Source: Xestospongia muta
Taxonomy: Eukaryota; Porifera; Demospongiae; Haplosclerida; Petrosiidae
Direction: 5' to 3'
Assembly: GCA_963693285.1 (NCBI GenBank)
Contig: OY848923.1
Span: 57,331-121,330 of the forward strand
DNA length: 64,000 bases
The position numbers and the translations under genes were made by a program. Each line of letters begins with the position of its first letter. Position 1 is the first letter of the stretch. The notes below the pieces were generated by a model. That model saw only the letters and a program-made list of their open reading frames with translations, had not been told where the DNA came from and made no database searches. Shown here in pieces: positions 1 to 64,000 of the stretch.

Positions 1-3000
1 ATGTCATAATAATGACATCATCAACTAACCAGATCATTTTTCACTTTCAATTCACTATTGTTATGTATGTCTGTATACACAGATACAATAATACTAATGA
101 CCACACCCATCTGCCAAAGCTCCTCATCACCCTCAATAAGTATTGTAGCACTTTCCTTTGGTATCCATGGCAACACATTCTCCAAGGCAGGGAGATCACT
201 ATTGTGTAATATAGACAGGTCACATGAAAAGAGGACACAGAAAAGAGTACGAAATAATGAGTGTGGAAGAGAAGGAGTTATCGTCAGTGAAGAAGGAGAA
301 TATAACAGTATTCCAGAAGCACAGTCTTGTAATACATCAGGTGTAATACTAGAAAACTAAAGAGTATTGTATTATATATGTACATGTGAGGATATATTGA
401 CCTTGTCTTTTAGTGTCTCAATTAAAACAGATTTGAAAGGGTTAATAAAAGATGTCATTGCAATGTGAGAATGTAGGCAACAAAAATAAACACCTTTAAC
501 AATAACACTATAAATTAGAGAGAGTAAGAAACGAAGGACAGTTAATGACATACTCTGATAATAAAATTGGTGATGATTCAGAGAACAACTTTATAACAAG
601 ACCACCTGCAGTCATCATGTAATTGTCAGGATCAGGAAGACATTGGACAAGATGAAGATAACATTGAACAACATCTTCCATATTTACAAGAGCACCTATC
701 ATTAACATATCATTATAATAAATACATTAAATTGAAGTACATACTAGCAGTCATAATCCATGATAGAATGTCACATAGTAATGTCTTCCAATGTTCAGTT
801 GAGACCTGTACTTAATGTAATATATTTCATTATGGATTCTATACTAACCAATATTATGTCACTATTAATTTGTGACAATAATTGAAGAAGTTTTAGTTTT
901 TCGTTGCTCTCCACAGTCAATAATTTAGGAAGTGATGAACATAACATTTGAATTATTTCACAACCCAAACTTGTTTCATGAAGTAATGACTTTTGGAAAT
1001 GACATTTCAACATAGCTTCTAAAAATTTCCAGTAATACAAATTATTGTATCGTAATGTAGATGGTAGTAGCATTTGTTGAAGATGCTTTGCCAAATAAAG
1101 TAATGGTTGATGATGATCATGTTGTGATAACTAGAGTAGACAAAGATATTTATGTAAACAGTAGTATCATGTGATGAGAAAATGGCTGACAGAGATAGTG
1201 TTCAAGACAACAATCAAAATATGAAATCTACTTGCACGGAAAACTGTCATTCTCCTGTAATTCATGGTGTTGTACAATCAAAGAAAGCTACTTTAGTTTT
1301 ATTGTGGAGTACAGCAATCCATTTTTATTATATTCTCTCATTTGTGAATCCATTCGATCTATCTTATATTCATATCTACACTACTGTTATATTTGGTGTA
1401 CTTCTTCTACTTTACCCACTCTCAGGATGGCTAGCTGATGTCTATTTAACTCGATACAGAGCTATGTTTATTGGACTCTGTTTTGTAATAACTGGTTCTT
1501 GTATATCTACAATAGTGAGGTTTCCATACCATCAAATTGAATTGCTAGGATTTATAATAGCAGCAATAGGACAGGCCTTCTTTGAAGTTAATGCTATTCA
1601 GTTTGGACTAGACCAGTTAGAAACTTATTCAACTGAAAATCACAAAGCATTTATATATTGGTTTTATTGGACAATTGAAATTGGCCATTTTCTTTATGGA
1701 ATAACTGTCTGTAGTGCTAGACAATTTTACGATCATGAGCTAGGATTCAATATAGTAGCAACAATATTTTCTATTATACAAATTATAGCTCTCGTTGCTA
1801 TTGGAATACAAGTGTGTTTGTGGAGATATAAATTCAACCAACACCCAACTGGATTTCATCCATTTAAACTGATATTTCAAATACTCAACTATACTCGTAA
1901 AAAAAGAATCTCCAGACATTATAGTGCTTTTCAATATACTGATAACGAAGTTGCTACGTGTCTTGATCGAGCTAAATTTAAATATGGAGGTCCATTCTCA
2001 ACAGAACAAGTTGAAGATGTTAAAGTTTTCTTTTATTTGCTGTTTATTCTAGTTCCACTATCAGTAGTATATTATACTGATGAGTTATATACTATGTCCA
2101 AGCAATTTGAGTCACTGTCGTTAAATGACACAGTAGATTATGGTAAGTGTTTATTAACAGAAGTTCCTAATTGGATCAGAAGTACATTAGCAGTGTTGTT
2201 ATTACCAATTTATATCTTGTTTATTAGTCAAGCTCTGAATAAAATCACGCATCACTCTTGGTTGCTATGGCGACTTGGTATTGGCCTATCATTCACTTTT
2301 GTTGCAATTATTGCCTTATTTGGTATTCAACTTTACATCACATTAGAATCAATATCAAATAACACTTATATTACAAGCTATGATGGCAGTAGCTGTTATG
2401 TAGGAGACAAAGTCAACTTTAACTGGCTTATTATTCCTGAATTCTTCAACAGTCTTAGTTATGTTGTTGTCTTTAGTACAACATTAGAATTTATATGCGC
2501 ACAATCTCCTTACAGTATTAAAGGATTTCTCATCGGAATCTGGTTTGCTTTCCAAGGCTTTGATATAATATTACTTAGTATTCAACAAACATTTTATTTA
2601 GACTGTTACTTTGGGTATTATATTGGCAAAGGGCTTATTATGACTGGATTTATTATACTATATATCTATGCTTCTAAACAGTATCGTTATAGAAAAAGAC
2701 AAGATAAAGATGTCCGTGCAATACTTGAAGATTATTACACTATTAAAGATGAAGAGTCTCTTGAAGACGGTAACACTGATAATATTAGTGCTGATGACTT
2801 GACATATAATACATTAAATATTATGAAATATTAAATTATTTAATTTATTTATTACGTGTTAATACTAACCTTGAGAATTATTAGCGGAAGTAATTGTTCA
2901 TTGTTCTGTAAAGAGTATATATAATTATTTTTAATATAAGTAACATTATATACCTTAGCTATCTCAGTTAATATGTGAAGTACTTTATCATCAGAGAGTA

Positions 3001-5489
3001 TTCCAGTATATAATATACTGATATAACAATCCATTAAGAGCTCAATATCATCCAATGACCTCATATCATCTTTAATGAGTGCAACTATCTGATTTGAAAG
3101 AGCAACACACTTCTCCTCCACATTATCAGCAGAAAATGTTTCTGATAATAGTGGCAGTACATCACATGTCATAGAGATCCATTTTGAACTATATTTACTA
3201 GTATTGAGTACTAGTTTCTGTAGCACTGTTAACTGAAGATTGGTGCCATGTGACTGGTACTCTAGTAGACAGTGAGATATGACTCCACATATTATAGGTA
3301 GGATGTAGTCAATGCAAGATCTAACAACAGATGTTTGCATTGAAGATGACTCAATGACTTTGGTGGGTAAATAAAATGCTATTAATAGATCAGAGACACG
3401 GCAAGAAATCTAAAAAATATTAGAACTATATAACTCATTTAACTTATTAGTAACTCACTTTACTATCTTGTTTTCCTGTTAATTTATCCACTAATAATTG
3501 CTGTAATCTATTTCTCAATTGTTCAATACATTGAGTGTAATCATTAGTATGAGACCAGTGGACAACGATCTCCACAGTTCTAGCAATACAGTGACATATC
3601 CCATCACATTGTACTTCAGGAGATGAGAACACATCATGGACTAAACTCAATATCTAGTAAGATTATAAAAATAGTAATAAATATATCAAATAATACTGAC
3701 TAGATCTAATAGCTGAGGTAAATAAGGTTCTTCCTCTTTCATTAATCCCACACTATAATTCACACATTCTATAAAAGCTGTAACAATATTGCTTGTTTCA
3801 ACAAAAGAGCTTGCAGCATGTTCACCATGAATCCTATAAATGACAATAAATAAATAGAACATACATTTCTCATTTTACTTACCCATTTCTCATTCTTCCA
3901 ATAAAATTAAGAGCCACACCCACATCATTAGAATGGACTTTTAACAATTGACTTAATAATGGTAGCAAACATGGATACACTACTTTTGTATTACCATATC
4001 CTCCATTACCCAATAGTGTCCACAAACCAGGTAACATTGCTTTCTGAATATTAATATAATCATACCACATCTGTGTATGTGAAAATATAGTGATCACTCA
4101 ATTATCTATCCATTTATATGACCATCCATCCATTTAAATAGCTATGTATCTATTTAAAAGGTTTATGTATCTATCACATACTGGTATGTTTGATAATAGC
4201 AATAAAGCTGAGTCCCATAATGGCTGAACTACTAATGGATCACTCTCTCCTAAGTTACTCAATACCAGAGGACAGAATTGTTGAGGATGATCACTAATAT
4301 AACTTGTTTGTTTAATAAGAGTTATAATTAGTGAATAAATACTGCCACGAATCTATTAAAATCAATGACATCATTATTACATAATGTTAGTCACTTACTA
4401 GAGGATTATTGTGTTTTAGTAATTTCCAGAGCCTGTTTTCTTTTAGAAATGGTTGCCAAATATCAGATATCTCTACTTCACTGAGGTACTCTTTGTCTAA
4501 CTGTTGAAGGGTGTGGCCTATTCCTGATATTGCCATAACAACTGCTCTTTCATATCGTTGGATACGTTCATCTTCTGGTACAACTCTAAAGGTAAGATAA
4601 TACAGTATATAAAGGGTTAAAATATGTACTTTGGATCTGAAAAAGTATCAGGAGTTTCTTTGAGAACAATATCTCTAGCATACTAAAGTAATATATAATA
4701 TAATATTATGTATTCTATAACTCTTACTGTTATAATAGATTTTAATCCAAATTTGTATGCCTCTGTTTGTTTATTTGAAGGAAATGCAACAAAAAATGCA
4801 TTTTGAGCAGCCACTGCACTTGGTCGATAAGGATCACACATTCCAGCTACCCAAGGACCAATTAAACTTCGAACATGAGGACCAAGATTTTTTTTGACTT
4901 TCTCAGCACATGTTTTAAGAGCTTGATGACTAGCTTCACGTACTCTGTGATCATTATCCTACATAACATTAGAGGTATATCAGTAGTTAATATATGCACT
5001 GACCATGCTGAGTTTTGAGTACATTAATGGCCATAACTGTAAACTTGATGTCACTATTTCCACTGGTTCTTGTTCGCATAATGTAATGTATTCCTGTAGG
5101 GCCTAGAACAGACATAATACAATTATAATTAATAATTATTATTGCAAAATACTTTTAATTTTGTAGTGGTATCTCGTTTTCCTAATTGCTTTAAAACTAC
5201 TTGAAAAGTGGTATCAACTCGTAACAAAATATCATCGGACACATTGCTAGCACCTCCTACAAATCATCAAATTAATATCATTAATATTATATCATTACCT
5301 TCAGAATTACCTCCTGATACAGCATCAAACCCAATAAAACCAATGGCTTCACCACCTAAAAGCTCACTCATACGACCACTACTAGCAGCCTATACAATAT
5401 TATGATATTAACAATAAAAATACCATTCAATTTACTTTAACATTTCCCTTGACTCTCTGATCAGTTCCTTTCTTTCCTTTCTTAGGCAT
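1..5489 (-). CDS. LTN1: Listerin E3 ubiquitin ligase (5' and middle part, 3' end off window)
   Basis: LTN1 is the ribosome-quality-control E3 ligase that ubiquitinates nascent chains on stalled 60S subunits. The start codon (complement of 5487-5489) opens MPKKGKKGTDQRVKGNVK. Later exons give SSGRMSELLGGEAIGFIGF (about 5340-5390), TFQVVLKQLGKRDTTTKLKA (about 5160-5230) and DNDHRVREASHQALKTCAEK (about 4860-4960). These match the N-terminal listerin region in order. HEAT-like helical exons follow leftward to about 79-212 and continue past base 1, so the C-terminal RING is not in the window. There are many short introns. One large intron (about 1131-2869, phase 0, donor CAAG/GTTAGT) carries another gene on the opposite strand. 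The start lies 56 bp from that of the divergent CTH copy. N-terminal identity is very secure; exon limits left of 1130 are approximate. Confidence 0.92.
1182..2834 (+). CDS. Intronless MFS/POT-like transporter nested in LTN1 intron
   Basis: An uninterrupted 550-residue frame starts at ATGGCTGACAGAGAT. About ten to twelve hydrophobic segments span residues 35 to 505, with a hydrophilic loop near 230-275 and an acidic cytosolic tail. The segment LSGWLADVYLTRYRAM after the second membrane helix resembles the MFS loop 2-3 motif and the oligopeptide (POT/SLC15) version of it. Family assignment rests on that and on overall layout; the substrate is unknown. The gene has no introns in an intron-rich neighbourhood. 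It lies wholly inside one LTN1 intron on the opposite strand, which hints at retroposition or independent insertion. It ends 35 bp from the flanking LTN1 exon. It could also be another MFS branch. Confidence 0.72.
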   Translation: MADRDSVQDNNQNMKSTCTENCHSPVIHGVVQSKKATLVLLWSTAIHFYYILSFVNPFDLSYIHIYTTVIFGVLLLLYPLSGWLADVYLTRYRAMFIGLCFVITGSCISTIVRFPYHQIELLGFIIAAIGQAFFEVNAIQFGLDQLETYSTENHKAFIYWFYWTIEIGHFLYGITVCSARQFYDHELGFNIVATIFSIIQIIALVAIGIQVCLWRYKFNQHPTGFHPFKLIFQILNYTRKKRISRHYSAFQYTDNEVATCLDRAKFKYGGPFSTEQVEDVKVFFYLLFILVPLSVVYYTDELYTMSKQFESLSLNDTVDYGKCLLTEVPNWIRSTLAVLLLPIYILFISQALNKITHHSWLLWRLGIGLSFTFVAIIALFGIQLYITLESISNNTYITSYDGSSCYVGDKVNFNWLIIPEFFNSLSYVVVFSTTLEFICAQSPYSIKGFLIGIWFAFQGFDIILLSIQQTFYLDCYFGYYIGKGLIMTGFIILYIYASKQYRYRKRQDKDVRAILEDYYTIKDEESLEDGNTDNISADDLTYNTLNIMKY

Positions 5490-5545
5490 TTTCAGCTGCT
5501 CATTAAGTTGTGGGTGGAGCTAGTATGATAGGTGTGTGGGTTAAT
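5490..5545. promoter_or_regulatory. Bidirectional promoter, LTN1 / CTH copy 1
   Basis: Only 56 bp separate the two divergent start codons, so both 5' UTRs and the core promoter must lie here or overlap coding sequence. It contains repeated GGTGTGTGGG/GTGGGTGG words of the CACCC-box type and no obvious TATA box. Confidence 0.55.
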
Positions 5546-7303
5546 AATGGCAGCTAAGTTTGGTACTCTTGCAATACATGCTGGACAGAGTCCAGATCAA
5601 TGGAAATGCAAGGCTGTAATGCCACCTATTACCACTTCAACTACTTATAAACAACAAGAGCCAGGGCAACCAGTAAGTGCAGCTGTCACGTAGTGCCATG
5701 TCTCCATTATATGTGTAGGTGCAGTATGCTTATATTGCTGATGGCAACTCTACTAGAAACGTTTTGGAGAGCACATTAGCTGCACTTGAAGGAGCAGATT
5801 ATGGTAAATCAAAAATTTGCTATTTTATTTAATATTCTTTATAGCATTTGTCACTAATTCTGGTTCTACTGCAACTACACTGATCTTTCAAGCCATATTG
5901 CAGCCAGGAGATGAGCTGTTAACATCAGATGATGTTTATTATGGTAATTCCAATATATATATATATCATAACACATTACTGTTGGTAGGTTCTAATACTT
6001 TGTTCAAGAAAGTAGCTACTAATTTTGGAGTGACTACATCATTCGTTAATGTACTTGATATTAATAGTTTGGAAGCTGCTATTAACAACAATACTAAGGT
6101 CTGTTAATAATATATCTAATTATTATAGTTTGATATCACTTTAGATGGTCTGGTTGGACTGTCCTAGTAATCCACTATTAAATATAGTAGATATTAAGAA
6201 AACTGCTGATATAGTACACTCAAAAGTTTGTACACAATACAATATAATATTATATTAATATTTTAATGTAGAATTGTTTCCTAATAGTTGATAGTACATT
6301 TAGTACACCATATTTTCAGGTATTTTTATTGTTAATATAATTGGTTTTATAACAAGTAGCGCCCACTTTTATTTGGAGCTGATATTGTGATGCACTCAGC
6401 AACAAAGTTCATTAATGGTGGGAGCGTATCTATTGGAATATTATCATTGTATTTTGTACAGGACATGGTGATGTCTTAATGGGTATAATATGTACTAGTA
6501 ATACTGATATTGCCGACAAGTTAAACCAGTTGCAAACCAGTCAGTATACTAATTACACATATATCATTTCTGTTATGTCCTGTTAGCTGTTGGTGCTGTC
6601 CCTAGTCCTTTTGACTGTTATCTTGCTAATAGAGGTATCAGAACACTACATGTTAGAATGAAACAACATGCTCACAATGCTATGATAATAGCTCAATATC
6701 TAGAGTCTTCACCACTAGTAGAACAGACCATATATCCTGGTATTATAACTTATGTCTTATATATAGATTATATATATTATATATAGGACTACCATCTCAT
6801 CCACAATATGATATTGTTAAGAAACAATGTACTGGTTTTGGGGGAATGGTCACATTTAAAATATTAGGAACACTTGAGAATGCAAAGAAATTTATAACCA
6901 GTCTTAAAGTACATTAGTCAATTAGCATTAATTAATATAATTATTACCAATTATTAGATATTTCAACCTGCAGTAAGTTTGGGAGGTTTAGAAAGTTTAG
7001 CAGAAATCTGGTATGTTCTATCACGACATCATTATGACATCATAGCTACATTATTAGTACAATAATGACTCGTAAAGATATGTCTCCTGAAGGCAAAGCA
7101 AAAATTGGTATTACAGAAAATTTAGTAAGTAAATTAAATTATAATTATTTTATTTTATTAGCTAATTAATAGATAAGGTTATCTGTTGGATTAGAAGATG
7201 AACAAGATTTAATAAATGATTTGTCTCGAGCTTTAAAAGTAATTTTATAATAATTTATTTATTTAACTGATCTTTTCTGCTATAGGCTTCACAGGAAATA
7301 TAG
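5546..7303 (+). CDS. Cystathionine gamma-lyase-like, tandem copy 1 (diverged)
   Basis: A fold-type I PLP enzyme of the Cys/Met metabolism family, split over about a dozen short exons. It starts MAAKFGTLAIHAGQSPDQWK and ends ASQEI. Visible landmarks are the PLP-lysine motif HSATKFING (about 6391-6418), LIVDSTFSTPYFQ with the pyridine-binding Asp, and the C-terminal RLSVGLEDEQDL. Compared with human CTH and the adjacent copy, several contacts differ. The YSRSGNPTRN-type loop reads YIADGNSTRN, so the phosphate-contact Arg (human Arg62) is Ala. NRYFR reads NTLFK, so the substrate Arg (human Arg119) is Thr. ASGLAA reads NSGSTA. The catalytic Lys and Tyr114 equivalents remain. It is intact but may have altered substrate or cofactor handling. 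Part of the gene is nearly identical to copy 2 (see findings). Confidence 0.88.
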
Positions 7304-7639
7304 TCTTTTGATAAACAATAAATAATTATTTTAATTATAATAAATAAACTCACTAGTAAGGTCACCACAGTTAAATTATAATTCCAAATTATAATTCTAT
7401 TTAATTATTATAAATAATTCTATTTAATTAAAAATAGATCTATAAAAAGATCTATAATTCTATTATTTTAAGAGTATTTAGAAGGCTAGTCAGTTGGATT
7501 GTATGAACAACACAACTTCACCTTTTTAAAAAAGTAATAAAATGTTGAGCTGGCAAGCCTAGGACCAATAAATTAGCGTCTAAGTACTAATAAATTCATT
7601 AGTAAGATCACCACACCCGCTTACTTATTATTTAAGACA
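7304..7639. other. Spacer between the tandem CTH copies
   Basis: AT-rich, with local palindromic TTTAATTATTATAAAT stretches. A repeated piece, TAATAAACTCACTAGTAAGG near 7343 and TAATAAATTCATTAGTAAGA near 7589, may be a remnant of the duplication boundary. No coding signal seen. Confidence 0.5.
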
Positions 7640-9397
7640 ATGGCAGTGCCACCCTTCCCTCATTTCGGTACTAAAGCTATCCACACCGGACAGGAACCAG
7701 AACAATGGGAATGTAAAGCATTAGTACCACCTATTTTCACTGCCACCACTTACAAACAAGATGAGCCAGGAAAACCAGTAAGTTCCTAAGCAGTCATGTG
7801 ACAATCATATGATCTCAACTTACTACAGGTTATGCATGATTACATTCGAGATGGTAATCCAACACGAACTTCACTTGAGAAAGCATTAGCAGCTTGTGAA
7901 GATGCTAAATATGGTAGACGTCATTCACTATACATAGTATATTATATCTCTATTTTGTTAGCGTATGTGTATAGCTCTGGTATGGCAGCAGTATCTGCTG
8001 TAGTTCATTGCTTGTTAAAGTCAGGCGATCACATTGTATCAGTTAATGATGTTTATGGCGGAGTAAACCGTTATTTTCGTAAAGTTGCCTCTAATTTTGG
8101 CATCACAGCAACTCTAGTTGATGCTACTGTTCCTAGTAATGTTAAGAATGCTATACAAGAGAATACAAAAGTACATTAAATATTTCAATGAGTTAAACAA
8201 TGCATCACTCTCTTTAGATATTGTGGATGGAATCACCAACTAACCCGACATTAACTGTCATAGATCTCCGACTAATGGCAGATATTGCTCATAAAAAGGT
8301 TTTATATTAAAATAATTATACATATCAATAATAACTTTGTTATTATAGGGATGCACTCTTGTTGTTGATAATACTTTTTTCTCACCTTATTTTCAAGTAA
8401 ATATCTTAGTTTTCTATATGCACATATTCACTTGTTGCCATAGCGACCATTATCTCTAGGTGCTGATATTGTCTTGCATTCTTTAACAAAATATTTAAAC
8501 GGTAACTAAAATCCCTTACATTTTATTGTGTTTCATAGAATGTTAGGTCACTGTGATGTCCTGATGGGTGCTTTGTGTACTAATAATGATGATTTCTCTA
8601 AAAAAATGAAGTTCCAACAACTCGGTATGTAACAATGATATCTCATCAATTCCAATATCTCCTCCTGTTAGCTGTTGGTGCTGTCCCTAGTCCTTTTGAC
8701 TGTTATCTTGCTAATAGAGGTATTAGAACACTACATGTTAGAATGAAACAACATGCTCACAATGCTATGAAAATAGCTCAATATCTAGAGTCTTCACCAC
8801 TAGTAGAACAGACCATATATCCTGGTATTATAACTTATGTGTTATATATAGATTGTATATATTATATATAGGACTACCATCTCATCCACAATATGATATT
8901 GTTAAGAAACAATGTACTGGTTTTGGGGGAATGGTCTCATTTCGTTTGAAAGGAAACAGTGATACCGCCAAAAAATTTATTAAAAGTGTCAAGGTAGCAA
9001 CCTAGTCATGTGATAGTCATGTGATCTTTTAATTGAAGATATTTACATTGGCTGAGAGTCTTGGAGGAGTAGAGAGTTTAGCAGAAATACCGTAAGTATG
9101 TACATAATAAGTATATCAATTATATTTTAATTACAGGAGTTTAATGACTCATATCTCTGTACCAGAGGATGAACGAGTTAAACTTGGTATCACTGATACA
9201 TTGGTTAGTAGATATTATATATATATATAGTCTTTGTTTACTAGTTACCCACCCACTCACATGATTAGGTCCGTTTATCGGTGGGTCTTGAAGATGTAGA
9301 GGATCTTGTACAAGACTTAGACCAAGCATTGAAAGTATATATTATAATAAGTAACATTATAATAATAAATAATTTCTTTTTATAGGCTGCTCAGTAA
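7640..9397 (+). CDS. CTH: Cystathionine gamma-lyase, tandem copy 2
   Basis: CTH cleaves cystathionine to cysteine, 2-oxobutyrate and ammonia in transsulfuration and can also make H2S. The start is MAVPPFPHFGTKAIHTGQEP and the end LDQALKAAQ. All expected contacts are visible: YIRDGNPTRT (phosphate Tyr and Arg), SSGMAAV, NDVYGGVNRYFRK, SPTNPT, LVVDNTFFSPYFQ, the PLP-lysine in HSLTKYLNG (about 8474-8501), GAVPSPFDCYLANRG, ESLGGVESLAEIP and VRLSVGLEDVEDL. Exon layout follows that of copy 1. This is the canonical enzyme of the pair and probably carries the ancestral role. Confidence 0.93.
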
Positions 9398-9523
9398 TAT
9401 TGAAAATTAGAGACTAACTATATGAAGTCCAATCTATATTTGTGATAATTTTATGGCAATTATTAATATTTACTAATTAATAGTGGGTGTGGTTGATATG
9501 TTATGAATAATTATTATTAAGAG

Positions 9524-10189
9524 ATGTCATGGTGGAGACAAATGCTAAGAAGTGTTATTAGAGGGAGTGATGTTCTCAAAGGAACTGATATGAATGGCAA
9601 CCAATACTTTGAAAAAATTACAAAAAGTTAGTTTTATAAAACCAATTCGGTTGATCTTATAATCTTGTACAGCTGGTCAAGTGAGACGCAGTGTAAAAAT
9701 AAAGGAAAGAGGTCATCAACCTGTGGATTATTCTCAACATTTAGTACCTCCAGAATGGGACAGTAAGAATTCATTAAAATGGGCGTGACTATTCATTGTA
9801 TTTCAGGATGGTTACGTAAACTACAACAAGATCCACCCACACTTAAAGTGAGCTAATAAATAATGATATAATAATGATGTCATACTGACATCATTAGGAA
9901 CAACAACAACGTATCATAGGAAATGAAATACTGAAGAGAAAAGTGAGTGAGTTGGAAAGTAATCAGGTAGGTGTGGTCTTTGTTAATTAATTATTTTAAT
10001 TATTGATTAATCAGGAACCAACAATTAAGCAAGGTAATAATTATAATTAATGGGTTTTATATTAATATTGTTTCCATAGCAACAGACCATGCCTCTGCCC
10101 CTTCATTTAAGGGAGAAAATGAGCCATCTGATAATCCAACCAGTACTGGTAATACCTTCAAACCAGGATCATGGAAACCACCCAATTAA
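9524..10189 (+). CDS. NDUFAF2: Mitochondrial complex I assembly factor NDUFAF2 (mimitin)
   Basis: NDUFAF2 (B17.2L) is a mitochondrial chaperone acting late in complex I assembly. The frame starts MSWWRQMLRSVIRGSDVLKG, then GTDMNGNQYFEKI, then LVPPEWDRWLRKLQQDPPT. It ends with the diagnostic tail DHASAPSFKGENEPSDN / TSTGNTFKPGSWKPPN, which matches the human C-terminal HASAP...STGKTFQPGSW pattern. About five exons with introns of roughly 40-60 bp. It is convergent with the TDRD7-like gene, 131 bp stop to stop. Confidence 0.93.
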
Positions 10190-10320
10190 TTAATAAAGTC
10201 AGTCATATGACTACAATACATATGATCACATGACTAGAGAATAATAGTTTATATGTAAAATGATAAAATTGATATGACTATAACATAGGTCACATGATAT
10301 ACAAGTGATACAATATGACA

Positions 10321-13300
10321 TCATATAGCAACGGCTTTATTTTCTTTAATTAAAATGTCATGGACAAATTTTTTATCATTGTGATCAAGTAACTTGACAA
10401 AACTCCGCCCACTTGGAGCCACACCCACAGAAGAACAAAAGAAACCTTTCTCTAAAACCAACTCTTGAAAGTGTGCACAGGTTGATTCATCCCAATCAAC
10501 CCCACTCACAGGAGAGACCCCTGTAATTAAAATTCCTAATAATCTAACTTTAACCCCTTGTTTACTCACCATGTAACAGTACTAAGTTAGCTCTACCAGG
10601 CAGTGTATAATGGTTGGGTTGTAACTGTCTCACATTGGCCACACCCACTATTTCTGTGTTCCCATAGTCCAAAAAATAAACAGACACTTCCTATTACATA
10701 TGTATGATGTAAAAATGACATCATTGACCACACCTACCTCATGTATGACATCATTCTCTTTCCTTAGAGTTACAGTATCTAATAATCGTCCACGATACCA
10801 ACTACCATCACTTGATAATGCAAGACATGGTAATCCAGGTTGATATAACTCTATGGTAGGGGCGTGGTCTCCATATGACTGTAATTCTTCCTGTAATTCA
10901 TTATATTGTTCTAAATTATCACATGTTTGAACCTGTATAATGGAGGAGATAAACCCTTTAATATAGCTAATTAATTAACTTACTGCAAAGTCATAAGGAG
11001 AGACAGCATGAGATACTATGACATACTGAGGCTCTGTTCTAATAACAATGCTTTGAAATAAGTAATTATCTGCCACTAATTGAGGAGATATTCTCCCTGA
11101 TGATATACTAGATGGGGGTGTGGCTAAAGAAAAGAGGTGTGCCTCATTAAGCATTTTATCATTCAAGCATTCTTCCTCATAATACAACAGACATTCTGTC
11201 TCTGATACCATCTATATAACGACATCATTATGACACTAATTAGCAGGGGTTACCTCTAATTTTAACTCTGTATCCACATAATTATATAACCAAGATGCGG
11301 CTCCCTCACTCCAAAAACACTGCAAAATACATCGGTCATTTTTATACATTACATATCTCATTACTTGTGGGGGTGGTATTCTATCTAGCCGACAAGAAAT
11401 AGCTTGTGGTGGCAATAACTGGAATAATTTATGAGGAACGGGACATCGTAAACTACTTGTTTGAACCTCTTCAATATTACCATAATCAATAAATCGTATT
11501 ATAGCCTGTTACCATGGTAACATATGTAATAGGGTGTGGCTTATATACCTTGTCATCTTTAATAGTTTCTATCTGTACACGATACCAGTCATTATCATAT
11601 TGTCCACAACATTTAGCACCTTCCTTTAGTACCAGCTCATTATCGGATGAGGTCTAAATAGCATATGACCACACCTACTTATATTAAATAATTAATTACC
11701 TCTTTATTATGGTAGTTATTAATTAAATCACTTAGTTCATTTAATTTCTCTGTCCCTGCTCCTTGAACATGAATAGTAATTACCCCTGGAGTCTCAATAC
11801 TAATATCTCGTAAGACCACACCCACTGCTTCACTACCAGGCTAAGGGAAATGTTAACTCCACCCATTAATTAAGGATACCTTACCTGAGGTAGTGTTGGC
11901 TTTAAAGTTTCTATTGGGTACAGGATATTCTTAATTACTTCATTAACGTTTTCATTATCTGATAATAACTCAATACTATAACAATCATCTGATCTATCAT
12001 GTGATAGGAAGTTAAGTCATGTGATATTATAATTGAGGTGTCAATAAAAACTATAATGTCATGTGAACAACACTACGAAGTCATGTGACACTATAGTATA
12101 TCATGTGATATGTACCTTTCTTTAACAAAGGCAGCACAAGGTTTTTCAAATGCTATTTCTTCAAATTTATCAGTAGCAGTTTCTGATGTACTAGTAATGT
12201 TAAACAAACTACATCGAACAGCCTACATTATAATAATTACAATTATTATAATGATAATACTAGCATTACCTGAAATGGAAGTTTATAAAACTGCGATGGT
12301 AATAGCCTCAATTGAGATCTCTCAATATATTCCTGGTTACCATAATCTGGATAGATTACTAATAGTTTATCAGCAGAATCATTTAAAATCTTTGTACGAC
12401 ACCATGTACTACCATCCTCCCAACATACTGCATACAGTCTATCAGGTTCAATATTAGAGGGTGGAGCTAGGGTGTGGTTTAAAGATGAACAATTTTAGGT
12501 GTGACTTACAAATTTGGTTTTGACCAAAATATGTTTCCATATTATCACAGAGTTCTTGTATCGGTTGTATTGATGTGTCCTCTGATAAATGTTGTACATA
12601 AAAGTGACATGGCGATATCATGGATACAACTAAAACGTCAATCCATTTTAACTCTGGAAGTTGTATTGTAGCTAAATTAGTGGGTGGAGTCAACAATAAT
12701 GGTCAATTTGGTTTACCTGGCAGTGGTAAAATATCGTCTTCTTCATTCTCCTTCTTTAAATATAAAATTGGATTTCCGTCTGCAATTCTATAATGACACA
12801 ACTTCATTATTAATAGCATCAGATACTATTATTAGTAACAAGATGATGTCATACTTACTCCTCTGATTTAATAAATGAAAATTTTCTGATAGTTGTCAAA
12901 AAGTCCTTTGGTTCATTGTTAAATGTATCTTGGTACATTTTCAAGGCTACACGAGCCCATAATCCATTTTCTTTATCTTTAAGGATATCTTTTAGCCACA
13001 CCCCTAAATCAGGACACGTTGAATCTATAGAGAATTGACCTAAGTCACATGACAGTCAGATGACATAACTACCAGATTTAGGTGATGATTGTGAAGACTG
13101 TGATGTTGGTGGCTATTATAAAGAGTAAACCCCTAATAATTAGTAATATTATTGTCTTACTGATAAATCTACTACTTCTCTGGAGCCTTTAAATTCTGCT
13201 ACTTCTCTGGAGCCTTTAAATGCTATACAATATGATGTCATTATGACATCATATAAATGTAGTATACTAGTAATACCTGTTATTTTAAGTGAAGACACAA

Positions 13301-13729
13301 TGGGTGTGGTCTCCTCAAATCTCTTGTAATAAAGTGCTCTCAGTGAATGAAGATAATCACCTTTACCTTTCCAAAAACGATATTCTAATATACCCCAAAT
13401 TTTTATCTTGACTCCGCCTTGAGGAGGTAAGGTTTTAGGATCTGGATATTTCTATAAACACATGAAGAGGTAAGTACACAATAATATGAACTTACTGATA
13501 TATCCCATTCTCTATCTGTAAAGAAAACATTAAGTATTGGATCATTGAGACGTCTCTTTTCTCTGTTATAGCTATCAAATAACAATACACGAAACTCATT
13601 ACGATACTGTGTGATTCGATCATGTGACCCTGGATATCCTGTGACAACTACCTGGAGTATAAATAGTTTAATATAATAATGACTCTATGTCTGTCTCTGT
13701 TCTTTCTTTCTCTTCTCACACACACACAC

Positions 13730-13781
<52 letters not shown>

Positions 13782-14493
13782 GTATTTACTATTTTAAGAT
13801 TATGTTCTTTCCCACTCTCAATAAGTTTAGATACTGAAGTAAATACAGCTGAGGGTCTAGTATACTCTGGTTTCCATGGGGGAATTCCTGAAATTATAAG
13901 CAATTAAAAGAAATAATTAAACTTATTTAACATCTACCTGAATGAGCACTATCAGTAAGAAAATTATCTTTATTTAAGGGGCGTGGTTTATATTCGCTAC
14001 CAGCTGCCAAAAATCTAAAGAAAAGTAACACAACAATTAAAAATTTAATTACTGACCTTGAATGTGTGGGCAGTTGTGATAACTTGCGTATAGGACGTGT
14101 AACACGTCGTACAGGACGTCCAGGAAATGATGTCATATGACGTGATACTGTGATACGAGGACGTGATGAGGCTTTTCGTAACTTTTGCAAGCTTGGTTTT
14201 TTCTGTCTTGATACTAAACTGGCTACATGTTGAGTTTCAGCATTAGCTACAACAAAAAATGTTGGTTCTCCAGTGGGACCAATGGCTTCTTTGACAACAT
14301 CAGGATTATCTCGTACAAAGTGATCTATATTGATGTACCCTAACTGTTTTAATGGAAGATCTGAGCCAATAAGACTCATGTATTCTTTACGAAATAACCT
14401 CTTGAGGACTCCACGTGGTGCAGATATCAAAACTGAACGTGTGTCACTTTTGAATCGTTTCAGTAACTTCTCCTTTCCGTCCATTAAAGCCAT
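10321..14493 (-). CDS. TDRD7-like LOTUS and Tudor domain protein
   Basis: The N-terminal exon (start complement of 14491-14493, MALMDGKEKLLKRFKSD) carries a LOTUS/OST-HTH domain at about residues 10-75, with YMSLIGSDLPLKQLGY like TDRD7/TDRD5. A basic Arg-rich linker follows. Downstream exons encode at least three extended Tudor modules with canonical cores: DYGNQE (about 12340), FIDYGNIEEV (about 11490-11520) and YFLDYGNTEIV (about 10660-10690). It ends NKAVAI at 10321. Proteins of this kind bind methylarginine-bearing Piwi/Vasa partners in germ granules; in a sponge this would suit pluripotent or germ cells (inference). Only one LOTUS domain is evident, against three in vertebrate TDRD7. Many small introns, one with a CA/TA microsatellite. 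Confidence 0.85.
13717..13780. repeat. (CA)n(TA)n microsatellite in TDRD7-like intron
   Basis: About eight CA units run directly into a long TA run; intronic. Confidence 0.95.
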
Positions 14494-14830
14494 TTTCAAG
14501 GGTGAAAAGAAAGGCTATACACTCAATTCACTTGTGGGCCGAGCTTATTCATTTATCAGCAGGTGGGCGGTTATTTTTGTGAGCGTGCGTAGAACATTTT
14601 GGGCACAAAAGGTAGTTTGGTGTCAGTGAGGACTGCAAGACAATGCAAATGAAATAATTAAATCTCTTTCTCAAAATATACAATAATTCTTTGACTTTTG
14701 TGAGTTAAAATAATATGTGACAATAATAGAGAGAGAAAGAGAACGATAACAAATAATTGACGTTAGCCACACCCCAATACTACTACCATTACTACAGCAC
14801 TATTATTTTAACCCCTTCACAACTCTAGGC
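14494..14830. promoter_or_regulatory. Divergent intergenic region TDRD7-like / ERCC3
   Basis: 337 bp between start codons. It holds GAGAGAGAAAGAG near 14730, a CCACACCCC box near 14766 and no clear TATA box. The AT-rich sequence is otherwise featureless. Confidence 0.45.
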
Positions 14831-18975
<4,145 letters not shown>

Positions 18976-19037
18976 GTAATTTATATTGTATCATAACTTC
19001 TGCATTTTTCTATAATCAGCCACACCTTTCAAACTGA

Positions 19038-19061
19038 CCAATCAGATTTTGCCACACCACG
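19038..19061 (+). promoter_or_regulatory. ERSE-like element upstream of calreticulin
   Basis: The sequence is CCAAT, nine bases, then CCACA (consensus CCAAT-N9-CCACG, one mismatch), immediately followed by CCACGTG. It lies about 125-145 bp before the calreticulin ATG. Mammalian ER-chaperone promoters use this arrangement for NF-Y plus ATF6/XBP1. Confidence 0.5.
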
Positions 19062-19071
19062 TGTAGCGCTT

Positions 19072-19083
19072 TGCGCATGCGTC
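19072..19083. promoter_or_regulatory. NRF1-like site upstream of calreticulin
   Basis: TGCGCATGCGTC matches the palindromic NRF1 core (YGCGCAYGCGCR) at ten of twelve positions, between the ERSE-like element and the start codon. Confidence 0.4.
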
Positions 19084-19183
19084 TTAAAACACTCGTGGTC
19101 AGTTCATACCAAGAAGCTAGGTTGCAGTAGGGGGTCCGTTCTGTTTTAGTCTGTAATCGAATTGTTCTGATTGTGTTGCAGCA

Positions 19184-20935
19184 ATGAAAGTAGCTCTGTT
19201 AGTTTGTGTGTTGGTTATTTCTGTATTTGCAGAGCCTGCAATTTATTTTAAAGAGACGTTTGAAGATGGAGGTATGTTGAATAATTCATTGTTATATGTT
19301 ATCATGTTGTCATGTAGATTCTTGGAGTGATCGTTGGTTACCATCTAAACACAAATCTGATTATGGAGAGTTTAAATTGACAGCTGGCAACTTTTATGGC
19401 GATGCTGAAAAGGACAAAGGTTTGTACTCCTATTAATAAATTATTAATTATTTCATTTATTACAGGATTACAGACGAGCCAGAATGCAAAATTTTATGCT
19501 CATTCAGCGAAATTTGAAAAGTTTTCCAACAGAGACAAGACTTTGGTAGTTCAGTTTACTGTGAAGCATGAACAAAAGATAGATTGTGGAGGTGGATATG
19601 TTAAGGTAGTAACCATGGGTGGGTCCACTCAACACCTGCTATTGTATATATAACCAGTTGTCATATTGAAACAATAGCACTACATCTCTCTAATATTAGT
19701 TGATTTAAGTTCTTTCTCTACCATTAGTTGTTTCCCAGTACGTTAGAGTCAGCTGATATGCACGGAGACTCTGTATACAATATAATGTTTGGTAAGTCGG
19801 ATCACATGACTTGTCACATGATTATCACATGGTTTATTCAGGTCCTGATATCTGTGGACCTGGTACTAAGAAAGTCCATGTTATTTTCACCTATAAGGGG
19901 AAGAATCTTCTTATTAAAAAGGAAATTCGTTGCAAAGATGATGAGTTCACTCACCTTTATACATTAATTGTACGACCTGATAATACTTACGAAGTTAAGA
20001 TTGATAATGAGAAAGCCGAGAGTGGAAGCTTGGAAGATGACTGGGACTTTTTACCCCCTAAAACTATCCCTGACCCAGAAGCTAAAAAACCAGAGGATTG
20101 GGACGACCGTGCCAAAATTGATGACCCTGATGATACGAAACCAGAAGTACATAAATAATCTATTATTAATAATATACTTTGTTTTATTTAGGATTGGGAT
20201 AAACCTGAACACATTCCAGATCCTGATGCCCAAAAACCTGAAGATTGGGATGATGATACTGATGGTGAATGGGAGCCTCCTATGATTCCAAACCCTGATT
20301 ACAAGGTAGAGTACATGGTATCAACATTAACGATGTCATTATCTTTCTAATTATTAGGGTGAATGGAAACCTAAGCAAATTGATAATCCTAATTACAAAG
20401 GAGAGTGGGTTCATCCACAAATACCTAACCCTGAATACCAAGAGGATAAAGAATTATATGCTTATGACGATTTTGGTGCTATTGGGTTAGATTTGTGGCA
20501 GGTTTGTGATGTTCACAATCGTAACATTATATTGTGTGGGTGTGGTCTTAGGTTAAGTCTGGTACCATCTTTGATAACTTCCTGATCACAGATGATGAGA
20601 AATATGCTGAACAGTTTGGTAAGGAGACGTGGGGAGCCACCAAGGACCCTGAGAAGAAAATGAAGGAATCAGTAAGACCACACCCCCTCTAATGAAGTAA
20701 AGTTATGATTATCTTGTAGCAAGATGAAGAGGAACGTAAAAAGAGAGAAGCTGAAGAGGAAGAGCAAAAGAAAAAAGCAGCAGAAACTGAAGAAGAGGTT
20801 AATAATCCAAAGTTAATTATGACGTAATTAATTTACTAATTACAGGAGGAAGAGGAAGAAGAGACAAAAGAGGATGAGGAAGGTGGTGATGATGATGAGG
20901 GTGGAGACAAAGACGCAACAAAAGATGAACTTTGA
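19184..20935 (+). CDS. CALR: Calreticulin
   Basis: ER lectin chaperone and Ca2+ store protein. A signal peptide [16 protein letters not shown] precedes [13 protein letters not shown]. The N domain has [12 protein letters not shown] and [19 protein letters not shown]. The P domain has three repeats of the [14 protein letters not shown] type (about 20070-20270) and three of the [15 protein letters not shown] type (about 20260-20440). The acidic C domain is rich in EEEEE and DDD and ends KDEL, the ER-retention signal. Exons are short; the last intron splits the acidic tail. An ERSE-like element upstream suggests unfolded-protein-response control. Secure. Confidence 0.98.
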
Positions 20936-21079
20936 GAACAATTTTTTAGGAGATAGGTTTGTTTTGTCCACTTTTGTATAGTTGAATTTAAAATTTTAAT
21001 TGCCAATTAATATTAAAATTATAAACAAATTATAAAAATTGATATTGCGGATGAGTATAAAGTGACCTGTGGCAACAGT

Positions 21080-22445
21080 TTATACAATTTTCATCAATGT
21101 AGTATGGCCATTATTAACAAATTGTGGTAAGATAGTACCTTTATCCTTGCTACTCAATTTAATCTAAAAATATCACACAGTAATGTTACCATGGTTACAA
21201 TAATACATCCCAACCTTATTATATAAAATGACTCCAGAGATAGCAACAGCCATACCACAGACATTACTTGATGTAACAGGATTTTTTAACATCAACAAAG
21301 ACACTGTAATGACAACGATTCTTTTAGTAGCACTAGCCACTGAATAGCTGACAGGAGACACAACAGAAAGCATTGAGAAAGCCATAATACTCTGCAAAAA
21401 ACTAAAAATACCTCCAAGTGGTAGAATTAATAATAACCAAGTAATGTACTTGATCTATTGAGAAAACCATACAGTATAGAACAGTCTAGTTAGTATAGGA
21501 TATATACCTCATGTATATTATTAATAATATTCCATACATCAGTGTACATCCAGAATGGAAATAATAGAATGGTAGATATTTGAGTTAATACTAATAGTAA
21601 TCTCAAGTGATGAACATGAACTTCTCGCATGCACTATAAGTACAATGGACAAATAGACATAAAGAATAGACACATAAACGTAATAAATGGACATACTATC
21701 AGATAATGGACTACCTTTTTAGAATAAATATTTTGTAGAGAAAAACATAATGTAGAAAGTGACGCACAAATCAAGCCTAGTAAATCAAAATTTAACTCTG
21801 TAACAGTTGCCATTAAAACCCCACCCACAATTGGCATCAGACTCAAATAAACCTTTTAAAATAAGATAAGTCCTTACAAGTATAATCACACTTACCTTCC
21901 ACGAATAAGATTCTTTCAAAATAAAGTGTGAAAATATAACTGTAAAAAATGGCATCAAAGCCTGGACAGAACAGTAATACTAGATAACACACTTTAGATC
22001 TACCTACCTTAACTAATAACAAGAATATTACAATAATTAATTGTGATAATAAAAGGGGTTGACTCACTTGTATGAGCATATGATACCGGTACTCTCCAAA
22101 GGCTAAAATGACTCATTAGCCCACCTAGTAATTTGCCTATAGCTAATGGAATAAGACGTTTGATATAAAACTTCCGAGAAAAATGAGGAGTGGGCGGAAC
22201 ACCTAACCGATTTAACACTGGTCCCAATAGACAATTGAGAATTAACATATGGATCATGGTAAGCTAAACAATCAGTAGATTACATATAAAGTATCAATAT
22301 ATTATAAGGTTTTATTACTTACTGTCATAGGATAAGGAAAAACTCCTAGTATTTGTTTAGCAGTGACATTATTACCAGTACTACTAGCATACCATAATGT
22401 ACAAAGAACAAAGATCTTCAGAATTAATCGGTAATCATACGCCAT
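21080..22445 (-). CDS. SLC35E1: Solute carrier SLC35E1-like (TPT/DMT transporter)
   Basis: Start is the complement of 22443-22445, [20 protein letters not shown], the first membrane helix. Later exons give [23 protein letters not shown] loops, then [20 protein letters not shown]. Next come [42 protein letters not shown], and [22 protein letters not shown] with [16 protein letters not shown]. These match the triose-phosphate-translocator-type SLC35E1 almost motif for motif. A final short exon (about 21080-21162) is inferred from a splice pair and a stop; the alternative is an unspliced end near 21173. The transported substrate is not known for this family member. Convergent with CALR, 144 bp apart. 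Confidence 0.88.
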
Positions 22446-22631
22446 TTGTTTCAGTGGTTCTATCAGAAGGAAACATATTATGATTTAATCTACCGGTATG
22501 TATGTAAAATATAAGATTACGGAAGTATACAGAAAGGTTATGAAATTCATACGAAAATATAATAGGAATATTCATCTTAAGTCCGTATACTATGTAAAGT
22601 GTATTGCAGCAAGTTAAGGTGGGGCTGAAGA

Positions 22632-22776
22632 ATGGCTTCAGAGCCCAAGCCAAGAGAAGGAGGCCAGTAAGTCATTAGTTCAGCAAATATCTGTTTATAA
22701 TATATCTAGTATTAGTCATGAGAGTAGATTGAGGATGAGAACAATACCAATGTTTCCTTTGACAAGGTAATCAGAG

Positions 22777-22821
<45 letters not shown>

Positions 22822-22822
22822 C

Positions 22823-22855
<33 letters not shown>

Positions 22856-22886
22856 TGTATGTATGTATGTATGTATGTATGTATGT

Positions 22887-22970
<84 letters not shown>

Positions 22971-23554
22971 TATTGTATATGTAGTTCTAGACGTCCTAAA
23001 TCAGCTGGACATTACTCTAATGTCAAATCAAAATTGCCAACTCGAGACAATATCCGTCACATACCAGGTAAACATACGCTACAAGATAGCAGTCCATATA
23101 TCACATTTTCTGTTTAGGTGGAGGCTCTACAAAGATTACTGCTCATAAAAAAGTTGACTATACTAGTATCAAACCACGCATAGATAGTAAATCCAACATA
23201 CACCACAAGCCACTATTATCATCTATTGAAATGTACCAAAATGACATGACCAGATTTAAACATGTCACTGCTAAAGTGGACCATCGTGACCCTTGTCCTT
23301 GGATGCATCATCCTCACCATACACTGGATGAACTAGTTGAACTAGATGGATTCCAATTGAATCCTCGGTTTGATGGTGTGGTCAAGTCTAATAGTTTTGA
23401 TTCTATTGGACAATTGTTGAGTTATTTAGGGAAAGAAGTGGCCCCTACCACTTTCTCATCATCTGATGAGACTGCCCCTGTAATTATCACTTCATCTAGC
23501 GAGAAACCACTTGTAATTCCTACACTCAATGTATCTGACGCAGACATTCCTTAA
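22632..23554 (+). CDS. Tau/MAP2/MAP4-like microtubule-binding repeat protein
   Basis: About 184 residues in three exons. Exon 1 gives [11 protein letters not shown] and joins across a microsatellite-filled intron (about 22667-22984) to [19 protein letters not shown]. The segment at about residues 24-71 is a tau-type microtubule-binding repeat region: [19 protein letters not shown], then [20 protein letters not shown] and KP. This reproduces the V(K/Q)SKxGSxxNIxHxPGGG register, with one complete and one partial repeat. The rest (about 72-184) is unfamiliar, with [20 protein letters not shown] and a Ser-rich end. It probably binds microtubules (inference from repeats). Divergent from SLC35E1 with 186 bp between starts. 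Confidence 0.8.
22774..22965. repeat. Compound microsatellite in tau-like gene intron
   Basis: CATA, CA, TGTA (about a dozen units) and TA runs in series fill most of the intron. Spurious reading frames here (YVCM and YIYI runs) are repeat artefacts. Confidence 0.95.
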
Positions 23555-24397
23555 CAATATTGCTAACACTGCATAATAATTACTATTGTTATTGTGGGCA
23601 ATATGAGCCCCACCTCCTTATAATAATATTCATAGTTGGCCGATATTCATAGATTGAGGTTTAATTAGAAGAATAGTTGTAAGCTAGAATTTCATCGGGA
23701 CAAAGAACTTAACTTCCGAGCGATCTCTTCTATTGTGATGTACTGCTGATAAACGAGGTAAGATTTAATAACTTCTTCTAATAACTAGATATCTTCTTAA
23801 TAACCGTCTTTTCTATTGTTGTTATTAAAAAGCGATACTAATATGTTATTGATATTGTCGTGATGTTAGTTGTTAGTTTTTCCATTTTGTTTTTATATAT
23901 CACTTGTTATTGTTTATAAGTAATAAACTAACTTTATATTATAATATACAAACAGATATTATTTAGTAGTGATAATTAATATCATCAAAATCTGTTATCA
24001 TATTACTATTAAAATCCCTTTAACTTAACATTATAATGAATTGATCTTCTATATAGTAATATGCTAATAATGAGTGGATCAATAGAAAATGTAACACTAG
24101 ATCCCACACTAACATACCACACATACTGATAATAAATTTATACAAATTAACTCTTGTTTGTAAACACACTTGCCATATCAATATATATACAGCTCCCACT
24201 CCTAACAGTGGAATTGAATATACTCTCCATTGGCTAACACCTGTTTAATAGTATAGCTACACGGATATAATACCATATTTGGTAAAAACACTCATTAATC
24301 AAATATCCTATTATAATACAAATTATATCATGCACTTTAAACAGGTTATTTTGGCTGCTATAGTAGTGTCTGTACTTAATGTTGTGTCTTCGTATAG
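23555..24397 (+). promoter_or_regulatory. Intergenic, 5' UTR exon and 5' UTR intron of KANK-like gene
   Basis: A noncoding exon appears to end ACGAG before GTAAGA at 23758. The 640-bp intron closes with TCGTATAG at 24397, just ahead of the ATG at 24402. The interval is AT-rich with no other coding signal. Confidence 0.5.
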
Positions 24398-24401
24398 GAA
24401 C

Positions 24402-27400
24402 ATGGAACAAGTTACAAGATCAAGTCCAGCTCGTGCCAGTCGAAGTCGCAGTCCATCTGTTGGTGCCCATCCTGTTTCAGAACGGAGTTTTCGTCGTAAA
24501 ATAACAGTTATAGATGGAGCATTTCAAAGTCAAACTGATTTAGATCGCAGTCAAACTCCTCCTCCTTTAATTAAAACTTCTGTTTCTCCTCCTACTCAAG
24601 AACCCTATAGTCCAGTTGATATACCTCAACATCGAGCAATGACCTCCCCTCCTCTTGGTAACCCTAGATTATCAGTAGATACACGTAGTAGTAGAGCATC
24701 TAATGGCTGTTATTCTCTCACACAACTAGACACTCTGGGACTTCGTCCTACTTCTCCGTCACTAAGTTGGAGAAGCAGTACTAGTTCATTAGCTGATACT
24801 GCTGTCTCTTCTCTCATTTGTCCTCCGTCTTCAGAAAATAACATTTTACAAGACATTAAAAATCAAATGGTACAAAGTTTTCGACATGCAAGACACTTAC
24901 AAAATGAAATTCATCAAATACCAAAATTAAAATCTGATGTTAATGATTTAAATAAAGAAAGAGAGAAACTTCTTAATGAATTACTAGAACAACGTGCTTT
25001 AGTTTTACAACTCAAACAACGAGTTACATTACTTCATGAACAAAACCAACAATTGGCCAAGTTAGCTCAATCAGATTCTGCTGGAAGTGGGAATACTAAA
25101 GTGTTAGCTATTAGGAACACTTTAGTAGCCACTTTAGCTCAACTCAAACAAATGGAAGACCAAATCCAAACCATACCATCACTAAAATCACACATCAGAG
25201 AACTTGAAGAACAAAAGAAACATCTTCAAGAACACCAGACAACTGTTGCTATACCATCAGATTTACCTGAAGGTGTATCACCTGATCAATATCAAGCTCT
25301 AGTAGCAGAGAATGCAAAGTTAAAAGGTGCTAATGAAAAGTTATTGGACGAGATGAGAGTAGTTAGTAAACATTTAAATGCTGTATCAGAAAGTTGTGAG
25401 GGCCTCCAATCTCGTATGGAGATATTTCAAAGCACACAAGCAATTACTCAGCCTCTTCAAGAACGTATCAAGAAACTGGAATCTGAGAAAGATGCTCTCT
25501 ATCAGGAACTTGTTGATGCCAAATATCATCACCGTAGGTCCATTGATTTGGACACGGCTCATTTAGCTAAACAGGCAAGATCATTAAAGAAAGCGAACAG
25601 CCGTCTCCAAAACAAAATTGAGCACATGAAAATTGAAGTCCGTCAGCAAAAAGAGCAGCTTGTCTTGAAGTTGTTTGAAATCGAATCTTTGAATGTCAAA
25701 ACATCAAAATACGAGATTGAGAAACAAGTCCTAGAAATGGAACGCCTACAAGTCCAATCTGATCCTAAATTGTCTGTCTCTCCTCCTGTGGCTGGTGCTG
25801 TGGCAGTAACCTCAGAAATTGAGGAAGATGTCTCCCCTGATGATCGTGTGCTCATCTTGAAGTTTCAACAACTTGAAGTTCACAGTTATCAAACACAGAA
25901 TATTCTCAAGACTTTTATTTCTGAGAGGCAAGACATGGAGGCTCGAATTACTGAGTTAAATGCTCGAGTGAGTCAGTCAGGGATCTCAGAACTCGAAAGA
26001 AAGTTGGAAGAATCAGAAAGCAAGTTAGAACTAGCTCATGAGAGGATTAAAGCTTTGGAAAATGTGAGAGCTAGACGATTAGTAAGTCCTGAACAACAAG
26101 TAGCTGAAAGTAACGAAGAATCACTAAAGCTCCAGATCTCACAAATGGAAAAAGAGTTAAATCGTTTGTCATCAATAGAGCGCCAGTCTATTAATAATGA
26201 GAGTCAAGAACTAGAGAAATTAAAATCTGAAAAGCAAAAATTAGGAAGGAAATTCAAGGAAGGTCGTAACCGTTTAAAGTCATTAGCCAGTGAATTAGCA
26301 AGTTCTGCTGATTTAGTCAAACAATATCAAGTCAAATGCTCTGCAATGGAAGAAGAAATTACGGAAACCAAACTTGAACTGACAACACTTCAAGAGGAAC
26401 ATGCCAATATTAAAGCTCAACTTGAAGTCAAAGATGTTGAGCTACAATCATCAATGCAAGCAGGTTTGAATGGTGCATCTGCTGCTACATCATCAGCAAT
26501 GAGTGAATTACAAGAAAAGTATGAACATATCTCATCAGAATTATCTCATCTCACTGAAAAACACCAGGAACAAGGTAGAAAACTAACAGACAGTCAGAAA
26601 GAAGTCCAAAATTTGCGAGACCAGTTATCGTCAGCAAAATCAAGTGAAGAGATGGCAAAAAGTCTCAATGTACAACTTGAAAATCGACTCAAGCAACTTG
26701 AATCATCTTTAAATGAGGCTGAGAAGCACAAAGACAGTTTAGACAAAATTTCAAAGTTGCTTTCTGACAAAACCAAAACAGCTAATGAGTTGCAAATTCA
26801 ATTCTCAGAGCTCCAGTCCACACGTGATGTGTTACAACAAGAAAACAAATCCTATCAAGAAAAGATACAAGTTCTTACATCTCAAGTAACAAGTTTAACT
26901 TCAGACAATGAGTCTTTGAAACAAAAAGTAGATATTCTTTCTCAAGAAACACCCACCCTTGTACAACAGTCAGCAGAACTACGAGTTGCTTGTGACGAGG
27001 CAGAGAGAAAACTTCAGGTGTTGCATGCTGAACATGAGATAACGGTAACTCAAGTATCTGGTCTTGAAGATAAGCTACATCATTCTGAAGCCCTTTGTAA
27101 AGAACTGAAGAGCAAATTACGATTGTTACAATCAGATCTTGATGAAGCTGAGACAAACTTAGATCAAACAAGAAGCTCTTTCAATGAAGTGAAATCTGAA
27201 AATCAACAACTCAGGGAAGAAATGCACTCTTTACATAAAACTTTGTTGCAGAAAGATAGTGAACTTCATCATGTTTCTCAGCAAAGAGATGAAGAGAAAC
27301 AAAATTTTAAAGAAATGGAAAATCGATTTGAAGCTGTTTCAAAACAATATGAAGATGAAAAAGCTCACAGTAAATCATTAGAAGCCGATTTAACTCAAGT

Positions 27401-30073
27401 TCGTACAATTGAGATACCTAAATTGCATTCAGAATTAGCAAAGACTGTATCAGAGATGGGCCAACTTACTACAGATTATTCAACACGTGTCAATCGTATA
27501 CGAGAACTAGAAACCCTTTACCAACAAAGCGAATCAGAGAAGCAGGACATTTCAGGGAAATTATCTGCTGTTGAGAAAAAAATGGAAATGGAAGCTGAGA
27601 AATGTGTCTCATTAAAAGACACTCTTCAAAAGACATCAGAAGAGTTAAAAGATTTGCAGTCAACTCACGTGTTAGCTGTTGGGCATAATCAGAAATTAAA
27701 TGAAGAAGTCCGAAAATTGAAAGATGATGTTAAAAAATTACATGAGGTTCAGGAGAAAAAAGCATCAGAGAGCAAGTCTTTGAAAGACGAATGTACTCAT
27801 TTAAAGGAAAAACTCCAAGCAAGTCAACTTAAAGTCTCGAGTTTAGAGACGGAATTAAAGCAATCTAAAGACCAGAGCCACAAATCTAACTCGAAAGTAG
27901 CAACCACAACTCAAGAAATACAAACTTTGAAGACACGTGTGCAAGAACTGGAGAACCAATGTGAAATGTTAACAGCAACAAGAGATAACCTACTACATCG
28001 ACTTGATAAAATGGAGAAACTAGAAATGGACTATGAGCTGTTAAAACAACGTATTCAAGATGTTCTAGGACAATCAAGTCAGTTAAAAAATGACAACAAA
28101 GCATTACTACAACTTTTAGAAGGAGTTGAAGTAAGTCTATTAATTCTCTCTCACTATATCTGATTGCTTACATTATAGATGGAGATGCCGGCACTTGAGA
28201 AAGAAGTGACTCGTAATTTACAAGAGGAGAATTTGGAGCTCCAACAACAAGTCTCTCTCTTAAGTCAATGGAATGATAAACATCATAAAAACATTGCAAC
28301 TTTGGAGTCACAAATTGAAGCTATGGAAGACGAAAAGAAAAACATTTTAGCTGAATTAATGCAAGCACAGAACTACGAACAAGTTAGCATTTATTCTTCT
28401 TTCCTTCATTCTGTTCATCTTTTCATTTACCAGGAAAATAGACAACTCAAGAAAGAACTTGGTGAAGTGGAAATTGAAGTCAATCGTATCAAAAGACAAG
28501 CTCATGATGAACTTGAAGAAGAAATGAAAGTGAAAGTTGAAACTCAAGCTCAACTTTTGTCTATATTTAATGAACATAATAAAGCACTTCAAATACAAGT
28601 TAGTAAAACCTGTTTGACCACTTTATGACTGGACTTATAAATAGGTTGGTCAACTCCAGAAACAAATCAAAGAACTAGGGGGTAAGTTGGCAAGGGAGAC
28701 ACCCGTCTCTCCTCCTCCAATGCCAGAAGTATCAGAGAATCTCCAAGTAATTTTATAATTGATACTATTCTAAATAGTTATATTTTGTAGTTTATATCAT
28801 CTGATGCTCGACGTTGTTCTGAACTTGAAGTCCAAAATGCTTCACTGCAACAACAACTTGCCAAATTACAAGCTGAACTAATTGTTGCACAAGAAATATC
28901 ACCAGTTATCAGACGTCGTAGTTCCACTTTGTTAGCTTTGACTAGTGTACCCTTTGTTCCTTCAAATGAAGATACTTTTGTTAGGTCAGTCATACATCAG
29001 TCACATACAATATCAATAGATTGTATCATTTATATAGTGTTCCTGAAGAAATGTTACTACCATGTTCAATATTAGCTGATGCCTTTATTAACAAAACTGA
29101 ATTATCTGAACAAGTTATGGTAGGAGATAGTACATCATTATGTATAATTATATTGTTTGTAGCAATCGTATCTTCAGACTATTGGAGATGGCTGGTTTAG
29201 TGCTGTAGCTCAAAAATCTATCACCAGTTCTTGTCTCCAGTGTTATGTGACTACATTTAGTAGACTCTCTCCTAAATTACTGGATATTATTGTCAACATG
29301 CAAGACGTCAGAGTATGTTACATTTATTTAAATGTTTAGTATACAAATTTTCCACAGGGAAACTCTGCATTACATCATAGTTTAGCTAACGCTAATTTTC
29401 CTGCAGTATCAATCTTACTTGATCTGAAGTGTTGCAATACTAACATTACTAATAAAGTAAGACAGCAACGTTTTACAATATAATATTTTATCTGATGTTC
29501 TTAGGCTGGGTATACTCCATTGATGTTAGCTGCTGCTCATAATATTGAATGTGGAGAGAACAAACCTGTATTACAGAAATTGCTCAGTAAAACTGATATT
29601 AATATACGGTCTAAAGTGGTAGGACACCTTAGTTTATCCAAATATTCAACTTTTATAATGTTATTTTTGATAGGAGTTGCAAACTGCCTTGATGTTAGCT
29701 GTATCTAGTGGTAGTTTAGAATTAATATCATTGTTTTTAGAATATGGAGCAGATATTAATGCTCAAGATAAGGCAAGCTGTTCATATCATGAAATAATGA
29801 CGGTTATATGATGTGTTTAGGATGGTTCAACCTCTTTAATGTTTGCTTGTGAGAAAGGTCATACTGAAATTGTCCAGAAACTGCTTTCTAATCCATCATG
29901 TAATGTTTTATTGAAAGATAATGTAAGTTTATCTATTATTTTGTATGAATTTTATATTTCTCTTTGGTTTATAGGATGGACAGACAGCATACAACATTGC
30001 ATCCAGTATTGGTCACAATGAAATATGTACTTTACTCAAGAAATATCATAAAAATCAATCAAATAAAAGATGA
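24402..30073 (+). CDS. KANK-like protein with very long coiled coil and C-terminal ankyrin repeats
   Basis: Roughly 1,700 residues. The first coding exon (to about 28131) starts MEQVTRSSPARASRSRSPS. A Ser/Pro-rich head of about 150 residues precedes a nearly continuous heptad coiled coil of over 1,000 residues. Eleven short exons follow. The last ones encode five ankyrin repeats after the KANK-specific LSPKLLDIIVNMQDVRGNSA. They include NKAGYTPLMLAAAHN, QTALMLAVSSGSLELISLFL, DGSTSLMFACEKGHTEIVQK and DGQTAYNIASSIGHNEICTL. This order matches KANK ankyrin domains, which bind kinesin KIF21 and tether cortical microtubules near adhesions. The N-terminal KN (talin-binding) motif is not visible. An upstream in-frame ATG (24330) would add a hydrophobic leader but lies in the inferred 5' UTR intron. 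Confidence 0.82.
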
Positions 30074-30256
30074 CAGTTTTTATTTTAGTTATTTTTATTT
30101 CAATCAAAGAGGCAATATTTTTGTGTGTATTTCAATAATAATATTCATTGTTGTTACAGGAACCTTTCATGTGGTTAAAATTGTAGTGACAGTCTGGAGG
30201 ATGAGGTTAGGTAACAAATAGTAATCGTCAGCAGATCTTGGCATAACATTATAACT

Positions 30257-33200
30257 ATGGATCCAAGGGAGAAGATTTCACTCATTGAAGAGAGCCCAAG
30301 TGATTATGGAGCTACTGGAGTATTTAGTGGAGCTCAATCTGCTAGTGTTTCTTTTCATGGAATTAGTTATCTCATACAAGAAGGTGTCTTCAAGAAAACC
30401 ACAAAGACAATTTTAAACAATGCCTCGTATGTTAAAAGTTTGTAAAGGACATGTTTTGTTATGATTAATTCATTTACAGTGGAATCATGTTACCAGGTCT
30501 TAATGCTATTATGGGGCCTACTGGTAGTGGAAAAACAACGTTAGTATTTATAATAATATTAATATTATTATATTTTATTTAATAGCTTACTTGATATTCT
30601 TGCTGATCGTAAAAATCCTAAAGGACTTCGTGGTGTTGTACTAATTAATGGAGAGCAACAACCTAAAAACTTTAAATGTATGAGTGGATACGTTGTCCAG
30701 GTAACTCACATGACTGTCACATGACTTATCATGTAATATTCAGGATGATGTTGTCATGGGAACATTGACAGTGAGGGAGAACTTCTATTTTTCAGCAGCA
30801 CTCCGACTTCCACTAAGTATTTCATGGAATGATAAGAAAAGACGAGTGGAAAAAACGATTGCTGATTTAGGCTTAACCGACTGTGCTGATACTAAAGTCA
30901 GTGTTAACTATAGAAATATTTTATTGTAATTGTATACAGATTGGCACTGAGTTCTTTAGAGGTATCAGTGGAGGTGAACGGAAGAGAACTAATATTGGTA
31001 TGGAGTTAATTATTGAGCCACAAGTCTTATTTCTTGATGAACCAACTACTGGTCTTGATGCATTCACTGCTGTTGCTGTAGTCCAGTTACTGAGAAAGTA
31101 AGAGTATGACCCTATAATTAATAGTGTCATTATTAATATAATAGTTTAGCTCATAGTGGTAATCGTATTATTATTATGTCAATACATCAACCTCGATACT
31201 CCATATATAAACAATGTGATTCACTAACTTTACTTTCACATGGAGAACTAGTCTACCAGGGAGAGACTACAAAAGCATTGGATTATTTCTCTGGCCTTGG
31301 TATGTCATGTGTATGTCACATGATGATCATGTGATCTTTTGTAGGCTACGTTTGTGAGGAACATGATAATCCAGCTGACTTCCTTCTGGATGTTATTAAT
31401 AAATGTGAAGGACAGAGTTCAGCTACAGCTGGTGAGTAAATCCCTGAAATTATATTCATTATTAATATGACATTTGGTATTGAGGATGTTACTATAATAG
31501 AATTTGTAGATCTTCTAGCTATTGAACAAAATGATGCAACAAATACTACAGTTGATCTAGCTAATGCCTACATTAATTCTAATGAATACAATACTACACA
31601 AACAAAATGTAAAGAGTTGCTTGACACATTGGAATCAAAGGAAAAAGGAGATAGAAAACACCAGAGATTTTCTCATGCTAAATATGCTACTAATTTCTTA
31701 TGGCAGGTACATAATATTATAATATATTAAATATGCCCCTTTATTTAGCTCTTAATTGTTATACATATAATATAATATGCCCCTTTATTTAGCTCTTAAT
31801 TGTCATACATATAATATAATATGCCCCTTTATTTAGCTCTTAATTGTTATACATATAATATAATATGCCCCTTTATTTAGTTAATTGTTATAGATATAAT
31901 ATAATATGCCCCTTTATTTAGCTCTTAATTGTCATACATATAATATAATATGCCCCTTTATTTAGCTCTTAATTGTCATACATATAATACGCCCCTTTAT
32001 TTAGTTAATTGTTATAGATATATTAAATATGCCCCTTTATTTAGCTCTTAAATGTTATACATATAATATAATATGCCCCTCTATTTAGCTCTTAATTGCC
32101 ATACATATAACATAATATAATATGTCTGTTATTTAGCTCTTAATCGTTATACATATACTACAATATTAAATATGCCCCTTTATTTAGTTAATTGTTATAG
32201 ATATAATATTAACTACGCTCCTTTATTTAGCTCTTAATTGTTATGATAAGATCAACAATCAATTTAGCTCGTGATCCAATGACATCTATTATACAGGTAT
32301 GTATTAATTATATTAAATTATATTATATTAGATAATTAATATTACATTCTAGTTTGTGATTGTTATCATTTTTGGTGCTGTCGTCGGAGGACTTTACTTT
32401 CAAATTGATAATGGTGATAATGGCTATCAAAACAGGTTTGTTCCTTTAATATCAATTTTTATTTCTTAAATCTTTTTGTGTAGAATTGGAGCTATTTTCT
32501 TTATTGTAATGAACCAAATATTTGGTAACTTATCAGCTATTGACCTCTTTATACGCGAGAAATGCATTTTTATGTAAGCACATTTTCATTTTTTTAACTA
32601 ATACTATCTTTTTTTAGTCATGAGAATGCTAGTGGATTCTATCGAGTCTCTGCTTATTTTTTAGCTAAAGTCATCTGTGACATTATTCCTATGAGGCTCC
32701 TCCCACTTTGTTTTTTCTCTGTTATTGTTTATTTTATGATGGGTACTCTAATAATTGATTTAAAAAATATTTATCTACATTTTTAGGTTTCCAAGTTGAA
32801 GTAGTCAAGTTCTTTATTTTTTTTCTGACACTATTTTTAACAGCAGTAGCCGCAACAACATCAGCTTTTTGGATCAGTGCTGGAGTGAAGGTAGCTGGTC
32901 TTGCGAATTTGCTTGTTGCATTAATTTATGTTGTACAAATGGTATGATAGTTTTATAATGTGTTATAAGTTATCATTCTAATAGCTTTTTGGAGGATTTT
33001 TGCTAACTCTTGATTCTTTACCAGTGTGGATACGATGGTTACAATATGGATCTCTATTCCGATATTCTGTTGAAGCATTGGCAGTTAATGAAGTAGAAGG
33101 GCTTATATTTAACCAAACTGTGTAAGAACACAATATATTATTTTATAATATTATTATTTATATATTGTTATTAGAAATGATACTGAATTACTAGTACCTG

Positions 33201-33334
33201 GAGATGTTTATCTTCATCGTCAGGGTTTTAAAACCAGCTGGCTCTGGTATGATGAGATTGGACTAGTTGTTATGTGTCTGGTCTTTCTGACACTGACTTA
33301 CTTGACTCTGCGAATTATCAAGAAAGAGAAATAA
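30257..33334 (+). CDS. ABCG2-like half ABC transporter
   Basis: ABCG-type layout: nucleotide-binding domain first, then six membrane helices. It starts [18 protein letters not shown]. Walker A is GPTGSGKTT (about 30517-30540), the Q-loop exon [18 protein letters not shown], signature [15 protein letters not shown], Walker [14 protein letters not shown] and the H-loop [11 protein letters not shown]. Membrane part: [77 protein letters not shown]. It ends LRIIKKEK. It is closest in pattern to ABCG2 and should act as a dimer in xenobiotic or lipid-like efflux. One intron (31707-32229) holds a minisatellite that repeats the acceptor region. Confidence 0.92.
31730..32229 (+). repeat. Minisatellite carrying tandem 3' splice-site copies
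   Basis: About eleven imperfect units of 38-50 bp, each holding CCCCTTTATTTAG followed usually by CTCTTAATTGTTAT and an AT-rich tail. The twelfth and last occurrence is the real acceptor and exon start (TTTATTTAG / CTCTTAATTGTTATG) at about 32229-32230. Confidence 0.92.
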
Positions 33335-33507
33335 CTTGTTATTACCAATAATTATCACGGTTATTATAATAATTATTGTCTAATTTACGGATGTGAACGG
33401 AAACATTCTGAAATTTGTACAGAAACATAATTGGGAAAAATAAATAAGAAACGCTTGCTCCGTATACTATAGACTATTAAATAATAAATTGTTTTCCATG
33501 AGAGATT

Positions 33508-34612
33508 ATGTCTTCTAAACATAATGATCGGGGCAAAGATAGCAATAATTATTCTAACTTATGCAGCCATTTTGAAGCAAATAAAAGAAGCAAGGAATAT
33601 GTGGCTCATCAAGCAAAGGTAAGAACAAGTTTCACTACCACGTGGTCGATCACGTGATATTTATAAGGTTCATTCTGTTGGTTGGAGCTGTGATGGTAGT
33701 CGATTAGCAAGTGGTTCGTTTGATAAGACAGTTACAATATGGACTCTAGAGTCCGATAGACTGGGACGAGAAGGAAACTATAAAGTAAGAAATAATTTCT
33801 TTGTATAATTTGAGAATTTATGGTATTGTCTATAGGTCCATACAGGTAGTGTTGATCAGTTGAGATGGCATCCTAGCAAACCAGAAGTATTGGTAACTGC
33901 ATCTGGTGACAAGACGATAAGAGTCTGGGATACCAGAGGTAACAAATGGATATATAATATAATGGTATGGATACATAATAGGGCTAAAATGGATGTATAG
34001 TAATTAAAATGGATGTATGTATTTTTATATTAGCTGGTAAACCCACTGGTACTGTTAGTACTAAAGGAGAAAATATAAATATATGTTGGTCTCCTGATGG
34101 CCAGACTATAGCTGTAGGCAATAAGGTATGTTACTATTAATAGATTTTAAAGGTATGTTACTATTAATAGGCTATTAACATTATGTTACTATTAATAGAC
34201 TATTAATGGTGTTATTAATAGATTATTATTATAAACTGTTTAATTCTATAAGTTTGTTTTTTAGGAGGATTTGTTGACATTTATTGATACTCGAACATTG
34301 AAAGTAAAACATGAAGAATTATTTAAATATGAGGTAATAGTGACATCATTGATTGTAATGATAAATAGTTAACTTTAGGTAAACGAAATCTCTTGGAACA
34401 AATCTGGTGACCAGTTCTATTTAACTAATGGCAACGGTTGTGTTGTCATATTTAGGTATATACTGCAATACCATATATATAATGTATATTATGTTGTATA
34501 GTTGGCCTGACTTGAAACATCTTCACACAGTCAATGCTCACCCTGCAAATTGTATATGTATTGAGTTTGACAGATCTGGAAAGTAAGATATATTGTAATA
34601 CATAGACATTTT

Positions 34613-34696
<84 letters not shown>

Positions 34697-35210
34697 GTTA
34701 GATATTTTGCTACAGGTAGTGCTGATGCTTTAACAAGTCTTTGGGATGTATCAGAATTAGTTTGTCTCCGTACATTTTCTCGTTTAGAGTAAGCCCCTAT
34801 TAATATTAAACTGATAATTACTGATATTATAGTTGGCCTGTAAGAACACTAAGTTTTAGTCACGATAGTCAACTCATTGCCTCAGCTTCTGAAGATCTAT
34901 TTCTAGATATTGTGAGTATCTATCCATTATATTAAACCATGCATCCATTGATTAGATATATCTATCTATCACTGTGTAGGCATATATCCATTCTGGTGAG
35001 AAAGTCCATCAAGTTTCAACTCAAGCGCCAACATTTACTGTTGCATGGCATCCTAGGAAACATCTTCTAGTGTATGCTTGTGACGATAAGGTAGTTTTAT
35101 GAATTATCTCCGTATATTTTGAATTATCTCCGTATACTGTATTTTTATAGGATAAATACGAACGAGATACGGGAGGAATCTGGTTGTTTGGATTACCGAA
35201 CTCCGTTTAA
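33508..35210 (+). CDS. THOC3: THO complex subunit 3 (WD40)
   Basis: THOC3/Tex1 is part of the THO/TREX complex coupling transcription to mRNA export. Starts MSSKHNDRGKDSNNYSNLCS. WD-repeat exons: VHSVGWSCDGSRLASGSFDK, GSVDQLRWHPSKPEVLVTAS, GENINICWSPDGQTIAVGNK, NEISWNKSGDQFYLTNGNG, HPANCICIEFDRSGKYFATG, SADALTSLWDVSELVCLRTF and DWPVRTLSFSHDSQLIASAS. It ends WLFGLPNSV. These follow human THOC3 block by block. The earlier ATG at 33498 runs into a stop in the TCTTCTAA region, which fixes this start. One intron is a long CT microsatellite. Confidence 0.96.
34616..34693. repeat. (CT)n microsatellite in THOC3 intron
   Basis: About 39 uninterrupted CT units ending close to the 3' splice site CATTGTTAG, so it forms an extended polypyrimidine tract. 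Confidence 0.97.
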
Positions 35211-35307
35211 TTTTTTATTGTGAATTGTTACATGTATATAATGTTATTAATAATATTATAGTATAAACTACGCCGCGGGGTTAAATTTAGAACTACGTCT
35301 GCGAAGA

Positions 35308-37335
35308 ATGGCTGTAAGATCGTGGCTCTGTTTTGCAGTACTTCACTTCTTGTTAGTAGCTGTGCTCCCAGTGAATGTCCAGGCTATAGATATTGGTAAT
35401 GTTATAAGCTAGTGATTTGCTATTAAACTGTTAAGCCTTTTCTAATAATTAGATATATAGAGATATATATACCAGTACATTATGTGTATCTGAGTAATAT
35501 AGTATTTGTTTAATAATAATTTATTATTATTATATTTCTGTAAGTATAATAAAAGTTGTGTAGGTGGTTAAAACTAACGTTTGTAATCCAACTTTGTACT
35601 TGTTTTATTTAATTTAAAACAACCATATTAAGTTTACTTTTTTAATAGTTATTAATGATACATACACCATATTATTTAATGTATTCCCTTGAGGTAATTT
35701 ACTCAGTTCTACATCTTCATAACAAACATTAGATACAGTCCTGAGAATTACTATCAATGATGTAAACGATACATCAAATTTCTGCAACTTAGTTATGGTT
35801 AGAATATAACTGTTTTTACATAAGCGATTGTTGACGGTTTCATTATACACTTTAGAATAACTCAACACCTACTATTGTCCAAGATATACTGATAAAGTTA
35901 TGTTCTACTTGCGATAGTTATGATGTATCACTTAACAATACAAATTGTACGACAAGTATCAATGATGTAATTGTTGTATTCTCGATAACATTACATCACG
36001 TTGACTCTGTGATGACTCTATGTCCTTTACTGGAAGACAACTCTCCTTATAATATAACTCTATTTGAATTTAATATTACTGGGGTGACTGTTCAATTTGA
36101 TACTGCTTCAATGTGTAGTACACCATCTCCTACATTATCTTACTCTATTAATCGTAACCTTATAATAATAGCATGTGCATCGTTTGGTGGAGCATGTTTT
36201 GTAATGAGTACTTGCTCCTTTATTTTATTAATGATGAGATTCAAGATTAAGTCTTTACGTGAAAATGAAACCGCTAATAAGAAAAAATGGTATAGTTGTT
36301 TATTATTGTGTGAATATTTACTTTATTTTTATTAGGAAAGATGATGATATCGTTTTGAAAGAATATCAAACTGATACAACACAGATACATGACAATCAAT
36401 ACCAAGAGTCACCTCTTCCACCTCTTCCTGATGGAACTCAAGTTCCTCCTCCTCCCCCTCTTCCTGGTGGATCTCAAATTCCTCCTCCTCCTCCCCCTCT
36501 TCCTGGTGGAAGTCAAGTTCCTCCTCCTCCTCCTCCTATCCCTGGAGGAATTCACAATCGTCGTCTCCCCCCTCTCCCTGGTGGAAGTCAAGTTCCTCTT
36601 CCTCCCCCTCTTCCTGGTGGATCTCAAATTCCTCCTCCCCCTCTTCCTGGTGGAAGTCAAGTTCCTCCTCCTCCTCCTATCCCTGGAGGAATTCACAATC
36701 CTCGTCTCCCCCCTCTCCCCGGTGGAAGTCAAGTTCCTCTTCCTCCCCCTCTTCCTGGTGGATCTCTTCGTCCCCCTCTTCCTGGTGTAACTCAAATTCC
36801 TTCTTCTCTCCACGGAAGAACTCTACCTCCTCGTCCTCCCCCACTCCCTATTTCCAATAGTATATTATCAAAATCAAGTACTCTTCCTAAATCAAGATTT
36901 ATGACAGAGTCAGTAGAGCCAACTACAAAGAAAGTCCATTTTGCTTCTGATCTTCACATAGATAGTCCATCTACCCCTCCATTTATTGAAGATTATTATG
37001 ATAATAATTCATCTCATACTCCACCTCCTCACCTCCTTATACCACAATTAGCAATTGACCCAAAAGATATTGAAGACATTTATGACATAAGATTCCCAGA
37101 TTTTGACTATGATGAAGATACACGAGATTATGTCAATATTAATCCTAAGAGTGAATCACAAGATTATGTAAACATGAACCCTAGTGCTAACTCTCTTCGT
37201 GAAAAACTCAATGAAGTTGGTAACGGTAGCGATGATGATGATGATGGCCATAATGAGTATGTTAATATGAGCAAAGGTGCCTTTCATCCTCACGTTGAAA
37301 TACAGTTAGCTGATCGCGATGATTTATATGTTTAA
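35308..37335 (+). CDS. Single-pass membrane protein with proline-rich repeats and YVN(M/I) tail motifs
   Basis: Exon 1 encodes a signal peptide, [20 protein letters not shown]. An ectodomain of about 100 residues (from about 35863) has several Cys and NxT/NxS sites. A membrane helix follows, [20 protein letters not shown], then basic [16 protein letters not shown]. The next exon gives the cytosolic tail: about nine repeats of PPPLPGGSQ(V/I)P type (36421-36790), then acidic sequence with DYVNINP, DYVNMNP and EYVNMSK near the C terminus, ending DDLYV. YVNM fits both PI3K (YxxM) and GRB2 (YxN) SH2 consensus; the proline repeats fit SH3, WW or EVH1 ligands. No known family recognised. The junction from exon 1 to the ectodomain exon is not resolved; a further small exon may exist. 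Confidence 0.7.
36412..36790 (+). repeat. Coding repeat array, PPPLPGG units
   Basis: CCTCCTCCCCCTCTTCCTGG-type units of variable length repeat in frame. A larger unit of about 147 bp including GGAATTCACAATC is itself duplicated (about 36541 and 36688). Confidence 0.9.
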
Positions 37336-37411
37336 TAAAAACTCTGAACATTAATGTAGCATAATATATGTACAGTATTATTTAGTATTAAGTTTTGTAG
37401 TCTTTATAGTG

Positions 37412-38818
37412 TTATTTCCCTTCAGCAGTTGAGGGAGCAGTGTTAAATAGTGAATTAAAACCTGGAGGAGGATATTGGAAATATTGTTGAGAATTATTAC
37501 TATAGGGACTTAGGTAGTTAGCTGGAGGATAAAAGGTCTGGAAGGATGATAATGGTATATCATACCCAGTAGAAGATACTGGAGATGCATTTGATGTATT
37601 GGTTTGTGATGATGATAAGAGGTTTTGGGGGATGGGGTGAGTTATAGGGAAGGAGGGAGGCACGTAAAGAGAATTATATCTTTCAAGTCTCCTTTGACGA
37701 TGTCTGCTTCTAAAACTAACGCTTCCTGTTCTCTCTTGCTTACGGTAACGGGCACGACGATTTTGAAACCACACCTAATGTAATAAAAATTAATACAATA
37801 TGATATCTTGTCACTCACTTGTATTCTATCTTCACGTATACCCAGCCTCCGTGAGAGATCCTCACGTGTGAATACATCAGGGTAATGACTAGTAGCGAAA
37901 ACATATTCTAACTGGTCTAATTGATTGGTGGTGTAAGCTGTTCTTGTCCGTTTGGGTTTTTTAGGCTCATTGTCTTTATCATTGTCTGTGGTAGAGTGGG
38001 AGTCGCTATCGTCATCTGATCCCGATTCTTCTTCTCCGATATCTGCTTCTTCATCTTCATTCTTATCACGAGTATTTCTTGGATCTTTACCTGTTTGATT
38101 TGTACTTTTTACTTCAGGAGAATTATCAGCAGTTCCTAGTAAGATATTGGGAAATTAAGACTTAATATAAGGGGCTTACCTCTTATGTTATAAGAAGAAT
38201 ATGACGTTGAAGGTGATGTTAATGTATCCACTGGAGGTAATTTTGTTTTAATACCAGTATTTTGGGTCCATTCACGAGAGAATGGTAGACCCATGTAATC
38301 TGCAGTATGATGAAGTGGAGGAGCACCTCCGACATGACTGCTGTCAGATCCCGGGGAAGGTGACATAGATGTTGCAGCTGATTTTAAAACATCGTATCGA
38401 TTGTAAAGAACATTTGTGGAGCAAATATTTGCATCGTCACTCTTTGTGTATTGTTGGCATGGAGCTAAAGATATGTTAGGTGCTGGTTCTGACATATAAT
38501 GTCCGGAAGCTTGTAAATGACGTACTGTCCCCATGTCAGAAGGCAACATAAATTGCCATCCTGAAGGAGGAACAGGAGGTATAGTGCTATTGTTATAATG
38601 TACGGAATATGGTGGTAGGTATGGTGTATTAGTTGCTCCTGATAGTAACCGTGTCGATACACTAAAGTCCGAGCTGTAATTATCTGCAATATAATTAATT
38701 ACTTTGTATTAAAACAGTGTTAATATCTCAATCACTCACTTGGGGATTCTTTGGTAACAGTTACATTTGAATTTTCATCACTTGTAGATAGCTCTGTAGT
38801 AGGAATACTTTGATCCAT
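37412..38818 (-). CDS. Paired-like homeobox transcription factor
   Basis: Start is the complement of 38816-38818 (MDQSIPTTELSTSDENSNVT). A Ser/Pro-rich N-terminal region and an acidic stretch precede the homeodomain: RTRTAYTTNQLDQLEYVF, ATSHYPDVFTREDLSRRLGI and REDRIQ/VWFQNRRARYRKQE. Helix 3 has Gln at position 50. The intron falls between residues 46 and 47 of the homeodomain (about 37775-37817), the classic position in paired-class genes. No paired box is seen, so it is paired-like (PRD-like Q50). The C-terminal part is Ser/Pro/Tyr-rich, ending PSTAEGK. Orthology to a named bilaterian family cannot be settled by eye. Confidence 0.88.
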
Positions 38819-39766
38819 ATTTGAAGAGGCCTTTGTGTTATATAGACTGACAATCCAAGAAAAAGTTGAAAGAAGAAGCTAACAGTGTAAAAGCTTTAGG
38901 TTTCTCTTTGTACTAAGGTGTGAAAGAATCCTTTGAAGTGATGTGTCAGTTTTGTCTGAGGAGACATTCCTCACCTAAAGTGGCAAAAACTGCACTCAAT
39001 TTTATCAACAGTATGTTATAAGTGAATACGTGAAGATTTGAGCTATGTTTAATATAGAAGGTGGCAGACATTAGTATGACAATAATGTACATTCAATTAT
39101 TATACATAAATGTATATATGAATTTATTTATTAACTAATAATTGTATCAGTTTATTACAACCAATAATTATAGTATCTTAATAATACCGGTATGTGAATA
39201 GATATGTTATTAGAGTTTAATATATTTTATTCAATCTATTATGTACTGCTAAGACTGTACATAACAAACATTTAATGTATTGGGTCTTGTCTAGAATGAA
39301 TGTTAGACTGATATAGAAACTTATACTAAACTTTAGATGCTAAAGCTTGCAACTAAATAGCTTGTTATTTTCATTGACATATCCTGCTACATTGTTAGTA
39401 CCCTAAAATTTGCTATTATCAATATTTTCATTAATACTCAACACATGTTAATATACTACCAACTAACAACCTCATCAATACAACAATCTTTAATTCAATA
39501 ATTATTACAACAATTGTCACTATTAATAAACACAGACTCCTTAAATAAAACTACAATACATACCTTATTAACTCTTCATCATATCTCTTTCCTTCCACTT
39601 GAATTCTACTGCTACAACTACTGATATGCTAGCTTACACTTGATGAAACCTCATTTTTATCAAGATAGCTTTGTCATATAATAATAATAATTGACTATAA
39701 TGACAATAATGCTTTTATAATACATTGTGTGACATATTATAAATGAGAACATAAGATTATAGGAGG
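38819..39766 (-). promoter_or_regulatory. 5' UTR intron and upstream region of homeobox gene; FAF1 3' flank
   Basis: On the minus strand a strong donor, TTAATAAG/GTATGTATTG (39563), and an acceptor, GGATTGTCAG (38847), frame a 717-bp 5' UTR intron. The first noncoding exon probably lies at about 39564-39650. The interval is AT-rich with no coding signal. Confidence 0.5.
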
Positions 39767-41307
39767 TCATCTTTCTTCAATAAACAAAGTCTCTTGTGGA
39801 AACAGCTTTGCTGATTCTAATGTCATGTAAACATCTTTTACTTGTGTGATCTAAAAAGATAAACACATTTTTATAATGGACATTAATATAGACATGTCCT
39901 CAATATAGAGGTTATGTAATACACTATTACTATGGGACTAGAACAAGTGTCCTCAATATAGAGGTTGTATAATACACTAAAGTATTAGTATGGGACTAGA
40001 ACAAGTGTCCTCAATATAGAGGTTGTGTAATACACTAAAGTATTAGTATGGGACTAGAACAAGTGTCCTCAATATAGAGGTTGTATAATACACTAAAGTA
40101 TTAGTATGGGACTAGAACAAGTGTCCTCAATGTAGAGGTTGTATAATACACTAAAGTATTAGTATGGGACTAGAACAAGTATAGAATGTGCTCTTACATC
40201 TTTCTTTGGAAAGGAAGTTAACAGTTTAAACTCTTCAGGATGATAACCCTTTGATCCAATATAGTTTAATAACATTTGAACAGTATGCGTAGCTAAAAAT
40301 CTTCGTTGGTCTGTAGAACCATCTGGAAATCTTAGTCTCAATATTGTAACTTTATCGGAAGAGTCAGAGCTGGGTTCTGGAGGTATACTGTCCTCCATTC
40401 TTTGTCGTTCTTCCTATAGAGAAATTGTTATTTTATATAATAGCTAATGGTTATTAAGTAGTTATTGGGTATTCAATAACTGGTATTAATAACATACTTC
40501 CTTTCTTTCTTGTTCTTGCAATTGTTCAATTTCAAATTTTCTTCTCAACTCTTCTTCAAATTGTTTTTGTCGTTCCTGTTTTAAATAAAGAGGTGATTAT
40601 TTACCTAGTTCATCCATTTATCAACATCTATTCATCCATTCCTTCACACCTTTTCCTGATCAGCTAAGAGTGACTCTCTAAATGCGGCTTCTTGTTGTAA
40701 TTTGACTTCTTCTCGAGCTAACCTCTCATTCTAACAATACAACTATTATATAAACAATGTTGATATTATATGTACCTCCTCCATAAGGTCTAGTTCAACA
40801 AATCCTTGATGTTGTTCATAAGCTAATATCAAACTGCTTAACAATGTATCAGGATCAGTGTGACCTGTTTATAAAGGGTTAATAATACTATAAGTAGTGG
40901 GTGTGGCTAACCTTGAATAATATTCCTAACATCAGTTTGTCCTTTTGCTTTAAAGACTATTAAAATAACTGGTAAATGGTCGGGCTTAATATCATCAACA
41001 TTAGCAGCTACAGCTTGTCCAAAACATTCTCTTACCATATCTAATAGCCTAAGTCACATGACAAGTCACATGACACATCACATGATGTAGAACTGACTTT
41101 CTTTTCAAGTTCTCGTGTGTCAGGTCCCATGCCCATACTAAGTAATTAAGACTAAGGTAATTGACTATTGAATCACAGCATAAAAGTTGACTATAAAGTG
41201 AAAGAGGGAGTATATTGTATTACTGATACCTCATATTAAATTACCTACAAAAGATATTTGATAAAATGCTTTTATCATGATGTAGATAAATGAACATTGG
41301 TTTATGC

Positions 41308-41403
<96 letters not shown>

Positions 41404-42236
41404 GTCAAACATTAATATTCTCTTACACAAGCCACAGATCCTCCTGTAGCTTCCCTAACAGCATCAGATAAAGATCCCACGTAAAACAAAGGATGGACGT
41501 CACCATATCGGGTATTAAATCGACTACTAAAATAATTAAGAGCTTCCACCGAGTCATCACAGTTAATAGGAACTAATTAAGAGTAGGTGTGGTCAAATAG
41601 AGATCAACTATTACTTACTTAGAGGATCTTGGGAACCAGTTATTGTTAGATCATCTTCAAACATGTCGTCTGTAATAACTTCTTCTTCGCTAAGTGTTTC
41701 TCGTGCATCGTCATATTCACTATCACTATCCTCTTCCTCATTGTCTTGTGACTCAACACTAATCTGTGGGTGTGGCTCAGGTGGGTGTGGTTCCAAAGGA
41801 CTAATGACTCCATTAATATCAGTTGTATTTTTATCTTGAGTTAGATCAATATGTAAAGGAGGTTGAGTCAAATCAATTATTTCCCTAAAAATTTAAATAA
41901 TAATGAACATAATAAACCCCTGTCATTACATCATAATTAACACACCCACTATCTCTACCAGTTTCTTGTATTGGTACCATAGGTTGTTGTGAGGTAAAGT
42001 CTTGTGGTATAATACTATTGACGGCACTCTACATTAAAAAATGACATCATCATGACATCATCTATTGTACTCACAAGTAAATCCCAGCTGTGTTGTTCCA
42101 GTATATTAATACATGTACCAATGTCTTCAAGACCAGTAAATGCCTTATAAATTAAATTATATAATAATTTTATTACATTTTGTAAAAAATTATAACTCAC
42201 TTGAAAATTAGCTAATATTTCATCTCTTGAAGACAT
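39767..42236 (-). CDS. FAF1: FAS-associated factor 1-like (UBA-UAS-UBX)
   Basis: FAF1 is a p97/VCP adaptor. Start complement of 42234-42236: MSSRDEILANFQ joined to AFTGLEDIGTCINILEQHSW, a UBA domain like FAF1. After SAVNSIIPQDFTSQQPM and DLTQPPLHIDLTQDKN comes an acidic region (EEEDSDSEYDDARETLSEEE). The UAS domain follows, with FNTRYGDVHPLFYVGSLSDA and FIYLHHDKSIL, then a charged coiled coil. The UBX domain is at the C terminus: ILRLRFPDGSTDQRRFLATH, FKLLTSFPKKD and AKLFPQETLFIEER. The two ubiquitin-like domains of vertebrate FAF1 between UBA and the acidic region are absent. The p97-contact loop FPR reads FPK. Confidence 0.9.
39896..40180. repeat. Minisatellite in FAF1 intron
   Basis: Five copies of a unit of about 57 bp containing CCTCAATATAGAGGTTGT, TACACTAAAGTATTAGTATG and GGACTAGAACAAG, over 90 percent alike by eye. 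Confidence 0.93.
41311..41400. repeat. (GA)n microsatellite in FAF1 intron
   Basis: About 45 GA units; on the transcribed (minus) strand it reads (TC)n, a polypyrimidine run. Confidence 0.97.
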
Positions 42237-42349
42237 GATTGCTGTCTCATCTATGCTATGCACTTTCACAGTAGGTGTGGTTTTTGAATTTATTTTTAGG
42301 TTTACTTCTTATTATTAAGCATACGGTATAATAGGGTGTTGTACTGCGC
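42237..42349. promoter_or_regulatory. Bidirectional promoter, FAF1 / MSH1-like
   Basis: 113 bp between divergent start codons. Just before the MSH1-like ATG lies TGCGCATGC, a core of the NRF1-type palindrome; GTAGGTGTGG lies near the FAF1 side. Confidence 0.45.
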
Positions 42350-45300
42350 ATGCTCCAACCCACGTGGTCGCTTGCAGCAATGCATTGGTCTGTTTTTCTC
42401 TTATCCAAGACTCGTTGGTACAGCACCCTTCAGAGAAGATCACTGCTTCTCTCTCAGTATCGTAATATTAAGGTGCAATATCCTAATCACATCTTGTTAT
42501 TTCAAGTGGGAGATTTCTACGAGATATTAGACAATGACGCTGGTAATTAAGTGCATTAATTATAGGGAGTTGAGTACATTTTTGTAGAAGTCGTTGCTAG
42601 CAAGACCACCCTTCGTACATCGTTTAGAAATAACACATTATTAGCTGGTTTTCCAGTCAAATCATTAATAGAATGGCAGCGTACTTTAATTGAGGCTGGT
42701 TTTCAGTTAGCTATTTGTAACCAAACATTAGAAAGGTTACCATATTTGATGCCTACAGTATGTGTATTAAATACTGGTTCATTATAGAACTGAGAACAGT
42801 GGACGACTGTTTGGACGAGAGGTAGTTCAGTTAGTAACACCTGGTACATTGTTGGAACCTCAAGGACAATATGCTAACTATTTACTTGCAATAAAACCAG
42901 GTCCTGATGAATGTTCTGGGCTAGCTTGGCTTGAGCTATCTACCTCAGAGTTCAAAGTACATTTGTTAATAAAGTAATATTCTTAGTAATGGATATGTTT
43001 CACAGGTAACTACTGCTGTTTATGATAAAATTGATGAACATATCGAACGATTAGCTCCATCAGAGGTTTGAACCAACATTAATAGTTATTTTATTTTAAG
43101 CTTCATTAGGTTATAATATCAGAGGAGCTTGCTCAGTTAGTTAAGGCTCCACCCACTTCAAGACACGCCTCTTTATCATCATCAGTGTTATCTTTATATA
43201 AATCCTCTGTACTTCGTGATTGTCATGTGACTGCTGTCCCTAATAATTGGTTTCATGAGAAACATACTTTTAAGACATCGACGGAGCTCCAGTAAATTAT
43301 AGAATATATGATTCATTAATGACTCTAATTACAGGAACCTCCTCTCTACCTTTGAAAATAAATCTTTTTCTGTATTAGAGGTAATTTAAGAAAATTATGC
43401 CATAATGTTACCCTTGTTGCCTAGCAACAAGCAGCCATTGCTATATTAAACTACACTGGCCACACCCATCGTCAAACAATGCCCTATATTCAACCGCCCA
43501 CAAAATTCTCACATGATAGTCACATGACCATTGATACAAACACAAGACGCTCTTTAGAAATAACAATGTGAGTTTATATTTTAGATGACATCATAATGAT
43601 ATCATTAATTAGACCTCAATATAATAATACAAAAACATTGACTCTACTAGGATGTATTGATAGCACTGTTACATCAGGAGGAGCTCGATTAATTAAGAAC
43701 AGATTAACGTAATAATACCAGGGACATCCTCACTGTGTAATTATACTTTAATATTAGGGCTCCCTTGACTAAAGTAGAAGACATCAAAAGGTATATTAAT
43801 AATAAGTAATAAATTTAGGGGCTCTACTGTTATTAGACGACTTGATGTTGTTGAGTTTTTTTACACAAGACCTTGGGACACAGAACAGTTGCGTAATATG
43901 TTAAGATCTTGTTCAGATCTTGAGCGATTACTTCAAAAGGTATAAACCACACTTCCTAATAAATAAACCACACTTCCTCATAAATAAAATACACTTTCTA
44001 ATAAATAAGACACATTTCCTAATAAATAAACCACACTTCCTAATAAATAAAACATTTTCTAATAAATAATCCACACTTCCTAATAAACCACATTTCCTAC
44101 TAAATAAATAATCCACACTTCCTAATAAATAAACCACATTTCCTAATAAATAAACGACACTTCCTAATAAATAAAACATTTTCTAATAAATAAAACACAT
44201 TTCCTAATAAATAATCCACACTTCCTAATAAATAAACCACATTTCCTAATAAATAAATAATCCACACTTCCTAATAAATAAAACATTTTCTAATAAATAA
44301 AACACATTTCCTAATAAATAATCCACACTTCCTAATAAACCACATTTCCTACTAAATAAATAATCCACACTTCCTAATAAATAAACCACATTTCCTAATA
44401 AATAAACGACACTTCCTAATAAATAAAACATTTTCTAATAAATAAAACACATTTCCTAATAAATAATCCACACTTCCTAATAAATAAACCACATTTCCTA
44501 ATAAATAAATAATCCACACTTCCTAATAAATAAAACACATTTCCTAATAAATAATCCACACTTCCTAATAAATAAAACATTTTCTAATAAATAATCCACA
44601 CTTCCTAATAAATAAACCACATTTCCTACTAAATAAATAATCCACACTTCCTAATAAATAAAACACATTTCCTAATAAATAAGCAACACTTCTTTATTAG
44701 GTTGCAATGGGGAATGCCACATTGACAGACTTAATTTCTATTAATACAACACTAACAATAACAAATAATATATTTGATTTTTTAAAAGAGGCCCAATCAT
44801 CATATGAGACACTGAAACTGGAACTTGGCATAGGTATGTAGTCATGAGTCATTATTATAAGTTATTGGCCATATAAGGTATACAGCAATATATTGAGTTG
44901 GCTCAAGAACTTACATCAGCAATTTGTAAAGGAGATTATGGAAATTACATTCAAGATGGTACTGTTACTATATTTACTTGTTACTATTTATAGTAACGTG
45001 ATTCTAGGCTATTCTGTTGAAGTAGATGCATTACGAGGAAAAATGAGAAAAAATGAAAAAAGGGTTAAAAATTTGGCAGACAAAATTATGTATAAAAATA
45101 TATTTATAAAATCATTCGATATTATCCATTATGTTAGGACTGACTATCAGTTAACTAAAGTCACTGTTTCATCACATAAAGTGTATTTTAGAGTATTTGA
45201 AACAACTAGAACACAAGCAAAAATCATTGATGCCAACCCCTCCAATTTAAAAAGGTTAATATAATCATGATGATGATGTAATAATGATGTCATTGATATA

Positions 45301-46861
45301 GAGTGGACCAGACTCAAGCAGCAGTTCGATACACGTATATTAAATATATAACTGTAGTATAATATTAACTGTTATATAGCACTTTAGAATTACAGGAACT
45401 TAACTATGAATATCAAGAATTATCTGAACAATATAACAATTTAAAAAAAGATACTCTTTGTCATCTATGCAATAAAGTACGTCCATTCCTTAAACATACA
45501 TCCATTTTTGTCAATTCATCCATTTTAGGTATTACAGAATATCAATGAATTACTGATTACAGCCAATAGCCTCTCCAGACTTGATGTAGCAACAACATTG
45601 GCTCACATTGCACTGTTAAAGGTCCAGACGTCCACATATATCCATATATAACATTTATTTGTACATGAAACAATAACATTATGTAGTGATATTTTATAGG
45701 GATATACTAGGCCTAATATTGTTGATGACGAGTCTGTCTTTAGAATAGAAGGAGGATATCATCCTGTACTTGCTGACTTACAAGACACAACCTTTATAAG
45801 GAATAATTGTGTAATGGACAGTCATTGTGTATGGATCATTACAGGACCTAATATGGGAGGTGGGCGGAGTTATATATAATACATCTTTAATAGTATTACA
45901 GGGAAGAGTACATTTTTAAGACAAAATGCATTAATAGTTATCTTAGCTCAAGTAAGTTACAGTTATATTAATCAGATATATTTATGATATAGATGGGGAG
46001 TTTTGTTCCTGCAGACTCAGCCACCATAGGTATGACATAAAAATATAACTATAATAATATACTATTGTTTATGATAGGGGTTGTAGACAGGTTATATGCT
46101 CGTATTGGTGCTAGTGATAATGTTGTCAAACATATGTCAACTTTTTATATGGAAATGAAGGAGACAGCTCATATTATATCAAGTGCTACTTCAAAATCTT
46201 TTGTCATATTAGATGAGATTGGTACTGTCAAAAATTTTAATGATTACCAGATTAAAATTTGATACTAGGTCGTGGAACTGCTACTTCTGAAGGACTAGCA
46301 ATAGCACAATCTGTACTGGAATATCTTCATAATAATATTGGTAATATAATAGATACAACATGTAATGATATAATTGACTATAATATATATGTTTATGTAG
46401 GGTGTCGGACTTTATTAGCAACTCATTTCCATGAATTAACAAAACTATCAGTTGAACTATCAAATATTGGCTGTTACCAAGTTGTGGCTTTCAAAAATAA
46501 CAATGATGACCTCATAATGACTCATAAAGTTGAAGTAATAACCATATATTGCATTAACAGTTATATATCTATTTATAATAGCAAGTACATTCTATCTTTT
46601 AATATTATTCATCCATTTCCATTATTACAGTAACTATGTATCCATTTTTAATCCAATATGTTCATTTATACATCCATTTATTAATATTATTCATCCATTT
46701 AGCATGGACATACCAAATCATCACTTGGTATAGAAATTGCTGAGCTAGCAGGAATTCCTAATGTTATTATTACAAGATCAAAGGTACGTAATACAAACAG
46801 ATATTGTTGATATATTTTAATGTATTTTTATTAGCACTTACTTGGGAATGGCCACTCATAG
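42350..46861 (+). CDS. MutS homologue of the mitochondrial MSH1 type
   Basis: The start is [20 protein letters not shown], followed by [14 protein letters not shown]: no acidic residues, several Arg, like a mitochondrial presequence. MutS domain I follows at once ([26 protein letters not shown]). Then [35 protein letters not shown] and the core exons. The ATPase has [66 protein letters not shown] and the Walker B exon [32 protein letters not shown] follows, and it ends HLLGNGHS. This order and these motifs match fungal MSH1 better than MSH2-6. It would act in mitochondrial DNA maintenance (inference). One intron (43940-44700) is wholly minisatellite. Confidence 0.85.
43944..44700 (+). repeat. 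Minisatellite filling an MSH1-like gene intron
   Basis: More than thirty units of about 20 bp (CACTTCCTAATAAATAAAC with CACATTTCCTAATAAATAAT and similar variants), arranged in higher-order blocks of about 165-170 bp. It spans essentially from the donor (CAAAAG/GTATAAACC) to the acceptor (CTTCTTTATTAG). Confidence 0.95.
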
Positions 46862-47041
46862 ACAATACAATATTATAAATAATAAAAACAAAAGCTAAAT
46901 TGAACATGTGATGCTTATTTTCATGTAATATTTTAATAAAGTCATGTGACGTGTACTAACTGATCATGTGATAGTTACTAACTGATCATGTGATATATTG
47001 TCATGTCATGATCTACTAGTCATGTGATGTGTTCTAACTTA

Positions 47042-47975
47042 TTATGTCAGTCCAACTCCAGTATTGACATATTTATGACGTGGGTTTTTCAATCTCTTGT
47101 CAAATTCTGACCTGTTAAAATTAAAATAAATAAATTTTCAGAGCTATTGTTTAAAAACTAACGTTGTATTCAATTTTTGGTGGAAAACAGGCAATCTAGG
47201 TCTAAAAAAAATTCATTAATTAACTTTGTGAGGTAGGGACTTACTCAGCCTTCCTTGGACCTATATTCATGTATTCACTAGGCGGCTTAGGAAGTTCTGC
47301 AGTGTAGTAATGTTCTGATGGTGGAGATGATCCATATTGCTGATCAGAACCATAAAATGGATGTTCTGTTGCTAGACCTAATGTTTTTAACTCATTCAAC
47401 GAGAAACTTCTTCGTACTATAGGAATTTCTAGTTGTTTTATTGGTTTTGGTTCAGCCACTCTAACCAGACCACGTTGTAAACTCTTTGATTTAACAATAG
47501 GAAGATCATATTCACTAATATCATCTGAGGAGTTGGATGGTGGTTTTAGATGCAATACAGGTCCCTTTGACGGCTTGAGACCAACAGGTGGAGGAAGTGG
47601 TTTTTTAGGTGCAGGAGCATCTGAGTCTAGAGTTGCTGTAAAGCTAGAAGAAACATCACGTTCATCAAAGTTATTAGATCCACTGTTATCTCTTACATAA
47701 CGGACGACTGTTGAAGCCGGACTTGAGTTAATGTTATTTTCAATTGTCATTGTTACATTTTCAGGATCACGATCAACACTGAGTTGGACTTTATGTCCAA
47801 AACCTAGTCCTCTATAAACACAATATGCTATACATAATGCAGAGATACAGCCAAGGATCAGACCAATTACAAAACTACCTATTGCACTGCCAACAATCAC
47901 ATAGAGTTCATCGTCACCACTTTCACAGTAAGCAAAGGAGATTTGTAGTACAAACACTAGTACAAAATACAGCAT
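47042..47975 (-). CDS. LAT-like single-pass membrane protein with YxN tail motifs
   Basis: Three exons. The main exon (47241-47975) starts MLYFVLVFVLQISFAYCESG, a signal peptide leaving an ectodomain of only about ten residues. A long glycine-rich membrane segment follows, LYVIVGSAIGSFVIGLILGC. The cytosolic tail of over 200 residues carries SEYDLPIV, KKPLPPPVG, RRSFSLNEL, EHYYTAEL and SEYMNIG. The donor GCTGA/GTAAGT joins two small exons (about 47154-47200 and 47042-47112). They add PRLPVFHQKLNTT and end HKYVNTGVGLT. The layout (tiny ectodomain, one helix, tail with YxN, proline motifs and a hydrophobic C terminus) resembles a phosphotyrosine scaffold. No family recognised. Confidence 0.75.
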
Positions 47976-48241
47976 CTCTTTAACTGCAAACTTCAGTAGA
48001 AAGTCTGCAAAGTATTACACGAGACACTACTATATATATTTAGACTAGAGTAGTTTGTTTTCAACCACTCTCCCATAAAAGGAAAATTATTTAAATGGTT
48101 TCATAAACACTATCCAGTTACTATTATCTATTAAATCAACACTATACAGCTTAATAAGTTAACTATATAAACTGTCACTCTCAATATATGTCCTGTCATA
48201 GATTGTTGTTATAAACTAAAATGATATGACATAGTTTCATT

Positions 48242-51200
48242 TTAAGTATTCACTTCTATACAGTACATGTTATTGTTACGACATCCAACAATTACACAAT
48301 TATATGTAATTAATGGTGATGAAAAAATATTACTAGGGAGTTCCTCTTGGACTAAGATATACCCACTTGTAGCATGTAGTAAATAGATAGTTCCTTTTGA
48401 TGTACATACACATAGTATATCAGTGGTCACATGACTAGTCACATGACCAAGTGATGGTATACTATAGACTTCACTATTTAGTTGAGTCTTCCATTTCAGG
48501 GTGTAGTCCCTTTTTATCACATTCCAGGAGTACATGTGATTATCATGTGACCCACAGAATAAGACAAACTCATTAGATGTGGGCGTTGTTATAGCAACAA
48601 CACATGATGTAAAAATGGGTCCATTTGTTTGTAAAGTAGTAACCTAGCAACAATATCAATTAATTGAGTGGAATACAGGGTCACTTACTAATTCCCCCTT
48701 GTCTGATAAAATATACAAAGATCCATTAATACAACCACAGGCAATAGTATTATCTGGTAGAACACAGGGAGATGAAAATATAGGTTTCTGACAATGATAA
48801 CTCCAAGCTTCTTTGCCATTGTCCTAAAATTTATCTCATTTTGTTCCCAATATTTTATTCCAGAACTTACTACATATACTGCTACTATCTTTCCTTTCAG
48901 AGTGGCTGTAACAGCAATGGAGCCATCTTGAGAAAAAGAGGTGGAGCTAAAACAAGCCCCACCTCCTAAATGAATCTGGTAGACAGTCTGTTTCAACTAT
49001 GACATCATAATGACATCTTCACAACAACATCAGTACAACAAACTCACAGAAATATTAACAGCATACAAATATCCATCATGTGCCCCAAACCAGATATCTC
49101 CAGTATTATAATGAGCAATGGGAGATGATTTAATAGGGTCCTTATTACTGTACCCGCTAGTTGTATAGCACCAATGAAGGCTACCTGAACTGGTCTTTAG
49201 CACATATAGGCAACCATCATAACATCCTGAGACATCAAATAGAATATTATAGCGTTACTTTTATTAGACTAACCTATCACAACATATTGTCCACAGATTG
49301 TTATGCAAGGCGAGCTCTCTATTCTATCTTGTAGTTGTGTTCTCCATTTAATGGCTCCACTTGATGTTTCTATTGCTATTACTTGACCTGAATGAGATCC
49401 TACATAAATATAGTCACTGGAATCGTCCTTAACAGCTATAGGGGAGGAGTCTACACAGCCTCCTGTGGGGACAACCCATTTCTCCTTGAGTTCCAGTACT
49501 GATATATCGTCTTCTGTATTGGATGGGTTCATTATAAAGGGGTGGAGCCTAGATAATCATAGATAATGTTAATAAATTAAAATTATCACTACCTTCCATA
49601 TTTGGACGTCAATCCTCTTCGATACCAAATAATGTCATTTTCTAATACAATTAATTTCTTAGATTGAGGGATATCCTCATCTTCCAGTGCTCTTTTGACT
49701 CCAACAACATTACCATAACAACCAATGACATCATCACTCTTCAATACATCATAACTTTTATAAATGGCATCATAAAGAGACTCAGTTAGAAACAATTCAA
49801 AGATAACAGTTACCATGGAATCCTCTAATATAGCTAGTCTCTCTTGTAATAAATTCATCATACGCACAATATCAAATGAAGTAAGACCAACATCTAGTAA
49901 CTTTACATGAGTTCTCTTTATATCATGTCCAGTAATAACAGATATACATTGTGTTATAAGAGCTTGCCATTCGTTAACATCTTTAATGTTGTAGTTTAAT
50001 GGAAGATGTCTCTTTGTTAGTAAAGATTGTACAGCTCTGACATTTAGCTTACCTAAAGGTCAAAGGAATATATTCTAACTATTAACTAATTTAGGATGTT
50101 ACTATATATAGTAACTGTTACTAAATTTAGTATAAATATGAATACATTCAAAGCTATTTTTAATGTAATATAAAGTGGATTATGGGAAAAGATGGTGTCA
50201 TTTAGTGATATCTACCAACAAACAATTACTGACCATGGCTATTGAGAGGTAACTCATCTACACACAAAAGGTGATCTGGTATTTGAGCACTAGGTAATGT
50301 GTTTATTTCTTGTAAAACTTGTTCCTTAAACCTGTCAGGCGACATTGTTACAGCTGGAACAATGATTGCTATTAATTGAGGTGGGTGTGGCTCATCAATG
50401 TAGATCACATGACATGATTTTATTAACACAGACTCTGTAAATTTCTAAACAATAATAATTATAAGTCATTGTATTATATTGTTGCCATGGTAACCTGTTC
50501 AATGAAATCTAGGTTGATACGATGACCACGCCTCTTAATTTGTCGATCAGTTCGTCCCATAATGTAGACCTGTCCACTTTCATTACGATAACCTACATCT
50601 CCACTATTACGTAATGTTCCTGGAACAAGATAAGGCTCGTTACCAAGGCAACATATCCGAGAGGACCCTCCTATAATCAAACTTTAATTAATGCATAGTT
50701 AAAACTCATGCTAACCTATATATATTGTTCCAGAACCTTGTCCCTTGACCACACCTCCTTCATCATCATGTAACTCAATATCTGTTCCTAATAATGGGTC
50801 ACCAATGGCAACCATGACATTGTTTTGGTGGGTGTGGTCAAGACAGAGCTCCCGACATGTAGCCCAACTTGATACTTCCGTAATACCATAGATGTTAAAA
50901 ATACGAGTTGTGTTCTATAATGTAACCACGGTAACATTATATCACCATGACAACTAGTTATGTACCTCAGGTGATTTCCATTGTTTCAATACATTAAGTT
51001 GAGGACACATTTCTCCTCCAAATGCTAATATACGAATACTAGACCACGCCCCTAATATTTGCTCATTAATTACTTCCTGGGGTAATTGTCTTATGAGAGA
51101 GGGTGTGGCTTGAAGTACAGTAATCTGATGTCTTGATAAAATAATCCATGAAAATAAACGTGACGATATCTTAAAAATTTCTGGAACAATAATGAGAGAT

Positions 51201-52228
51201 GCCCCTGTACTTAGTGCCATAAATATCTAATAACAAATGATGTCATCATGAATCATAATGATTCATACCTCCACTACAGAAGGGTCAAAGGTCAAGGGGG
51301 CAGCATTGAGAACCCTATCATCATCAGTCAATTTAAACCTCATCCTGAGGTCCACAATATTGGAAACAATACAACAATGTGGTACCCAAACCTGTTTGGG
51401 TAAACCGGTTGTACCAGTTGTGTGAACCAGATAAGCCAGACCAGTGGGTGTAGAGACACATTGACATAATGACAGAGTTTGTTCCTTTTTTTGCAGATCC
51501 AAGTTCTTTAATGGTTTGCTTATCGGTAACTGATTAACACTTTGATAACAGGAAACTAACTCATAGCATCTACTGCACAGACTGGTAGTTGAACAGTCTT
51601 CAGATTGAGTCTGTTGGAATGGGAGTGAGTCTAGAGACATCAGTAGAAATCCATATTGTAATAGTTCAATTGATAATGTAGTACATTTAGTTATTACCCA
51701 GTCTTGCGATAAAAAATCCTATTAATTAAAACAATAATTACCCTCTTAACCACACCCACTCACATCAATTAACGCTATCTCAATTAAAATATTTCTTATT
51801 CCACTGTTTTTAATTGTTGACCACACCCACTCAGATGGACTACCAGTAGAGAGTGGACAATAGGCTGCAGGTATTGCTAGAATACTAACAATGACATCAC
51901 AATGACATCATAATGACATCATTATAACATATATAGATATACCTCAATATCGCTGCTGTTGTATTAGGGCAATTATGTGCATAAAGACCAATTAAAAAAG
52001 GCCGACCCTTTAATTAAGTAAATAATGCATATTAAACACAGCAGAACATACTGTACTTGAATTGCCATAGCAACCAGATAATAACGATCGTAGGCGGCAA
52101 GCTAATGAGGTGGCTGTTTTCTTTAAATGTGAGTATGTCCACGTGACTGGAGATGGTTGAAGATCGTCCCATATCAAACCAACAGTACTATCATACTCTG
52201 AACCAACTATTAACTCTAGCAGTGACAT
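48242..52228 (-). CDS. AASDH: Beta-alanine-activating enzyme AASDH (AMP-binding, carrier, PQQ-repeat)
   Basis: AASDH (ACSF4) is an acyl-adenylating enzyme fused to a carrier domain and a C-terminal PQQ/WD-like propeller. Start complement of 52226-52228, MSLLELIVGSEYDSTVGL. The adenylation core is TTGTTGLPKQVWVPH (about 51395-51440), NAAPLTFDPSVVEV, VLQATPSLIRQLP, ILAFGGEMCPQL and MGRTDRQIKRRGHRINLDF. The carrier motif reads DVGLTSFDIVRM (about 49870-49905), Ser retained but without the usual GGDS. The propeller has WVVPTGGCVDSSPIAV, YVGSHSGQVIAIETSSGAIK, RIESSPCITICGQYVVIG and SSPLITYNCVIVGCRNNNMY. It ends CIEVNT. The whole order matches human AASDH; the substrate in this organism is unknown. 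Confidence 0.93.
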
Positions 52229-52311
52229 TGTTATTATTCATTAATTATATACAAGGGGAAGCCACGCCCTATAATTTAGATAGGCGTGGCTATGTTTGTT
52301 GGTGTAGCATC
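52229..52311. promoter_or_regulatory. Bidirectional promoter, AASDH / FCHO
   Basis: 83 bp between start codons. It contains AAGCCACGCCC and TAGGCGTGGC, an inverted pair of the same CCACGCC word about 20 bp apart; no TATA. Confidence 0.5.
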
Positions 52312-55300
52312 ATGGGTGAGTTTACCTTTACGTTTTATACTCTCGACTATATTTCTCTTTACAGCTTTAATCGACTTTAGTGACGAATCTGAGGCGTCTC
52401 GACTGTCTCTTAATTCAGTGAGTAGCAAGTTTGAAGATAATTTTTGGGTCAGTACAAAATAAAGTAATCATCATTTAAATACCACTTTATTACAGGGGCA
52501 AGAGTGTCGTGGATTTGAAGTGTTGTTAAGCAACCTAAAGTCAGGTTCTTCAGCATCACATCATATTGGAGAGTACATTAAAGAACGGTATTTATATCAT
52601 ATTGTATTGATATTCCACTAAAGTCCTCCCTTCCTCTAGTGTCTCTATTGAAAAAACATATGTTAAAAATTTACAGAAATTAGCAAAAACATTAGGACAA
52701 GTTAACGATGCTACATTAGGGTATGACATCATTATGATATCATGCAATTATTATGTATCCATTTTTTATTTATACGTCCATTTATATACTGTGTGTCCAT
52801 GTGTATGCATCCATTTTTTAGGAGTTTGTACCCTTTGTGGTTAGTGGTATTAAAGACAATTGATACTGTATGTATCAATAGAGATAAACATGTTATATCA
52901 CTGGTAGAGCTTGGAAAGGAGGTTGCAGAATATACTAGTAAACATGATGATCAGCTTAAAGGAAATGTAAGGAATATGGATAGATAGAAATGGAGGAATG
53001 GATGAATAGATAGTAAATGGATGCATAAATAGTAAAATGGATGAATAAATGAATCAATGAATGGACAGATAGATGAATATTAATTTATTTTATTAGTTGA
53101 AAGGAGATATAGAGTCGGCTCAAAAGAGTCTATCAGCTTATCGTCATAGTATTGATGTAGTCAGGAAAACACAAAAAGCTTATAAGAATTATTGTGATGA
53201 AGTTGCTGAGCTCCAACTTGATGCTCAAAAAATGGTGGCTGATCCTAACAGGACTAAAGATATTGAAAAAATGGAAGGAAAAATTAAGAAGGCTCGCAGA
53301 CAAATGGAGACGACAAGTATGTTGTTTGAGTGATATTTTAATAATAGTGGGTGTGGTCTTTTATAGAATCTGAGCACCAGAAAGCTATTGAAACATATCA
53401 TGCTCAATGGAAGGATTTTGAACAAAAAATGACGGTTGCTTGTAAGGTAATATAGAGTTAAATATTGAACAATAAAATGATTATATTTTATAGAAATTTC
53501 AATCATTAGAAGAAACACATTTGTCACAGTTAAGATTATTTACACTACGCTTAGCTGACTGTCATGAAACTGGAGAGATGGAACTATATCGTGAATATAA
53601 AAGACTAAAGGAGAGGATGGAAACATTTCCTGTTGATAAATTAATTTCAATGTTTGCTCAATTGAAGAGTACTGGTAAAAGAAAACCAGGTAAATGGATG
53701 GATGATAGTTAAATGGATGGATAGATGTAAGTATGGATGGATGAATTGATGGAAGAATGGACAGATGAAAAATGGAAAGCCATTTATATGAAGTTGTTCA
53801 TTTTAGAGTTGATGCAGTTTTCTCCTATTGAAATTGACGCTATCCAACTTAGTCGTAGTGGAAGTTTAGCATCATTTAATGATGTCTCTCAAGACAAACA
53901 AAGTAATATAATATAGTCTTTCATTTGTGGGTTATGGAGGTGTGGCTTTGTCTCCATAGCAACAGCACCAACAAAGAAGGAGAAAAAGAAAAAGAAACCC
54001 AAGAAAGGTAACGGAACTAATGATGTTCCAGAGACCACACCCCCTAAAGATGAGGTCAGATATTATTATTAATGATAAATTAATTGTTTCTATAATTAGA
54101 ATGTTGATGAGGAGGGGTATACCATTAGACCTGAAAATGCTGATAAAATTGCTAAATTTTCAGATGACGACTCTCATCATAGTGACTCAGAATCTGAGAG
54201 TGATTTTGAAGATGGTAAGTTTGTCAAATGTTAGTCATGTGACCAAGCTCCACCCATTATCAGAGGCTGAGAAGAGAATACAGGGGTTAAAAATAAAGGA
54301 ACAAGCCATCACCACAGCTGCTAGTGTCGATGAGTTAAGTGAAGTTGTTAAAAAAATCAAACTGGAAGCTCCACCCACTACTGGAATGAAACGAGCTGGC
54401 AGTACTCACTCACTCGACAGTGAGTATACATGTATATATCCATTAAGAGTACCTGTGTGTCCATTATTAATAGTATATATCAAGAGTATCTATATATCCA
54501 TTATTAATAGTATATATCCATTATTAATAGTATATATCCATTAAGAGTATGTATCCATTATTAATAGTATATATCCATTAAGAGTATCTATATATCCATT
54601 ATTAATAGTATATATCCATTATTAATAGTATATATCCATTAAGAGTATGTATCCATTATTAATAGTATATATCCATTAAGAGTATCTATATATCCATTAT
54701 TAATAGTATATATCCATTAAGAGTATCTATATATCCATTATTAATAGTATATATCCATTAAGTGTATCTATGTATCCATTATTAATAGTATATATCCATT
54801 AAGAGTATCTATGTATCCATTATTAATAAGTAACCACATATCCATTATGACTATATATCCATTTTAGTTCACTCAACATCCAATATCACACAGTTAAAAA
54901 AAACCTCACCAGTAGGGAGTCAGTCTTTATACAATCAACCAATGGACCTTTCCTCTCCAGCAACTGCTGATCACCAACCTCCTACATTACCACCAAATCA
55001 GTCCCTACCTTCTTTTCCGACAACTGGGACTACGTGGGAAGCCTCATTTGATACCTCCCTCCCACCACCTGTATCATCATCTTGGGCTACTTTCACTACA
55101 CCAGATAAAACACTAGATAATAACCAGTCCGTTCTCTCACCAATTTTAACCCCTAGTGATAAATCTAGCGAAGACGAAGGGATCAAACTTGACGTTAGTG
55201 ATGTTTCTTCACTTGATAATGGCGTAAGACAATCTTCGCCTCAAGTAGGCTCAAGAACATCTTCTCCACTTCCTAACTCTCTCCTCCCTCCACCTCCTGG

Positions 55301-57015
55301 GTCTACTCGCAGGCGAGGGTTAGAAGGTGGAGGCCACAAATCTGAACCTTCTTCTCCTAATCTCCCAGTACGAGGTATATCTCCCGTACAGTCTCAACAG
55401 CAACAAGCCTTGACAAACCCTACTCAGAGACGAAGTCTTAATCAACGTCCGACAAGTGCTTCACCTTTAACATCTCTGTCACCGTTAGCAACCACTGCTC
55501 ACCAGTCTGCAGTGCAGAACACCAGCAGCAGTTCAAATTTAAATACCAGTTTGACTAGTGGAACAGTTAAACAACCTGGTGGACCAGTGTTACCAATAGC
55601 TATAGCATTTCAAGAGACTTGTAATGCTATTTTTAAAGGCAGTGATCTCTCAAAGTAAGTAAAGAAACCAGGACATTTTAATAAGAGTTCTAACCAGTAT
55701 ATTAAAGTAGTATTTTAAACCAGTCAATCCAGCATGATATAGTAGTAAAACTAGTATTTTAAACCAGTCAATCCAGCATAATATAGTAGTGAAACTAGTA
55801 TTTTAAACCAGTCAATCCAGCATAATATAGTAGTGAAACTAGTATTTTAAACCAGTCAATCCAGCATGATATAGTAGTAAAACTAGTATTTTAAACCGGT
55901 CCATCCAGCATAATATAGTAGTAAAACTAGTATTTTAAACCAGTCAATCCAGCATAATATAGTAGTAAAACTAGTATTTTAAACTAGTTCCAACTACTTC
56001 TACAGGACTATAGTTAAAGTCTCTGGACAAATGGATTTTTCTTTTCCATCTAATGCTCTTTCATTGTTATCTTCTCATGAACCACTTCAATTTTCCATCA
56101 CTAATCTGCAAAACATCACCAAAATATTACACAACCAGAATCTATTGACAGAGTAAGAAATTATTTCATAGTGTACTTGTAAATAGGAACATTCAGTCAT
56201 TAGAGTATTTATGGTATTTGTATAGGGAGAAAGGTGTCTACATATTTCAAATGGACAAACTGAGCACTCATTTACAACAAATTGCTAGTAAAAGTGCACT
56301 ACCATTTCATAATGTACAAGCTCTAAAATACGAGGTAAATTTAACCCCTTTAAAGCTATATTTAACCCTTAACAACTAGGTCACCTATACTAACAGTAAT
56401 ATGCTCCCACTACAATTAACATCATTTTGGAAGTGTGAACCAACAACGACAACATTTCGTTTAGACTATACATACACTCCGAGTGTGTTTCCAATGGCTA
56501 CCAAACCCAAAATGACTAACATTACTGTCAACTTAACAGTTGGGGGCGGAGTCACTAAAGTGGACTCAGAACCCTCTGGGACGTGGTCAGAAGATAAAAG
56601 TATGATGGTGTGGAAATTACCTGATGTGTCAGCAATAAATAAGGAAGATATATGTAAGTCAACTGTTACTATTTATAGACTAAATCAGTATCTAATTTAT
56701 ATTTAGTAACAGTTTTAATAACCTGATACTATTTATAGAATTATCTTTACACTACAATTACTATACAATAGGCACTTCTACCATTAAATCCAAGTTTCAA
56801 GTATCCTCTGGTCCAACCACTCCTTCTCCAGCTCTTATCCAGTTTGTATGCGATGGTAGTACATTATCAGGTATTACCTTGTCCCTTGAAAGTACTGCCT
56901 ACAAAATATCTCTTAGAAAAGACAAATGTTTAGCTGGTAAGTATATACTGTGTTAATATTTAGTGTTAAATTATTGTTTATTGCAGGCAAGTACATGGCT
57001 GAACCTGCTAAGTGA
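52312..57015 (+). CDS. FCHO: FCHO endocytic adaptor (F-BAR and mu-homology domain)
   Basis: FCHo proteins nucleate clathrin-coated pits. The start appears to be a 4-base coding exon ATGG (52312-52315), spliced over a 49-bp intron to give MALIDFSDESEAS. F-BAR exons: SKFEDNFWGQECRGFEVLLS, VSIEKTYVKNLQKLAKTLGQ, LYPLWLVVLKTIDTV, KKARRQMETT and LHLADCHE-type helices (LFTLRLADCHETGEMELYRE). A low-complexity Ser/Pro linker runs from about 53800 to 55560. The C-terminal mu-homology domain starts LPIAIAFQETCNAIFKGSDL and includes MDKLSTHLQQIASKSALPFH and TFRLDYTYTPSVFP; it ends GKYMAEPAK. Two linker introns are minisatellites. FCHO1 versus FCHO2 cannot be assigned; probably pre-duplication. Confidence 0.92.
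54428..54865 (+). repeat. Minisatellite in FCHO intron
   Basis: Tandem TATATCCATTATTAATAG and TATATCCATTAAGAGTATCT units alternate about ten times, nearly filling the intron between the donor after CACTCGACA and the acceptor ATATCCATTTTAG. Confidence 0.93.
55697..55990 (+). repeat. Minisatellite in FCHO intron 5' of the mu-homology exons
   Basis: Six to seven copies of a unit of about 46 bp containing AGTATTTTAAACCAGTCAAT and CCAGCATAATATAGTAGT. Units differ by one or two bases. Confidence 0.93.
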
Positions 57016-57158
57016 TATAGTCAATGTTTGTATCTTATATGTTTAACAGTCTACGATTATTATTTTTAATTCAATGTGATTGAAAAGCTGTTATTTACCT
57101 ACAATGTTTATTATTGAGACATAAAAACCATTATTATTATTATTATAATATGTGATTC

Positions 57159-58449
57159 TTAGGGTAAACTTTGTGATGTTTCCGCTGCATATAATGTTCC
57201 ATGAAAACCTCTACATATGAGAGAGAACTCTTTAACTTTCTCTTTGATGACTTCTCTTTGTCCTCTCTCTCTTAGTAATGATTGTCTAAACAATTGTTTC
57301 TCTAATGGAGTGGCTTGACTGGTTGGAAACCCTTCTTTAGACAACAGTTCCTATAATATAAAAACATTAGACAACAGTTCCTATAATATAAAAACAAAGT
57401 TAATCAGTTGCTAATAATAGAACATTTATACTATTATTAGTGACTGTTACTATATTTAGAACAACTAATTCATAACATGATGGATCACAAGTAACTGTTA
57501 TTAAATGTAGTATCTATTACTCCATTATCTATTATGTATCTATTACTCCATATATAGACTCACTTGAAGCCAGTTAGATAATTCAGTAATACACTGAAAT
57601 AAAAGTGCATGAAAAATATTAACTAGAAAATCTAATCGAGAACGATCCACGCCTCCAGCCACACCCTTCAACAGAAACTCAACAAGCTCGACTCCTCTCA
57701 TTAAAATTAATTTTCTAATAATTTCAGACGAAGGAATGAGATTAATAATTGTCACCATAAGACTCGATGCTGCAGCCATAGTTGGTTGTTCCGGTAACTG
57801 CAATGATTTTAAACCTAAACAGAGCAACAATGATAAATATAATATATGGAAATTGAACTGACTCAAATTAAAACAGTTATCTGACATTCCATCTATATTG
57901 AACAGCAACACTGGACAATAATCTAACATCTAAAATGAGACCAGTCACATGACAATCACATGATCAATAACATAAACGGACCTGTTTCAGTAGCTCTAAC
58001 ATTGCTTGTATAGTATCCGGGTCCATTGTCTCTAAGCCATGTTGACAGAGTTGAAAACATTGTGTTAGAAGTTGTTGTAAAAATGTTAACATTAATTCTT
58101 GACATCGCTCATCTCGACCAAATTGCTTCACTAACTAAAACAGGAGTTGATATCATGTGATAGTCACATGACTCACTTACTTCAGCAGCTGTATCGAGTA
58201 ATTTAGAATAGTGGGCAGCTGAGAAACACTGTAGTATTAATTGTATAGTGTTAGGTAAGAGTGCTATGTACTGAGATCCTGTGGTACGTAATGATCGTGT
58301 GAGACAAGATGAAATAATCTATAATATATAATAGAAGGAATTGGTACTAGAGAATATAATACTTACACTGACAACTTCAATATCACCCATCCATTTAGAG
58401 AGGAGAGACTGTAGAGAAGGCCAGAGACGAATAAGAACAGCAATCACCT

Positions 58450-58524
<75 letters not shown>

Positions 58525-61500
58525 TCTCAACATAGCAGCTATCTTTAGTCTCACTGGATGTTGCTCTCCTTCTTGTACATTAGGGCATATATGTATACAA
58601 AATGAATTGAGTATAGTTAACTCTTTCTTCACCAAATTATATGTACTGATAGAAGGCTAAAGAAAAAAAAACTTTAAATTTTAAATATAACAAAATGACA
58701 AATTACTTGCTGTTCAGATAACGTCTGCAAACTCTCAATTCTTGAGACAAGAAGTAATTCCAATGGTTGCAATAAAGAGGAAAGAGGAAGAGTTGAAAAA
58801 ACACTACCAACAGCAGCAATCATTACTGCACACTGCTCAGAAGATACCTCTGGATTAGACAGTGCTCTCTATAATACCCAAATAAGGTATGCATAATATT
58901 AATACATTATACCTGACAAGATATGACAATATTAGATGCTATAGGTCCTAGTAGGACATTACATTCTCCACATATATCACGAAATGCTAATGCAGCACTA
59001 GCAGATAAATGTGGTTGTGATAAATTGTCTAATATCATTGGTAACACAGCTGTTAATATATCAGGACGACCTTTAAACCAGTCAGCCAAACAACCTAATA
59101 TTGAAAGTGAAACCACAACTGATTTAACATTGATAATAACCATAGTAACCTAGTAATCTTAAAGCTGATTTTGCTAGTGTATTATGAGGTGGCATTCGAG
59201 GATATAGTGCTAGTACTTCTTGGAAGAGGAGAGCTGTCTGATCATTAATATTACTGGTCGTCCCTTGTAACAGGAACAAAATGGCCTCCACTGACTATAG
59301 TGTAGATAAAAAGGGGGTGTGGTTAATGGGTGTGGCCAACCTGCCACGATGGACTTGTTGGTTGAGAGAAGAGCTTTGTTAGAGTAAGAGTCAAATGTCG
59401 AATGTACTCAGACTGTAGTATACATTGTATTGAGACCTATATAATACAATGAAGACATTATCGTACATTTATAATGTACCCCTAAATCACAAAGCTCATC
59501 TCGATATTTCAAGAAATCGTCTCTTTCATCTAATAATAAACAGCTCACTGAGAGTAGGTTACAAGGATATATATTTCTTACCATCATCCAAAACATTAGT
59601 CCAATCATCGTCAGATGGGAACTGTGCTTTAATTGGAAATATCTACATCCAATACATGTGACATGATGTAAGATAATAAATCGGTTTACTTCTATTAATG
59701 AAGTTAAAATCCCTCCATAAAACTCGACTAAAAAATGACACTTTTCTTCACACCGTAGCCTATCCTGGTGGGTGTGGTTTAGTTAGAACTGCATTCATTA
59801 AACATACTAAAAAATTTTCCCAAAAATTGAAAGTAAGTTCAGAACATTTTTCATCTACTGGAAAGTGACCGGTCAAAGTTGTAAACCCCTACATGATACA
59901 TCATATGATATGTCACATGATACATCACATGATACTTACTAGTAGTAACTGCAAAGATTCCACAGATTCTTCACTGTTACTAGCAGACTCCTCTGATATT
60001 TCAAGTAACAGGTCCATATTAGAATTTAATATCTCTGTTACTAGAGTACATAAATTAGAACATATATCCTAATTTAGTAACAATATATAATGATATTTGA
60101 CAACATTATATACCATATCTCTGTTGATATCATGTAACTGGAGCTGAATAAAGTCTCCGATATTATTAAGTTGTAAGAGTATATCTCTCAAAGCTATAGG
60201 ATATCTACAATTGTTATAAACTACAATATAAGAGCAGATATGGACTTACTTGTAACTATCGTCTTCAATAACAATATTAGTGAGTACTTCAACCACAAGT
60301 GATAAATAGTCTGTGTCACGTATTAAATGAAATAATAAATTTATTAATGAATTAATTTCAGGTAGGGGTGGTATAAATCTATCCCAACTTGCTAGACATT
60401 GGAGACCCTATTAATTAGAAAAAAATAGAAATTATAAATAATCCATTTTTTTACAATGTTTCTTGGTTGCTATGGTTACATGATGTAAGTAATCAAACTT
60501 ACAGCAACTTTGATATTACTATCATGACTTGATGATAATAATTGTTCAATAAACGAAAAAACTGCACTCTGTCCTTTTTTAATTTCTTGTCTAATAATGG
60601 CTCTCTTTCCAGCAAATACATTATTATTACTCTCATCAAACTAAAAAATAAAATAACTTAAAATTTTAAATGACATTCACTTCACTAACTTCCTCAGGAA
60701 TAACTTTTAACAACTCAAGTAAGGCAAATATATTTGAAGAATCCTATGAATTTAATACGACAGTCATAACTGTTATATAACAAATGTTATTTGTTACAAA
60801 TAGCCACCCATATACACATGATATTACACGTGAATATTGTTATAAACATATCATTTTTATATTACCATTATTCATTACTAGGAAAACAAATAAACTCACA
60901 TGTGATGATGACTGTAGTGTTTGTAATACGCTAACAATAGAATTGGACCAAATATTAGGGATTGTATGAAACATGTACATCACCATGGCAACACATAATT
61001 GAGTCAAAACAAGTTTGGATCGCCCAGAAAATTTCAAAATAGTTTTAAAAAGTTCATATCTTAATGGCTCGTATTGATCTTCTGATAGCTCCGCCCTACA
61101 CTAATTAATAATATTAGTATTAAATTCAAATCAAATTACCATGATTTGGCCAACTTATTTTTTAACATGATAGCACCAAAATTTTGAACTTCAACTCTCT
61201 ATAAATTCAATAATAATTAAGGGACATAACCCATACCTTTTATGTTTAATTAATTAAGTTATCGAATGAGGAATGTACCTCGTGTTCTAATAATTGCCAT
61301 GCCAATGTCCACGCCTCGCGTGATTGCTGTATCATCACCAACCATTTCTCGGCCGCTCTGATATCTGATTGAATAGGATCAGCATATAATTGAAATACGG
61401 CCTGTAAGAGAGAAGGGGATTGATTACAATACCCAGTCAAGGATGTAATATGTGTTAATTACATATTATAATTAATTATTAATAAGGGGCAAATCCAGAA

Positions 61501-61630
61501 TGACGTCATGTGTATATTGAGTCATATAGTGGACTTTACTGGTTTCAATATCCTCATTTGATATACCAGTACTCACACAGCAACTTACTCTCTCTACTTG
61601 AGATACGAGAGAACTATCCGCCGCCATCAT
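57159..61630 (-). CDS. IPO13: Importin-13 karyopherin
   Basis: IPO13 is a bidirectional karyopherin (imports UBC9 and MAGO-Y14, exports eIF1A). Start complement of 61628-61630 (MMAADSSLVSQVER). It continues AVFQLYADPIQSDIRAAEKW, LVMIQQSREAWTLAWQLLEH, KFSGRSKLVLTQLCVAMVMY and ELLKVIPEEFDESN. HEAT-repeat exons follow across about 20 short exons, including FPSDDDW and LADWFKGRPDILTAVLPMIL. It ends with the family-specific LRERGQREVIKEKVKEFSLI and CRGFHGTLYAAET. The match to human IPO13 N- and C-termini is clear. Two adjacent ATGs exist; the second (61627) is equally plausible. Convergent with FCHO, 143 bp apart. Confidence 0.92.
58451..58522. repeat. (GA)n microsatellite in IPO13 intron
   Basis: About 34 GA units. 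On the transcribed strand this is a (CT)n tract just downstream of an exon start, again intronic. Confidence 0.96.
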
Positions 61631-61670
61631 CACTACTAAACGTGTGGGCTGTCGGCGTTAAATTCGACAC
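61631..61670. promoter_or_regulatory. Bidirectional promoter, IPO13 / PDE4
   Basis: Only 40 bp separate the two divergent start codons if the upstream PDE4 start is right. GC-richer than the surroundings (GTGGGCTGTCGGCG); no TATA box. Confidence 0.4.
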
Positions 61671-64000
61671 ATGACGTCCGTCACACCACGTCATAGCGCT
61701 CGCAGTGGTAAGGTTTCTCAAAGACCTCTTTCTATGGGAGTTGCTGAAGTAAAGGCTCGTCGGACATGTTTGGATTCTGAAGACTCACACGATATGGCAA
61801 GTTATAATATTATGTAATAAAGTTTTTATGAGCAATTTAACGCTTTGCGCTCTGCGAAAATAGTTGTAATTACACGCTTCAGTTATTTATAATAATAATT
61901 GTAACATATCTTATCACATAATTTGGGTGGAGCTAGATTGGTTGCTGTAACTTGAAGAAGACTTCTCGATGTCAGTGAAAAAATTATAGAACAAGAATAG
62001 CTAAAGAAAAAAAGTCGTTATAAATTCTAAATTGTTTCCTTTTCACTACAAAAATAAACATAATTAGTGACGTAGAAGGGCGTTGTTGACTACGTCTCGC
62101 TATTCGTTATTACAGTACTTGATGGATAAGATTGGCTTCGGGGAAACGCCAAGTAGCCCCGCCATTATTGTTGGCATTGAAAAGGAGCAGCAGGTCGATT
62201 CTCGTTATCACGATAAAGCTCGAACCTCTCTCAGTTTACCGAGATTCTTTGAAGGTGGCCGACCAATGTCGGCGGTTGAAATGGAGGACGAGCCGAGACG
62301 AAAATCGGTATCTTTCCAAGACCAGAAACAATATCATTCATGGGACGAGGATGAACTTGTCAGTAACTCTAATATAATATGCTTATAGTAATAATGAGCA
62401 CCCAATCTGTTATAATAGTTTCTTAGTTGTCATTAATTTAACTAAATACTGTTTCTTTCAGCCTATGCAGCCTGTATCACACTACAACAGTTCAGCGACA
62501 AGTGATATTTTACCTGATGCATCTTTAGTAAGGGCCTCGTTACTTATTTTAGGAATTCGTGGTTTAATAATGTCTTTAATTACAGGGTTGTTATAGATTA
62601 TTTTATAAGATCTCTCTCTCTCTTTTAGCCAGCTAGAATTAAACCACGTCCCACTGGTCTTTTATTAGATGAAGAAGACTGGCATCCTCGTCGAGGTTCT
62701 AGTGGTATGCTAGGTACTAAAAATATGAAGAACAGATCAAGATCGGTTGTTATTCGATTACAAGTTCCAAGAAATTCACCTACTGTACACCGGAAACCTT
62801 TAAGTGGAGAAAGGTGTCTTTATTTTACTAGATAATATATATTATCATATAAACATATACAAAATGTCCTTATATGGATATAAAAATTGAATTTTGTGAT
62901 GACATCATTTGGCATCATCATTTTTTTGGTTATTATTATGTTGACATAACTACATTACTCAATAGTGTGTGTTTAATTGTAGTATATTGATATTGTTTAC
63001 GATTTCTTAGTTGATTTTGACACATATTTTTAATGTCACATTAGCTCTGGCGAGACTGAGACTGGACAAACTGATGGAAGAAGTCGTGCTTTGACATATT
63101 CTGGATCTCCTTCACCCAAATTGTCACGTCGTAGAATTCCAAAGACCACTGATGCTGACACTTCCCCAAAGTCAACTGATGATATGTCTAAGTTGAATGA
63201 AGATGAAAGTGATGATGAAATTTGTGATCTTAGCCCGACCATGTCACGGTCTTCTCAAATTTTTTCATCTCGTCGGAATTCTTTTCTTTATCAATCTGAC
63301 ACTGATGATGCTCCATCAACAGCATTAACTAGATCAACAAGTCTGACAAGGTATTTCATAAAAGGGAATAAAATAAATAATAATTGTTATTTTCTGTTAC
63401 AGCTATCTTGGTGATGAAACTTACGTCACTCCATTTGCACAAGTAAACATATTTCTCATATACCATTTAACTTTGAAGATTAATGTTTAGATCCTTGCAA
63501 TATTGCATCGAGTGAGAAGTCAATTTATCACTCTGACCAATCCTCCTATCCCTGAAGAGAGACGTAAGAGTGGCGTTTGGGAACCTTCAGTCCATACTGA
63601 TCTAAGTGATGATGAATACAAAGCTGTGAGTCTTTTAAAAATATGCTATTTTTTCTAGCTAATTTCTCTTTTTAGCTCTCTTTGTCAACATTAGATGATT
63701 TGGATTGGTGTCTTCATAAACTAGAAACAGTTAACTCTGCAAAAAGCATGGGAACAATGGCGCAAGATAAATTTAAAAGATTGTTATCTCGTGAATTATC
63801 TCATCTTAGTGAACGAAGTCAGTCGGGACACTTTGTGGCTGAGTGGGTTAATAGAATGACCGGTAGTAGTGAAGGTCAGTATATAATGTTAAGAACTCAA
63901 TCGGTTAATACTTTATATTTCATTCAATTTTTTATTTTGTAGATCGTGGAGAAGAGATTGATAAAGCATTAGAGAGTCTCAGTATAGTTGACACTTCAAT
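61671..64000 (+). CDS. PDE4: cAMP-specific phosphodiesterase PDE4, 5' part (regulatory UCR1/UCR2)
   Basis: The window holds the N-terminal and regulatory exons; the catalytic HD domain lies beyond the right edge. A first coding exon from 61671 (MTSVTPRHSARSGKVSQRPL) is inferred; a later ATG (62122, MDKIGFGETPSS) is an alternative start. UCR1 starts with the PKA-site motif SRRNSFLYQSDTD (about 63264-63305) and continues YLGDETYVTPFAQ, ILAILHRVRSQFITLTNPPI. UCR2 gives LSTLDDLDWCLHKLETVNSA, MAQDKFKRLLSRELSHLSER and SQSGHFVAEWVNRM. These match PDE4 in order. UCR1 phosphorylation by PKA activates long PDE4 isoforms, so feedback control seems conserved (inference). Confidence 0.9.

Follow-up and report, generated by a model that had tools for sequence, protein, structure and literature searches.

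The stretch analysed here, referred to as the window, comprises 64,000 nucleotides of the Xestospongia muta genome (C7:57331-121330; genome of 158 Mb in 28 contigs). A spliced model of the gene described below has an unbroken reading frame of 636 codons interrupted by 14 introns. When the protein was compared with solved structures, using a query that contained one wrong residue, the ABCG2 chain 6eti_A aligned to residues 26-634 with an E value of 4.8e-173, and the five top rows were all ABCG2, with the alignment covering the ABC and membrane domains. The best relative among the 120 database relatives listed was an ABCG2-like protein of Amphimedon queenslandica (62% identity). An earlier reading of this DNA, made from sequence alone, had called the gene ABCG2-like; the structure match, the database relatives and the family alignment all bear this out. 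Twelve of the 14 introns are 43-56 nt long; the two exceptions are one of 78 nt and intron 8, at 524 nt. The features of the locus are as follows.

30257..33337, + strand: ABCG2-like half-transporter gene, 15 exons, 636 codons plus stop (spliced model)
31707..32230, + strand: array-filled intron 8, 524 nt, GT...AG (spliced model)
31707..31748, + strand: unit 1, the donor and a 42-nt intron-length copy ending in decoy acceptor 1, with TTAAA at -19
31749..32187, + strand: units 2-11, 39-51 bp, ten further decoy acceptors
32188..32230, + strand: unit 12, frame-keeping acceptor (spliced model)
32209..32213, + strand: candidate branch-point word TTAAC (last acceptor, A at -19)
32231..32296, + strand: exon 9, 66 nt, its opening 14 nt forming the exonic portion of the repeat unit

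Twelve tandem units make up intron 8, with lengths of 42, 44, 44, 44, 41, 44, 39, 40, 44, 48, 51 and 43 bp. TRF placed the array at 31717-32244, with a period of 44, 12.1 copies and a score of 673, and also reported a higher period of 129 bp; the array spans the intron-exon boundary and extends 14 bp into exon 9. TATTTAG ends all 12 units, and every one of the 11 decoy units carries a splice signal, the ATTTAG acceptors ending at 31748, 31792, 31836, 31880, 31921, 31965, 32004, 32044, 32088, 32136, 32187 and 32230. A single donor is therefore followed by twelve acceptors, and in the spliced model the frame is kept by the twelfth, at 32230. Use of the first decoy would make an intron of 42 nt, compared with 43-78 nt for the other introns of the gene. 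Units 2-12 each contain the exon start (first 11-14 nt) joined to nearly an entire typical short intron; the trinucleotide CTC is present in eight of these 11 units and absent from units 5, 8 and 12. Behind the 11 decoys the exon start was exact twice, carried one mismatch five times and two mismatches once, and lacked CTC three times. The 19-mer TTTATTTAGCTCTTAATTG, allowing up to three mismatches, occurred nine times in the window, eight of these behind decoys and the ninth at the real junction; in 100 shuffles of the window the mean was 0.16 and the maximum 2. From these data we conclude that the array is real and not a product of chance. No such array was found elsewhere in the 158-Mb genome at the sensitivity used, and a dispersed repeat or transposon was rejected because the array has no further copy.

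These counts agree with the earlier estimate of about 11 acceptor-bearing repeats ahead of the functional copy (11 decoys counted, 12.1 copies by TRF). A check on whether the repeat unit contains exon-start bases was positive for all of units 2-12, with 11-14 nt each, although the exact 14 bases, described earlier as the usual state, follow just two of the 11 decoys. Likewise, the polypyrimidine tract and acceptor previously given as the content of the repeat are present, but units 2-12 hold almost the entire short intron besides. The start of exon 9 itself was gap-free in all 15 rows of an ABCG2 protein alignment, with Q365 and R372 invariant. Exon 9 also holds ATTTAGCTC at 32262-32270, an acceptor look-alike about 37 nt into the exon that codes for part of ...INLARD....

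Translation of the spliced model from each decoy reached a stop codon in all 11 cases, after 7-28 codons. The sequence-only reading had proposed that most decoys would give LLIVIHII and then a stop; the premature stop held throughout, whereas exactly this peptide came from four of the 11 decoys. Its designation of the last copy as the functional acceptor agrees with the finding that the twelfth copy keeps the frame. Since the gene is otherwise intact, the last acceptor must presumably be used often enough, and the open frame is indirect support for our inference that normal splicing at 32230 has been kept. Leaky use of the decoys would yield truncated messages, which would probably be degraded.

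The 524-nt intron was searched for CTAAC, TTAAC, CTAAT, CTGAC, TTGAC and CTCAC, and the sole match was the TTAAC at 32209..32213. Among the twelve acceptors, YTNAY whose A falls within -15 to -30 preceded the last one only. Eight of the 11 decoys had neither YTNAY nor TTAAA at that distance, and the other three (31748, 32044 and 32187) had TTAAA at -19, one base off TTAAC. A PWM derived from 158 introns gave acceptor scores of 2.73-4.02, with the last acceptor at the top (4.02) and the others at 3.67 or below; all rank low with a small spread (18th-40th percentile, the last acceptor being at the 40th). The acceptors are thus nearly identical, as had been noticed earlier, whereas the last one is set apart by its upstream sequence. 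Acceptor choice may consequently be simpler than was supposed, because only the last copy has YTNAY at -15 to -30. We propose that selection would occur at the branch point rather than at the AG, through the TTAAC of the last unit. The real acceptor is the first AG beyond this word, so the eleven upstream AGs would be skipped, and nearness to the next donor, across an exon of 66 nt, would assist. We infer the use of the last acceptor together with this mechanism, branch-point choice being our best guess.

Several observations temper the branch-point reading. Nine of the 11 decoys have TTAAT at -33 to -45, and the last acceptor has it at -40; the word could act as the branch point of the decoys, and YTNAY as far out as this was present in 55 of 149 reference introns. 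YTAAY at -15 to -30 was found in 32 of 148 reference introns versus 21.2 in shuffles, and TTAAC alone in seven of 148 versus 3.5, but two control words were equally enriched in the 148 introns (36 versus 23.9 and 30 versus 20.5). Because the control words were enriched as much as YTAAY, a branch-point consensus was not established for this genome, and the one drawn from the reference introns was dropped to the status of a guess. Moreover, because the units were copied from each other, a difference in a single unit is weak evidence. Finally, only 3% of 158 reference introns are 42 nt or shorter, 68% are at most 86 nt and 97% at most 524 nt; this prevalence of short introns would favour decoy 2 if splicing operated across introns.

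The main alternative to branch-point choice is exon definition, in which the last acceptor would win solely by its closeness to the downstream donor, with no contribution from a branch-point difference. The near-equality of the acceptors themselves is what this alternative would expect, and the real exon is 66 nt compared with exons of 109-548 nt from the decoys. We nevertheless regard it as somewhat unlikely, as introns in this genome are short (median of 52 nt in 153 reference introns). In addition, the sponge A. queenslandica is described in PMC4432959 as having small introns, with intron retention as the main alternative event (45.0%), alternative acceptors at 17.3% and exon skipping at 1.8%; the excess of retention over skipping points to across-intron recognition.

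Alternatively, acceptor choice could be leaky, with splicing to many of the copies and truncation of most transcripts; the gene would survive on the fraction spliced to the last copy, and copy number would tune output. In keeping with this possibility, all 11 decoys lead to a stop, TTAAT precedes nine of them and TTAAA lies at -19 in three, the 86-nt intron made by decoy 2 is of a common length, and boundary minisatellites in human genes are reported to produce alternative transcripts (PMC2812944). We consider it unlikely in view of a gene that is unbroken over 636 codons and of the amphioxus mirage minisatellites discussed below, which reportedly leave splicing undisturbed (PMC3087553, PMC3902484). 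Masking of the decoys by RNA structure that exposes the last copy is very improbable and was set aside as unsupported: the region 31707-32300 folds worse than its shuffles (z = 2.90; all 100 shuffles were equally or more stable), and no Rfam family reached its gathering score in 31500-32500. Recursive splicing depends on a ratchet point at which AG is followed immediately by GT. This signature was absent from the 11 decoys, where AG is followed by CTC (eight) or TTA (three) and never by GT. Selection of the last acceptor through its candidate branch point remains the mechanism that we prefer.

The structure of the units also bears on how the array arose. Beginning at intron base 3, unit 1 can be aligned with the intronic portion of each of units 2-12; an equally good alignment was obtained in 0-1 of 500 shuffles for seven of these 11 units and in 4-20 of 500 for the remaining four. 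A single tandem duplication would be the simplest birth event. Its junction would have brought exon position 14 (GTTAT) next to intron position 3 (ACATA); almost all of the ~42-nt intron would have been copied along with 14 exonic nt, while the GT donor was left out. A duplication of this type copies the acceptor and breaks the donor, which would account for one donor being followed by twelve acceptors. Slippage or unequal exchange would later have raised the array to 12 units.

Two paralogues at 2.697 and 2.707 Mb of the same contig were compared with the gene; weaker family matches on C2, which lacked a tblastn hit, were left out. Both paralogues have an intron at the identical position (WQ/LL), reading GGCAG/GTACT...TAG/TTGTTGGTTGTG with 211 nt in one and TAG/TTGTTAGTTGTG with 79 nt in the other (sequences and lengths taken by eye), and a tandem array is absent from both introns. 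As both examined paralogues share the position without the array, the intron and the exon edge are older than the array. On this comparison of sequences, the array is an addition to this gene copy made after the intron and exon edge existed, and the earlier proposal that it grew from the exon boundary is strengthened. Intron gain by tandem duplication predicts relatives that lack both array and intron; both examined paralogues have the intron.

Similarity among the units is uneven. Two pairs, units 2/4 and units 3/6, are identical, and the three units without CTC (5, 8 and 12) are 86-95% alike. Units 7, 10 and 11 have diverged, with 68-86% identity to the others (68-84% for units 10 and 11 alone). 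The inner units are accordingly homogenised and the edge units 10, 11 and 12 diverged (68-91%); against this pattern, the inner unit 7 has diverged too (68-86%) and edge divergence is confined to the 3' side. Identical inner units together with diverged units 10 and 11 suggest minisatellite turnover, and the identical pairs, the likeness of the CTC-less units and the 129-bp period would fit amplification in blocks.

Collapse or expansion of the repeat during assembly must be weighed, since misassembly is frequent in tandem repeats and the amphioxus BflGb6 mirage was apparently misassembled in a draft genome, as reported in PMC3087553. For the sponge array such an artefact has little to commend it: 28 contigs for 158 Mb suggests that long reads were used, relative to which 524 bp is short, and several units differ from one another. 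The lengths of contigs C7 (8283645) and C8 (8283640) differ by five bases; this closeness in length is probably due to chance, because the array was found on C7 alone. An origin in which the repeats came first, with the exon edge or the intron itself recruited from them, has been put forward to explain amphioxus mirages (PMC3087553) and is reported to apply to boundary repeats in human genes (PMC2812944), but is extremely improbable here given that both examined paralogues have the intron and coding start in the same place without the array and that the exon start is aligned in 15 of 15 ABCG2 alignment rows.

We also searched for other repeated splice boundaries. A home-made gene finder recovered 12 of the 14 ABCG2 introns; as fused genes and opposite-strand shadow genes remained in its output, the reference was limited to 153 introns with good flanking coding scores. 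A first screen of these introns, in which ABCG2 intron 8 was not among the rows, used 8+8 bases and up to three mismatches. Nearby copies were found for two acceptors and three donors, compared with two and two for swapped-junction controls, and only one row, with zero mismatches in an importin-13-like gene, stood out. A possible donor-side case in a THOC3-like gene was not picked up by the larger donor screen described below. The two introns are as follows.

57351..57563, - strand: importin-13-like gene intron, 213 nt, with a duplicated acceptor region (duplication 57337-57419)
34126..34264, + strand: THOC3-like intron (PF25174), possible donor-side case

The importin-13-like duplication is a perfect 30 bp, composed of 16 nt of the intron end and 14 nt of the exon start. 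Importin-13 chain 2x19_B matches the gene (E 7.1e-24) with an alignment that crosses the junction, and the upstream copy translates as ELLSNVFIL followed by a stop. Branch-point-like words are present at both sites, TTAAC at -20 of the decoy and CTAAT at -17 of the real acceptor. Judged by its sequence, this duplication is a second, young case of the same kind in the window. In the THOC3-like intron, the donor AAG/GTATGTTACTATTAATAG (AAGGTATGTTACTATTAATAG) has a second copy within the intron, 27 bp downstream (34123-34210), with an equal PWM score, and reading through from the first copy reaches a stop. This case is weaker because just 3-4 exonic bases are repeated.

A second screen covered 1018 predicted introns, from rough gene models, in the window and a 200-kb sample, with 10+8 bases. 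Nearby copies were found for 29 of 1009 acceptors (swapped controls 1, 0 and 0), and two of the 29 were kept after inspection, those of the ABCG2-like and importin-13-like genes, both within the window. The others were antisense predictions with 3-nt exons in a satellite at 43.9-44.7 kb (16), matches within a 60-bp array of L032 (eight), 49-bp repeats internal to an intron of L015 (two) and one match in L016 that was dropped. The 200-kb sample, which lies outside the window and supplied 78 reference introns, retained no acceptor case. For donors the screen gave 31 of 1010 (controls 2, 0 and 0), most of them in the same satellites; sites at 39.9 kb, 44 kb, L015, L016 and L032 were inspected, and none of the 31 was accepted.

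Other repeats were seen in passing. The L032 array (1620-2290) has ~11 copies of its 60-bp unit, mostly with AGGT and a donor-like GTAAGTACTG, and no surrounding gene was recognised. The 49-bp repeat of L015 (6430-6545) has about two copies and lies in an apparent intron of a conserved gene. An AT-rich satellite of ~17-25-bp units at 43944-44689 seemingly fills a whole intron from donor to acceptor on the + strand, in what is presumably a MutS-like gene; the preceding exon is predicted to end with LLQK and the next to start with VAMGN, and it is the antisense reading that misleads the gene finder. The window also contains a ~36-bp minisatellite at 36412-36808, in a long plus-strand open frame with proline-rich repeats, and TC or GA dinucleotide runs of 73-90 bp at 34616-34693, 41311-41400 and 58450-58522.

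Overall, we think it probable that intron 8 holds a minisatellite born inside the gene, that its outermost 3' acceptor is the productive one and that this acceptor is chosen by way of the branch point. The array itself is probably neutral in function. A broader proposal, that minisatellites at splice boundaries are recurrent and ongoing in compact sponge genomes and that copy number acts as a dial on unproductive ABCG2 splicing, is a long shot; if it were true, individuals would differ in transporter output through the copy number of the array. Twelve near-identical acceptors behind one donor constitute a natural experiment on acceptor choice, in which use of the acceptor nearest to the donor, of the first AG beyond the branch point and of the acceptor nearest to the next donor can be separated. 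A literature search on splice models found nothing. Choice among near-identical acceptors is familiar from NAGNAG and other tandem acceptors; the sponge array differs from NAGNAG in its spacing of 39-51 nt, its twelve sites and the stop that follows from all but one of them.

Among known systems, human genes in segmental duplications carry minisatellites at exon-intron boundaries, as the sponge gene does, with units averaging 30 bp present four times and differing in copy number; PMC2812944 describes new introns and alternative splicing as the outcome. By analogy, the latter may count against clean acceptor choice in the sponge. The human cases are described as exonic repeats giving rise to new introns in recent paralogues, whereas in the sponge an old intron appears to have been extended, starting at its 3' boundary. 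Intron gain by tandem genomic duplication, represented by the Rogers model (cited in PMC3087553) and a potato RdRp case (PMC4974935), also involves duplication that touches splice signals, but the sponge intron is old and common to two paralogues. In C. elegans, one minisatellite is reported to be enriched near alternative exons (PMC4039745).

The closest counterparts are the mirage minisatellites of the amphioxus Adh3, globin BflGb6 and BflGb9, and troponin C genes, with similar repeats in PGBD5 (PMC3087553, PMC3902484); among the matches listed, the term in this sense was confined to two amphioxus papers and no sponge mirage appeared. As those papers describe them, mirages are tandem repeats across an intron-exon boundary with splice signals in the units, the authentic boundary is an outer copy, and the inner units are homogenised and the edge units diverged, all as seen in the sponge. 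Amphioxus genes with mirages are also reported to splice normally despite the repeated signals (PMC3087553, PMC3902484). The host differs, being a sponge rather than a cephalochordate, and so does the unit size, 39-51 bp compared with 150-160 bp for BflGb6, 157 bp for BflGb9 and 10-72 bp for Adh3 (PMC3087553). The sponge array has eleven decoys, compared with 6 and 3 units reported for the two haplotypes of BflGb6, and its unit, unlike those of the amphioxus mirages, holds nearly a whole short intron. The sponge case, together with the two-copy importin-13-like case, suggests broad occurrence of the process among animals. In its sequence features the sponge array fits the mirages known from amphioxus, and would be a new example rather than a new phenomenon.
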